Of a DNA stretch of 50,560 bases, positions 1-50,560 are shown piece by piece; positions within the stretch are counted from its first letter, which is position 1; each line of letters begins with the position of its first letter. Location: NCBI GenBank assembly GCA_017883235.1, contig JADGNY010000038.1, positions 1 through 50,560 on the forward strand, read 5' to 3'. This DNA is from Thermoanaerobaculia bacterium. Its GTDB lineage: Bacteria > Acidobacteriota > Thermoanaerobaculia > Gp7-AA8. The notes under the pieces are model-generated. The model worked only from the letters and a program-made list of their open reading frames with translations, made no database searches and was not told the DNA's origin. The position numbers were made by a program, and so were the translations under genes.

Positions 1-395
1 AAACGAAGCACGCGAGGGTCAAAACGAAGCACGCGAGGGTCAAAACGAAGCACGCGAGGGTCAAAACGAAGCACGCGAGGGTCAAAACGAAGCACGCGAG
101 GGTCAAAATGAAGCGCGCGAGGGTCAAAATGAAGCACGCGAGGGTCAAAACGAAGCGCGCGAGGGTCAAAACGAAGCGCGCGAGGGTCGAAATGAAGCAC
201 GCGAGGGTCAAAACGAAGCACGCGAGCATCGAAATGAAGCACGCGAGCATCAAAACGAAGCTCGCGAGGGTGAAAACGAAGCAACCGATCGACGAAACGA
301 AGCACGCGACCTTCCAAACGAAGCACGCGAAGATCGAAACGAAGAAAGCGATCTGCAAAACGGGGAAAGCGAGCATCGAAACGAAGCTCGCTCCG
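1..395. repeat. 21-bp tandem repeat array (cut by window start)
   Basis: About 18 head-to-tail copies of a 21-bp unit (AAAACGAAGCACGCGAGGGTC with its last base). The first copies are nearly identical; divergence grows from about base 210 and the last units (300-395) are barely recognisable. The period is seven codons, and all three forward frames are open in the consensus; one reads a lysine/arginine-rich heptad (T-K-H-A-R-V-K) from base 3 to a stop at 515. That frame has no convincing start or ribosome site and runs antisense into the gene at 406-813, so I treat the array as a minisatellite. The true left end is outside the window. Confidence 0.9.
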
Positions 396-405
396 CCCCT
401 CGTGC

Positions 406-813
406 CTAACAGTTCACGTACAACGTCGGCATCTGCTGCCCGCGGCGAAAGTACGCTGCGACCGATCCTCCGACGTACTCCGATCGGATCGATTCGTCCG
501 CCGGCCGGCCCGTGAACTCCCACCGATCGAGCTTGAGCTTCGCCGCGTCGCGCGTGGCGTACGGCGTTGAGCCGGCGTGATGCCACGCTTCGATCTCGTA
601 CACCTCGCGAACGACTCCCTCGAAGACCGCGAAGGCATACCGCGCTCCCTTACGCCGCTCACCGAGCTTCCACGTTCCTCGGGTCGCCTCATACAACTCG
701 AGCGGCGTCATGTCGTGGCGGTAGAGACGACTGATCCGGATCAGGAGTGCAGGGAGTCTTACCTCGACGGATCGAGCCCCCTCCGACGGCGGCCTGCGGC
801 TGACATTACCCAA
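406..813 (-). CDS. Detached C-terminal domain of a GIY-YIG family protein (LYEATRG domain)
   Basis: This 135-residue reading frame is closely related to the protein at 10899-11279: both share PALLIRI, LYRHDMTPLELYEATRG, EVYEIEAWH, RWEFTG and the ending YVNC. From memory of the family, this domain normally follows an N-terminal LEM-3-like GIY-YIG nuclease domain in one polypeptide; a matching N-terminal half lies at 2600-2980 on the same strand. The only upstream start is TTG at 813 and no ribosome site is visible, as expected for a gene piece severed from its 5' half. The domain's biochemical role is unknown to me. It may be translated, or it may be a remnant. Confidence 0.65.
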   Translation of the reverse strand: MGNVSRRPPSEGARSVEVRLPALLIRISRLYRHDMTPLELYEATRGTWKLGERRKGARYAFAVFEGVVREVYEIEAWHHAGSTPYATRDAAKLKLDRWEFTGRPADESIRSEYVGGSVAAYFRRGQQMPTLYVNC

Positions 814-837
814 TTCATTACCTAATTTATCTCGCTG

Positions 838-1051
838 TTACCCAATTCTTCCCACGCTTCGCCACCGCGCACTCCGTCCTCGCCCGAGGCACTCCACGGC
901 ACCGCTTCCCCTCAGGTTCTACAGAATGTGGCGAATCATGTCCACGCTGACGCCAGGACACTCTTTCAGGAGGTCCGCCATGCTGAAGGAACCGACCGTA
1001 CGGTCGATCGCCGCGAAGACGAGATTCGGTCTAAAGTCATCGAAGGTCGAT
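838..1051 (-). pseudogene. Remnant of a C-terminal winged-helix domain (Fic-type tail)
   Basis: Reading the minus strand from about 1050, one frame gives a winged-helix-like segment: FAAIDRTVGSFSMADLLKE, then CPGVSVDMIRHIL, a TAG stop at 921-919, and in the same frame NLRGSGAVECLGRGRSARW, ending at TAA 840-838. The pattern resembles wHTH tails at the C-terminus of Fic-family and related proteins. The TAG stands where a glutamine or arginine codon would be expected. There is no start codon and the piece abuts the stop of the DUF3037 gene. I read it as decayed; the family match rests on pattern recognition only. Confidence 0.5.
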
Positions 1052-1897
1052 CTACGCAAGATGTTCCGCGAGTTCCGCCGACAACGCCTCCACGTCTTCG
1101 TCCTCGTACATTTCGTGCGTCATCGGAATCTTGTGCAGGAGGTTCTTCGCTTTCTCGTATGCAGCAATGTGGCGCTCGATCGATGGGCGATGAAGAACGA
1201 GGTAAAGCTTCGAGACGCGCGCCTGAGGATCTTCCTCGAGCGCCGTCGTGTTCCCCAGCCAGCGAGCGGCCTTCTCCTGGATGCGAGCCGCGTGCGTGTA
1301 GTCCATGGAAAGCGGTTGGATGAGGTGCCAGCGCTCGTTCTGAAACGCATGTGGAAACTCGAGAGAGAAGCTGGTCGTCTCGAACTTCTTTGGCCTCAGT
1401 GCTCTCGTAACGGTCTGATCAAGACGCGGCCGCAATGCGGACCAGACCTGATCATCCGTGACGGTTTCCTCTTGCGTCCGCTGATATTGCGATGTGACAA
1501 AACGCTCGAACAGCGTGGCCAGGGTTCCCGGAAGGTCGTCCGAAAGCCCACCCATCGGTTCGCTTGCCTGGAAGCTCAGTCCCGCATCTCTCCACACCCG
1601 CGAGGCGATTCGGTCAGCGGTGATATCGCTCCGGTCCGCGACGAATAGCTGCGTCGATTCGAACATCGCGCGCCGTTCGTCCTCCACGGCTGCTTCGAAG
1701 TGCCCCAGCACCTGCTTGAACCGATCGCCTTCGAATCGAGCAAACGCCTTGGACAGTCTCTCGAAGTGATACTCGAGGCGCAGGTCCAGGAATGCTGCCT
1801 GTTCGGAGACGAGCAGCACGCCGATATTCAGGCACTCACCGGCGATCGGGTCGTGAGCGTAGCGCAGGACACAGAATGAATAGGGCTTCTTACTCAT
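1052..1897 (-). CDS. DUF3037 family protein
   Basis: A 281-residue soluble protein opening with MSKKPYSFCVLRYAHDPIAG followed by ECLNIGVLL, the N-terminal signature of DUF3037 (a tyrosine/arginine strand, then an N-[IV]-G-V loop). The rest is mixed alpha/beta with no catalytic motif I recognise. I chose ATG 1897: it overlaps the TGA of the upstream HipA-like gene (ATGA, 1897-1894) and has GGGGAG just upstream. An in-frame start at 1921 would add eight residues. DUF3037 genes are commonly found directly beside HipA-like (HipA_2) kinase genes, as here. The function of the pair is not established; it is often suspected to be toxin-antitoxin-like. Confidence 0.8.
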   Translation of the reverse strand: MSKKPYSFCVLRYAHDPIAGECLNIGVLLVSEQAAFLDLRLEYHFERLSKAFARFEGDRFKQVLGHFEAAVEDERRAMFESTQLFVADRSDITADRIASRVWRDAGLSFQASEPMGGLSDDLPGTLATLFERFVTSQYQRTQEETVTDDQVWSALRPRLDQTVTRALRPKKFETTSFSLEFPHAFQNERWHLIQPLSMDYTHAARIQEKAARWLGNTTALEEDPQARVSKLYLVLHRPSIERHIAAYEKAKNLLHKIPMTHEMYEDEDVEALSAELAEHLA

Positions 1898-2663
1898 GAC
1901 ACACTCCCCAGGATCTCCCACTGAAAATCATCGCGGTGCGCCTGCACCGCCGTGAGGTGCTCTCGCACCCGATCCATCCACATCTCCCAACGTTCCGGAA
2001 TCCAGGACATCGAACTGCTGAGAACCGCGTCGAGCATATCGTCTAGGCTTGCGAACAGCACGGACCAATCCACGTTTGCTTGGTCGAGCCTACCTCGAAG
2101 AGATGTTGGCTCGAAATCCCAACCGGGACGCGGTAGGCGACTGCTGAGCTTCCGACCACAGGGTAGAGAAAGCTGAAGCAATCCGCGAAGTCGATCGCCG
2201 CCAGAGAACCACCCACGACGAAGCAGTTTTCGGCGATTTGACGCCGGTCGGGATTCTGAACCAGCATGTCGAACAGATAGATGCGAGCGGCCTGTGTCAA
2301 CTGCTCGGCGTTCATCCTTCCGAATACAGGCGGAGATAGGCTTGACCCAAGGCTCCGTGCGCCAACAGCGATCCGAGGCGGCGCGATCACATGGGCCTGA
2401 GCTCGGAGCAAGTCTGTGAAATCCTCCGTGATTTCGATCAGCCCGACGTCGGGAGTGAGAACCCCGAGCTCACGAGCGAGCAGGTTGCCGACGGCTTCGT
2501 TGAAGAGATGCTGTTCCGTGATCTCCGGAAGCCCGATTGCCTTGACGAAGAATTCCGCGCGGCTGTCGGACTCCTCGGAATCGCGATAGCAACTAAGCCT
2601 CAGCACGCGTAGTAGAACGCCAGCTCCGACAGCCGGCGTCGCCCGCTCTGCACGCTTCGCCAT
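1894..2663 (-). pseudogene. HipA-like kinase (HipA_2 type), frameshifted
   Basis: The frame from ATG 2663 carries kinase-fold motifs of the HipA_2 group: FFVKA (nucleotide-binding lysine), LFNEAVGNLLARELG, and the catalytic stretch LVQNPDRRQIAENC followed by AAIDFADCFSF. It runs out of frame near base 2097. A second frame continues with RGRLDQANVDW and WIPERW and stops at 1894. Joining them with a one-base backward shift at 2097 gives about 256 residues, the usual family length. The site is not slippery, so I favour a real mutation or an assembly error over programmed shifting. GTG 2606, overlapping the GIY-YIG stop, is an alternative start. The last codons are coupled to the DUF3037 gene by ATGA. 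Confidence 0.7.
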
Positions 2664-2980
2664 CCGCGCGCCTCGTTGGTCAGATCATCGAATCCGAGGA
2701 GATCAATTACCGCCGCCTCGATCCGAAACGCCGTCTCCTCATCGCGCAACGCGTGCGCCAGGATGTCGATACGCGGCTCGATCCCAGCCTCACTCAGCTC
2801 CCGCAACACGGCGACCTTTCGCGACTCCGCTGATGCGCTGAGATGCGCCAACGCGCGCGATCCTTGTCCCTTTCCGACGTAGAAGGGCTTTTCGTTCCGT
2901 GGGTCGACGTAGAGATAAACGTAGAAGCCGAGGCGTTCGGCAACCTCGGGACGGATGTGCAGATCAATCATTACACTCAT
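2600..2980 (-). CDS. GIY-YIG nuclease domain protein, C-terminally truncated
   Basis: A 126-residue protein with a LEM-3-like GIY-YIG domain (COG3680 type): YVYLYVDPRNEKPFYVGKG at residues 20-38, a conserved arginine/histidine segment (SRALAHL), and the metal-binding glutamate in RIEAAVIDLLG (Glu88). It stops right after SELAFYYA. Full-length relatives, as I remember them, continue from this point into an LYEATRG domain. That second half is found at 406-813, beyond the HipA-like and DUF3037 genes. Start ATG 2980 lies 30 bp after the stop of the large membrane protein gene; ATG 2971 is also possible. Whether the nuclease half is active alone is unknown. Confidence 0.8.
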   Translation of the reverse strand: MSVMIDLHIRPEVAERLGFYVYLYVDPRNEKPFYVGKGQGSRALAHLSASAESRKVAVLRELSEAGIEPRIDILAHALRDEETAFRIEAAVIDLLGFDDLTNEARGWRSVQSGRRRLSELAFYYAC

Positions 2981-3010
2981 TATCGTCGCTCGCGTCGCCT
3001 CGCTTGGAAC

Positions 3011-6000
3011 CTACGCGACCTCTCCGCGGAGCCGTTCCCCTCGGATGAAGCCCTCGAGAAACGCTCCGAAGAACAGTCCCAGCGCGGTCCAGCTCAGAAT
3101 CATCGTGGGGTACACGTCCCAACAAAAACGCGCCTTCTGCGGTGGTTTGATCAAATGCCATCGCACCATGACCGTCCCCAGATCCACCTGTGCCGTCTTC
3201 GGAACGACCCCCAGGAACACTGATTCTGCCTGACCTGCTGCCATGCCGTCGAAGTGTGCAACCTGCTGTTTGTGTCGCGAGATCGTGTTCGACTCGAAGA
3301 TCAACGAAAAGATGAGCGCGAGTGCGAACGACTGTGCAAGCGCGAGGGCAACTATTTGCTGCACCTGAGCATGTCTCTGCTCCAGCATCGGATCCTGCGC
3401 GGCGTCGCGATCATCGTCGTGTCGGAGAATCTCCCGCCTGACAAAGTACTGAGTCGTCAAGAAAGCGAGCACCATCAAGAGCACTATCGTGCCGTCGGTG
3501 GCGTACATAGGGAACGTATAGCTGTGATCGAATTCGACCAGCAGGACGAACGGGACGATGATGAGGCGAAAAAGAGACGGCAGAATACATTGATAGAGAT
3601 ACTGCGGCGGCAAGTGCTTTTCTCCGGCGTTCTCGTTTTTCTTGGGCTCTCTGGAGTACCTTAGCTTTTCGGTGATCCGCCACAGGCGGCGAGTCAGAAG
3701 GTAGAGCGTCGCCCCGACGATAGCCGCCGCGTAAGCAAGAAACAGAATTCCCTCGAAGTGGCGACCGGCTTCACCGCCAAACGCATGAAGCAAGGCGGCA
3801 ACGATGAAGGGCAATGCGGTGAAGAGGATGACACTTGGGAGATTCGTTGCCACAAAATACGCCCGCTTGAACCATGTTTCCCATCGGTCATTGAGCGCCG
3901 ACGTCAGATGATCGACGTCGAGCTCGGAGGACATCCAGTCAACGTAGAAGCGCTCGAAATTCTCTCGCTGCTCCGCAATTGCCGGTGGTGCAGCTCCGAT
4001 CAGCCCCAAGTCCGCGGGCGTAGGCACTTGGCGGCCCGAATACCGCTCGCGCATATATGTGTCGATGTGACCGTCGACGAGGCTCTCCTCCCTAACGATC
4101 ATCTGTGCGAACCGCCGCTGCCGCTCCTGTTCTTCGGTCCGGTTCTCCGGCTCGCTCGCGAAAAGAGCCCAGAACGTGTCCGGCTTTTTAGTTTCGACGC
4201 AGCGCCTAGGGGCATCGACATACCACTCTTTCGTACCGTTGAACACGTCGCGCCAGTAGCCGAGCAGCACGCGCAGAAGGATCTGCTCCGGGGGTTGCAG
4301 CGACCTCTCCTTCGAGAGGAGGTCTTCGATCCGCTGTACTACGTCGCTGGCGTGACGCATTGCTCGATGCCGCTCCTCGAATTGCTTGATTGGGAGACTC
4401 ACGTAATGAGTGACTTCGGCACGCAACTGAGAGCAGTCTTCCTCACACAAGTCGGCCAGCGACCGCCTTCCCGACGGATACTCGGGATCATCGTCGATGG
4501 CATCGTGGTGACGGACATGCGTCTCGCTCGCGATCCGGTCGAGCTTGACGAGCAACTTATGAAACCCGCCTTCCAGGCTCGCATCATCAGCCCCGGGTCG
4601 CACCTTCGAGGCTTCTCCAACCATCGCGGACCAGATAGTTTCGTCACGCGCGGCGAGCTCAAGATAGAACTGCAGTACGTTTGCGAGGGCGTCGAGCGTG
4701 TGACTGCTCCGTGAACCGGCAGCAGTCTGATGCTTCGCGATGTCGGGCAGCAGCAGGCCGATATCCTCGACAAACCTATTGATGCTCGCTTTCCCGTCGC
4801 CTGTCGCACGGACACTGGCAACATGGCGCCGGAAAAGCGAGACGAGCCCGCGGTCGACATGATCATCGATCCGGGACAGGAGATGGTCAAAAATCGCCTC
4901 GCTCGGACCACGCAATGTGACCTGATATAATTGGACAGCGAAATCGAAATTGGGATTTTTCGCGCGTGCGCGGCGAAGATTTAGATCGACCTCCCTTGAT
5001 ATGTGTCGCGCCAGCCTGAGACTGACGGACTCGTCAATCATCGCAAGGATATACCCTGGAAGATCGCTAGGGTCGCGCTCTCTCAGATTCGAGGTGTGTG
5101 CGAAGGATCGTCCGCTGCGGTATTCGACGAACTCCTCGAGATCGGCGTGCACAGCTTCCGCTGCCTGGGACGGAAGGATCGAAAGGAGCTTCCAGAGACG
5201 CTCCTGCCGCTCCTCATCACTCACCACAACACTCGAAACTGAGTCGAGGCGCTTCCTGAGCAATGGGTATCGTGTAACTTCGCGGGCCTCCTGCGATGAA
5301 GCACGCAATTCAGCCGCGAGAATACGCGTCAGTAGTAGCTGACACGGCGCATCGAGTTTGGTCCACGCGGCGTACGATGATTCCAAATTTCGCTGAAGAT
5401 CATTCGCCGAAGCCGCTGCCGTGATGACGCTCTCCGAGAGCGAAGAGGGCAGATCGCCACGTGCACCCGCAACAGGGTTGTATTTCGGGTCGAAAACCTT
5501 TTGAATATTTCGTGCCGTCGGCTCTGCGAGCAAGATCGCTACCGCGTGATCAAGATCGCGTTCATAGACCTGCTCGTCAGCGGCGATATGAAACTCAAGC
5601 AATCGGTCATGCATGCGGTCGACTAGAGCCACGAGTAGCGTTCGCAGACACGCATTGGCAATCACGCGTCGGTGGAGCGCGACGAAATCGTTCGAAGGAA
5701 CGTCGTTCCTCAGTGTTTTCAACGCTCCATCGAGGCCTTTCGCCGCCCACTTCTTGCCACCGGCTAGAATGGTTGGAAGGCTGCGGAAACATCCTTCGGC
5801 GAGGCCGGGATTCGACCAGACGGAATGCAGTTGGTCCAAGTTCCCAAATAACACTTCCAGGGCGCCATGACAGGCCGATTCTTCGTGACTGTTGGCTTCT
5901 GCCGCCTCGACATCAGCGGCCGCGACGACGTTCCCGGCAGCTGTGATGATCGCGATCGTCGCGCGCGATTCAGCGTTACCGTCCGCGGCTGTCCCGACAA

Positions 6001-7081
6001 GCGTCAGAGGAAGGCGTTCCACGGCTCGAGCGATCACTTTGTCAAAGCCGCGCGGGCTCGCGTCACGACGCATCATCACTGAAATCGTCGTAAAGACGCC
6101 CTCCCGGAAGCGTGCAAACGCTGCACGAGAAACACCTAATCCGTCGGCTTCCGCACGATCGATGGAAGCAGCCTGCGTCAGGAAGCCGACATAGCTGTCG
6201 AGGACCGCCGGCGTCGGTGCAGCTGTTTGCCGCCAGATCGCCGGCAGCGCGCGAAGATACGCGACACGCGCGTCGAAGTCCTCGTCGGGTGGTTGGCGCA
6301 GCTTCTCGAAATACTTGACCTGCGACTCAGTATCTCCCGCGATCGCGCCCACCAACAGGTATCGCCGTCGCCGCCGAGCAACGTACCGTTTATTGATCTC
6401 TGCATCGCCTTCTCCGTCATGATTGGTCCACAACGGCGCCAGACACTTGGGACCAGGCAGAATCTTCAGAAGTGCGCCGAGCCCTTCTAGGGCAATGTCG
6501 CGCGTCGCGGGAGCTCCTATGTCGATAACCGTCTGCAGCGCTGGACTCATGCTGTTCCGCAGCACATCTACCAGAGCGCGCGGCGGCGTAGCATTGGTGA
6601 GGCCGAGGTGGATGGCGAGCTTGCAAACCACCTGCTGCTGCACCGTGCCGTCGAGCACCCATCGGGGCAATCGCTCGGCAAGAGTGGAGAGGGCTCCCAT
6701 CGAAGCGGCGTCGTCATCAGCGTGTAGTCCTAGCCGGAGCAAGGCCTGCGAAGCGGCCTTCACTAGGGTGCGGCGGTCGCTGCGACGCGCCCCGTGATAT
6801 GCGTTCGCGATCGCGGTAAGCGCCGGAGCTCCATCGAGTATCGTCGACCCGATACGTGCATAATCGATGTGTGGCTCGAACACTGCCTTGAGCCGATTGG
6901 CAACGAGCGGAGTGGTCGCCGCCTTGATTTCCGACTCGTATACACCGATCGCCACCTCCGGCGCGTCCTGCAGCGCCGCGCGAATGATGTTTCCGGACTG
7001 ATGGAGATTCTGTCTTTCCGCAGGATTAAGCACCTGAAGAGAATGCGCAGCCAAACGACCCATGGTTTCACCCGAAGTCAT
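3011..7081 (-). CDS. Very large helical protein with six C-terminal membrane segments
   Basis: This 1356-residue protein is unlike any family I recognise. Residues 1 to about 1075 are almost entirely helical, with HEAT/ARM-like spacing of leucine and alanine and many charged helices. No P-loop, protease, nuclease or TIR-like motif is visible. From about residue 1077 there are six hydrophobic stretches, near 1078-1100, 1110-1131, 1162-1182, 1193-1213, 1237-1259 and 1325-1346, with a polar loop of about 65 residues before the last. Start ATG 7081 is preceded by GGAGG at ideal spacing (GTG 7087 is less likely). It is the first large gene of a minus-strand run leading to the GIY-YIG and HipA-like genes, with an XRE regulator upstream. 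A membrane-anchored scaffold or defence effector is a guess. Confidence 0.85.
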   Translation of the reverse strand: MTSGETMGRLAAHSLQVLNPAERQNLHQSGNIIRAALQDAPEVAIGVYESEIKAATTPLVANRLKAVFEPHIDYARIGSTILDGAPALTAIANAYHGARRSDRRTLVKAASQALLRLGLHADDDAASMGALSTLAERLPRWVLDGTVQQQVVCKLAIHLGLTNATPPRALVDVLRNSMSPALQTVIDIGAPATRDIALEGLGALLKILPGPKCLAPLWTNHDGEGDAEINKRYVARRRRRYLLVGAIAGDTESQVKYFEKLRQPPDEDFDARVAYLRALPAIWRQTAAPTPAVLDSYVGFLTQAASIDRAEADGLGVSRAAFARFREGVFTTISVMMRRDASPRGFDKVIARAVERLPLTLVGTAADGNAESRATIAIITAAGNVVAAADVEAAEANSHEESACHGALEVLFGNLDQLHSVWSNPGLAEGCFRSLPTILAGGKKWAAKGLDGALKTLRNDVPSNDFVALHRRVIANACLRTLLVALVDRMHDRLLEFHIAADEQVYERDLDHAVAILLAEPTARNIQKVFDPKYNPVAGARGDLPSSLSESVITAAASANDLQRNLESSYAAWTKLDAPCQLLLTRILAAELRASSQEAREVTRYPLLRKRLDSVSSVVVSDEERQERLWKLLSILPSQAAEAVHADLEEFVEYRSGRSFAHTSNLRERDPSDLPGYILAMIDESVSLRLARHISREVDLNLRRARAKNPNFDFAVQLYQVTLRGPSEAIFDHLLSRIDDHVDRGLVSLFRRHVASVRATGDGKASINRFVEDIGLLLPDIAKHQTAAGSRSSHTLDALANVLQFYLELAARDETIWSAMVGEASKVRPGADDASLEGGFHKLLVKLDRIASETHVRHHDAIDDDPEYPSGRRSLADLCEEDCSQLRAEVTHYVSLPIKQFEERHRAMRHASDVVQRIEDLLSKERSLQPPEQILLRVLLGYWRDVFNGTKEWYVDAPRRCVETKKPDTFWALFASEPENRTEEQERQRRFAQMIVREESLVDGHIDTYMRERYSGRQVPTPADLGLIGAAPPAIAEQRENFERFYVDWMSSELDVDHLTSALNDRWETWFKRAYFVATNLPSVILFTALPFIVAALLHAFGGEAGRHFEGILFLAYAAAIVGATLYLLTRRLWRITEKLRYSREPKKNENAGEKHLPPQYLYQCILPSLFRLIIVPFVLLVEFDHSYTFPMYATDGTIVLLMVLAFLTTQYFVRREILRHDDDRDAAQDPMLEQRHAQVQQIVALALAQSFALALIFSLIFESNTISRHKQQVAHFDGMAAGQAESVFLGVVPKTAQVDLGTVMVRWHLIKPPQKARFCWDVYPTMILSWTALGLFFGAFLEGFIRGERLRGEVA

Positions 7082-7323
7082 GAACACCTCCGTGGCGTAG
7101 ACGACACGCGATAATCACGAATGCTGAAGGAATGCAGTAATCGTACAGCAGTTACGATCAAACCAAGCAACTGTGAAATCGCAGAGCTTCACGTTGGTAC
7201 TCGTTGAAAACCAGGACTTGATCGTTGCGGACGCGCGAGCGTAGAGGATGTGAGCGAGCCCGCGCAGGTTGCGGTTAACAAGAGCCCGTTCAGAAAAAGG
7301 ACAAAGCATGACGCGTGACCGGG

Positions 7324-7584
7324 TCAACCCTTCCGGGCCTTGGACGAGCGGCTCGGTTTCTGATCGAGCACTTCCACCAACTGCGTGACATTGCACCCCA
7401 GCGCCTCCGCCAGCCGGACCAGCGTGCCCAGCGTCGGAGCGTTGTTCCCTGCTTCGAAGTTGCTGATCGCTGCGGCGCTCGTGCCGCAGCGTTTGGCGAG
7501 CTCGCGCTGGGAGAGGTCGGCGGCGGTGCGGAGCTCGCGCAGGCGGGCGCCGAAGAGCTGCAAGTAGTCACCTCGTGCGGCCAT
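7324..7584 (-). CDS. XRE-family helix-turn-helix regulator
   Basis: An 86-residue protein that is essentially one XRE (Cro/CI-type) HTH domain: LRELRTAADLSQRELAKRCG, then TSAAAISNFEAGNNAPTLGT and LVRLAEALGCNVTQLVEVL, with a basic tail (KPSRSSKARKG). ATG 7584 starts right at the domain; the frame is open further upstream (to 7653), but that extension overlaps a repeat element. It is transcribed towards the large membrane protein gene about 240 bp downstream, and it is a plausible regulator of that gene or of itself. No operator could be recognised. Confidence 0.85.
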   Translation of the reverse strand: MAARGDYLQLFGARLRELRTAADLSQRELAKRCGTSAAAISNFEAGNNAPTLGTLVRLAEALGCNVTQLVEVLDQKPSRSSKARKG

Positions 7585-7628
7585 CAGTCGGTATGAACTT
7601 TCCCTTGACGAACGACAGAACCGATACT

Positions 7629-7733
7629 TCAACCCTGCTTGCGGCGGGACCACCGCCGGGCGAGACGCCGCGGCGGGAGCAGGCGAGACGCCCGCTCTCC
7701 GGTCATGGTGGCGCGGTTCGAATCGAAAACGAC
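7629..7733 (+). repeat. Dispersed GC-arm repeat, right half only
   Basis: This matches the right half of the elements at 8825-9065 and 9781-10018: a lead of TCAACCCTGCTTGCGGCGG, the arm CCACCGCCGGGCGAGACGCC (here lacking one C), GGGAGCAGGCGAGACGCCCG, then a tail ending GGTTCGAATCGAA. The left arm and central part are missing. It fills most of the 272-bp gap between the XRE gene and the small reading frame at 7857. Confidence 0.8.
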
Positions 7734-7856
7734 GGCGATACCGTGACGGGCCTTTCGCCGTATCGGCCCAGTGATCCGATGAGACGGCGAGATCCCTGAC
7801 TCATGGGCTGATCCGGTAGGATATGCCTGGATGTTGAATGGTCACAAGCGCAGCAG

Positions 7857-7937
7857 ATGAACGAGCACAAACAGATTGCCGCCAAACTGATCGATGACCG
7901 AGGCAACGGGCTGCTCGCGGTGAAGGAGTTGGCATGA
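7857..7937 (+). CDS. Small reading frame (26 residues) coupled to mntA
   Basis: ATG 7857 opens a 26-residue frame, MNEHKQIAAKLIDDRGNGLL followed by AVKELA, whose TGA (7935-7937) overlaps the ATG of the MntA gene as ATGA. The AAGGAG ribosome site of mntA lies inside it. It could be a genuine leader peptide that couples translation, or the stub of a larger protein. There is no family match I can name. Confidence 0.35.
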   Translation: MNEHKQIAAKLIDDRGNGLLAVKELA

Positions 7938-8269
7938 GCGTTCAGCCGCACCTTGCTCTCGACATCGACCGTGCCGCGATCGCGGCATTCTGTCAAAAGT
8001 GGCAAATCAAAGAGCTTGCTCTGTTTGGTTCGGCCCTGACCGACGAATTCCGACCTGACAGCGATGTCGACTTTCTCGTCTCCTTTGACGAACCAGAGCC
8101 TGACTGGGGACCTTGGATGGGCCGCTGGCACGACATGGAAGAGGATCTCGAGCTGATTGTCGGCCGTAAGGTTGACATCGTCGAAAAGGGTGCCGTGGAA
8201 AGAAGCAGAAACTACATCAAGCGGCGCCACATCCTGGAGCATCAAAGAACGATCTATGTGGCGCGATGA
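7934..8269 (+). CDS. mntA: MNT-domain nucleotidyltransferase antitoxin
   Basis: A 111-residue minimal nucleotidyltransferase. The GSX10DXD signature is present: Gly32-Ser33 in LALFGSALTDEF and Asp44/Asp46 in DSDVDFLV. In characterised HepT/MntA modules the MNT protein adds AMP residues to the HEPN toxin and neutralises it. Start ATG 7934 has AAGGAG six bases upstream. The gene overlaps the following HEPN gene by 14 bp, the usual layout of these pairs. Confidence 0.9.
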   Translation: MSVQPHLALDIDRAAIAAFCQKWQIKELALFGSALTDEFRPDSDVDFLVSFDEPEPDWGPWMGRWHDMEEDLELIVGRKVDIVEKGAVERSRNYIKRRHILEHQRTIYVAR

Positions 8270-8603
8270 GGGATACCTCCTCGACATGCTGATCGCTGCT
8301 CGAGAAGCGGCAGGGTTTTCCGCCGCACTGACCTTCGAGGCTCTGGAGGAGAGCCTGCTGCATCAGAATGCGATACTCCACGTGCTCCAGAAAATCGGTG
8401 AGGCCGCCACCAAGGTCTCACAGCAATTCAAAGACGAGCATCCGGAGATCGACTGGGTCGACATCATCGGAATGCGTCATCGCCTGGTGCACGACTATCG
8501 CAATATTGATCTCACGAAGATCTGGGAATCGGTCCAGTCGGGTGTTCCCAGCCTGATTGACCAACTGGAGCGTCTGGTGCCCCCGGAAGCTCAGGCGAGA
8601 TGA
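8256..8603 (+). CDS. hepT: HEPN-domain toxin, HepT (DUF86) family
   Basis: A 115-residue all-helical HEPN protein. The RX4HXY RNase motif is intact: Arg74, His79 and Tyr81 in GMRHRLVHDY. EALEESLLHQNAILHVLQKI and IGEAATKVSQ are typical DUF86 segments. HepT proteins are RNases that the MNT partner inactivates by AMPylation at the motif tyrosine. ATG 8256 is chosen because the family begins with an R-D-x2-Y-L-x-D-M start; the frame is open back to a TTG at 8157 inside mntA. The stop overlaps the next gene as ATGA. Confidence 0.92.
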   Translation: MWRDEGYLLDMLIAAREAAGFSAALTFEALEESLLHQNAILHVLQKIGEAATKVSQQFKDEHPEIDWVDIIGMRHRLVHDYRNIDLTKIWESVQSGVPSLIDQLERLVPPEAQAR

Positions 8604-8812
8604 ACCTCGAGCGGATTTCGATCGATCCGGCGGTCATGAACGGGCAGCCGTGCGTTCGGGGAACGCGTCTGACCGTGAAGCGTGTGTTGCACATCCTTGC
8701 CGAAAGCCCGGATCGCGAAGAGATCAGGAGGGACTATCCGCGGCTGCATGAGGAAGACATCCGGCAGGTATTGCGCTACGCCGCCGCCAGGCTGGAGGAA
8801 GACCATCGCTGA
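8600..8812 (+). CDS. DUF433 antitoxin-like protein without its usual partner
   Basis: A 70-residue DUF433 protein: ISIDPAVMNGQPCVRGTRLT, then the helix-turn-helix-like LHILAESPDREEIRRDYP and EEDIRQVLRYAAARLEED. DUF433 genes are usually followed by a PIN-like DUF5615 toxin gene. Here no such gene follows; the stop is trailed within about 15 bp by a dispersed repeat element, suggesting loss of the partner. It overlaps the hepT stop by ATGA, forming a three-gene coupled operon with mntA-hepT. Confidence 0.85.
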   Translation: MNLERISIDPAVMNGQPCVRGTRLTVKRVLHILAESPDREEIRRDYPRLHEEDIRQVLRYAAARLEEDHR

Positions 8813-8824
8813 CCGGGTCACAAG

Positions 8825-9065
8825 TGGAGAGCGGGCGTCCGCGCCTGCTCCCGGTGGGCGTCTCGCCCGGCGGTGGGGAGTGAGTCGAACGTAACCGTTG
8901 GGTAAGAGCGGCGGCCTTTCCATCCGCGTTTTTCAGGTTCAACCCTGCTTGCGGCGGGACCCACCGCCGGGCGAGACCCTTCGACTCCGCTCAGGGCAGG
9001 CTGCCGCGGCGAGAGCAGGCGAGACGCCCGCTCTACGGTGATGGTGGCGCGGTTCGAATCGAATC
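8825..9065. repeat. Dispersed GC-arm repeat element, complete copy
   Basis: The element has two inverted arms of about 50-60 bp flanking a less GC-rich centre. Left arm 8826-8878 contains GAGAGCGGGCGTCCGCGCC and GGCGTCTCGCCCGGCGGTGG; the right arm (8951-9036) is its reverse complement, interrupted by an insert CCCTTCGACTCCGCTCAGGG. The centre contains GTCGAACGTAACCGTTGGGT and CTTTCCATCCGCGTTTTTCA. A tail resembling that at 7703-7733 follows. No gene is seen between 8813 and 9142. No transposase is present, so this is MITE- or REP-like in style. Confidence 0.85.
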
Positions 9066-9142
9066 GGTTCCGCGACGGGAACGGCCGCTTCTCGCGCCTT
9101 TTGTTACTCCTCCAGTGTGTCGCCGCTCACGAACCACCTCGA

Positions 9143-9365
9143 TCATGTATGGGTCTCGAACAGCTCTCGCGGTAGTTGGGATTGCCGGATGATGGACTGA
9201 AGGGTGCCGATGCGGCAGTTCCCTGTGATCGGGAACCGGAACCGTGATCGTCGAATCGGCGGCGCGTTTCTGCATCACGACGTGACTGCCTCGACGGCGG
9301 ACCTCGCGGAATCCTTGTGACGAAAGGAGCGCGCAAACATCTGCTCCGGAGAGAACCCGGAGCTT
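9143..9365 (-). pseudogene. hicA: HicA-type toxin, frameshifted
   Basis: The minus strand just after the hicB stop encodes a HicA dsRBD-like toxin: RVLSGADVCALLSSQGFREV, RRRGSHVVMQK with the catalytic histidine, and STITVPVPDHREL. An extra base near 9215 then shifts the frame; the continuation RIGTLQSIIRQSQLPRELFE is in the next frame and ends at TGA 9145-9143. No ATG or GTG is visible at the start, which overlaps the hicB stop. The toxin is probably inactive unless the extra base is a sequencing error. Confidence 0.75.
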
Positions 9366-9591
9366 AGCCAGCCGAGACCTCCAGCGCCGTCACATACATC
9401 TCGCCCCTCAGCCGTCCTTCGACTTCCGAGGCGTCCGCGCTTTCGATGAAGAGCTCCACGGCCTCTCGGAGGTTGGTTGACGCTTCCTCAACCGAGCATC
9501 CCTGGCTGGCAACATCAAGCTCGGGGCAAAGAGCGACGTAGCCGTCGTTCTCCCGGTAGATCATCGCTGTAAATCGTCGAACGTCATTCAT
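9364..9591 (-). CDS. hicB: HicB-type antitoxin
   Basis: A 75-residue HicB-fold protein: FTAMIYRENDGYVALCPELD, VASQGCSVEEASTNLREAVE and LFIESAD. ATG 9591 has AGGGAG eight bases upstream; the frame is open to a TTG at 9660, which adds a non-conserved leader. It lacks an added DNA-binding C-terminus, so it is the short form. HicB binds and blocks the HicA mRNA interferase; here hicA follows immediately but carries a frameshift. Confidence 0.88.
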   Translation of the reverse strand: MNDVRRFTAMIYRENDGYVALCPELDVASQGCSVEEASTNLREAVELFIESADASEVEGRLRGEMYVTALEVSAG

Positions 9592-9780
9592 CGGGGGTCT
9601 CCCTGTCGATTCATTCGCTTCACGCTGCCACCGCTGCATTTCAACGACGAGAGTCTCCAATCTGCCCGCGATCCGCCCCCCATCCTTCCAGACGATGCAA
9701 TGCCGGGATGGGTAGCACCCGCGAGTACCCGGAAAGACTTCGTGCCAGACGGGAGGAAGGCCGTCCCTGATTGGTATCTA

Positions 9781-10018
9781 AAGGAGAGCGGGCGTAAGCG
9801 CCTGCTCCCGGCGGGTAGCCTGCCCTGAGCGGAGCCGAAGGGTCTCGCCCGGCGGTGGGGGGTGAGTCGAACGTAACCGTTGGGTAGCGACGGCGACCTT
9901 TCCATCCGCGTTTTTCACGCTCAACTCTGCTTGTGGCGGGACCCACCGCCGGGCGAGACCCTTCGGCTCCGCTCAGGGCAGGCTACCGCGTCGGGAGCAG
10001 GCGAGACGCCCGCTCTCC
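9781..10018. repeat. Dispersed GC-arm repeat element, second complete copy
   Basis: This has the same architecture and centre as the copy at 8825-9065 (centre GTCGAACGTAACCGTTGGGT, CTTTCCATCCGCGTTTTTCA). Here both arms carry the CCCTGAGCGGAGCCGAAGGG insert, once in each orientation. A short partial arm (GGCGAGACGCCCGCGCTCCC) follows near 10050. The stretch 9592-9780 and the stretch 10019-10113 show no gene I can support. Confidence 0.85.
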
Positions 10019-10113
10019 TCGGCGAGGTGTTTCGGCGGTCCAAGCACGGGCTGGCGAGACGCCCGCGCTCCCAGGGGGGCTTGCGATTACGCCGGTGCGG
10101 CCTCGTCGTCTGA

Positions 10114-10344
10114 ACGCGCTCCATAGACGATTACCACCGCGACTTCCTCAAAACGGTCCTCAAAGCGGTCATCGGCCCCACCTGGACGGACGAAGATGAC
10201 GCCATCCGGACCGGCACGCGCTACCTCGGCTTTCGGCGAACCGGACCGAAGACTTCAAAAACTTTCAAGTCGGCCATCAACGGACTCCTGCGTCAGGATG
10301 AGCTCGAACGCGACGGCCGCCTCCTGCGGAGACCCAGCCAATGA
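10114..10344 (+). pseudogene. C-terminal fragment of a larger protein (winged-helix-like tail)
   Basis: An open frame without a start codon encodes about 76 residues: DYHRDFLKTVLKAVIGPTWT, DDAIRTGTRYLGFRRTG, then FKSAINGLLRQDELERDGRL and RRPSQ. The shape (helix, GFRRTG strand, helix, basic wing) resembles winged-helix tails at the C-terminus of large defence or helicase-type proteins. An in-frame TGA at 10111-10113 closes it upstream. I read it as the residue of a deleted gene; the parent family is uncertain. Confidence 0.45.
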
Positions 10345-10390
10345 GGTCACGCAACGATCGAGGGATCTACGAGCGGGCGTCAATCGATGA

Positions 10391-10717
10391 GGCGCCACGA
10401 GGGTACTTCACGATCTTGACGGGCTCGCGATCCGCCTCACCGATGAGCGGCTGGGCCACATTCTCGAGCATCCCGAAATGGCGGAGATGGGGCTCGCCAT
10501 CGAAGAGACCCGGCAAGAACCCGAGAGAGTGGTGCAATCGATCAGCGATCCCGAGGTGCGCCTTTACTATCGCTTCTATTTTCGGACTGTCATTGGCGGA
10601 AAGTTCCTCTGCGTGGTAGTGAAGATGGGTGAGGCTGGCGCGTTCGTGCTGACGGCGTACCTGACCGACCGCATCAAGAAAGGAGAGCGGCTATGGCCGA
10701 TTCGCAAAAGCACCTGA
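10391..10717 (+). CDS. Putative RelE-like toxin paired with DUF2283, start codon disrupted
   Basis: The conserved body reads LDGLAIRLTDERLGHILEHP, then IEETRQEPERVVQSISDPEV, LYYRFYFRTVIGGKFLCVVV and FVLTAYLTDRIKKGERLWP. I remember this pattern from small nuclease-like proteins encoded just before DUF2283 genes. The frame has no ATG, GTG or TTG ahead of the conserved N-terminus; the first ATG (10478) would delete about 25 conserved residues. An ATG at 10387 lies one base out of frame, so a single-base indel is likely. The 3' end overlaps the DUF2283 gene by 25 bp. Confidence 0.6.
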   Translation, partial: GATRVLHDLDGLAIRLTDERLGHILEHPEMAEMGLAIEETRQEPERVVQSISDPEVRLYYRFYFRTVIGGKFLCVVVKMGEAGAFVLTAYLTDRIKKGERLWPIRKST

Positions 10718-10899
10718 AGATCTGGTACGACGCGGAGGGGGACTACATCGAGGTGATCTTCGACCAGAAGGCGGGATACTTCCGCGAAACCGAGAATGAC
10801 CAAGTGATGGAGAAGGTCGACGAGGAGGGGAATGTCCTCGGTTTCTCGGTGCTCCGGGTCAGCGCCATGAAGGAGAAGCCGCTCGACGTGGCGCTGTGA
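10693..10899 (+). CDS. DUF2283 family protein, probable antitoxin
   Basis: A 68-residue acidic protein: LKIWYDAEGDYIEVIFDQKA, EKVDEEGNVLGFSVLRVS. This is the compact beta-rich DUF2283 fold, typical of small proteins encoded next to toxin-like genes. ATG 10693 is preceded by AAGGAGA and lies inside the end of the upstream gene; the stop overlaps the next start (TGATG). The tight overlaps suggest a co-translated three-gene unit. Confidence 0.85.
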   Translation: MADSQKHLKIWYDAEGDYIEVIFDQKAGYFRETENDQVMEKVDEEGNVLGFSVLRVSAMKEKPLDVAL

Positions 10900-11279
10900 T
10901 GACACGGGACCCGCTCAAGCCGGTTGATGTCAGCGTCCCAGCGCTCCTGATCCGGATCAATCTCCTCTACCGCCACGACATGACGCCGCTCGAGTTGTAC
11001 GAGGCCACCCGAGGGACGTGGAAGCTCGGGGATCGGCGCAAGGGAGTGCGCTATGCCTTCGCGGTCTTCGAGGGAGTCGTTCGGGAGGTGTACGAGATCG
11101 AAGCATGGCACCCAGCCGGCACGACGCCTTATGCCACGCGCGACGCGACGAAGCTCAAGGTCGATCGGTGGGAGTTTACGGGACGACGCGCCGACCAGTC
11201 GATTCGCTCGCAGTACGCCGGCCGCGCCGCATATTTCAGGCGAGGGCAGCGGATGCCGACGGTGTACGTGAACTGTTAG
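10899..11279 (+). CDS. LYEATRG-domain protein (stand-alone copy)
   Basis: A 126-residue protein, clearly a paralogue of 406-813 over its whole length (YRHDMTPLELYEATRGTWKL, WEFTGR, YFRRGQRMPTVYVNC). Unlike that copy it has a normal ATG start, at 10899, overlapping the DUF2283 stop. In the GIY-YIG family I associate it with, this is the C-terminal half; here no nuclease half precedes it. Function is unknown. Its coupling to a toxin-like/DUF2283 pair suggests recruitment to a toxin-antitoxin-type operon or a hitch-hiking fragment. Confidence 0.75.
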   Translation: MTRDPLKPVDVSVPALLIRINLLYRHDMTPLELYEATRGTWKLGDRRKGVRYAFAVFEGVVREVYEIEAWHPAGTTPYATRDATKLKVDRWEFTGRRADQSIRSQYAGRAAYFRRGQRMPTVYVNC

Positions 11280-11353
11280 ATTGATCGCAATAGCGTCTCA
11301 CCTTTCTCACGGGCATCTGCGCCTGTCAGTCCGCGCGGCGTATAGTTCCATCC

Positions 11354-12547
11354 ATGGCGATCTCGACCCCGGCACTCGTTAATCCCAGTCTCCTGATCTG
11401 GGCGCGCGAGCAGAGCGGCTACGCGACGGAGACGGTCGCCAAGCGGCTCTCGGTCAAGGTTGAGCGCTTTCTGGCGTGGGAGCGCGGGGACAGAAAGCCC
11501 ACCGTCCGTCAGGTCGAGGCGCTCGCCAGGTTCTACCATCGCCCGTTCGGCCTGTTCTTTCTTCCACAACCTCCGGAATTGCCTCCACTGGCCGCGGAGT
11601 ATCGGCGGCTCACCGGCGTGACTCCGGGTGTGGAATCGCCGGAGCTGCGTCTTGCGATCCGTACGATGTCGTATCGACGGGAGACCGCTACCGAGCTTTC
11701 TGAAGAGCTGGGGACCTCGCTGCCTTCTTTCCGGCTCACCGCGCATCCTGGCGAAGACGCCAACGTCGTTGGGGCGCGCCTGCGCTCGGCGCTCGGTGTG
11801 TCAATCGAAGAACAGCTGTCCTGGAAGAACGAATGGCAGGCATGGTCCCGATGGCGAGACGCGGCGGAATCGGTTGGAGTGCTCGTTTTTCAGTTTCCCA
11901 AGGTCCCACTCCCGGAAGCACGCGGCGTATCGCTGTTGCGCTTCCCAACGCCCGCAATCGGTGTGAACAGCAAAGAGGGCTCGGCAGGGGCGCGTATCTA
12001 CACGCTTGCGCATGAACTTGCTCACCTGGCACTTGCCGCCGCTCGCGAAGAACGGCCGGCGCTTCACGAAACGCGCAACGCGACGGACTGGGCGCGGCTC
12101 GAGCGCTTCGCCGAGGAGGTGGCAAGCGCGGTGATCATCCCGAGGGAAACCCTCTCGCTCATGTTGCGCGGGGTTTCCGTTACCCGCGACGCGTGGACGG
12201 TCGATCAGGTGCGGTCGTTGGCGCGCCGGTTCAAGGTGACGCCGCTGGCGATGGCTACTCGTTTGCGAGCCGAAGGCCAGTTCACATGGACGGGATACAA
12301 GCGTTGGCGAGAGGCATGGGACCGATTCGTGAAGTCGCTCCCGCCACGCTCCGGCGGTTTCGCATCGCCCATCGACAAGACGCTCGGAAGAGCGGGGAGG
12401 CCCCTCGTGCAATTAGTGATCGAGGCGATGGACGCCAACCGCATCACAGCCGCGCAGGCGTCGCAGTATCTCGACCTTCGCTTTGACCATTTCAATGGAC
12501 TGCGCTCGGAGTTGCGCGAACGCAACGCGGTCCACTCCGAAAGCTGA
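11354..12547 (+). CDS. XRE-ImmA/IrrE fusion: HTH regulator with zinc metallopeptidase
   Basis: A 397-residue protein. Residues 10-70 form an XRE-type HTH (YATETVAKRLSVKVERFLAW, ERGDRKPT). Residues about 150-300 are an ImmA/IrrE (COG2856) peptidase with the zinc motif HELAH at 220-224 and a downstream FAEEVASAVIIPRE segment that supplies further conserved residues. In characterised relatives the peptidase cleaves or releases a repressor; in toxin-antitoxin settings such fusions act as the antitoxin or regulator. The next gene, a DUF4411 PIN-like protein, starts 4 bp after the stop, a known gene pair. Confidence 0.92.
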   Translation: MAISTPALVNPSLLIWAREQSGYATETVAKRLSVKVERFLAWERGDRKPTVRQVEALARFYHRPFGLFFLPQPPELPPLAAEYRRLTGVTPGVESPELRLAIRTMSYRRETATELSEELGTSLPSFRLTAHPGEDANVVGARLRSALGVSIEEQLSWKNEWQAWSRWRDAAESVGVLVFQFPKVPLPEARGVSLLRFPTPAIGVNSKEGSAGARIYTLAHELAHLALAAAREERPALHETRNATDWARLERFAEEVASAVIIPRETLSLMLRGVSVTRDAWTVDQVRSLARRFKVTPLAMATRLRAEGQFTWTGYKRWREAWDRFVKSLPPRSGGFASPIDKTLGRAGRPLVQLVIEAMDANRITAAQASQYLDLRFDHFNGLRSELRERNAVHSES

Positions 12548-12551
12548 CGCC

Positions 12552-13025
12552 GTGTATTCTCTCGACACCAGCTTCTTCATGGACTGGCAGGCCCGATACT
12601 ACCCACTCGACCTCTTCGCCAGCCTGGAAGACCGTATCGAGCAGCTCATCGACCAGGGAGAATGTCGCGCCGTCGAGCTTGTGCGAGAAGAGTTGCATGC
12701 CGTCGGCACACCGGACATCAGGTCTTGGACCACGAAGCACACCACGCTCTTTGTAAGCCTGTCATCGGATGTCCAGCTCGAGGCGGCTGCGATCCAGTCC
12801 ACGTATCCCGAACTGATGGATCCGAAGGGTCTGCACGACTCGGCAGACGCATACGTGATCGCGCTCGCGAAGAGTGCGGGAGGAATTGTCGTCTCGCAGG
12901 AGACCTCCGCAGACGAGAAGCATCGGCCGAGGCAGAGTTACTACATCCCCGACGTGTGCCGAAGCCTCGGCGTTCCCTGCATCAATTTGCTCGGCATGAT
13001 GCGCCGTGAGAAATGGACGTTTTGA
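12552..13025 (+). CDS. DUF4411 PIN-like toxin
   Basis: A 157-residue protein from GTG 12552: VYSLDTSFFMDWQARYYPLD at the N-terminus carries the first PIN-like acidic residue. VELVREELHAVG, DSADAYVIALAKSAGGIVVS and IPDVCRSLGVPCINL follow, matching the DUF4411 pattern ending in W-x-F. PIN-like proteins are predicted metal-dependent RNases. It lies 4 bp after the XRE-ImmA gene, so the pair is most simply read as a type II-like toxin-antitoxin unit. The frame is open upstream into the previous gene, but the family start fits the GTG. Confidence 0.85.
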   Translation: MYSLDTSFFMDWQARYYPLDLFASLEDRIEQLIDQGECRAVELVREELHAVGTPDIRSWTTKHTTLFVSLSSDVQLEAAAIQSTYPELMDPKGLHDSADAYVIALAKSAGGIVVSQETSADEKHRPRQSYYIPDVCRSLGVPCINLLGMMRREKWTF

Positions 13026-13125
13026 ATCAGCGGACGCGGCAACGCAGCAATTCCGAGCCCCCGGGACCTCGCGACCGCGAGACAGCGATCAGGGAAATCC
13101 TCACCGAAACCTCACGTTTCCGCAT

Positions 13126-13154
13126 TTGACTCCCGGCGGGCGACTCCTTAGACT
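13126..13154 (+). promoter_or_regulatory. Sigma70-like promoter for the outer-membrane protein gene
   Basis: TTGACT (13126-13131) and TAGACT (13149-13154) are separated by exactly 17 bp, 30 bp before the start at 13185. AGAAGGAGGGAG between them and the ATG is a strong ribosome site. Nothing else was seen in the 13026-13184 gap. Confidence 0.55.
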
Positions 13155-13184
13155 CGGAGGCTGGGATCAGAAGGAGGGAGAACC

Positions 13185-14999
13185 ATGCGCAGACTTCGTG
13201 CGATAGCGATTGCGTCCGCCATCGTGATCCTTGCTGTCCCTGCGCAATCCGAGGTCCCTCTCCCGGCCTTCCTTCGGGTTCTCGGCAACGTGACGAGCGC
13301 GACCAGGCCCGTCGGCAACGCGCTGGTCATCGCTCTCAACCTCAACAGTCTCGACGCCATCCAGACCTTCAGCGGCAGCGACGGCTCCTTCTCGATGCCG
13401 CAGCTACCCGCGGGCGTCTACAAGATCGTCGCCATGAAGTACGGCTTTGAGCCGGCCATCGAGACCATCGTTCCGACGACGAAAGATCATCGCCTCAAGC
13501 TCAGACTCCAGGCGGAAAAGCAGGCGCGCAGCAGTAATCAACAGATGTGGGAGATCCGCGCCTCGCTGCCACCGGACATCCTTCGCCAGATCGACATGGT
13601 CATGACGCCGCCTCCCGATCCGATCGGGCCCGCGGCAACCGCCTACGAGATCCCGCGCTTCCGGGGCGAGATGACGTCGATGACGGGAATGACGGCCGGC
13701 TCGAGCGCGACGTCATCTTCCGGTCCTGCCTTCGCGCAGACCGCGCTCGGCCTGCAAAGCCGCGTTGGCGACAACTGGCAGATCGGATTCCGCGGCAACC
13801 TCCATCGGGTGGAAGACCCCACCAGCGACCAGTCCTTCGGTACGCCGGCCGCCGAGGCCAGTGCGGCGCAGATTGAGTTGCGCTCATCGCCGACCGACTC
13901 GTACCGGCTCGCATCGACGCGGTCGTGGTGGCGGTATCGCGACGAACTTCCTGACGACGCGCATCAGGCGGACATCCGCTCGCACAACTTCGAGTGGCAG
14001 CACGGCGACTCGCACGTGCAGGTCCACTACCTCGCCCAGCAGAACCTCTTTGTGGCCACGCCGGGCTCCGATCTCATCGAGATCGTCGGTGGCACCAACG
14101 TCATCCAGACCTCTCGCAACGACGTCAGCGTTTCCTTGCGCGCGACGCAGGAGAGCATCCGCAGCACGCCCGGCACCGTCACCGGACCGACGCTGCGCAC
14201 GGCGGATCTGACCACCAACGCCAAGTTCCTTCTCGTGCCGGCGTTCACGCTCGATTACGGGATGTCGAGCCGGATCGGTCTGTACGGAACGGAATGGGCG
14301 CCGCGCGGTGGGGCGGAGCTGAAGATCGGCAAAGACACGACGTTCGTCGTCTCCGGCATGTACAAGGCGGTCGACGCGACGCACCAGAACACGCTTCCGA
14401 GCGTCGTCGTCTGGTCCGACGACTCGCGGCTCCTGCCGCACTACGCGTATTCAGCGGGTTTTGTCTCCGGCGATCCCGCTCACGAACATTTCAGCGTGAT
14501 CGGCAGCGTCAGCGCGGCCGATACGCCGCTCCGTATCGTCTTCACCGACGGCCTCGAGCACTTCTGGGACGGCCTGTACATCGACGCCGGTGACGTCCGC
14601 CGCGACGTGCGTGTGGCATACCGCAAGGAGTTGGGCAGCCGCCTGCTGCTGGACGTCTCGTCGATGGCCGGCACGGCCGGACCGGCGCATGGCGCGGTGA
14701 CGCGCGGGACCGAGAAGCTTTATCTGGCGGGCGACGTCGAGTCGACCTTCTCTCCGACCCGGACGACGCTCGCGGTTTCCTACCGGCAGATCCAGCAGCC
14801 GCAGCCGAACGGCGCCGATCCTTATCGAACCCAGCGCGTCGACGTTCGCGTCGCGCAGTCGCTGCATCTCCCGCTCGATCTGAAGGTACTCCTCGGCATC
14901 GAGCTGGCCCGCTCCGAGAACTCGCGCATCCTCCTCGCTGCCCTCGACGCCGACGGCAACACGCGGCGGTACATCGGCGGGCTGGCAGTGAATTTCTGA
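13185..14999 (+). CDS. Outer-membrane beta-barrel protein with N-terminal CarboxypepD_reg-like domain
   Basis: 604 residues. A signal peptide (about 1-22, ending QSE) is followed by a carboxypeptidase-regulatory-like Ig fold at about 28-110 (PVGNALVIALNLNSLD, GSDGSFSMPQLPAGVYKIVA). From about residue 170 to the end, alternating polar/hydrophobic strands form a probable barrel closing on an aromatic terminus (GGLAVNF). A TonB plug and TonB box are not evident, and the barrel is much shorter than in the receptor at 27085, so this is a relative that may not be a transporter. It stands alone, convergent with the PHP gene whose stop lies 2 bp away. Confidence 0.75.
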   Translation: MRRLRAIAIASAIVILAVPAQSEVPLPAFLRVLGNVTSATRPVGNALVIALNLNSLDAIQTFSGSDGSFSMPQLPAGVYKIVAMKYGFEPAIETIVPTTKDHRLKLRLQAEKQARSSNQQMWEIRASLPPDILRQIDMVMTPPPDPIGPAATAYEIPRFRGEMTSMTGMTAGSSATSSSGPAFAQTALGLQSRVGDNWQIGFRGNLHRVEDPTSDQSFGTPAAEASAAQIELRSSPTDSYRLASTRSWWRYRDELPDDAHQADIRSHNFEWQHGDSHVQVHYLAQQNLFVATPGSDLIEIVGGTNVIQTSRNDVSVSLRATQESIRSTPGTVTGPTLRTADLTTNAKFLLVPAFTLDYGMSSRIGLYGTEWAPRGGAELKIGKDTTFVVSGMYKAVDATHQNTLPSVVVWSDDSRLLPHYAYSAGFVSGDPAHEHFSVIGSVSAADTPLRIVFTDGLEHFWDGLYIDAGDVRRDVRVAYRKELGSRLLLDVSSMAGTAGPAHGAVTRGTEKLYLAGDVESTFSPTRTTLAVSYRQIQQPQPNGADPYRTQRVDVRVAQSLHLPLDLKVLLGIELARSENSRILLAALDADGNTRRYIGGLAVNF

Positions 15000-15000
15000 G

Positions 15001-15981
15001 TTACTTCAACCCCGGCCGGATCTCCTCCACCAGCTTCTCGAAGCGCATCGAGATCCCCTTCGTCACGATGATCTGCTTGAGGTAGTTGAGCGACGTGATG
15101 GCGACGGGGATGCCGGAGATGGCGGCGGGGATCGAGGCCAGGCGGCCGGCGAGCTGCATCGTTTTGTCGGCCATGCTGTAATCCTGCGACATCAGATCGG
15201 CGCGGGCCTGGCCGTTGTAGGCGATGGTCAGGAGATAGATATCGGCGATCAGCTCCCGGAAGCGCATCTCGCTTCCCCAGGCGAAGCAGTCACCCTTGCG
15301 GATGTTCTCGAGAAACTCGGAGGTGGTCTCGCCCTTCGAAACCGTGTGAACCTTGGCCACGTGCTTGAGCGTGTGCGCATCCGATCCGCCGACCATCGAG
15401 GCGTGACGGCCGCGCTTCTGAACGCTGTTCACGAGTTGCTGGACCATCTTGTTGTGGAACGATGCCATCGCTCCGTTCAGAGCCTCGAAGATGTCGAACA
15501 TCTCCAGCAGCTCCGCGATGTAGGTCGCGGCCACGTTCTTCATCCGATAGTTCTGAAACAGATGGTTGACGCCGAAGATCAGTTGCTGCGACGTCATGTA
15601 GGGAATGAGCTCGCGGATGTCGGGCCGGAGCCGCTGGATTTCGCGATGCTGGGCCTCGGTCAGACCCCAGACGCCGACGTGGATGCGCTGATTCGTCTCC
15701 GGAAAGTACGTCTCCACCTCTTCGCCGATGAAGAAATCGGTCATGTCCGGATACTTGTTGAGGAGATAGAGTGCGCCATCGATGGAGTCGTGATCGGTGA
15801 GCGTGACGTACGACATGCCGCGCTCTTTGGCGATGCGGTAGACGTCCTCGGGGGCGTTGTAGCAGTCGCGGGTGTTGGCGCGGCGGAAGTACTTGAAGAC
15901 CGAATAGCGGCTATGGCAGTGCAGATCGGCCCGCTTGATTTGGGGATCCGCAAGGATCTGCACAGTCGTTGAGTCGTTCAT
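15001..15981 (-). CDS. PHP-domain phosphoesterase
   Basis: A 326-residue protein with a polymerase-and-histidinol-phosphatase metal site: DLHCHSRYS, TLTDHDSIDGA, a VNHLF segment and GGSDAHTLK supply the metal-binding histidines and aspartates. The C-terminal part is helical with a GRLASIPAAISGIP stretch. PHP proteins hydrolyse phosphoesters with a tri-metal centre; the substrate cannot be told from sequence. ATG 15981 is preferred; a TTG at 16014 would add 11 residues. It is divergent from lon, with about 90 bp between the starts. Confidence 0.85.
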   Translation of the reverse strand: MNDSTTVQILADPQIKRADLHCHSRYSVFKYFRRANTRDCYNAPEDVYRIAKERGMSYVTLTDHDSIDGALYLLNKYPDMTDFFIGEEVETYFPETNQRIHVGVWGLTEAQHREIQRLRPDIRELIPYMTSQQLIFGVNHLFQNYRMKNVAATYIAELLEMFDIFEALNGAMASFHNKMVQQLVNSVQKRGRHASMVGGSDAHTLKHVAKVHTVSKGETTSEFLENIRKGDCFAWGSEMRFRELIADIYLLTIAYNGQARADLMSQDYSMADKTMQLAGRLASIPAAISGIPVAITSLNYLKQIIVTKGISMRFEKLVEEIRPGLK

Positions 15982-16072
15982 CGAGTTTGCAATAGTCTCA
16001 GATAGATTGGTCAACCAGTCCTACAATTCGCGTGCCGCCGAAGAAGGCACGAGAGTGTAGCCCACAGCGCAA

Positions 16073-18532
16073 ATGGCCACGAACCGAAAAATACCGGCGA
16101 ACGCAGCCCCATCCGAGGGGACGGAGGGGGAGATTCCGAAGAGTCTTCCCATCATCCCGCTGGTCTCCTCCGTTCTCTTTCCCAACGGCGTGCTCTCGCT
16201 GCAGGTGGGGATCGACCGGAACGTCCGCCTGCTGAAGAGCCTCGGCGACGATCAGAATCTCATCGCCGCGTTCTGTCAGAAGAGCGGTGACAAGGAGAAT
16301 CCTCGACCCGAGGACCTCTCGCAGATCGGCGTGCTGGCCGCCATCGTCCAGCGGCTGCCGCTCTCGTCGGATCGCTACCAGGTGTTTCTGCAGGGGAAAG
16401 GGCGCGTCGAGCTGGTGCAGATGCTCCAGACCGAGCCGTACTTCGAAGGGGTGCTCCGCGAGGTCGCGCCGCGTCCGAGCCCGAAGAACGTCAAGACCGA
16501 CAACCTGATGAACAAGGCCATGTCGCTCTTCGAGAAGCTTGTGGAGAGTGATTCGAAGTACTCCAACGAGCTACTCAACATTCTGCGGATGAACATGGCC
16601 GAAGGGCCGGACACCTTCGCCGACCTCCTTTCCTCGTTCGTCAACTTCGCGCTCGAGGAAAAGCAACTCCTGCTCGAGACCGTGAACCCGATCGTGCGGC
16701 TGGAACTGCTCGTCGATTCGATCCAGCGCGATCTCGGCAAAGCCACCTTCGACAAGGAACTGCAGCGGCAGATTCAGACGTCGATCGACCGCCGCGAGCG
16801 CGAGACGTATCTACGCGAACAGCTCCGGGTCATCCAGGACGAGCTCGGCGACACGAACGCCTCGGACCGGGAGGCGGATACGTACCGCGATCGTGTGGAG
16901 ACACTTCCGCTGTCCGAGGATCACAAGCAATCGCTGCGCCGCGAGGTGAACCGGCTCGGGCAGCTTTCGCCCTCGTCAAGCGATTACGCCGTCATCAAAG
17001 GCCACCTCGACACCGTCTTCCAGGTTCCCTGGGCGGAGAAGACCGAAGACCGGCTCGATCTCGTCCGCGCCGAGGAGATCCTCGATGAGCGGCATCACGG
17101 GCTGGAGAAGGTGAAGGAGCGCGTGCTGGAGTTTCTGGCCGTGCTCAAACTGAAGGGCGACCTGAAAGGGCCGATCCTTTGCTTCGTCGGCCCGCCCGGA
17201 GTCGGCAAGACCTCGCTCGGCGCGGCTATCGCCGACGCCCTCGGCCGCAAGTTCGTGCGCATGGCCGTCGGCGGGGTGACGGATGAATCGGAGATCCGCG
17301 GGCATCGCAAGACCTATATCGGCGCAATGCCGGGAAAGGTGATCCAAAGCTACATTCAGGTCGGCGTGAACAACCCGCTGATCATGATCGACGAGATCGA
17401 CAAGATCGGAAAGGATTACCGGGGCGATCCCGCCTCGGCGCTCCTGGAGGTGCTGGACACGAAGCAGAACAACGCCTTCGTCGACCGCTATCTCGAGATT
17501 CCGTACGATCTCTCCCACACGCTCTTCATCGGCACAGCCAACATGCTCGACACCATCCCGAGCCCGCTGCGAGACCGTATGGAAGTGATCCGGCTCTCCG
17601 GCTACACCGAGATGGAGAAGCTCGAGATCGCGAAGAAGCATCTCGTGCCCGAACTGCTCGAGAACCACGGCCTTGTCGCCGCACAGGTGACCCTCAGCGA
17701 TGAGGCGATCCTCGAGGTCATCCGCGACTACACCGGCGAGGCGGGCGTTCGCAACCTGGAGCGCAAACTGGCGACCATTCTCCGCAAGATCGCCCGCAAA
17801 GTGGCCAGCGGGTCCGAGGATCACTACACGGTTGAGAAAGGCGACATGGATGCCTACCTCGGCCTGCCGTCGTACGAACACGAGTTCGCGGAGCGGCATC
17901 CGGAAGTCGGCGTTACCACCGGTCTGGCCTGGACGCAGTTCGGCGGCGAGATCATGTTCATCGAAGCGACCCGGATGGCGGGCAGCGGACGGACCACGGT
18001 CACCGGCCAGCTCGGCGACGTGATGCGCGAATCGGTGACGGCGGCCTACTCATACGTCCGCTCGAAGGCGAAGGACCTCGACATCGACGACAAGAAGTTC
18101 ACGGAGAACGACATTCACATCCATTTCCCCGCCGGAGCGATTCCGAAGGACGGGCCCTCGGCAGGCGTGGCCATCGCCACATGCATCGCCTCGGTCATGG
18201 GCGACCGGCCGGTGCGGCATGATGTGGCAATGACCGGCGAGATCACGCTTCGCGGTAAAGTGCTCTCCGTCGGCGGCATCAAAGAGAAAGTGATGGCAGC
18301 GCAGCGGGCCAACATCAAGACGGTGGTGCTGCCGGAAGGGAATCGCAAAGATCTCACCGAAGTGCCTGACGAAGTGAAGCAAGGACTCAACTTCATCTTC
18401 GCCGAGCGCGTCGAGAACGTCTGGAAAGAAACTCTGATCCCGCTGGTTGTGGCGCGTCCAAGCAGCCGCAAGTACGATGACGCGGAGTACAAAGCCGAGC
18501 ATCCGAAGAGCGACCGGCCCGAACAGCGATGA
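16073..18532 (+). CDS. lon: ATP-dependent protease Lon
   Basis: 819 residues with full Lon architecture. The N-terminal substrate-binding domain starts at about residue 23 ([20 protein letters not shown]). The AAA+ module has Walker [10 protein letters not shown] at 373-381 and Walker [11 protein letters not shown] near 440. The C-terminal serine protease has catalytic Ser696 in KDGPSAGVA and Lys737 in GGIKEKV. It degrades misfolded and regulatory proteins in the cytoplasm. Lon is often heat-shock regulated, but no recognisable CIRCE or sigma32 site lies in the short upstream gap. Its TGA overlaps the next ATG (ATGA), so it heads an operon. Confidence 0.98.
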
Positions 18533-19317
18533 AAGAAACGATGAAAGGCGGCTTGCTCGACAATCTCCTGTTCGCCGCGCTCGTCGTCCTGGCCTTCGGT
18601 ATCAGTACCTACCTCTGTTTCAACTTCTTCATCCGCGGGCGTTCGGTCTCGACGCCGAATCTGGTGGGCAGGTCGGTGGACGATGGAAAAGCGGTCTGCC
18701 AGGAGCTGGGCGTGAGCCTGGTGGTCGAGACGGATCATCGCCGGAACTCCGACAAGATCGCCGCCGGCAACATCGTCTGGCAGAACCGCACGCCCGGTAC
18801 GACGAACCTGGTGAAGCGCGGAACGGACATCCATGTCGAGCTGAGCGCCGGTCCGCTGGTGCTGGGTGTGCCCGATCTGGCGGGCCAATCGCCGCGCACC
18901 GCGCTTCTGCGCCTCGGGCAGCAGAACCTGAAACTCGGCAATCTGGCCTATGTCGACAGCCCCGTGCCTCACGGAATCATGGCCGAGGACCCGCCGAAGG
19001 GAACGGTCGTGGCGGCGCAGACGGCGGTATCGCTGCTCGTCGGTGTGCCGCCATCACCTCCGGCTTACGTGATGCCGGACCTGATCGACCACTCGCTGGA
19101 CGCGGTGCGTCCGGTTCTGGAGGGCCGCGGGCTCAACGTCTCGAACGTGAAGTTCGAGTCGTATCCGGGCATCGCGGACGGCATTATCATTCGCCAGTTC
19201 CCGTTGCGCGGCGCACCGGTCGGCGGCCGCGATCCGATCACGGTCGTGGTCAGCCGGCAGGAGGAAGGCAGCATCATCGAGCAGCCGGCAGCCGTCCCAC
19301 CAACCAGCACACAATGA
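18529..19317 (+). CDS. Membrane-anchored PASTA-domain protein
   Basis: 262 residues: a short cytoplasmic N-terminus, one membrane span at about 9-31 ([18 protein letters not shown]), then three PASTA repeats (starting near [27 protein letters not shown] and [15 protein letters not shown]) and a proline-rich tail. PASTA domains bind peptidoglycan fragments or act as spacers. No kinase or transpeptidase domain is attached, unlike PknB or PBP proteins. It overlaps lon by ATGA and rpe by ATGA. The periplasmic location and cell-wall role are inferred from the domain. Confidence 0.88.
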
Positions 19318-19982
19318 CCCGTATCCAGATCGCGCCGTCGCTCCTCTCCGCCGACTTTTCCCGGCTTGCGGAGGAGTTGCACGATGTCGAGGCAGGCGGT
19401 GCCGACCTTCTCCATCTCGACGTCATGGACGGCCACTTCGTGCCGAACCTGACCATCGGGCCGGCGGTGGTGAAGGCCTGCCGGGCGCAGACGAAGCTGC
19501 TGTTCGACTGTCACCTGATGATTGCCGAGCCGCAGCGCTACGTCGACGCATTCCTGAAGGCTGGTGCCGGAATGATCTCCGTTCACCAGGAAGCGGAGCC
19601 GCATCTGCAGCGGGCGTTGCAGATGATCCGCGATGGCGGTGCCAGGGCAGGGATCGCCATCAACCCGGCGACGCCGGCGGAATCGCTGACCACGGCCATC
19701 GAGTTCTGCGACTTCGTTCTGGTGATGACGGTCAACCCCGGCTTCGGCGGACAAACATTCATCGAACCTGTGGTGGGCAAGATCCGTCATATAGCGCAGA
19801 TGATCAGAGAACGAGGTGTTCCGGTCGATATCGAGGTCGACGGCGGCATCGATGCGGCGACGGCGCCGCTGGTGGTGGCTGCCGGCGCGCGCATCCTCGT
19901 GGCCGGTTCGGCCGTTTTCGGACAGCCCGACCGTAAAGCGGCAATGGAAGCGATCCGAAACAGCGTTAGCGTGAGAGTTTAG
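19314..19982 (+). CDS. rpe: Ribulose-phosphate 3-epimerase
   Basis: A 222-residue TIM barrel interconverting ribulose-5-phosphate and xylulose-5-phosphate. IAPSLLSADFSRLAEEL opens the barrel, and LHLDVMDGHFVPNLTIGP supplies metal and proton-transfer residues. CHLMI, MTVNPGFGGQTFI and VDIEVDGGID carry the remaining active-site and phosphate-binding residues. Start ATG 19314 overlaps the PASTA stop (ATGA). The same frame stays open for about 870 bases upstream, but only because it shadows lon and the PASTA gene. Confidence 0.97.
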   Translation: MTRIQIAPSLLSADFSRLAEELHDVEAGGADLLHLDVMDGHFVPNLTIGPAVVKACRAQTKLLFDCHLMIAEPQRYVDAFLKAGAGMISVHQEAEPHLQRALQMIRDGGARAGIAINPATPAESLTTAIEFCDFVLVMTVNPGFGGQTFIEPVVGKIRHIAQMIRERGVPVDIEVDGGIDAATAPLVVAAGARILVAGSAVFGQPDRKAAMEAIRNSVSVRV

Positions 19983-20014
19983 TGGCCGCTTGGTCACTCA
20001 AAATCGGAGGCAGA

Positions 20015-20827
20015 TTGAAAAAGACATTGACCCTCATCGCGATCCTTGCGGTCGCGCTCGCCGGCTGCCGGCACACGTTCCGCGGCGGCGGAGGCGGAAG
20101 CAGTGCCACCAAGTCGATGCGCACGAGCTTTGATCCGGCGCTGGCGAAGATGCCGAAAGAAAAGGTGTTCCAGCTAGGCGAAGACCAGTTCGCGAAGAAG
20201 AAGTACCAGAAGGCCCGCCAGTACTACTCGCACGTCTACGAGACCTTCCCGAACGACCCGCTGGGCCGGCGCGCTCTCCTACGCGTCGCGGACGCTTACT
20301 ACGAGCAGGGTGACGCGACGAATCTTGTCGAGGCGCAGTACAAATACCGCGACTTCATCAATCGCTATCCCGGCAGCGACCGCGCGGATTACGCGATGGT
20401 GCAGATCGCGATGTGCTCCTACAAACAGATGGAGCGTCCCGACCGGGACCAGCAGAAGACGCGTGAGGCTCTGGAGAAGTTCGGCGATGCCGTGAAGAGC
20501 TACCCGAAGAGTCCTCTCCGGCCGGAGATGGACAAGCGGTTGCAGGACGTGCTCGACCGTCTGGCCAGGCACGATCACATCATCGCCCAGTACTACATCA
20601 AGCGTCGCAGCTACAACGCCGCGGTACAGCGGCTGAACGGTATCGTGGAGACGTATCCGAACTACAGCTCGCGCGACGGCGTTTTCTTCGATCTCGCAAC
20701 CGCGCTGTCGGGGCTCGGACGGACCGCCGAGGCCCGCCTCTACTATGAGCGGGTGCTCTCTGAGTTTCCGCAAAGCACGTATGCCGGCAAGGCGAAGCAG
20801 AAGCTGGGGAACATGAAGACAGCATGA
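20015..20827 (+). CDS. bamD: Outer-membrane assembly lipoprotein BamD
   Basis: A 270-residue TPR lipoprotein. Start TTG 20015 is chosen because GGAGG lies just upstream and because it places a clean signal peptide (LKKTLTLIAILAVALAGC) with lipobox Cys18 at the start; GTG 19982 would put 11 residues ahead of it. Repeats such as FAKKKYQKARQYYSHVYETF and EQGDATNLVEAQYKYRDFIN match YfiO/ComL. BamD works with BamA in inserting beta-barrels, which fits the barrel proteins in this window. The 3' end overlaps cpoB by ATGA. Confidence 0.92.
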   Translation: MKKTLTLIAILAVALAGCRHTFRGGGGGSSATKSMRTSFDPALAKMPKEKVFQLGEDQFAKKKYQKARQYYSHVYETFPNDPLGRRALLRVADAYYEQGDATNLVEAQYKYRDFINRYPGSDRADYAMVQIAMCSYKQMERPDRDQQKTREALEKFGDAVKSYPKSPLRPEMDKRLQDVLDRLARHDHIIAQYYIKRRSYNAAVQRLNGIVETYPNYSSRDGVFFDLATALSGLGRTAEARLYYERVLSEFPQSTYAGKAKQKLGNMKTA

Positions 20828-21567
20828 AAACGTACGTGGCGGCCATCGTTCTCCTCCTCAGCCTGACGGCGTGCGCGACCCAGCACGCCGGCGAGAAGGA
20901 GCCGCCGTCCCTCGTGCCGCCCGCTGACGTCGCGGTACCAACGAACCCTGCCACGGAGGCCCGGCTCGCGGAGTTGCAGACGTCGATGACGGAGCTTCTC
21001 GAGCGGATGGATGTGCTCAACGCCCGGATCGCCAGGTTGGAATCGTCGCAGAACGAGCCACGTGTCGTGCAGGCGCCGGTACGAGCGGCCGAGCCGGTGC
21101 CGGTGCCGCGCGCGGCGGAACCTGCTCCGGCGGTTGTCACGGCGCCTGCGCCAGTGCGCCCGGCATCGGTAAGCGGACCGCTCCAGTCGGCCGCGATTGC
21201 CGACAGCTACCGCGGCGCGCTGATTCTCTACGGCAAAGGGCGGATGGCCGACGCGCGCGCGGCTCTACAGCGGGTTTTCGATGCCGATCCGGGCGGCGAG
21301 CTTGCCGACAACGCCCTCTACTGGATCGGCGAGACGTACTATGCGGGCGCCGATTACAGCAGCGCCATGCGCTTCTACGAGCGGGTGACGAAGGAGTACC
21401 CCGAGCAGAACAAGGCCCCCGACGCCATGTTCAAGATCGGACTGACGTTTGCGAAGACCGGCGACCTCGGCATGGCCCGGAAGACCTTCGAAGAGGTGAT
21501 CAAGCGCTACCCGTACTCGACCGCCGCCTCCTCGGCGAAGCTTGAGATGAAGCGGGTTCGGTACTGA
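20824..21567 (+). CDS. cpoB: CpoB/YbgF-like TPR lipoprotein
   Basis: 247 residues: signal peptide with lipobox LTAC (Cys17), a coiled coil at about 44-76 (ARLAELQTSMTELLERMDVL), a proline/alanine linker, then three TPR units (YRGALILYGKGRMADARAAL, ALYWIGETYYAGADYSSAMR, FKIGLTFAKTGDLGMARKTF). The order coiled coil, linker, TPR is that of YbgF/CpoB, which links Tol-Pal function and peptidoglycan synthesis. CpoB is usually a soluble periplasmic protein, so the lipid anchor is a variation. No tol or pal genes are next to it. Confidence 0.85.
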   Translation: MKTYVAAIVLLLSLTACATQHAGEKEPPSLVPPADVAVPTNPATEARLAELQTSMTELLERMDVLNARIARLESSQNEPRVVQAPVRAAEPVPVPRAAEPAPAVVTAPAPVRPASVSGPLQSAAIADSYRGALILYGKGRMADARAALQRVFDADPGGELADNALYWIGETYYAGADYSSAMRFYERVTKEYPEQNKAPDAMFKIGLTFAKTGDLGMARKTFEEVIKRYPYSTAASSAKLEMKRVRY

Positions 21568-21590
21568 GTTGCCGATACAATCCCCACTCC

Positions 21591-22343
21591 ATGCCTGACG
21601 AAACCGAAAGCGGAGCATCGCTCTTGGCGCGCAGGGAGTACGCGCGCGCCGTCCCTCTCCTGAAACGCGATCTCGGTAAGTACCAGTCGAATCCCCGCAT
21701 CCGCCTTCAGTACGCCGATGCCCTGGCCGGAGCCGGTCAGGCCGAGGAAGCGATCGCCCAGTACCAGCACACGGCGCGGTATTACGAGGACAACGGCCTG
21801 ACCGTGCAGGCCATCGCCGTGGCCAAGAAGGGCGAGAAGCTGCGCGAGCGGCTTGCCGCGTCGCAACCGAAGGAGGTCACCGCGGGGAAGAGCGAGCCGC
21901 TTTTCACGAGGCCCGTGCCGAAGTCGCCGCTCTTCGAAGTATTGACGGACGAGGAACGCGACGCTCTCGTTCGGGAGATGGATCTCGAGTCGCACGACGA
22001 GGGGAGCGTCATCATCGGCGAGGGTCAGCCCGGAGCATCGATGTACATCATCGCCAACGGTGAAGTGAAGGTTTTCACCAACGGTCCGGGCGGCACGACG
22101 GTCTATCTGGCCAAGCTCGGTGAAGGGGATTTTTTCGGCGAAGTGAGCATGTTGACCGGCAAACCTCGCACCGCGACGATTACCGCGTCGCAGCGAACAG
22201 AGCTGCTTCGGCTGGACAAGGAAAAGCTCGACAACGCGCTGGCGAAGTATCCAGGCATCCGCAAAGTGCTGAACGAGTTCTATCAGCGCCGCGCGGAGCA
22301 TACGGTCGAGGCGATGATCGAGAGTTTGAAAAGGAAAGGATGA
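21591..22343 (+). CDS. TPR and cyclic-nucleotide-binding domain protein
   Basis: 250 residues. Residues 1-80 contain TPR-like helices (REYARAVPLLKRDLGKYQSN, YADALAGAGQAEEAIAQYQH). Residues about 115-230 form a cNMP-binding beta-roll: EGSVIIGEGQPGASMYIIAN, then the phosphate-binding cassette FFGEVSMLTGKPRTATITA. No DNA-binding HTH follows, so this is not a CRP-type regulator; it probably senses a nucleotide and acts by protein contacts. It continues the lon-cpoB operon after a 23-bp gap. Confidence 0.85.
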   Translation: MPDETESGASLLARREYARAVPLLKRDLGKYQSNPRIRLQYADALAGAGQAEEAIAQYQHTARYYEDNGLTVQAIAVAKKGEKLRERLAASQPKEVTAGKSEPLFTRPVPKSPLFEVLTDEERDALVREMDLESHDEGSVIIGEGQPGASMYIIANGEVKVFTNGPGGTTVYLAKLGEGDFFGEVSMLTGKPRTATITASQRTELLRLDKEKLDNALAKYPGIRKVLNEFYQRRAEHTVEAMIESLKRKG

Positions 22344-22346
22344 ATG

Positions 22347-22421
22347 ATGAAGGCTGAAGGATGAGGAACGATGGCGCAACCCGCGCCGTCATCCTTCATC
22401 CTTCCGCCTTCATCCTTTTTT
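22347..22421 (+). repeat. Hairpin of GAAGGATGA-type words, terminator-like
   Basis: The left arm 22347-22368 (GATGAAGGCTGAAGGATGAG) pairs with 22389-22415 (TCATCCTTCATCCTTCCGCC and following bases), and six T residues follow. It begins 4 bases after the stop of the cNMP gene and ends 7 bases before the def start. It could act as a terminator or attenuator between them. The arms are built from repeats of a short word, like other junction hairpins in this window. Confidence 0.7.
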
Positions 22422-22427
22422 CAGACT

Positions 22428-22943
22428 ATGGCCGTTCTTCCCATCGTCAAATACGGCGATCCGGTTCTACGCGATGCCACGAGACCCGTCACCGAGATCG
22501 ACGTGCCGCTGCAGAAATTGATCGACGACATGGTCGACACGATGTATGCCGCCCCCGGCGTCGGCCTGGCCGCGAATCAGGTCGGCGTCTCCAAACGCCT
22601 GGCGGTGATCGATCTCTCCGTCGGCAAGCGTCCAGGCGGCCTCCATGTCTTCGTCAATCCGGAGATGCTGGAGGCGGAAGGGGAGATCACGGAAGAGGAA
22701 GGCTGCCTCTCCATCCCTGATTTCGTCGAAGTGGTCACCCGCCCGGAACGCGTCAAGGTCCGCTATACCGACCGCAACGGCGAGCAGCGCGAGATCCGCG
22801 GGGAAGGCCTCATGGCACGCGCCCTCTGCCACGAGATCGACCACCTCAACGGCACCCTTTTCGTCGACCACCTCCGCGGCTTCAAGAAAGAACGGATCAT
22901 GAAAAAGATCCAGAAGCTGGTGAAGTCGGGGATGTGGGGATGA
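22428..22943 (+). CDS. def: Peptide deformylase
   Basis: A 171-residue enzyme removing the N-formyl group from nascent proteins. All three motifs are present: GVGLAANQ (44-51), EEGCLS with metal ligand Cys93, and HEIDH with His135, Glu136 and His139. ATG 22428 is chosen as the conserved start (MAVLPIVKYGDPVLR). The frame is open back to 22371 through the hairpin. It has no clear ribosome site of its own, since the hairpin and T-run sit right ahead of it. Confidence 0.96.
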   Translation: MAVLPIVKYGDPVLRDATRPVTEIDVPLQKLIDDMVDTMYAAPGVGLAANQVGVSKRLAVIDLSVGKRPGGLHVFVNPEMLEAEGEITEEEGCLSIPDFVEVVTRPERVKVRYTDRNGEQREIRGEGLMARALCHEIDHLNGTLFVDHLRGFKKERIMKKIQKLVKSGMWG

Positions 22944-22945
22944 CG

Positions 22946-23007
22946 CGGGAGTCGGGGTTCGGGAGTCGGAGCAGTAGTGGTCTCCGACCCCCGACCCCCG
23001 ACTCCCG
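22946..23007. repeat. Hairpin of GACTCCCGACCCCC-type words
   Basis: The arms 22946-22970 and 22983-23007 are 25-base reverse complements with one mismatch and a 12-base loop. It fills the gap between the convergent def and reductase genes. The same words form the hairpin inside the sulfatase gene at 31639-31717. It may serve as a bidirectional terminator, though without a T-run. Confidence 0.85.
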
Positions 23008-23010
23008 TGG

Positions 23011-23664
23011 CTACGGCATCGGTCCGAACGTCTCGCTGATCAGCCGTTTCGTATCGATCCCGTTTTCATGCAGCGCATCGGCGACGCGGCCGAGGAAAGG
23101 ATCGAAGCCGGCGGCCATCAACGTCGCGGCAGTCATGGCCTCGCGGTTGCGCGCGATCAGGACCTCGATTTTGCCGCTCTCGTGCACGATCGCCCCGTCG
23201 CGCGCCAGCGGGTCGAAGTCGCTCGCATAGAGGATGTTCCGTTGATCGGGCTCGTAAAGGACGCAGATCTTTCGCGGGTCGCCATTGGCGAGCATGCTCA
23301 GAACCATGCTGCGGATCGGGGCGATGCCGGTGTCTCCGGCCATGAAGACGATCTTGCGGCCGTCGTTCGGCGGCAGGACGAAATCACCGTACGGACCATC
23401 GATCGTCACCTGAGCGCCGGCGTCCAGACGCATCAGGGCCTTGCCGCCTCGGCCCGGACCGACCCGTACGCAGAGCTGCACCGCCCCCGGACGATGCGCT
23501 GCGGATGCGATCGTGTAGGCGCGCGACACTCCGTCCGGAAAGCGGAAGTTCACCCACTGCCCCGGCTCGAACGAAAACGATTCGTCGTCGAACGCCACCG
23601 TGATCTGCACCACGCTCGGTGCCAGCTCCTCGATCTCGGTCACGGCTGCATTGTGCGCGTGCAT
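23011..23664 (-). CDS. FNR-like flavin oxidoreductase
   Basis: 217 residues: an N-terminal FAD-binding barrel (FEPGQWVNFRFPDG, RAYTIAS at 48-54) and a C-terminal NAD(P)-binding fold (VFMAGDTGIAPIRSM around 107-120, with GDTGIAP as a GGTG variant; VLYEPDQRNILYASDF). There is no iron-sulfur cluster motif, so it resembles the reductase modules that feed electrons to oxygenases or ferredoxins. The partner is unknown. The C-terminal FGPMP aligns with the family's ending. It is monocistronic and convergent with def. Confidence 0.85.
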   Translation of the reverse strand: MHAHNAAVTEIEELAPSVVQITVAFDDESFSFEPGQWVNFRFPDGVSRAYTIASAAHRPGAVQLCVRVGPGRGGKALMRLDAGAQVTIDGPYGDFVLPPNDGRKIVFMAGDTGIAPIRSMVLSMLANGDPRKICVLYEPDQRNILYASDFDPLARDGAIVHESGKIEVLIARNREAMTAATLMAAGFDPFLGRVADALHENGIDTKRLISETFGPMP

Positions 23665-23671
23665 CGCCCGA

Positions 23672-24059
23672 GTATAACTGCGCGCTTCGCGCGCGTTGTC
23701 TGCGGCTTCGTCGCGTTGTCGGTTCCCTGCGCGCTGCGGCGCGCGTGGCCGTTCCAGGTGAGAGCGCGGCTAGCCCCCGGCTACCGCATTTCTCACAGTC
23801 TGCTTGAACCACTTGCGACTCCCTTCGTCGAGAGTCCTTCTCTCCCCGCGGTTTCTTGCGGGGGGAGAAGGACTCTCGATTGGAGGAACTGCCGAGAATG
23901 AACCGCTCGCGCGACTTACATCGTCCCAAGCGCCGTTTTGTCCAAACTAATCCCGACGTGAAAGCAACCGAGAGCCGACCAGGACCACGCGCGCCGCAGC
24001 GCGCAGACAACCGACAACGCGGCGAAGCCGCAGACAACGCGCGCGAAGCGCGCAGTTAC
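23672..24059. repeat. Long nested inverted repeat filling an intergenic region
   Basis: The outer arms, about 23672-23750 and 23985-24059, are near-perfect reverse complements (CTGCGCGCTTCGCGCGCGTT and GTCTGCGGCTTCG in one arm, their complements in the other). Between them an inner stem pairs 23828-23849 with about 23858-23879 (TCGAGAGTCCTTCTCTCCCC). The structure reaches from 8 bases upstream of the reductase start to the stop codon of the coiled-coil gene, so nothing else fits in this 390-bp gap. No coding capacity is supported there. Confidence 0.85.
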
Positions 24060-24721
24060 CGCAGCCACCCGGGCATGATGCCCTGCTTGCGAGCGTCCTC
24101 GCGGAACTGGTCGAGGGCTCGTTGTGCGCGCGTGATGGCCAGCTCGGCGGCCGGGATCTGATCGAGCGTGAGCTGCAGCTCGCTCGATTGATAGGTGAAC
24201 TGGTTGGGACGATATCCGAGGGAGACGAATTGCTCGACCTGACGCTTCAGCGCCTCGGCGCGGTCGCGCAGCAGGTCGACATCTTCTTTGGCCCGGCGGA
24301 CGGCGTCCTCGTGTGCGCGCGCCGCGGTGCGCCACGACCACTCGTCACCCTTTTCCGGCGCCTCGCGCGGCTCCGCGACCTTCTCGAGCTTCAACTCCTC
24401 CGCCGGCTTGCCGGAATGGTTCTTCTCCAGCTCGCGGAGCAGGCGGTCCCGCTCGGCGGCGGATACCTTCAACTTCCGGTCGCCGTCATTCGTCACGATC
24501 ACCATCCTCGTAACGGCGGCGCGCGTAGCGTCGAGATCGACGTCGCCCAGCGGGATCGAATAGAGTGAGCCGGCGGTCCGGAAAATGATGCGGCCCTGCT
24601 CCTCCTGGATCGGCCCATCGACGTCGAAGCGCGTGCCGTTGTGCAGGATCAGCGTGGTCGTGGGAATGGGCCGAGACGTGGAAAGCGCGGCCGCGAGGAG
24701 AAGGATGGCCAGGGAGTGCAT
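24056..24721 (-). CDS. Secreted coiled-coil protein of unknown function
   Basis: 221 residues with an N-terminal signal peptide (MHSLAILLLAAALSTSRP), a small beta region (TLILHNGTRFDVDGPIQEEQ, FRTAGSLYSIPLGDVD) and a long charged helix or coiled coil at about 85-215. The central motif LHNGTRFDVDGP resembles short periplasmic proteins next to surface genes in Acidobacteriota-type genomes, from memory. ATG 24721 gives the cleanest signal peptide. It is divergent from the CorC-like gene. Confidence 0.7.
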   Translation of the reverse strand: MHSLAILLLAAALSTSRPIPTTTLILHNGTRFDVDGPIQEEQGRIIFRTAGSLYSIPLGDVDLDATRAAVTRMVIVTNDGDRKLKVSAAERDRLLRELEKNHSGKPAEELKLEKVAEPREAPEKGDEWSWRTAARAHEDAVRRAKEDVDLLRDRAEALKRQVEQFVSLGYRPNQFTYQSSELQLTLDQIPAAELAITRAQRALDQFREDARKQGIMPGWLR

Positions 24722-24778
24722 GGGCAAATTATCGTCCTGATCCCCGTAGCGGTCCTGTAAACGTTACTATCTGCGTCC

Positions 24779-26071
24779 GTGCCGAACTGGATTAGTCTCT
24801 CGCACGTCACCTGGATCGTCCTCAGCGCGATCAGTGGCATCCTTTTCCTGATCTTCGACGCCATCCGTTACTTTGCCCAGCAGATCAGCCCGGTCACCCT
24901 GCGGCGCTGGTCTGGCGATCAGGCCGTGGAGCGCAGCAGCAGTTGGCTTCACTTCGACCCGCGCAATCTCCAGCTCGTCAGCGGCTCGCTTCTGCAGATC
25001 GCGCTCATCAGCGCGTTTGGGGCCACGATTCGCGTTCTCGACGGCGAGTCGGCCGCGTTCGCGTGCGGCGTCTCGGCTCTGGCCTGGCTGCTCGTGGTCA
25101 TTCTCTGGAAGTTTGTCCTCGCCTTCGTTCCCGAAGACATCGGGGAAATGATCCTCAAAGCTCTGATCCCGTTCTCGCACTTTTTCTACTACCTCTTCTG
25201 GCCGGTGCTTTTTCCTATGCGCCGCGTCTTCGACCGCCTCGACCGTGAGGAGGAGGAAGCGCACGAAGACGAGGAAGTCACCGACGAGGAAGTGCAGGCT
25301 TATATCGACGTCGGTGAGGAGGAGGGGATCCTCGAGGCCAGCGAAGGAAAGATGATCCAGTCGGTGGTCGACTTTGGCGACCGGGTGGCCCGCGAGCTGA
25401 TGACGCCGCGCATCGATGTTCAGGCCTTCGACGCCACGCACCCATTCGACGAGCTGGCGCGTCTGTTCAGCGAATCGAAATACTCCCGCATCCCCATCTA
25501 CGAAGGGAGCGTCGACAAGATCACCGGCATCGTCCACGTCAAGGAAGTCTTCGAAACGATCGTGAAAGGGGAGACGCGGCCCGTCGTGGAGCTGGCGCGG
25601 GCGCCGTATTTCGTCAGCGAGACGAAGAAAGTCTCCGAGCTCCTGCGTGAGTTTCAGAGCGAGCACATTCAGGTCGCCGTCGTCGTCGACGAGTACGGTG
25701 GCACTGCCGGCATCATCACCATCGAAGACGTGGTCGAGGAGATCGTCGGCGAGATCGCGGACGAGCACGAGGAAGAGGAAGCGACCATCGTCGACATGGG
25801 TGACGGCGAATACATGGTCAGCGGCCTCCTGCGCGTCGAAGCGCTCGAGGAGCTGCTCGATGCCGATCTCGAAGGCGATGACTACGAGACCGTGGCCGGG
25901 CTGATCTTCACGTCCACCGGCCGCATCCCCAAAGCCGGCGCCGTCGTGAAGAAGAACGGATACCAGTTCATCGTCGACCGAGCCGATCGCAGACGCATTT
26001 ATCGCGTGCGCGTTTCGAAAGATCCCGATTGGACACGGGAAGACGAAGAGGAGAGAGAGTCCCGTGGTTGA
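24779..26071 (+). CDS. HlyC/CorC-family protein with CBS pair
   Basis: 430 residues from GTG 24779. Three or four hydrophobic segments lie in residues 1-150 (WIVLSAISGILFLIFDAIRY, ALAWLLVVILWKFVLAFV). A regulatory segment EGILEASEGKMIQSVVDFGD and RELMTPR follow, then a CBS pair (YSRIPIYEGSVDKITGIVHV, IQVAVVVDEYGGTAGIITIE) and a C-terminal CorC_HlyC domain (MVSGLLRVEALEELLDADL). Family members are linked to Mg2+/Co2+ efflux. The 3' end overlaps era by 8 bp; YbeZ/YbeY-era neighbourhoods often carry such a gene. Confidence 0.9.
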   Translation: MPNWISLSHVTWIVLSAISGILFLIFDAIRYFAQQISPVTLRRWSGDQAVERSSSWLHFDPRNLQLVSGSLLQIALISAFGATIRVLDGESAAFACGVSALAWLLVVILWKFVLAFVPEDIGEMILKALIPFSHFFYYLFWPVLFPMRRVFDRLDREEEEAHEDEEVTDEEVQAYIDVGEEEGILEASEGKMIQSVVDFGDRVARELMTPRIDVQAFDATHPFDELARLFSESKYSRIPIYEGSVDKITGIVHVKEVFETIVKGETRPVVELARAPYFVSETKKVSELLREFQSEHIQVAVVVDEYGGTAGIITIEDVVEEIVGEIADEHEEEEATIVDMGDGEYMVSGLLRVEALEELLDADLEGDDYETVAGLIFTSTGRIPKAGAVVKKNGYQFIVDRADRRRIYRVRVSKDPDWTREDEEERESRG

Positions 26072-26993
26072 CACCAAATCCCCCCGCAAGCCTCATTTCG
26101 GTGTGGTGGCGCTGGTCGGCCGTCCGAATGCAGGCAAGTCGACGCTGCTGAACCGCATCCTCGATCACAAGGTTTCGATCGTCTCCGCCAAGCCGCAGAC
26201 GACGCGGAACCGGATCGTCGGCATCCTCAACGACCCGAGGGGACAGATCGCCTTCCTCGACACGCCCGGAATCCACCGTCCGCTGCACAAGATGAACGTG
26301 CGGATGATGGAGCACGTCCGTGCCAGCCTCTCCGAGGCCGGCGTCGTGGCCGTGCTGATCGACGCCAGTCAGCCTTTCGGTCATGGCGACGAGTTCGTTC
26401 TGGAGATGATGCGCCAGCAGAAGGAGAACGAGCCGGAGTCCATTCGCTTCGCCATCCTCAACAAGATCGACCTCCTGAAGAAGAACAAACTCCTCCCCTT
26501 GATCCAGCAGTACGACGAGACGGGGCTCTTCGATCAGATCGTTCCGGTCTCCGCCGCCACCGGAGACGGTGTCGAACAGCTCGTCAATTCGTTGTTCGAG
26601 AGCGTCGGACTCGGGGAGGCCGTTTATCCGACCGAGGACTTCACCACGCAGCCGGAACGGTTCTTCGCCGCCGAGATCGTGCGCGAGAAGCTGCTGCATC
26701 ACACCTCGGAAGAGTTGCCCTATACGACGGCAGTGGCGGTCGATCGCTGGGAAGAGGAAGAGGACAAGAACCTCATCAAGATCTACGCGACGATCGTCGT
26801 CGAGCGCGAGACGCAGAAGCCGATCATCATCGGAAAGCGCGGCGACATGATCAAGCGGATCGGTACCGAGGCCAGGGTCGAGCTGGAGGCCATTCTCGGC
26901 GCCCGGGTCTTCCTCGACCTGCATGTCGCCGTTCACGGTTCGTGGCGCGAGGACGAGCGTTTTCTCGGCGAATTGGACTGGCCGCTTTCCTGA
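26064..26993 (+). CDS. era: GTPase Era
   Basis: 309 residues. The G1 loop GRPNAGKST (19-27), G3 DTPG in FLDTPGIHRP and G4 NKID in LNKIDLL form the GTPase domain. The C-terminal KH domain contains IIIGKRGDMIKRIGTEAR. Era binds the 3' end of 16S rRNA during small-subunit maturation. Start GTG 26064 overlaps the CorC-like gene. Confidence 0.97.
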   Translation: MVDTKSPRKPHFGVVALVGRPNAGKSTLLNRILDHKVSIVSAKPQTTRNRIVGILNDPRGQIAFLDTPGIHRPLHKMNVRMMEHVRASLSEAGVVAVLIDASQPFGHGDEFVLEMMRQQKENEPESIRFAILNKIDLLKKNKLLPLIQQYDETGLFDQIVPVSAATGDGVEQLVNSLFESVGLGEAVYPTEDFTTQPERFFAAEIVREKLLHHTSEELPYTTAVAVDRWEEEEDKNLIKIYATIVVERETQKPIIIGKRGDMIKRIGTEARVELEAILGARVFLDLHVAVHGSWREDERFLGELDWPLS

Positions 26994-27084
26994 TATTTCT
27001 ACGGACTGAGCCGGTGAAGAGCCGGTGTAGAATCTGTGAACTTTCGGTCAACGCCGGTCTCAGGAAAATCAGGAGGGGGAACCT

Positions 27085-30000
27085 ATGCCGCAACTTCGCA
27101 GGTTGATTTGCTGTCTATTGGTGGTTTTCGCTGCCACCTCGGTCTTTGCCCAACAAACGGGAGCACTTCACGGGAGGGTGACGGCCACGGACGGCTCCGC
27201 GCTGCCCGGCGTCACCGTCGAAGCGAAGTCGAACGTGCTGCCGCAGCCACGCGTTACGGTGACCGACGGCAATGGCGACTACCGTCTCCCGCAGTTGCAA
27301 CCCGGTACCTACACGCTTCAGTTCACCCTCTCCGGCATGCAGACTACGACCAGGAGAGCGGATGCGCTCCTCGGTCAGGACAATGCCGCGGACGTGAAGA
27401 TGGGCGTGAGCGGCGTCTCCGAGAACATCACCGTCACGGCCGAATCGACGCTGGTCAACAAAGAGTCGACAGCGCTTCAGGACGGTCTCTCGCAGCAGGA
27501 GATCCAGAAGCTTCCGGTCGCGCAGAGCTACGGCGACCTGCAGAAGTTGATCCCCGGCGTCATGTATTCGCAGGACACGTTCCGCGGCCCCAGCGCGGGT
27601 TCGAGCGGACAGGACAACGTCTACCTGTTCGACGGAGCCAACGTCACGATGCCGCTTTACGGCATCCTCGTCGCGGAACCGGCCACCCACGACATCGCAG
27701 AGGTGAACGTCATCAAGGGTGGAGCGAAAGCGGTCGACTTCTATCGTGCTGGTGGCTTCCAGATCGACTCAGTGAGCAAATCAGGCACGAACAAGATCAT
27801 GGGCGAAGTCGAATACCAGTTGCTCAAGCCCGGCATGGTGGCTGCCCAGGTGGCGGGAACCAAGGCTCTTCAATACCGGCAGGACAACAGTTGGTCGACG
27901 GCGAACGTCGGCGGCCCGATCCTCTCGGATAGACTGTTCTTCTATGGTTCGTTTTACCGCCCGAATGCGAAGCTCGGGAATCAAACGAATGTATATGGCG
28001 CGCTCCCCGATTACCTGGACAGGCGCAACGAAGTATTCGGGAAGCTGACCTTCACTCCGACGCAGTCCTGGCTCTTCAATTCAACGTACCGAAGCTCGCA
28101 TCACACCCAAACGGGGAGCTTCTCGAACACCGGCTCGCCGACGACCGGCTCCGCATCGACAGTGAATCTGAAGATCGGCACGCTCGAAGGATCGAAGATC
28201 ATCAACAACAGAAGCTTTGCGACCTTCAAATTCACTGATTTCAAAAACCCTGGCTTCGGAGGGTCTGACTTCAGTACCGGGATCACTCCTTCGTTGACGC
28301 CCGGCGCGACGCTGGACCTCAACAACCTCAACAAGATGGGCCTGGTCACGGTTCCGACGGCGCTCTTAACGAATCCCGCGCAAGCGGCCTTCGTACAACC
28401 GTTTATCAACAAGTATGGCTACGTCTCCAATGGTGTCCCCACTGGCGGCGGCACGGTTGGCTTCGGTTCGTTCGTTCAGAACGACGACAGCTTTTTTCGC
28501 AAAAGCGGCCAGATTGGCTACAACCTTACGCTGGGGTCCAAGATCACGCAAGATCTTCACGTCGGCTACCTGCGGCACAACGACGCCGAGGATCTGTTCC
28601 GCATCTCGAATGGCTGGGGCGCCATCACCATCCCTGGAGGAACGGTCACCTGCAGCGCCGCGATCTGCGGAACGGCAAAGCCGGTGTTCTTCCAGGCCGT
28701 CTTCAACGCGCAGACCATCGGCGTGCCGAACGTGCCGAGCAAACTCCACTCTGAGTTTCATTCCCAGAGCTTCGAGTTGAATGACACGATTCACATGGCG
28801 AATTGGACGTTCAACGCAGGCCTGCTCGCCAGCAACGACTCGCTGTACGGACAGGGGCTCAAGCCCGCCGACAACCTTGCCGGCTGGGTCGGTTCACCCG
28901 GGAACAAATACAAGATGTACGAGTTCCCGTTCAAAGACATGATTCAGCCACGTCTCGGTGCAACATGGGCCTACAACGGCACCGACACGGTGTACACGAG
29001 CTACGCCCGTTACAACCAGGAAGCGAACTCCGACGCGCGCGCCGCGTCATGGGACCGTGCGTTTGTCACGAAAACGGTTACCGCGAATTTTGACCAGAAC
29101 GGCGTGCTGCTGGGCACCGCTCCGGTCTCCGGTTCGAGCGGCAAGCTCTGGGTTCCCGGCACCAAGCCGCCGGAGATGAAAGAGTATCTGATCGGTACCG
29201 CCAAACAGTTCGGCCCACGTTTCTCGACGCGTCTGTACGCCCGCTACAAGAAAGGCGACCACTACGTCGAGGACACCAATAATACGGCGCGAGTGGTGTT
29301 GAATGCTCCGGCCGGCGTCCCCAAGACACCGTACATTCCTGATCTCCCCGATCGGCTCAAGGCGATCGGCAGCGGTTCAACGTACGTCGTCGCCAACCTC
29401 GATGGTGCCTTCACAAAATATTACGAAGCAACCGCCGAGACCGCGTACAGCGGCGATAAGATATTCTTCCAAGGGTCCTATACCTGGAGCCACTACTATG
29501 GCAACTTCGACCAGGACAATTCGACGACATCGTTGGCCAATGACGGAGGGGTCTTCATCGGATCGTCGAACATCGCTGACGGTGCAGGCCATCAGCTCTG
29601 GAACAACATGTATGGCACTCTCCGCGGCGACCGCCCGAGCCTTTTGAAGCTCTTCGGCTCCTATTCCTTGCCGTGGAAATCCTCCGTCGGCGCGTTCTTC
29701 GTCTTTCAGTCCGGCCAGCCGTATGCACTCTGGAGCAACCTCCCGTATTTGGGCCTGCCGCTTCCCGATGGTACAGTCGACACGGCGAAATACGCGGAGC
29801 CGGCGGGCAGTCGCCGCAGTCCATCGGTTCACCAACTGGACTTGAACTATACGCAGAACATCGCGCTGATTCGCAGCATGAATCTCCAGATTCTCTTCGA
29901 CATGTTCAATGTGACGAACAGCCAGACGGGCACCAACTTCGAAAACAGGGTCAGCATCCTCGGCGCCTGTAACACGTCGAACTGCATCTCGACGAACATC

Positions 30001-30087
30001 GCCGGCGCGCCGTCCATCAATGCGCCGTCGCCGAACAGTTTCCTGAGCCCGCGACGTTATCAGGTCGCTGCACGCGTCCAGTTCTGA
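27085..30087 (+). CDS. TonB-dependent receptor, Oar-like, with N-terminal CarboxypepD_reg domain
   Basis: 1000 residues. A signal peptide (about 1-22, ending SVFAQ) precedes a carboxypeptidase-regulatory Ig fold (GALHGRVTATDGSALPGVTV, NGDYRLPQLQPGTYTLQFTL, residues about 25-95). A plug follows (VAQSYGDLQKLIPGVMY, DNVYLFDGANVTMP), then a long beta-barrel ending YQVAARVQF with terminal Phe. This is the Oar-type organisation common in Acidobacteriota and myxobacteria; the ligand is unknown. AGGAGGGGG lies upstream, and a possible -10 TAGAAT is at 27028-27033 without a clear -35. A terminator follows at 30110. Confidence 0.92.
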   Translation: MPQLRRLICCLLVVFAATSVFAQQTGALHGRVTATDGSALPGVTVEAKSNVLPQPRVTVTDGNGDYRLPQLQPGTYTLQFTLSGMQTTTRRADALLGQDNAADVKMGVSGVSENITVTAESTLVNKESTALQDGLSQQEIQKLPVAQSYGDLQKLIPGVMYSQDTFRGPSAGSSGQDNVYLFDGANVTMPLYGILVAEPATHDIAEVNVIKGGAKAVDFYRAGGFQIDSVSKSGTNKIMGEVEYQLLKPGMVAAQVAGTKALQYRQDNSWSTANVGGPILSDRLFFYGSFYRPNAKLGNQTNVYGALPDYLDRRNEVFGKLTFTPTQSWLFNSTYRSSHHTQTGSFSNTGSPTTGSASTVNLKIGTLEGSKIINNRSFATFKFTDFKNPGFGGSDFSTGITPSLTPGATLDLNNLNKMGLVTVPTALLTNPAQAAFVQPFINKYGYVSNGVPTGGGTVGFGSFVQNDDSFFRKSGQIGYNLTLGSKITQDLHVGYLRHNDAEDLFRISNGWGAITIPGGTVTCSAAICGTAKPVFFQAVFNAQTIGVPNVPSKLHSEFHSQSFELNDTIHMANWTFNAGLLASNDSLYGQGLKPADNLAGWVGSPGNKYKMYEFPFKDMIQPRLGATWAYNGTDTVYTSYARYNQEANSDARAASWDRAFVTKTVTANFDQNGVLLGTAPVSGSSGKLWVPGTKPPEMKEYLIGTAKQFGPRFSTRLYARYKKGDHYVEDTNNTARVVLNAPAGVPKTPYIPDLPDRLKAIGSGSTYVVANLDGAFTKYYEATAETAYSGDKIFFQGSYTWSHYYGNFDQDNSTTSLANDGGVFIGSSNIADGAGHQLWNNMYGTLRGDRPSLLKLFGSYSLPWKSSVGAFFVFQSGQPYALWSNLPYLGLPLPDGTVDTAKYAEPAGSRRSPSVHQLDLNYTQNIALIRSMNLQILFDMFNVTNSQTGTNFENRVSILGACNTSNCISTNIAGAPSINAPSPNSFLSPRRYQVAARVQF

Positions 30088-30109
30088 TCCCACGCCACAT
30101 CGACTTACG

Positions 30110-30136
30110 AAAGCCCGGCCGCGAGGCCGGGCTTTT
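30110..30136. terminator. Bidirectional rho-independent terminator
   Basis: AAAGCCCGGCC / GGCCGGGCTTTT forms an 11-bp stem with a 4-base loop, with A-rich and T-rich flanks on both sides. It sits between the convergent TonB receptor and sulfatase genes, touching the sulfatase stop codon. Confidence 0.9.
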
Positions 30137-32226
30137 CAATTCTGCTGGAAGAGCCGTTCGCGTGCGATGAGCTGCCGTGTCGTGGCATCGGCGTGCGTGC
30201 GCGCGGCCGCGATACGGGCGGGAGCGTCAGGCTCGTGCAGCAGCACGCTGACCTGGGCGCGCTTGAAGAGCGCCATCGGGTAGTTGGGATCGGAGGGACC
30301 GACGCGGTCGAGGGCGCCGCGGGCATCGTCGAAACGCCGCGAGGCGAGATAGAGCACGCCGAGCTCCGTGTCGTGTTTGAACGGCGTCCCTTCGAGCGCC
30401 CGAGCCCGTTCGAACGAATCGATCGCCGGCGCCGTCTGACCCAGAGCCATCTCCATCTGTCCGAGGCGCGTCAGTTCGGCGGTGGTGGGGGAGCGGAGCG
30501 TGTAGACCTTCTGGCGCAGACGGACGGCGTCGTCAATCTGGCCCTGCCGCGCCCGCAGCAGGGCCAGCGCTTCGAGTGCCGGCACCTTCTCCGGCGCCTC
30601 GGCGATGATCCGCTCCAGCATCGGAACCGCTTTCGGCCACTCGGCGGTGCGCGCGTAGTGCAGCGCCAGATACGTCCGTACGTCGGGCGAGTTGGGGGCG
30701 ATCCGCTCGGCGGCACGGTACGCGTCGACCGCGGCCTGTTCCTGGCCCAGGGCCGAATGCGCCGTGGCCAGCCGCAACGCGCCATCCAGGTTGTGCGGAT
30801 CTTTCACCAGGATCTGTTCGAGAAGCGGAATGGCCCGCGCGTATTGCTCTTGGACGAAGAGACGCGCGGCCTCGTCGAGCAGCGCGAACATCGGGGCCAT
30901 GTCGGCAGGACGGGGAGCGTCGGCGCGCACGACCGGCCTGGCCACGGAGCTGACGTATCCGAGCGCGGCCAGCTTGCGGCGCTCTTCGTCGTTGAGATTG
31001 GCGTCACTCTGCCGCGCATCCATCGACGGAATCGGATAGTCGTGCAGGGCCCTTCGCGCGGAGCGCGACAGACTGGCGCCGGCGGCGAGGTCGTGCCTCT
31101 CGCCGGGATCGGCGGCCACGTCGTAGACCTCGAGCTTGCCTGCCAGGATCGCTTTGCGATTCCCCTCCACCGCCATCACCTGCGGCTGCCATCCAAAGTC
31201 GAGGAACGGTTTCATCGCTTCACCGACGACCACCTCGGCATCGCCGCGGAGAAGGCTGTTCGTCGCATCGATGCCGGCCCAATCGAGGACCGTGTGGAAG
31301 ACGCGCCGCGTGCTGACCGGCGTGTCGCCGATTCCGGGACGTACGCCTGGACCGATGACGACGAGCGGGACGTGCATCGTGGCCTGGTAGAGAAGGTTTC
31401 CGTGCTGCTGCTCCCCATGCTCACCGAGCCCCTCGCCGTGATCACCGGCCAGGACGATGGCCACAGGCCCTTTGACCTGCCGTTCGAAGGCGGCAGCCAG
31501 ACGGCCAAGCTGCTCGTCCATGTACGCCACCTCTCCGTAGTACGGCTGCGCCGCGTAACGGCTGCGGAACGGCTCGGGCGGCGTGTACGGGTAGTGAGGA
31601 TCGTAGTAGTGGACCCAGAGAAACAACGGCTGTTTGACGCGGGAGTCGGGGGTCGGGAGTCGGGAGTCGGAGGAAGGCGGCGTGTCCGACCCCCGACCCC
31701 CGACTCCCGACTCCCGCAGAAATGCAATCACGCGATCAGTGGTCTCCTTCGCCGTCCGTTCGGCCACCCCGGCCGGCTGCTCGTCGTCGTAGGTATCGAA
31801 TCCGCGCGCCAGGCCGAAGCGGCGCGCCAGTGCAAACGCGGAGACGAAGGCGGCGGTGCGATAGCCGGCGGCGTGGAGGCGCTCCGCGAGCAGCGGCTGC
31901 GTGCCGGCGAGATGCCGCGCGTTTTCATGGATTCCGTGGCCCGCGGGATAAAGGCCGGTCAGCATCGAGGTATGCGACGGCAGCGTCTGCGGCACCGTTG
32001 CGTACGCCCAGCGGTAGCGCCGGCCTCGCGCGGCCAGTGCATTGAATGAGGGCGTCGATACGCCAACCGCCTCCGGGCCGGCGGCGTCGGCACGCGTGGT
32101 GTCGAGGGTGACGAAGAGGATCGAGGGGCGGGGAGGGGGAGGTGGGAGGGTCGTTTCCCTGCGGCACCCGGAGATGACGAGCGCCGTGGTGACCAGAGCG
32201 ATGGCGGCGAGCGGATTCCGATTCAT
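30136..32226 (-). CDS. Lipoprotein sulfatase-family hydrolase with C-terminal TPR repeats
   Basis: 696 residues. A signal peptide with lipobox VISGC anchors an alkaline-phosphatase-superfamily domain (SILFVTLDTTRADA, TLPSHTSMLTGLYP, VLAGDHGEGLGEHGEQQHGN). From about residue 415 there are TPR units (ARLFVQEQYARAIPLLEQIL, ALGQEQAAVDAYRAAERIA). The position usually held by the Cys/Ser that becomes formylglycine is Thr in QTLPSHTS, so a classical sulfatase reaction is doubtful. Residues about 171-196 come from a hairpin repeat. ATG 32226 is chosen for the lipobox; the frame is open upstream through a repeat element. Confidence 0.85.
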   Translation of the reverse strand: MNRNPLAAIALVTTALVISGCRRETTLPPPPPRPSILFVTLDTTRADAAGPEAVGVSTPSFNALAARGRRYRWAYATVPQTLPSHTSMLTGLYPAGHGIHENARHLAGTQPLLAERLHAAGYRTAAFVSAFALARRFGLARGFDTYDDEQPAGVAERTAKETTDRVIAFLRESGVGGRGSDTPPSSDSRLPTPDSRVKQPLFLWVHYYDPHYPYTPPEPFRSRYAAQPYYGEVAYMDEQLGRLAAAFERQVKGPVAIVLAGDHGEGLGEHGEQQHGNLLYQATMHVPLVVIGPGVRPGIGDTPVSTRRVFHTVLDWAGIDATNSLLRGDAEVVVGEAMKPFLDFGWQPQVMAVEGNRKAILAGKLEVYDVAADPGERHDLAAGASLSRSARRALHDYPIPSMDARQSDANLNDEERRKLAALGYVSSVARPVVRADAPRPADMAPMFALLDEAARLFVQEQYARAIPLLEQILVKDPHNLDGALRLATAHSALGQEQAAVDAYRAAERIAPNSPDVRTYLALHYARTAEWPKAVPMLERIIAEAPEKVPALEALALLRARQGQIDDAVRLRQKVYTLRSPTTAELTRLGQMEMALGQTAPAIDSFERARALEGTPFKHDTELGVLYLASRRFDDARGALDRVGPSDPNYPMALFKRAQVSVLLHEPDAPARIAAARTHADATTRQLIARERLFQQN
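31639..31717. repeat. Hairpin of GACTCCCGACCCCC-type words inside a coding region
   Basis: Two 33-base arms (31639-31671, 31685-31717) are reverse complements around a 13-base loop. The words match the junction hairpin at 22946-23007. The copy is in frame in the sulfatase gene and encodes a Gly/Ser/Pro-rich insert of about 26 residues (ESGVGGRGSDTPPSSDSR and following residues) between RVIAFLR and KQPLFLW. Confidence 0.9.
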
Positions 32227-32283
32227 CGCCGCTACTTCTAACACGACCTCGCATTTCTCTTCACAGTCACACGGCGGACGGGA

Positions 32284-32470
32284 CGGAGAGCGGGCGTCCG
32301 CGCCTGCTCCCGCCGTGGCGTCTCGCCCGGCGGTGGGTCCAGCCGACAGCAGAGTCGAACTTGAAACCGAGGATGGAGGCATCGCCGTCTCTGCCCAACA
32401 TTTACGTTCGCATTCGTCCCCACCGCCGGGCGAGACGCCCGTCGGGAGCAGGCGCGGACGCCCGCTCTCC
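32284..32470. repeat. Dispersed GC-arm repeat element, distant inverted copy
   Basis: Arms GAGAGCGGGCGTCCGCGCC...CGTCTCGCCCGGCGGTGG and the reverse complement flank a centre that, read on the minus strand, matches the centre of the 8825-9065 and 9781-10018 copies (GCGAACGTAAATGTTGGGCA, CGATGCCTCCATCCTCGGTT). It occupies the 317-bp gap between the divergent sulfatase and secreted-protein genes, where promoters for both should also lie. Confidence 0.85.
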
Positions 32471-32543
32471 CTTTCGAAACGCGGAGGGAGATGGCGGAGT
32501 CGCTCGATCAGTGACTCGAAATAAGTAATAATGACCAAAGCCG

Positions 32544-34802
32544 ATGCGATCCCTCCTCCTCATCGCTGCATTCGCCGCCAACACCGCAATCGGAGCCGCG
32601 GCATTTCCACCTGCGATGTCACCGGAGCAGCCGGCCTCGGCATACGCCTTTGGCGCGGCGGCCGGGAGCCAGCAAACACTGGCGGTCGCGTCCAACGGGC
32701 AGATGGCCTTCGCCGTCTGGCTCGATCAGCGCCGCGGCGCAACGGACCTCTACGGCTCCCGAATCGACGCCGGCGGCGTGCCGCTCGACCCGCTCGGAAT
32801 CCTGATCGCCGCCGGAGCGACCGGCGGAGACGTCTTCTGGAACGGCACGGCCTTCGTGGTGATCGCGGAGCAGCAGCTTCAGACGACGTTCTCGTTCGTT
32901 ACGCCCGAGGGCGTCATCACCGACCGCAAATCAAAACAGATCGTCAATCAATTGACGGCGACGATGGGAACCGGATCGGACACCCGCATCCTCTTCGAGG
33001 GCGATCACACGGCAATGATTCTCGACAGCCAGGCAAACATCGTGGTGGGCGGCGTCGATTTGGCGATACCGTTCCTGGAATTGGCGGTCGCAGCCGCCAG
33101 CAGCGGCTCGGAGTTTCTGGTTCTCTATACGATGCCGGGAACCGACAGACCTTTGTCCGCCGACCGCATCGATCGCAACGGCAAGTTCCTCGGCACGGCC
33201 GATACAGGCCTCACTCTCGCCAAGACCGGGCGCACTCTTGCCCTTGCCGGTGGACCTGACGAGTACCTACTCGTCAGCCGCGGATCGACCGATCACACCG
33301 GATTCCTCGCCCATCTGGACAAGAGCGGCGTGAAGAAATCGATCGGCAATTTCGCGCCGAATGACAAAACCCTGCGTATCTCTAATCCCGCGGCAAAGCC
33401 GGGCGCCGTGTTCGACGGAACTGCGTATCAGATCGCGTGGACGACTTCGGAAGCCGATGGCAGCGCGCACACCTGGGGGATCAGTGAGCCGGCGGGAAAC
33501 GGCGTGTCGTCCCCTCCGCTTAGCCAGTTTCTCTCCTGGACCGGCACAGGCTACGGCGTTGTCATGGCCAAGGCCGGATCGAGCTTGATCGTGATCACGG
33601 ACGCCTTCCGCGCCGGCGTATCGACGAGCATCGACTCTGTCGTCAGTATGACCAGCAGCCCGTTTCACCCCGCGCTTTCCTTGACCGCCACTCTTCAGGC
33701 GGCGCCGCAGGTGGCCTCCTCATCGAACGGATACGCGGTGGTGTGGAACGAGTACGGTCCCGATGGATCGAGTCGCCTCTATCTGCGCCGGTTCTCGCAG
33801 GCGTTGGCCGGCGCGCCCCTCGACGCGGCACCGATCGAGGTCGCCAGTGATCCGAACGGGCATGCCATCGCCGCGAGCGTGGCGGCGGCCGGTAATACGT
33901 ATGTGATTGCCTGGGCAATCTCGTCCACCACCTCGTCCACCACCGGAAACAACTACCTCCTTCGGCGTTTCTCGGCGACGACCGGCATGTGGCTTGATGC
34001 GGAGCCCGTTCCGCTGGCAAACGCGGACGAGCTCGTCCTCGGCTCGAACGGCGACGGCGTGCTTGCGGTCTACACCGTCGTCTGTCAGACGTACGAACGC
34101 TGCCTGCGCGCCCGCGCCATCGCCACCGACTCCGGTGCGCCGCTCCGTTTGAACGAGACCATCCCCACCAGCGTTACCGCATATCAGCTCTCGATCGCCA
34201 GCAATGGTCACGACTACCTGATCGCGTGGAATGACAACTTCTGCTTCTACCCGTGCGACACCCTCTTTCCCTCGCGCATCCTGGCGCTGCGGTTGGCGGC
34301 TGACGGCAACGCACTCGATGCCGCACCGCTCGTGGTCGATGGCACGCCGAACGTGATGCAGGAGCTGCCGTCCATGGCCTGGACCGGCAACAGCTACGCG
34401 GTGAGCTGGAGGCGCGATGGGTCGATCCTCGGCGCGCACATCAGTTCCGCCGGGGTCACCGACGCGACGCGTCAGATCCTGCCGGCGTCATTCAACCCGC
34501 TCTCGCATCGCCTCGTCGCGGTAGGCGCCAGCCTCCTGCTGCTCACGACGCAGGAGTACTACGATGGCTCGATCACGACCACCACGACGTCCGGGGTTGG
34601 TGTCGATCCGGAGTCGCTTCTGCCGACAGGCGAACCGGTGCTCCTCGTTGCCGATCAACCGCCCAACGGCTCAGCCTCAGCGGCGGCGCTCACGACGGGC
34701 GTGGTCATCGCCTACGACCGCGTCGAGCCGGCGGCGGCCAATGTCGCCCGCGTCTTCACACGCGCCTTCGGTTCGGTAACTCGCCGCCGCGCCGCACGGT
34801 GA
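32544..34802 (+). CDS. Large secreted beta-repeat protein of unknown function
   Basis: 752 residues with a signal peptide (MRSLLLIAAFAANTAIGAAA). The rest is made of recurring units of the form A-x-W-x-D/E followed by a G-x-R strand, e.g. MAFAVWLDQRRGATDLYGSR, GYAVVWNEYGPDGSSRLYLR, DYLIAWNDNFCFYP and SYAVSWRRDGSILGAH. Each is followed by LDAAP-type loops. This suggests a beta-propeller-like extracellular protein; no catalytic motif is evident. Two Cys-pair regions lie near 540-580. Neighbours give no hint of function. Confidence 0.75.
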   Translation: MRSLLLIAAFAANTAIGAAAFPPAMSPEQPASAYAFGAAAGSQQTLAVASNGQMAFAVWLDQRRGATDLYGSRIDAGGVPLDPLGILIAAGATGGDVFWNGTAFVVIAEQQLQTTFSFVTPEGVITDRKSKQIVNQLTATMGTGSDTRILFEGDHTAMILDSQANIVVGGVDLAIPFLELAVAAASSGSEFLVLYTMPGTDRPLSADRIDRNGKFLGTADTGLTLAKTGRTLALAGGPDEYLLVSRGSTDHTGFLAHLDKSGVKKSIGNFAPNDKTLRISNPAAKPGAVFDGTAYQIAWTTSEADGSAHTWGISEPAGNGVSSPPLSQFLSWTGTGYGVVMAKAGSSLIVITDAFRAGVSTSIDSVVSMTSSPFHPALSLTATLQAAPQVASSSNGYAVVWNEYGPDGSSRLYLRRFSQALAGAPLDAAPIEVASDPNGHAIAASVAAAGNTYVIAWAISSTTSSTTGNNYLLRRFSATTGMWLDAEPVPLANADELVLGSNGDGVLAVYTVVCQTYERCLRARAIATDSGAPLRLNETIPTSVTAYQLSIASNGHDYLIAWNDNFCFYPCDTLFPSRILALRLAADGNALDAAPLVVDGTPNVMQELPSMAWTGNSYAVSWRRDGSILGAHISSAGVTDATRQILPASFNPLSHRLVAVGASLLLLTTQEYYDGSITTTTTSGVGVDPESLLPTGEPVLLVADQPPNGSASAAALTTGVVIAYDRVEPAAANVARVFTRAFGSVTRRRAAR

Positions 34803-34836
34803 AGTAACTCCTGGGACCGCGGCTACAATCGCCCTC

Positions 34837-35469
34837 ATGCTGAATTACATCTGGTTCGGCCTGATGGCGGTCGCGCTCATCGTGGCTATTTTCACCGGCA
34901 ACGCCGCCGCGGTGACCAAGGCATCGGTCGAGTCGGCCAAGACGGCGGTTGAGATTTCCCTCGGCCTGGTCGGCATCATGACGCTCTGGCTCGGCATCAT
35001 GCGTGTGGCCGAGCAGGCCGGACTGGTGTCGATGCTCAGCCGCATCCTGCGGCCCATCAGCAGGATTCTTTTCCCCGAGGTCCCGCCCGATCATCCGGCC
35101 ATCGGGGCGATGGTCATGAGCGTTTCCGCGAACATGCTCGGCCTCAGCAACGCCGCCACGCCGCTCGGAATCAAGGCGATGGAAGAGCTGCAGCAACTGA
35201 ATCCCGACAAGGAGACCGCCTCCAATCCGATGGTCACCTTCATGGTCCTGAACACCGCCGGCGTGCAGTTCATCCCGACGACGATCATCGGCGTCCTGGC
35301 CGCCGCCGGCGCCCAGGCGCCGACCTCGATCATCCCGACCACCCTCATCGCCACGCTCTGCGGCGCCGTCGCCGCGGTAACGACCGCAAAACTCCTGCAG
35401 CGATTCTTCCCAACCCGACAACCGATAACCGACAACCGACAACCCGTCTCACCAGAGGCGGATCAGTGA
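34837..35469 (+). CDS. spmA: Spore maturation protein A-like membrane protein
   Basis: 210 residues, a Gate-domain nucleoside-transporter-like membrane protein: LNYIWFGLMAVALIVAIFTG, LGIMRVAEQAGLVSMLSRIL, VSANMLGLSNAATPLGIKAM, TFMVLNTAGVQFIPTTIIGV. SpmA/SpmB were named in Bacillus but are widespread in non-sporulating bacteria, where the role is unclear. The last about 17 residues (TRQPITDNRQPVSPEADQ) come from a run of GACAACCGATAACC-type repeat words and look appended. The stop overlaps spmB (GTGA). Confidence 0.88.
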   Translation: MLNYIWFGLMAVALIVAIFTGNAAAVTKASVESAKTAVEISLGLVGIMTLWLGIMRVAEQAGLVSMLSRILRPISRILFPEVPPDHPAIGAMVMSVSANMLGLSNAATPLGIKAMEELQQLNPDKETASNPMVTFMVLNTAGVQFIPTTIIGVLAAAGAQAPTSIIPTTLIATLCGAVAAVTTAKLLQRFFPTRQPITDNRQPVSPEADQ

Positions 35470-36002
35470 TCCGCACCATCCTCCAATCCATCTCCCTCTG
35501 GGCCATCCCGGTGCTGCTGGTCGGCATTCCGCTGGTCGGCCTCATTCGCGGGATCAAGGTCTACGACGTCTTCATCGAAGGGGCGAAAGAGGGGTTCCAG
35601 GTGGCGGTGCGCATCATCCCGTTCCTGGTGGGCATCCTCGTGGCCATCGGCATGTTCCGCGCCTCGGGGGCCATGGACATGCTGACGGATGCCATCCGCC
35701 CGCTCCTGAGCCGGACGATTTTCCCCCCCGAGCTCTTCCCGCTGGCGGTCCTCCGAACGCTGAGCGGCAGCGGCTCGCTGGCCCTGACCACCGACATCAT
35801 CAAACGCTACGGCGCCGATTCCCTCCTCTCCCGCATGGCCGCAACGCTCTACGGCAGCAGCGAGACGCTCTTCTACGTCCTGGCCGTCTACTTCGGCGCC
35901 GTCGGCGTGAAGCGGACCAGGCACGCCATCCCGGCAGCGCTGGTGGGGGACATCGTGGCCGCATTCGTGGCGGCGGCCATCTGTACGTGGATGTTCCGGT
36001 AG
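35466..36002 (+). CDS. spmB: Spore maturation protein B-like membrane protein
   Basis: 178 residues, the usual SpmB partner: LWAIPVLLVGIPLVGLIRGI, VYDVFIEGAKEGFQVAVRII, LRTLSGSGSLALTTDIIKRY, MAATLYGSSETLFYVLAVYF. Start GTG 35466 overlaps the spmA stop, so the two are translationally coupled. No sporulation genes are seen elsewhere in the window. Confidence 0.9.
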   Translation: MIRTILQSISLWAIPVLLVGIPLVGLIRGIKVYDVFIEGAKEGFQVAVRIIPFLVGILVAIGMFRASGAMDMLTDAIRPLLSRTIFPPELFPLAVLRTLSGSGSLALTTDIIKRYGADSLLSRMAATLYGSSETLFYVLAVYFGAVGVKRTRHAIPAALVGDIVAAFVAAAICTWMFR

Positions 36003-36011
36003 GCCTGGAGT

Positions 36012-36041
36012 GCGCGGGCGCGCCTTCGGACGCGCCCGCGC
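36012..36041. terminator. Strong GC hairpin between convergent genes
   Basis: GCGCGGGCGCG and CGCGCCCGCGC form an 11-bp stem around CCTTCGGA, with a stable CTTCGG-type loop. It is 10 bases after the spmB stop and about 37 bases from the next, convergent gene. There is no T-run, so it may not be an intrinsic terminator in the strict sense. Confidence 0.6.
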
Positions 36042-36077
36042 GGGGCTTACTGCACGTTTACTGCACTAGCCGGATCA

Positions 36078-36629
36078 TCACTGCTTCGGCGGAATCGCCG
36101 GTGACGATGGCGTCACAGGCGACGGCTGCTCCGGAGCCGGCTTGGATTTGGCCTTGCGGCGGGGATTGCCGAGGGCGATCCGCATGTCCTGGACGTGCGG
36201 CGCGAGACTGGCCGTCTCGGGACGTTTGGCCAGACGCTGGGCCATGTTGTAGGTCATGAGCGCGCTGCTCCCGACCTTGTTCCTCGCCACGCGCACGCTG
36301 TGGCGGACGAAGAGAGCCATCGCTTCCAGCTCATCCGCCACCGGATCGTAGGCATCCGCGTACTCCGTCAGATCCCGGAGCTCGGCGGGACCAAAACTTC
36401 CTCCACGGGCCAACTCCTCATTGTTGCGAGTAGCCAGGGTAGTGAGCTCGATGAACTGTGGAGGCACAGAGGCTGCTCTCCCCAGTCCCTGGCGGGCCGC
36501 TTTCGATTCCGGGACCACGAAATTCGGCACTCGCTGCTTCATCGCGCGAATGTCGTCGATGAGCGCTACCGCCTCATCCAGGTGGGACGGCTGTGGGGTC
36601 GTAACGGGTACTTCAGTGTTGTTGGACAC
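36078..36629 (-). CDS. Hypothetical helical protein
   Basis: A 183-residue soluble protein, mostly helical: LDEAVALIDDIRAMKQRVPN, ELRDLTEYADAYDPVADELE, VRVARNKVGSSALMTYNMAQ and RLAKRPETASLAPHVQDMRI. A lysine/proline tail follows (RRKAKSKPAPEQPSPVTP). GTG 36629 is preferred because GGAGG lies directly upstream. No family name is known to me. It lies 35 bp downstream of the next gene on the same strand, so the two may form an operon. Confidence 0.7.
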   Translation of the reverse strand: MSNNTEVPVTTPQPSHLDEAVALIDDIRAMKQRVPNFVVPESKAARQGLGRAASVPPQFIELTTLATRNNEELARGGSFGPAELRDLTEYADAYDPVADELEAMALFVRHSVRVARNKVGSSALMTYNMAQRLAKRPETASLAPHVQDMRIALGNPRRKAKSKPAPEQPSPVTPSSPAIPPKQ

Positions 36630-36664
36630 AAGTCCTCCTTTTTCCTTTCTCAAACCTGCTGTGA

Positions 36665-37345
36665 TCAGAGCGAGCAGATTGAGAGGGCAGGAGGAGCACG
36701 GCCTCGGGAGACCCGTGTTGGAGCTTCAGCAACCGTCAAGCGGCCGGGCCGTTGACGCCGGAGATGAATGCAGAAAATGCGATCATTCTCGATCGATAGG
36801 ACCTTCGGCCGTGGATGCTTGGCGATGACCGGAATCGGATGGACGCGTCTCTTGAGCAGCTCGGACATATCGAGCGGCGCGTTGCCGCTCTGGGCATATT
36901 CGATCAGCTCGGCGAATGACTTGTCGAACCGGTTCCCGAGCAGGGCCAGCTTCGTTCCGGTCTCGATCCACCGCTGCAGGTCAGCGATCATCCGAGCGGG
37001 AGCATCGCCGGCGTATGCCGGTGCCTCGGCGATACGATCGTACGTCTCGCAAATACACTTGCCGAGACGGGCGAGTCGATCGGCCGCTTCGACGAGCAAT
37101 CCCGTTACGCGATACATGTCATGTACCGCCCGGATCGGGTGTTCCAGCGCGATCGTCTCGCAGCGTTCGATGATCTGGCGCGCCATGCCGATGAAACCCT
37201 CCGCGGAACGGAGATTCCGCCGGCCGCGCTGAAACAGCCGACGCCACGATTCCCGACCCTTCAGGCGCAGTCCGCCCGAACGCACCCCGCCCCGCCGCGA
37301 CGTTTTCGCGTTTCTTCTCAGGGCGGCTTCGTGCAAATCTGCCAT
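36665..37345 (-). CDS. Hypothetical basic protein
   Basis: A 226-residue, arginine-rich protein: RLKGRESWRRLFQRGRRNLR, then helices (GMARQIIERCETIALEHPIR, VHDMYRVTGLLVEAADRLAR, IADLQRWIETGTKLALLGNR). The beta-like C-terminus is PRPKVLSIENDRIFCIHLRR, RPGRLTVAEAPTRVSRGRAP. No motif I can assign. ATG 37345 starts the conserved-looking part. It is followed by the gene at 36078-36629 and preceded upstream by the 21-bp array at 37440-37740. Confidence 0.65.
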   Translation of the reverse strand: MADLHEAALRRNAKTSRRGGVRSGGLRLKGRESWRRLFQRGRRNLRSAEGFIGMARQIIERCETIALEHPIRAVHDMYRVTGLLVEAADRLARLGKCICETYDRIAEAPAYAGDAPARMIADLQRWIETGTKLALLGNRFDKSFAELIEYAQSGNAPLDMSELLKRRVHPIPVIAKHPRPKVLSIENDRIFCIHLRRQRPGRLTVAEAPTRVSRGRAPPALSICSL

Positions 37346-37439
37346 AACTGTGTGTGTCAACCTAGGGACATGGTACCACACTCTCACCCCATGCTACAAC
37401 TGTCCATTTCCGGAGAGATATTCACCATTATTGATAGTT

Positions 37440-37740
37440 TTCGTCACGTTTCCGGACCTGACGGTCACGTCGATCAACCTGAACGTCAGGTTCCCGGACC
37501 TGAACGTCAGGTTCCCGGACCTGAGCGTCACGTGCATGGACCTGAACGTCACCTCGCTTGGCCTGGATTGTCAGGTTCCTGGACCTGAACCTCACGTCCG
37601 CGAGACTTCAACCTCACGTCCTCGGACCTGAACCTCACGTCCTCGGACCTGAATGTCACCTCCTCGGACCTGAACGTCACGCCCGCGGAACTGAACGTCA
37701 CGTCCCCGGACCTGAACTGCATGTCCTCCTGACTGAACTT
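37440..37740. repeat. Second 21-bp tandem repeat array (diverged)
   Basis: About 14 diverged copies of a 21-bp unit, consensus close to CGGACCTGAACGTCACGTCC plus one base. Variants such as GGTTCCCGGACCTGAACGTC occur in the first third. Unit boundaries keep a seven-codon period; one plus frame reads F-P-D-L-N-V-R/T heptads and a minus frame reads V-T-F-R-S-E-D heptads, but neither frame has a credible start. The 37346-37822 gap holds this array and no gene I can support. Confidence 0.9.
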
Positions 37741-37822
37741 CGACGTCATCATCAAACGCTGCTGGCGCAGATTTTCTGCTCCCCAGGTAGGGAAATGCGC
37801 TTCTCGTGGCTCTCCATAGGGT

Positions 37823-38026
37823 ATGGAATACATCTACGTCGAATTCCCGGAAAAACGGATCGTCCTCGTCGACGGTCTTGCCAGCGGCAACACGAACGAC
37901 ACGATCGGCGTGCAGCGCGGCACTCACACGATCACGCTCAGCGGCGCTCCGACCACGCCGCCGTCGCAAGTCGTGACGGTCATCGACACCAGCTTCCCGA
38001 ACCCGATGAGGATTGTGTTCAACTGA
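37823..38026 (+). CDS. Small PEGA-like protein upstream of the patatin lipoprotein
   Basis: 67 residues: MEYIYVEFPEKRIVLVDGLA, then VQRGTHTITLSG and a C-terminal strand MRIVFN. The pattern (strand, D-G turn, G-x-H-T-I-T-L) resembles a single PEGA-type beta domain without a signal peptide. It ends 1 base before the patatin-like start, suggesting co-expression. Function unknown. Confidence 0.6.
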   Translation: MEYIYVEFPEKRIVLVDGLASGNTNDTIGVQRGTHTITLSGAPTTPPSQVVTVIDTSFPNPMRIVFN

Positions 38027-38027
38027 T

Positions 38028-39461
38028 ATGCGACGACTGACGCTTTTCGCCTTCCTTCTCACTGCCGCTTGTACGCAGTACCCATACAACCTGCCGCAGG
38101 TGAAACCGCAGAATCTCGGCGATGGCTACCGCTGGGCGACGACGACGATCCCCACCGACGACAACAAGCTCTTCGTCATCCTGACGTTTTCGGGCGGCGG
38201 GACGCGCGCGGCCGGCCTCGGGTACGAGGTCTTGCAGCAGCTCAACGCCACTAAGCTCGCCGACGGAACGTCGCTTCTGAGCCACGTGAAGGTGATTTCT
38301 TCCGTTTCCGGAGGCACGTTCGCGGCCATGGACTACGGCCTTCGCGGAGAGGCCATCCTGAACGCGGGCCCGGACAATTTCGAATCGGCGTTCCTGACGA
38401 AACCCGTGCAGTCGGACCTGATTCATGCGGTCTTCTTCAACCCCTACAACTGGATACGCCTCGCCTCTCCCGGTTTCAACCGCATCGATCTGGCCACCGA
38501 GCTTTATCAGCAGGTCTTGTTCGGGACCAACACCTTCCAGAACCTCCTCGACGTGCAGAAGAGCGCGCACCGTCCGTTCATCATTGCGAACGCGACCGAG
38601 CTGGAGATGGGTGCCCAGTTTCAATGGACGCAAGATCAGTTCGATCCGATCTGCAGCGATATGACCTCTCTTCCAGTGGCTCGGGCCGCGGCCGCCTCGT
38701 CGGCATTTCCGGTGGCGTTCCCTCCGATGGTGCTCAAGAACTACGCCAACGACCCGCAATGCAAATCCAACTACGCGAAGCCAACGTTATGGACGGACAC
38801 CGCACGCAGCGACGTCTACACGAATCCACAGCGCCCGCGGCAGATTACCGAGTTGGAAGGCTATCGCGATCCGGCCCGCACGTATCTCCACCTGCTCGAT
38901 GGCGGCCTCGCAGACAACATCGGCCTACGCGGCCCGTACCATGCGCTAATCTCGGGCGATACGTTCGTGAAACCGCAAGGTGACGCGGATAATCAGCTCA
39001 GCGGTTTCACGCTTCAGCCGCTCATCGGTTTCCACAAGATCGACAAGCTGCTCGTCATCGTCGTCAACGCGGGCGCGTCGGGGCCTGTATCGATCGACAC
39101 TACGTCGAGTGGCCCGGGCCTGAAGACGATCATCGGCGGGATCTCCGGTGCACCGATGGACAACTATTCGTTCGACAGCATCCAGGAGCTGACCGATCTC
39201 TTTACAGCCAGGCACGGGCAGCCGACGAAGTACTACCCGGTCGTGATCGCCTTTCCGCTGCTGACCGACAAGGACAAAGCCGTTCGCGACGTCGTCAACA
39301 ACATCGGAACCAGCTTCAACGCCTTGACGCCGGAGCAGCTGAAAGGGCTCAAAGACGCAGCGGACATTCTCATCCATCAGGATCCCTGCTTCGTTCAGTT
39401 CGTCAACGACGTGAACGGTGTTCCGCCGTCGCCCAATCGAACGTGCACGTTCGGTAGGTGA
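38028..39461 (+). CDS. Patatin-like phospholipase, lipoprotein
   Basis: 477 residues. A signal peptide with lipobox TAAC (MRRLTLFAFLLTAAC) anchors a patatin domain: oxyanion loop FSGGGTRAAGLGYEVLQQL, nucleophile elbow SSVSGGTFAAMDYG (G-x-S-x-G replaced by V-S-G-G) and catalytic Asp in HLLDGGLADNIGLRG. Patatins are Ser-Asp dyad lipid acyl hydrolases; anchoring to the membrane fits a lipid substrate. ATG 38028 is 1 base after the preceding stop; the frame is open to a TTG at 38013. Confidence 0.9.
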   Translation: MRRLTLFAFLLTAACTQYPYNLPQVKPQNLGDGYRWATTTIPTDDNKLFVILTFSGGGTRAAGLGYEVLQQLNATKLADGTSLLSHVKVISSVSGGTFAAMDYGLRGEAILNAGPDNFESAFLTKPVQSDLIHAVFFNPYNWIRLASPGFNRIDLATELYQQVLFGTNTFQNLLDVQKSAHRPFIIANATELEMGAQFQWTQDQFDPICSDMTSLPVARAAAASSAFPVAFPPMVLKNYANDPQCKSNYAKPTLWTDTARSDVYTNPQRPRQITELEGYRDPARTYLHLLDGGLADNIGLRGPYHALISGDTFVKPQGDADNQLSGFTLQPLIGFHKIDKLLVIVVNAGASGPVSIDTTSSGPGLKTIIGGISGAPMDNYSFDSIQELTDLFTARHGQPTKYYPVVIAFPLLTDKDKAVRDVVNNIGTSFNALTPEQLKGLKDAADILIHQDPCFVQFVNDVNGVPPSPNRTCTFGR

Positions 39462-39466
39462 GCCCG

Positions 39467-39820
39467 CTAAGCCGGCGCGATGTTTACCGCTGGTGGTGAC
39501 AAGGCATACAGCACCGCCCCCACCGCCAGCGCGACCGCAGCGGCGATGAAGTTGTAGGCGTTGAGCGTCAGGAACAGCGCCAGCGAGATCGCCGTGCCGA
39601 GGATGGGGATGATCAGGCCGGGGGTCCGGAAGCCCTCGTTCAGCTTGCGGAGGAATGGCACCACGGCGCAGGTGAAGAGATACGTCGTCAGGCGGGCTAC
39701 CGCGGAGAGCATGGCCAGTTTGGCGAATGAGCCGGCGCAGGCGAGCACGGCGGCGAAGAGGACGTGAATCAGAATCGCCACCGTCGGCGTACGGAAGCGG
39801 GGATGGACGTACTCATTCAC
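39467..39820 (-). pseudogene. Duplicated 3' end of the amino-acid permease gene
   Basis: The 117-residue frame is nearly identical to the C-terminal part of the permease at 42784-44220 (VHPRFRTPTVAILIH, FAKLAMLSAVARLTTYLFTC, FRTPGLIIPILGTAISLALF). The match covers about 300 bp (39499-39810 against 42843-43143) and then stops abruptly on both sides. It holds only the last three or so membrane helices, so it cannot be a working transporter. The two copies flank the RHS-like module as direct repeats. Confidence 0.9.
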
Positions 39821-39936
39821 GGGCGTGCCGCCGCGGCATTTACGGCAACCGATAATGGAAACACCGACGGATTGACGCTCGGAATGTTCACCAGTAGGAT
39901 ATGCCTCGCTAGTCAGGTAACCAGAGGAGATCCTTT

Positions 39937-41715
39937 GTGAGACCTATTATTTTCGCACTCATCCTAGCTTTCGCTGTCTCCGCCTGGGCGGCAGAATGGC
40001 CCAAGGCGCTAACCTGGCGGCCTGGCCTAGTCCCCGGAAGCGTGGTGGGGATGGACGCCGCAGGACGTGTGGTTCAATTGACGCTCTCGGATGGGCGAAC
40101 CACGCGCCAGGACTATCTTCCGAACGGAAGGCGGAATCGCCAAAGCACTTCCACAGGACGGCTGCTGCAAATCGAATATGACGTTCACAATCGCGTGAAA
40201 TCCGTTAGCGAGGACGGAGTCACCCGCTGGGATGTCTATGACGATGGGGGTGACCTCATGGGCGTCGTCCAAGCGAGCAATTATGGCGACGTGGTGCGTC
40301 TGCTGAAGACGCTTGGGTTGCAGGCGAACGGTGCCGATCAGAAGCAACCCTTGTCTACTCGCGGCAACGATGGCCAATTGTCCAGTGCCACCAATGACCT
40401 CGCCCGAGCACGCTTCGAATATGGATCCGGTTTTGTACGCCAATGGCTCGACACGGCGAGGTGGAGCTTCTGGGTTCAGCGCAATCTGTCGCGCGGAACG
40501 ACGGCGTTCACGGATTCCGCTGGGGGCTCGTACTCGTACGTGTCGGACGCTGCAACCACCCGGCTGCTGGACGCTGCCGGGAAAGTACTTGTGACGTGGA
40601 CGTACGATTCTCAGCGCCGTCTCCGGCGAGTCGACGTCGTCGGTACGATCGTGATCGACTACGTATACGACTCCACGTTTGAATGGACGGAGAAGATCAT
40701 CCGGCAGTGGAACGGCCAAATCGTCAAGCGTTTTTCGAGGCGCGACTATGATGATCCGGCGGACGCGTCCGCCGTGCGCGCTCGGTTTCGAGGCCCCACT
40801 GGTGAGACGCTGTCCGAAATCGATGGTGACAGCGTCACTTACTTCGCCGGCGTTCTTGCTCCCTATGCCCATCTCACGGCCGACGGAAGCGTCATCGATC
40901 GCGTGTTTTCCGCAGACTCGTCCGTGCCCTACTGCAACGACGAGATTAGGATTACCTCCGATGGCTCGATTCGAATTCTACCCGCGCTGCCGCATGCCGA
41001 ATACACTTTCGCCACTCGATCGGTGCAACCGTTTGAAATCACCCTCCCTTTCGTCGTGAGCCAATCGGTTCGGGCATTGAAGACGATGAACGCTACGAGT
41101 GGGAAAAGCGCGTCATCTCCAGGCAAACGTCTTGTTCCATTGCCGGAGATGGCTATTCAGATCGGATATTGCGACTGGATTTCAGGTGGAACGGTCGATT
41201 CGGGAAGCGGGCCAGTCGTGACACCGGGCAGATGGGACTGTGGTTCCTACTGGACATACAGTCCCGACCCTGTCCCCCCACCGCCAGTGGACAGTGGCGG
41301 GGCAATCGACGAAGCAAACGGAATGCCGTTAACACCAGCGGAAGCTGTATTGCTCAATCAGGCGAAATCGACCGCTGGTGACAGACTGAGTACGATTCCC
41401 AACTGCGAGAAGATGTTCGACGATCTGCAAAACAACGGCGCCAGGGTCATCGACGCCGTGACCTACCGAGACGGCACGGGATCAAGGAAGTGCACAGACC
41501 GGCCCACCGCGGCCGCCGTAACTGATGTCGGAGGCTATACGACGTTCTTGTGCAGCAACCTTTTCAACAATCTTTCGTCGCAGGGTGCGGCCACCATCGT
41601 CATCCATGAGGCGCTTCACTCAGCGGGTATGTCAGAGAATCCGCCCGATCCAAGCGCGAAGACCTCCGCGCAAATCAGCGCTATGGTCCAGGCGAACTGT
41701 TCACTGTCGTGGTGA
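39937..41715 (+). CDS. Secreted RHS/YD-repeat protein with a C-terminal HEXXH zincin-like domain
   Basis: 592 residues with a signal peptide (about 1-18, AVSAWA). Residues 30-330 show RHS/YD-type repeats (GRLLQIEYDVHNRVKSVSED, TRLLDAAGKVLVTWTYDSQR). A low-complexity linker (PDPVPPPPVDSGGAIDEA) leads to a C-terminal domain of about 130 residues with VIHEALHSAGM (HEALH 557-561), a zinc-protease signature, and several cysteines. The layout, a repeat shell with a distinct enzymatic tip, matches polymorphic-toxin design, but the RHS core is short and has no canonical cleavage motif. GC content looks lower than in neighbours. The next gene overlaps the 3' end. Confidence 0.8.
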   Translation: MRPIIFALILAFAVSAWAAEWPKALTWRPGLVPGSVVGMDAAGRVVQLTLSDGRTTRQDYLPNGRRNRQSTSTGRLLQIEYDVHNRVKSVSEDGVTRWDVYDDGGDLMGVVQASNYGDVVRLLKTLGLQANGADQKQPLSTRGNDGQLSSATNDLARARFEYGSGFVRQWLDTARWSFWVQRNLSRGTTAFTDSAGGSYSYVSDAATTRLLDAAGKVLVTWTYDSQRRLRRVDVVGTIVIDYVYDSTFEWTEKIIRQWNGQIVKRFSRRDYDDPADASAVRARFRGPTGETLSEIDGDSVTYFAGVLAPYAHLTADGSVIDRVFSADSSVPYCNDEIRITSDGSIRILPALPHAEYTFATRSVQPFEITLPFVVSQSVRALKTMNATSGKSASSPGKRLVPLPEMAIQIGYCDWISGGTVDSGSGPVVTPGRWDCGSYWTYSPDPVPPPPVDSGGAIDEANGMPLTPAEAVLLNQAKSTAGDRLSTIPNCEKMFDDLQNNGARVIDAVTYRDGTGSRKCTDRPTAAAVTDVGGYTTFLCSNLFNNLSSQGAATIVIHEALHSAGMSENPPDPSAKTSAQISAMVQANCSLSW

Positions 41716-42806
41716 GATTACAAGGGTTTCTCGCCGCTTCAGTCCTGTTCTGTAGTCCTCTCCTAGTCTCCGCGCAATTATCCAGAGCCTCCGGCGTTCG
41801 CTCCGTTGCCGCGTTAGTCGGTGATCCAACGGCAAGCGCCGCGATCAAGTCTACGGCCGGTTGCGGTCTTATTAACATTGTTGGCAAGACCGAAACATCA
41901 GTTCTCTTTCTGCCAATCGAGATCGACGTCCGACGGATGCGCCATACTCTGTGGAGCGTCGATTCACCTTTCGCGCGATTGATATCCATCGACATCGCCG
42001 GACAGATACTGGGCACGGTACCGGGGTCGACAAACGGCCTTTGGTTCGCGAGCCCGCAGGCAGTTGGCGTACGCGTGTACAGGCTTCCTGGCGAAGTGCT
42101 CCGTGCCGAGGGAATCCTTCATCCCCGGGGAACGCCGGTAGCCCTTTCGTGGGCCACGGATGGCAGCGGCGCATCGTGGCTGTTTCTGGAGACTTTGCAG
42201 GAGCAGAAATACTTCATTGAAGCATTCCGCAAAGAGCGATCGAAATGGCGTGCGAAGGGAACCGCCGCCGGTAACCTTCTCACGCCTCGAGGCGTTCCCG
42301 GCGAACGTTCGACTGTCATCTGCGGCCAGTGGGTATTCTCGGCCACGCGCTCCCCGCGGCGGATTCCAGTCAACGGACAACCGGATCTCGCGGAAACATA
42401 TCCGGGTCGCGATTCCCACCTCACGCAACTAAGCCTCGACGACCTCTCTGTCCGCACGAGTGACGACGGAGGTTCCCATTGGGTGCTGGCACCGCCACCA
42501 TGGCCCGCCGGAGAGCACTTCGCGTTTCCACCCGAAGCGATCGATCGCTCAGGTGATACGCCGACGATTCGGTGGGTCGCGGGGGGACGCCTGGTGATCA
42601 CACGCTTTTCTGATGGCAGATGGTCCAATCTCCTCGAGACGGCGGTTGAAAATGTTCACGGTCTCAGCGGTCAGGCGTTGACGGTCGGAAACCGCCTGGT
42701 GCTATTCGCCCTTTGCTACCGAATCTCTGCAGGCGAACCTGATTCGATCCGAATCGGCGTCGTGGCCAACGGATCTGTCAACGTCACCACTGTCGAGGTC
42801 CGTTGA
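41709..42806 (+). CDS. Secreted partner protein of the RHS-like gene, unknown function
   Basis: 365 residues from GTG 41709 (or 41712), overlapping the RHS-like stop. An N-terminal signal peptide (FLAASVLFCSPLLVSAQ) is followed by a beta-rich protein with blade-like units (ALSWATDGSGASWLFLETLQ, VRTSDDGGSHWVLAPPPWP, IRWVAGGRLVITRFSDGRWS). DDGGSHW resembles an Asp-box. It could be an immunity or accessory protein for the upstream zincin, or an independent surface protein. Its 3' end overlaps the convergent permease gene by 23 bp. Confidence 0.65.
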   Translation: MVRLQGFLAASVLFCSPLLVSAQLSRASGVRSVAALVGDPTASAAIKSTAGCGLINIVGKTETSVLFLPIEIDVRRMRHTLWSVDSPFARLISIDIAGQILGTVPGSTNGLWFASPQAVGVRVYRLPGEVLRAEGILHPRGTPVALSWATDGSGASWLFLETLQEQKYFIEAFRKERSKWRAKGTAAGNLLTPRGVPGERSTVICGQWVFSATRSPRRIPVNGQPDLAETYPGRDSHLTQLSLDDLSVRTSDDGGSHWVLAPPPWPAGEHFAFPPEAIDRSGDTPTIRWVAGGRLVITRFSDGRWSNLLETAVENVHGLSGQALTVGNRLVLFALCYRISAGEPDSIRIGVVANGSVNVTTVEVR

Positions 42807-44220
42807 GCTTCGGGATTTCGTGTCCGCGCGACACGCCGTAGATCACCGCCCCCACCGCCAGCGCGATCGCAGCGGCGATGAAGTTGTAGGCGTTGAGCGT
42901 CAGGAAGAGCGCCAGCGAGATCGCCGTGCCGAGGATGGGGATGATCAGGCCGGGGGTCCGGAAGCCCTCGTTCAGCTTGCGGAGGAATAGCACCGCGGCG
43001 CAGGTGAAAAGATACGTCGTCAGGCGGGCTACCGCGGAGAGCATGGCCAGCTTCGCGAACGAGCCGGCGCAGGCAAGCACGGCGGCGAAGAAGACGTGAA
43101 TCAGAATCGCCACCGTCGGCGTGCGGAAGCGGGGGTGGACGTAGCTGACGGCGCGCAGGCGCGGCCGGCCGAGGGAGATCGCGTAGAGCATACGGGAGCC
43201 TTCGAGGACGGTGCCGGAGTTCGTGCCCGCCATCGACAGGAGCGCGCCGAGGGTCACGATGATCGCGCCGGCGCTGCCGATGAGCGCGGCCGCGGCGTCG
43301 GCGATCGGCGTGGCCGTCTTCGAGAGGTCGGGAAGAGCCGACATCGCACCGAGCTGTGCCAGCACATAGATCGCGGCGATGGCCATCGTTCCGACCAGCA
43401 GCGCGCGCGGCAGCTCCTTTTTCGGATTGCGGAACTCGCCGGCGGGGACGCCCATGTTCTCGAAGCCGGCGTAGGCGAACAGCATGAACAGCGCCGCGCC
43501 GCTCCAGTCGGTGCCCGCGCCGGGGATCGTCAGTGACGCCGGAATGGGATTGTGCTTCCAGGCGATCAGCGCGACGACGATGAAGCCGACCAGCGGAATC
43601 AGCTTGCCGAGTGTGAAGACGTAGATCGACGCCGCGCCGTACTTGACGCCGACGTAGTGGATGGCCGTGAGGATGGCGATGGAGATGAGGATGACGGCGA
43701 TGCGGGCCGTGAACAAGTCGCGAGGTGAGAAACCGCCGAGGGAGAAGTCCAGAACGAAGTGTCCGTCGGCGGCAAAGAAGAAGAACGAGGAACCGGCTTT
43801 GGAGGCTGTATCGGTCTTAAGCGCAAGCGCCGGAAAAAAGCGCGCCAGCGAGACGACGAATCCGTTCGACAGCGCCGCCAGCGATGTCACGCGCGCCAGC
43901 CAGTTCATCCATCCGGTCTCGAATCCGACGAAGTCGCCGAACGCGGTCTTGGCGTAGAGATACGCGCCCCCCGGCTCGCTGAAATGGCTGGCGGCCTCGG
44001 CGAAGCAGAGCACGAGGATGAATACCGGCAGCGCGAAGATCAGCGGCGCCCAGAGTGAGAAGGGCCCCAGCAGCTTGTACGACTCGGTGGGGAGGAGAAA
44101 GACGCCGCTGCCGACGACGGCATTGATGCACATCGCCACCAGCCCCCAGAAGCCGACGGCGCGGACGAGTTTCCCGGTGGAGTTGTCTTGCATCGAGGGA
44201 TGGACGGCGCATTGTGCCAT
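42784..44220 (-). CDS. APC-family amino-acid permease
   Basis: 478 residues with twelve or so membrane helices: FWGLVAMCINAVVGSGVFLL (helix 1 with the GSGVF break), SEPGGAYLYAKTAFGDFVGF, FMLFAYAGFENMGVPAGEFR and the C-terminal helices shared with the 39467-39820 duplicate. APC transporters exchange or import amino acids with protons or sodium. ATG 44220 or 44193 could be the start. The last codons (HEIPKLNGPRQW) lie just past the end of the duplicated segment, so this copy is the intact one. Confidence 0.92.
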   Translation of the reverse strand: MAQCAVHPSMQDNSTGKLVRAVGFWGLVAMCINAVVGSGVFLLPTESYKLLGPFSLWAPLIFALPVFILVLCFAEAASHFSEPGGAYLYAKTAFGDFVGFETGWMNWLARVTSLAALSNGFVVSLARFFPALALKTDTASKAGSSFFFFAADGHFVLDFSLGGFSPRDLFTARIAVILISIAILTAIHYVGVKYGAASIYVFTLGKLIPLVGFIVVALIAWKHNPIPASLTIPGAGTDWSGAALFMLFAYAGFENMGVPAGEFRNPKKELPRALLVGTMAIAAIYVLAQLGAMSALPDLSKTATPIADAAAALIGSAGAIIVTLGALLSMAGTNSGTVLEGSRMLYAISLGRPRLRAVSYVHPRFRTPTVAILIHVFFAAVLACAGSFAKLAMLSAVARLTTYLFTCAAVLFLRKLNEGFRTPGLIIPILGTAISLALFLTLNAYNFIAAAIALAVGAVIYGVSRGHEIPKLNGPRQW

Positions 44221-44230
44221 AGGCGCAAAG

Positions 44231-44351
44231 GAGTTGTCGGTTGTCGGTTGTCAGTTGTCAGAGGAGTTATCGGTCGTCAGTTATCGGTTGTAAGGGGCTC
44301 GTCCGATCGTGGTCCGACAACTGATAACCGACAACTGATAACCGACAACTC
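44231..44351. repeat. Hairpin of GTTGTCGGTTATCAG-type words
   Basis: The left side 44231-44290 holds repeated GTTGTCGGTTGTC and TTATCGG words; the right side 44313-44351 holds the complements (CCGACAACTGATAACC repeated). It fills the 129-bp gap between the permease and D-aminoacylase-like genes and ends on the latter's stop codon. The same words, on one strand only, form the last codons of spmA (35412-35448). Confidence 0.85.
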
Positions 44352-46089
44352 AGCGTCCATACCCCCGCCCCCGCAGCACCCGCCCCGGTAGCGCGTTCGT
44401 CATCGCACCGTCGCGCAGGACCGGTTTGCCATTGACGATCACGTCGAGGATTCCTTCACTGAAGTGATGCGGATCCTCGTACGTCGACACATCGCGGATC
44501 TTCGCCGCATCGAAGACGACGACATCCGCCTTCATCCCCGGCCGCAGCACGCCGCGGTCGGAGAGATTCGTCCGGTCCGCCGCCTGCGACGTCGCTTTGC
44601 GCACCGCTTCCTCCAGCGTGAAGAGATGCTCGTCGCGAACGTAATGGCCCATCACGCGAGGGAAGGTTCCGTACGCACGAGGATGCACCGCCTGGCCCAT
44701 GGCGCGCGCGGCCGGCGGGGGAGAGCCTGAATCGGAGCCGATGGAGACGAACGATTGCTTCAGTGCCGTCTGCACGTCCATCTCGCTCATCGAGAAGAAG
44801 ATCACGTTCGGCGAGCTGCTCGTCTCGGCGAAGAGCCGCATCATCGCTTCATCCGGCGCGAGGTTCATCAGCCCCGCGATCTCTTCGACGAAATGTTTCT
44901 CGTACTGCGCGAAGGCCGGGTTCCCGATCCGCGTGATGTAGATCCCCTTCGCCCCCCGTTTCTTGAACTGCGCCTGCAGTACCTCAGCGATCCGCACGCG
45001 CTGGGCCGGATCGGCCAGCCGCTTCTTCAGCTCGGCGTAGCCCCCTTCGAGCGCCCAGTCGGGAACGAGCGTCGAGAGTGACGTCGACGACGCCGCGTAT
45101 GGATAGACGTTCGCGGCGACGTCGAGCCCCTCGGCGCGCGCCGCGTTGATCCGCTCGATGACGAACGGCATCCGCCCCCAGTTCGCCGCCCCGCCGGTCT
45201 TGAGGTGCCAGATGTTGACCGGGATCTTCGCCTCGCGCCCGATCCGAAAGGCCTCGTCGAGCGCACTGTCGATCCGGTCGCCCTCGTCGCGCATGTGGCT
45301 GAAGTAGACGCCGCCGTACTTCGCCGCAACCCTGGCCAGGTTGATGATCTCCTCGGTCGTCGAATACATCGCCGGCAGGTAGATCAGCGACGTCGACAGG
45401 CCGATGGCCCCTTCACGCATGGCCTGATCGACGATCTGCTCCATCTCGCGCATCTCGTCGGCAGTCGGTGGTCTGTTGACGTCGCCGATCACCATCTCGC
45501 GCGGGTTGTCGGCGCCGACGAAGAGGGCGAAGTTGATGGCGCTGCCGTTCTTCTCGAGGAGGATGAACCACTCGCCGAGGGTGTGCCACTTGGGCCGGTT
45601 CCTTGGATTGGCAACATCGATCTGCTTCTGGCTGAGCGGCCCTGGCGAGCTTCCCTCGCCTGTGACCTCGGTTGTCACGCCCTGGCGCACTTTGGCCTCG
45701 AGATGCGGATCGACGAAGACGGCGCCCTGTGACTGGCCGAGGAGATCGATGAAGCCGGGGGAGACGACGTTGTCGTGCGCGTCGATCGTCGTGGCGGCCG
45801 ATACCTTCGAAAGATCACCGATGGAGACGATCGTGTCGCCGCGCACGCCGACATCGCCGCGATACCACGGAGCACCGGTGCCGTCGATGATGCGCCCATT
45901 GACGATTTTCAGATCGAGGGTGGTGGGTCGGGTCTGTTGCGTTGCGCAGCCAGCGGTCAAAAGGCTGAAGGCAGAAAGCAGAAGGCAGAAAGAAAAACCA
46001 GAAACCAGAAACCAGAAACCAGAAAGGATTGAACCGCGGCCGATCGCCCGAACACTTCTGGTTTCTGGTTTCTGGTTTCTGGTTTTCAC
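44350..46089 (-). CDS. D-aminoacylase-like amidohydrolase, lipoprotein
   Basis: 579 residues. The first 47 or so form a signal peptide with lipobox LTAGC (SGFWFLVSGFSFCLLLSAFS), much of it encoded by a hairpin repeat. The rest is an N-acyl-D-amino-acid deacylase-type amidohydrolase: GRIIDGTGAPWYRGDVGV, FSHMRDEGDRID, NIWHLKTGGAANW, SIGSDSGSP, AHPRAYGTFPRVMGHYV with V for the first A. The usual HXH metal motif after PGFID is absent (PGFIDLLGQSQGA), as in a subgroup I recall. GTG 46089 overlaps the lysA stop. It probably acts on D-amino-acid conjugates in the periplasm. Confidence 0.85.
   Translation of the reverse strand: MKTRNQKPETRSVRAIGRGSILSGFWFLVSGFSFCLLLSAFSLLTAGCATQQTRPTTLDLKIVNGRIIDGTGAPWYRGDVGVRGDTIVSIGDLSKVSAATTIDAHDNVVSPGFIDLLGQSQGAVFVDPHLEAKVRQGVTTEVTGEGSSPGPLSQKQIDVANPRNRPKWHTLGEWFILLEKNGSAINFALFVGADNPREMVIGDVNRPPTADEMREMEQIVDQAMREGAIGLSTSLIYLPAMYSTTEEIINLARVAAKYGGVYFSHMRDEGDRIDSALDEAFRIGREAKIPVNIWHLKTGGAANWGRMPFVIERINAARAEGLDVAANVYPYAASSTSLSTLVPDWALEGGYAELKKRLADPAQRVRIAEVLQAQFKKRGAKGIYITRIGNPAFAQYEKHFVEEIAGLMNLAPDEAMMRLFAETSSSPNVIFFSMSEMDVQTALKQSFVSIGSDSGSPPPAARAMGQAVHPRAYGTFPRVMGHYVRDEHLFTLEEAVRKATSQAADRTNLSDRGVLRPGMKADVVVFDAAKIRDVSTYEDPHHFSEGILDVIVNGKPVLRDGAMTNALPGRVLRGRGYGR
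45993..46086. repeat. Hairpin of CAGAAAC-type words inside a signal-peptide region
   Basis: Four AACCAGAA words in 45993-46024 pair with TTCTGGTT words in 46056-46086, a stem of about 31 bp around a 31-base loop. More AGGCAGAAAGC-type words continue to about 45960. It overlaps the 5' end of the D-aminoacylase-like gene and its start codon, and ends on the lysA stop codon. Confidence 0.9.
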
Positions 46090-47357
46090 AGCATTCCCTT
46101 CACGAGATCCTCGTACGTCTGCCGTTCTCGGATCAGACGAACGTCGCCGCCGTCCACCATCACTTCCGGGGGCAGCAGCCGGGCGTTGTAGAGCGACGCC
46201 ATCGAGAAGCCGTAGGCGCCGGCATCGCAGAACGCCAGCAGATCGCCGGGCTGGGTCCTGTCGATCTTCCGCGTGATGACCTGACCCGCCTCGGTGCGTG
46301 TGAAGACGTCACCCGACTCGCAGAGATTGCCGGCCACGACGACTTCATCAGTCATCTGTCCAGCATCGAAGGTCTGGCGCAGCGACCCCGGCGAGCCGTT
46401 CGTGGCGTTGATGATGTGGTGATAGGCGCCGTACTTCGACGGCCGGACGAGATGATTGAAGCCGGTATCAACGCCGATCCAGAATTGACCGCCGCTGATG
46501 CGCCGCGAGGTCACGCGCGACAACAGCGTGCCCGACTCCGCCACCAGATAGCGTCCCGGCTCCAGGATAGCCGTGAGGTCGCGCGCACGTAGCAGGCGGT
46601 CGGCGATGCGCGTCAGCTCCGCGCCGTAGTCGTCGATCGGGAACTCCGGCGTGCCGGGCTCGTAGGGGACCGAGATCCCGCCGCCGAAGTTCAGCCATTG
46701 CAGATTCGGGAAGGAGGTCGAGAGATCGAGCAGCCGCCGCGCCGACTCGATCAACGGAGCAATGGTATCGATCCCTGAGCCGATGTGGGCATGCAATCCG
46801 ACCACCTTCCGCCTGCTGTCTTCGACGACGATCCGCGCCGAGTCGACCTCGGCGAGGTCGATGCCGAACTTCACCCCGCCACCGGCGGTGACGACGTCGA
46901 CATGGTGCCCGGCGCCGATGTCGGTGTTGATTCGCAGCGCGATGGGATTCGGCAGATCGAGCACCAGAATCCGGTCGATCTCCGACATCGAGTTGACGTT
47001 GATGACGATCCGCTCGTCGCCGATTGCCAGCAAATCGTCGTCGGAGACGTTCGAGCAGGTGAACCAGATGTCGTCCGGCGTGAACCCGGCCTGCCGGGCG
47101 ATGTGGATCTCTCCCGGCGAAACCGCATCGCAGCCGAAGCCGGCGCCGCGCACGAGGTCGAGGATCGCCAGCGCGCTGTTGGCTTTCATCGCGTAAAACG
47201 GGCGGAAGGGGAGGGCGGCAAAGGCCTGGCGCACGCGCGCGATCTGCCGCCGGATGATCTCCGCGTCGTAGATGTAGAGCGGCGTTCCGTAGGCGTTGGC
47301 GAGCTCAGTTGCGGGGACGTTGCCGATGTGGAGGATGTGGTCGGTGACGTGGAGCAT
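46086..47357 (-). CDS. lysA: Diaminopimelate decarboxylase
   Basis: 423 residues, a PLP-dependent fold III decarboxylase making lysine from meso-diaminopimelate. The PLP lysine is Lys58 in FYAMKAN. LHAHIGSGI, NFGGGISVPYEPGTPE, EPGRYLVAESG and NLCESGDVF are the pyridoxal-phosphate and substrate segments. The start ATG 47357 is 35 bp from the divergent thyA start. Its stop overlaps the D-aminoacylase-like start (GTGA). Confidence 0.96.
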   Translation of the reverse strand: MLHVTDHILHIGNVPATELANAYGTPLYIYDAEIIRRQIARVRQAFAALPFRPFYAMKANSALAILDLVRGAGFGCDAVSPGEIHIARQAGFTPDDIWFTCSNVSDDDLLAIGDERIVINVNSMSEIDRILVLDLPNPIALRINTDIGAGHHVDVVTAGGGVKFGIDLAEVDSARIVVEDSRRKVVGLHAHIGSGIDTIAPLIESARRLLDLSTSFPNLQWLNFGGGISVPYEPGTPEFPIDDYGAELTRIADRLLRARDLTAILEPGRYLVAESGTLLSRVTSRRISGGQFWIGVDTGFNHLVRPSKYGAYHHIINATNGSPGSLRQTFDAGQMTDEVVVAGNLCESGDVFTRTEAGQVITRKIDRTQPGDLLAFCDAGAYGFSMASLYNARLLPPEVMVDGGDVRLIRERQTYEDLVKGML

Positions 47358-47392
47358 TCAGCGCGCGAATTATAGGCGCGGTAAAATGAGCC

Positions 47393-48187
47393 ATGCAGCA
47401 ATACCTTCAACTCGTTCATCACATCCTCGACCACGGAGCTCCGAAGTCGGACCGCACCGGCACCGGGACGCTGAGCGTTTTCGGCTACCAGCTCCGCGTC
47501 GACCTCGGCGCCGGCTTTCCGCTGCTGACGACGAAGAAAGTGCACCTGCGCTCGATCATCTACGAGCTGCTCTGGTTCCTTCGCGGCGACACGAACGTCC
47601 GTTTCCTCAACGAGAACAAGGTCACGATCTGGGACGAATGGGCCGATGTGAACGGCGAGCTCGGACCGGTGTACGGATATCAATGGCGCTCCTGGCCGGC
47701 CGCCGACGGGCGTCACATCGACCAGATCAGCGGCGTCATCGAGCAGATCAAACGCGATCCCGACTCGCGCCGCCACATCGTCAGCGCCTGGAATGTCGGC
47801 GAACTCGATCGCATGGCGCTGGCGCCGTGTCACGCCCTCTTCCAGTTCTATGTCGCCGACGGCAAGCTCTCCTGCCAGATGTACCAGCGCAGCGCCGACG
47901 TCTTCCTCGGCGTCCCCTTCAACCTGGCCTCCTACGCACTGTTGACGATGATGGTGGCGCAGGCCTGCGGCCTCGCCCCGGGCGATTTTATCCACACGCT
48001 CGGCGACGCCCACCTCTACGTCAACCACCTCGACCAGGCCCGCGAGCAGCTCACCCGCGATCCCCGTCCACTCCCGGCGATGAAACTCAATCCCGATGTG
48101 AAATCGATCTTCGACTTCACCTTCTCCGACTTCAGCCTCGAGAACTACGACCCGCATCCGGGCATCAAGGCGCCGATCGCGGTGTGA
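47393..48187 (+). CDS. thyA: Thymidylate synthase
   Basis: 264 residues, the exact length of E. coli ThyA, with catalytic Cys146 in [27 protein letters not shown] binds dUMP phosphate, [11 protein letters not shown] and [15 protein letters not shown] bind dUMP and folate, and the C-terminus IKAPIAV closes the active site. It methylates dUMP to dTMP with methylene-tetrahydrofolate, leaving dihydrofolate for FolA, encoded next. Confidence 0.98.
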
Positions 48188-48215
48188 GCCGCGATACGCC
48201 GTCGCTGCGCGCCGG

Positions 48216-48566
48216 GGCACAGACAAGAGTGTCTGTGCCACATTCGACCTTCATGTGGCAAGAGAGTCCTATCGCCAAGCAAGGGCTGGCGACCGAAGCC
48301 GGGACCAATGTGGCACAGACACTCTTGTCTGTGCCTGGCGGCGCAGCCGCGCATTTTGCCGCGTTAGCGGCAACAAGAAGGTAGCCAGGGGTGCGAGCGT
48401 TTTTTTGCGAGCACCCCTGGTAAAGAGAGGCATGGTTTGGTGCCGCGTCAGCGGCACTGGAGTAATCGAGGACTCCATCCAGTGCCGCTGACGCGGCACG
48501 CTTTCGAGAGACGACCCAGACCAGGGGTGCTCGCAAAAAGCGCTCGCACCCCTGGCTACCTTCTTG
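48216..48566. repeat. Stack of nested inverted repeats between thyA and folA
   Basis: Three perfect or near-perfect pairs fill this gap. 48216-48244 and 48307-48335 are exact 29-base reverse complements, each also self-complementary (GGCACAGACAAGAGTGTCTG and its complement). 48374-48420 and 48521-48566 pair over about 46 bases, each again foldable on itself (CCAGGGGTGC / GCACCCCTGG). 48440-48460 and 48479-48499 are exact 21-base complements (GTGCCGCGTCAGCGGCACTG plus one). No coding frame is supported in 48188-48630. Confidence 0.92.
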
Positions 48567-48630
48567 AGCCGCTATCGCGGCGTCCAAACTCCATCGCGCG
48601 GCGAAGCCGCGCATGTATCATCCCCGCCTC

Positions 48631-49158
48631 ATGCGCATCTCCTTCCTCGCGGCGGTCGCCGCGAACGGCGTCATCGGGCGGGACAACAAACTGCCGTGGC
48701 ATCTCTCGAACGATCTGAAGCGACTCAAGGTGCTGACGATGGGGCATCACGTGATCATGGGGCGAAAGACGTTCGACGAGATCGGCGGCAAGCCGTTGCC
48801 GGGGCGTCCGCATGTGATCGTCAGCCGTTCCCCGATCGCGCCGCAGGAGAATGTCGTCGGAGTATCGTCGGTGGAAGAGGCGCTGGCCGCCATTCCGGCA
48901 TCCGAGGATGAGGTGTTCATCCTCGGCGGGGGAGAGATCTTCCGGCAGACGCTCCACCGCGCGGACCGGATGTACATCACCCAGATCCACGCCGACGTCG
49001 CCGGCGACACCTGGTTCCCCGAATTCGACGACGTCAACGAGTGGCGGCTCACCGACCGCGAGGACTTCGAAGCCGACGCGAAGAACGACTATCCGTACTC
49101 GTTCCTGACCTACGACCGTGCCGGCCCCGAGGAGCATGTAATCGCCGAGGAGGGTTAG
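48631..49158 (+). CDS. folA: Dihydrofolate reductase
   Basis: 175 residues reducing dihydrofolate with NADPH. MRISFLAAVAANGVIGRDNK opens the fold, LPWHLSNDLK carries catalytic Asp28, VIMGRKTFDEIG and PHVIVSRSP bind cofactor, and VFILGGGEIFRQ is the conserved GG segment. ATG 48631 is the family-like start; ATG 48613 in the same frame would add MYHPRL. It completes the thymidylate cycle with ThyA. Confidence 0.96.
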   Translation: MRISFLAAVAANGVIGRDNKLPWHLSNDLKRLKVLTMGHHVIMGRKTFDEIGGKPLPGRPHVIVSRSPIAPQENVVGVSSVEEALAAIPASEDEVFILGGGEIFRQTLHRADRMYITQIHADVAGDTWFPEFDDVNEWRLTDREDFEADAKNDYPYSFLTYDRAGPEEHVIAEEG

Positions 49159-49170
49159 CATGCGCGCCGC

Positions 49171-50373
49171 ATGTACGTGCGGCTCCTCCGCCATAACCGC
49201 GACTTCCGGCTGCTCTACGCCGGATCGCTGATCTCGCTCGGCGGCGACTGGTTTCTCACCGTCGCGCTGCTCGATCTCGTCCTGCAGCTCACCGGCTCGG
49301 CGACGCTGGCGTCGCTCATGCTGCTCTGCCAGACGCTGCCGATTTTTCTCGTCACGCCGATCGCCGGCCGCGCGGTCGACCGCCTCGACCGACGCAAGTT
49401 GATGATCGTCGTCGATCTGTTGCGCGCCATCGCCTGCCTGCTGCCGCTCTTCGCGCGCACGCCGGCGCTGCTCCCGTTCGCCTACATCGGCGTGATCGCC
49501 ATCTCCATCGGCTCGGCCTACTTCGAGCCGGCCTCGCAGGCGGCGCTTCCGAACATCGTCGCGCCCGAAGAGCTGAGCGCGGCGAACGTGCTCATGGGAT
49601 CGACGTGGGGGACGATGCTGGCCGTCGGCGCGGCCATCGGCGGCGCGGTGACGATGCGCTTCGGACGCGATGTCTCCTTCGTCGTCGATGCCATCAGCTT
49701 CCTGGTCTCGGCGGCGATCCTCTGGCGGATGCGCGCGCAATTCGCCGAGGAGCGGCCGGCCGGTCATGAACATCCGCCGCTCCTCGAATCGATGCGGGAG
49801 ACCCTGCGCTATGCCCGCGCCCATCCGCGCGTGCTGGCGCTGCTGACGTCGAAAGGCGGCTATGGCCTCGGCGCGGGCGTCATCGCCATGCTCAGCATCT
49901 TCGGCAAGGAGATCTTCCGCGCCGGCGCGTTCGGCATCGGCCTCCTTTTTGCCGCGCGCGGCCTTGGCGCGCTGCTCGGGCCATTTCTCATTCGCGCGGT
50001 CGCGCGCCGTGACGAGCTTCAGTACCGGCTCATCGCTCTAAGCATCCTCATCTTCGGTGCCGGCTACATGTGTCTCGGCCTGTCGCGGTCGCTCCTGACC
50101 GGCGCCATCGCCGTCTTCGCCGCACACCTCGGCGGCGGCGCGCAGTGGCAGACGTCGACCTACGGCCTGCAGCGCGAAACGCCCGACTGGATCCGCGGCA
50201 GGGTCTTCGGCGCCGACTACGGCTTCGTCACGCTCACGATGAGCATTTCCAGCCTCGGTGCCGGCATTGCCTCGGATCGCTTCGGTCCGACTGTCGCCAC
50301 CGTCGGCGTAGCCTCGATCGCGATCCTATGGGCGGTGGTGTGGGGCGCGTCGACCTGGCGGCTCTGGCGATGA
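49171..50373 (+). CDS. MFS transporter (EntS/MFS_3-like exporter)
   Basis: 400 residues with about twelve membrane helices. HNRDFRLLYAGSLISLGGDW, LLCQTLPIFLVTPIAGRAVD then RLDRRKLMIVVDLLRA (the loop 2-3 signature), and LSAANVLMGSTWGTMLAVGA are typical of the MFS_3 group that includes enterobactin exporters and drug efflux proteins. GAQWQTSTYGLQRETPDWIR also fits that group. The substrate is unknown. The start lies 12 bp after the folA stop, so co-transcription is likely. Confidence 0.88.
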   Translation: MYVRLLRHNRDFRLLYAGSLISLGGDWFLTVALLDLVLQLTGSATLASLMLLCQTLPIFLVTPIAGRAVDRLDRRKLMIVVDLLRAIACLLPLFARTPALLPFAYIGVIAISIGSAYFEPASQAALPNIVAPEELSAANVLMGSTWGTMLAVGAAIGGAVTMRFGRDVSFVVDAISFLVSAAILWRMRAQFAEERPAGHEHPPLLESMRETLRYARAHPRVLALLTSKGGYGLGAGVIAMLSIFGKEIFRAGAFGIGLLFAARGLGALLGPFLIRAVARRDELQYRLIALSILIFGAGYMCLGLSRSLLTGAIAVFAAHLGGGAQWQTSTYGLQRETPDWIRGRVFGADYGFVTLTMSISSLGAGIASDRFGPTVATVGVASIAILWAVVWGASTWRLWR

Positions 50374-50458
50374 CTAGCCGGCACGGCCGGCAGCGTTGGT
50401 TGCCCAAGGCTCTGCCGACAGTCGCGCAAGAACGTTTCTGCTGGCAGACTCCTAGTGT

Positions 50459-50476
50459 CGTTTCAATATTGAAACG
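50459..50476. promoter_or_regulatory. Perfect 18-bp AT-rich palindrome, possible operator
   Basis: CGTTTCAATATTGAAACG is a perfect dyad and stands out in GC-rich surroundings, about 85 bp after the MFS stop. Such a site could bind a dimeric regulator of a gene beyond the window edge or form a small hairpin. No binding protein can be named. Confidence 0.45.
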
Positions 50477-50500
50477 GACGTCAAGAGCCTTTCAATTCAC

Positions 50501-50560
50501 TGTCATCCTGAGGCGGCGGCAGCCCCGGAGGGGCAGAGCGCGCCGAAGGACCCCCAGCCT
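50501..50560. repeat. Intergenic repeat of the TGTCATCCTGAGGCG type, cut by window end
   Basis: TGTCATCCTGAGGCGGCGGC with GCCGAAGGACCCCC resembles a family of short dispersed intergenic hairpin repeats seen in many bacterial genomes. CCCCGGAGGGG lies inside it. Only part is in the window and no second copy was found here, so the call is tentative. Confidence 0.35.

Follow-up and report, generated by a model that had tools for sequence, protein, structure and literature searches.

Can a defence gene that was broken by foreign DNA still serve its host, and if so, through which of its parts? This question is raised by a contig of 50,560 bases, which was analysed as a whole and is called the window here. 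Running towards position 406, close to the contig end, its minus strand carries in this order a 1358-aa gene (7087-3011), a GIY-YIG half (2980-2600), a HipA-like gene, a DUF3037 gene, a Fic tail, and a half containing LYEATRG (813-406). A sequence-only reading had interpreted the two halves as one nuclease gene split by insertion of a kinase cassette. Beyond this, the present analysis assigned the halves to PD-T4-3 and the gene pair between them to PDC-M66, and found a second sensor half, C2, elsewhere in the window (Table 1).

Table 1. Positions of the gene halves, of the DNA between them and of neighbouring features in the window.
Feature	Position	Strand	Description	Basis
N-half	2600..2980	(-)	GIY-YIG nuclease part of a PD-T4-3/CMoRE-type gene, 126 aa	Pfam, profile, PDB, alignment
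C1	406..777	(-)	sensor half of the same gene as N-half, homologous to L003 122-245	PD-T4-3 profile, alignment
C2	10896..11279	(+)	further sensor half, standing alone (127 aa; corresponds to L003 123-245)	
Intervening DNA	778..2605	(-)	1828 bases	junctions from alignment to L003
PDC-M66A	1894..2606	(-)	HipA-like kinase, apparently 5'-truncated and frameshifted	profile, Pfam HipA_2
PDC-M66B	1052..1897	(-)	DUF3037, full length, intact	profile 2-274/281, E 1.9e-49; Pfam DUF3037, E 1e-13
Fic tail	844..1032	(-)	Fic-family C-terminal tail, ~63 residues	60% identical to G009 Fic protein
1358-aa gene	3011..7087	(-)	directly upstream of N-half	
Tandem array	1..391		21-base unit in ~17 copies with similarities of up to 87%, ending 15 bases from C1 stop	
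Toxin-antitoxin-like run	7934..13025		nucleotidyltransferase and HepT-like pair, DUF433, DUF2283, XRE/IrrE-type, DUF4411	
Dispersed repeat near C2	8860..9034, 9842..10016; related pieces 7653..7727, 9785..9859			

PD-T4-3 was reportedly discovered by Vassallo et al. in 2022. According to PMC12923530, this family is CMoRE, a 5hmC/5ghmC-dependent type IV restriction enzyme whose C-terminal domain binds 5hmC/5ghmC and whose GIY-YIG domain is the cutting part; for activity, single chains have to form a tetramer. In the same paper, 274 of 274 CMoRE systems found are single-component, most carry a negatively charged loop that covers the active site, which is not a strict criterion, and the sensor is presented as having no homologues. 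The respective PDB entries are 9U75, 9U7U, 9U7Z, and 9U8D.

Both halves in the window were matched by the PD-T4-3 profile of PADLOC (256 positions), N-half at 6-127 (E 9.7e-22) and the second half at 128-252 (E 1.5e-12), and also by phrog_5356 (255 positions), at 3-125 and 133-249. These complementary matches bear out the sequence-only reading in placing both in one family. The same holds for their order on one strand and their adjacency in one protein of relatives: in pairwise alignments to L003, a joined 245-aa protein of genome G010 from the same taxonomic family as the window genome, residues 5-125 of N-half corresponded to residues 1-121 (78 of 121 identical) and residues 13-135 of the second half to residues 122-245 (70 of 124 columns identical), with no L003 residue missing between them and no overlap. 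Complementary halves on one strand and in the correct order lie far beyond chance. Trees of the nuclease and sensor domains were built separately. N-half grouped with L003 (94/92) and next with L004 (84/85), while C1 and C2 formed a pair (100/99) joined next by L003 (91/72) and then by L012 (93/89); the next neighbours beyond L003 were not the same and support was moderate, the nearest neighbour being L003 in both trees. Because both halves adjoin the same joined protein in separate trees, the view that N-half and C1 are parts of what was once one gene, parted in this lineage, is supported.

The nuclease half retains the intact GIYxY-YIG motif (YVYLYVDPRNEKPFYVGKG) and matched Pfam LEM-3_GIY-YIG (E 8.8e-10) as well as PDB 9u75 (E 7e-17). 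Its homology stops at codon 2608-2606, followed by two foreign codons (Cys, stop). Profile and structures match both halves, and an N-terminal GIY-YIG domain with its motif and a putative C-terminal modification-sensing domain are present as in PD-T4-3/CMoRE. The window differs in its second free sensor copy and in N-half, which does not have the negatively charged loop of CMoRE, eight residues of the acidic-loop region being absent in the alignment to 9u75. It also differs in that the two domains do not share one polypeptide and lie in two open frames 1828 bases apart, and the locus was therefore filed as a split variant and not as an ordinary member. N-half had a single significant match in the genome; in the search for a second N-half, the three further rows all had E 0.5-0.9.

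The frequency of the joined form was determined in draws of 396 genomes from the own phylum, 392 around L004 (Planctomycetes), and 387 around L005 (Verrucomicrobiota), using sensor thresholds of E 0.001 in the own-phylum draw and 1e-4 in the other two. Since the genome searches scored no more than about 11 first-look candidates in each genome, misses are possible. Sensor matches were obtained in 5, 9, and 3 genomes, respectively, giving 19 places in 17 genomes. Thirteen of these lie in one frame with GIY-YIG and four are separate (C1, C2, L013 of G108, and L065 of G882), two of them in the window itself, so the case raised by the sequence-only reading, that the halves are naturally separate in relatives, is not what was found. 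Of the remaining two places, L063 is joined but without the start of the GIY-YIG domain and L061 is cut by a contig edge. Joined relatives comprise L003, L004, L005, L012, and L014 in addition to plasmid and phage copies. The whole PD-T4-3 profile matched 9 of 396 genomes, namely three with joined genes, the window, G108 (sensor only), G142 (a nuclease fragment with in-frame stop), and G100, G277, and G302, which have GIY-YIG proteins with weak profile matches and different C-terminal parts. One plasmid search gave 165 records with a sensor match. Nine plasmid regions from this and further searches were inspected together with one phage (joined); they comprised five distinct joined or formerly joined copies (Alteromonas, Citrobacter, E. 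coli, Rhodococcus, and Salmonella, the latter ending early in the sensor), two fused or tandem forms (Arcobacter and Pimelobacter, respectively), and two separate ones (Synechocystis and Embleya). No split was seen among the 17 viral loci obtained with the sensor query, where every frame had at least 228 aa; querying viral contigs with N-half gave one locus, L071.

Alternatively, separate nuclease and sensor genes could be ancestral at this locus and the joined relatives could be fusions, which would agree with the four separate places, with sensors linked to HNH and located beside GmrSD (see below), and with the other C-terminal parts carried by the three weakly matching GIY-YIG proteins. However, N-half and C1/C2 nest beside L003 inside the joined proteins, and their complementarity is exact, which makes this explanation very improbable.

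As to what lies between the halves, the sequence-only reading was right on the HipA-like and DUF3037 genes, while its winged-helix remnant turned out to be a Fic tail with a stop and the kinase is apparently broken. The PDC-M66A profile aligned at 37-176 of 270 positions (E 2.6e-20) in the frame of ORF 2663-2043 and then, more weakly, at 202-265 (E 0.0013) in the frame of ORF 2181-1894, so that a frameshift apparently occurred between about 2166 and 2100. Compared to the homologues L066 and L067, about 20 start residues are missing at the junction, and a possible GTG is located at 2606-2604. PDC-M66B likely starts with the ATG at 1897, which shares bases with the stop of M66A; the start of the listed ORF is GTG 1921. 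Close copies of this DUF3037 gene were found among 100 genomes of relatives only in the window itself, and on plasmids there were 4 distant records. The Fic tail matches residues 368-430 of the 431-aa G009 Fic protein and is interrupted by an in-frame stop at 919-921. From their sequences, both M66A and the Fic tail appear to be dead. At this locus the presumed toxin (kinase) would be broken and the presumed antitoxin (DUF3037) retained. NCBIfam gave no match for the six proteins searched.

PDC-M66 corresponds to HipAD/DS-6, for which PMC13092281 and PMC12548924 describe the kinase as required for defence and DUF3037 deletion as toxic. The window shares the gene pair, its order and overlap, and a full-length DUF3037 partner gene, but instead of a complete HipA-like kinase there is an apparently truncated and frameshifted one, and the pair lies inside another defence gene. 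Similarly, in Retron-Sda1, according to PMC12548924, HipA/DUF3037 replaces the usual retron effector and the module works alone; there, the same module is lodged within another defence system, yet without dividing a gene of the host at a codon boundary as in the window.

The claim of an inserted kinase cassette did not stand in its simple form, since the DNA between the halves is a mosaic of a broken HipA-like gene, an intact DUF3037 gene, and the Fic tail, with no target-site duplication. The longest word common to both junctions has 7 bases, a length that 1463 out of at most 5000 random pairs also attained (pairs less than 200 bases apart were skipped), and is attributable to chance. A second sensor half 10 kb off also indicates a history of more than one insertion. 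Misassembly as the source of the intervening DNA or of C2 would be conceivable in a genome assembled in 246 contigs, and C1 adjoins the 21-base tandem array at the end of the contig. Yet a chimera would not leave complementary halves ordered on one strand, and C1 and C2 differ by 16% and are therefore not one sequence placed twice, so an artefact is hardly probable. The tandem array itself is the likely reason for the contig end. On the other side of the locus, the 1358-aa gene has hydrophobic stretches near its C-terminus, as judged by eye, and no above-threshold match in Pfam, NCBIfam or PADLOC.

The position of the break in the protein was derived from the predicted model of L004 (pLDDT 77.9), where it falls at residue 125, after helix 117-124 and before strand 135-139 and inside neither element. 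The flexible linker of this model (101-108, pLDDT < 50) ends about 17 residues earlier, so N-half would comprise the nuclease together with the strand and helix that open the C-terminal part, which are thus split from the sensor core. According to PMC12923530, the main chain of Y127 contacts 5hmC in CMoRE. Numbering of the 9u75 chain and of the paper is offset by 5 (Y17/Y19 = chain 22/24), and by this offset Y127 maps to what appears to be the last Tyr of N-half; a free sensor would therefore be without this 5hmC contact. By prediction, the sensor half alone folds as a complete domain: the C2 model (pLDDT 86.5) superimposed on the CMoRE sensor (9u75_A, residues 119-257) with Z 15.3 and an rmsd of 2.9 over 123 aligned residues.

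N-half and C1 (or C2) could come together again to form a two-subunit enzyme that cleaves modified DNA. Both halves are open, on the same strand, and in the original order, the motif is intact, the break lies between structural elements, and GmrSD, an enzyme that according to PMC4619093 consists of either a single chain or two, provides a precedent. However, the break beyond the linker parts a strand and a helix from the sensor core, all 274 published systems are single-component, and C1 would have to be translated from a TTG downstream of dead genes, so we regard a working two-piece CMoRE as rather unlikely. The TTG at 813 is the sole start in the C1 frame (406-813), as the sequence-only reading had noted, but the homologous part begins at 777 and not at 813. 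The alignment hints at a remnant of a 'GRxPL' segment upstream of both C1 and C2, which is too short to judge.

Whether the sensor was kept apart from the nuclease can be assessed by comparing C1 with C2. On the DNA level the two are 84% identical (312 of 373 columns), with the similarity ending at the stop codon, and C2 begins within one codon of the C1 start in L003 numbering, at a distance of ~10 kb. Given this common 5' boundary, either the split is older than the duplication, or the edge of the core domain guided both breaks; the sensor proteins of pSYSA, Arcobacter, and G108 begin at about the same edge. Across 120 codons there are 58 base differences, distributed 11/8/39 over the codon positions, corresponding to dN 0.086, dS 0.573, and dN/dS 0.15, and both frames are without stops or frameshifts. 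As the differences are mostly in third positions, the sensor stayed under selection. For C1, this constraint may predate the split; a period of evolving on its own is required for C2 only. When the changes were polarised with the relatives, 7 fell on C1 and 12 on C2 with 3 unclear; those of C2 include two residues lost at an SV that is usually conserved. The start of C2 and the stop of a DUF2283 gene overlap, and further neighbours are a short unassigned frame on one side and an XRE/IrrE-type gene on the other. In the surroundings of C2, the dispersed repeat listed in Table 1, used as a 175-base query, had at least 55 matches in the genome (40 of the 203 candidates scored).

These data have to be weighed against plain gene death, in which stepwise illegitimate recombination in a defence island would have left N-half, C1, and C2 as recent functionless fragments. 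The adjoining pieces look broken (5' end and frame of M66A, stop in Fic), the TTG of C1 is a weak start, and the fragment of G142 and the plasmid copy L039, which terminates early within the sensor, demonstrate that such genes do break. In contrast, the dN/dS value and open frames of C1 and C2, the coupling of the C2 start to the DUF2283 stop, and free-standing sensors in unrelated genomes are not expected for dead fragments; we consider gene death unlikely, though a serious contender. Further points against a useful sensor are that the locus decays if M66A and the Fic tail are dead, that C1 has no start other than TTG, that C2 has more derived positions than C1, and that a free sensor would have to act without the Y127 contact, in a family whose enzyme is a tetramer of single chains. 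Taken together, we lean slightly towards the sensor being still useful in some form, which includes the two-piece enzyme.

Sensor domains in other contexts are relevant for this question. On Synechocystis pSYSA (L072:3223-5390), a free sensor gene annotated as hypothetical is located 47 bases after a two-domain DUF262/GmrSD gene, an Arcobacter plasmid (L038:2429-3172) encodes a sensor before HNH in one protein with a HipA-family gene nearby, and a Pimelobacter plasmid (L052:2057-3946) encodes a 629-aa protein starting with two tandem sensor domains and having a sub-threshold PD-(D/E)XK match (PF14281, 17.3 bits vs. a cut-off of 22.3). Besides pSYSA, free-standing sensors are L013 (G108), L065 (G882), and, by partial match, one of Embleya. 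L013, L065, and the HNH-linked L038 group together on long branches in the sensor tree (88/81), so an older line of free-standing sensors may exist besides C1/C2. We found no report of sensor homologues or of a split CMoRE in the open-licence literature.

In a structural search with the C2 model, CMoRE ranked first (Z 14.4-15.3), and its next neighbours are, weakly, YTH/ASCH/EVE readers: the 47 rows listed after CMoRE comprised 35 YTH, 4 ASCH, and 8 others (2p5d, 7s9v, 1wmm, 2eve, 7s9w, 6n0s, 5j3e, and 6yex, EVE-type and THYN1 included) with middling Z values of 4.3-6.1, which may reflect a common arrangement only. Among the YTH rows we counted 4r3h and the Mmi1 entries, which we take to be YTH-domain structures although their titles do not contain the word. 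Foldseek likewise gave weak matches to EVE/YTH/ASCH-type folds (E 0.012 and higher). The structural list agrees with a similar set of nuclease partners, as EVE domains are fused to HNH, PD-(D/E)XK, GIY-YIG, or GmrSD according to PMC7641849, but no sequence link is shown.

In the reading we prefer, foreign DNA would have come to lie between the codons equal to L003 residues 121 and 122, and the gene would then yield two polypeptides, i.e. the nuclease half, with the strand and helix that come before the sensor core, and the core sensor half, the latter being present a second time, as C2, in a region rich in toxin-antitoxin genes at a distance of 10 kb. Since C1 and C2 diverged under strong protein constraint, we take the sensor to be still made and used, presumably as a free protein binding 5hmC-type modified invader DNA and possibly guiding the nuclease half in trans. 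Of this, common origin, exact complementarity, the second copy, and the constraint are computed results, and the order of events, expression, binding of modified DNA, and action in trans are inferences. More broadly, and only tentatively, since we hold it to be less than an even prospect, the CMoRE sensor could be a mobile PUA/EVE/YTH-like reader of modified bases, occurring on GIY-YIG, HNH, and possibly PD-(D/E)XK nucleases, beside GmrSD, and also free. The window would then show its release from the nuclease, with one copy beside the severed half and another in a toxin-antitoxin operon.

The 2026 publication presents CMoRE as a single-chain enzyme and its sensor as having no known relatives. 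A natural split, a free sensor under selection, and sensors on other nucleases provide material by which sensor action detached from the nuclease and membership among the EVE/YTH readers become testable. In addition, the locus clearly illustrates how a defence gene can be broken up by parts of other such genes, a situation in which annotation tools would count two partial matches or none.
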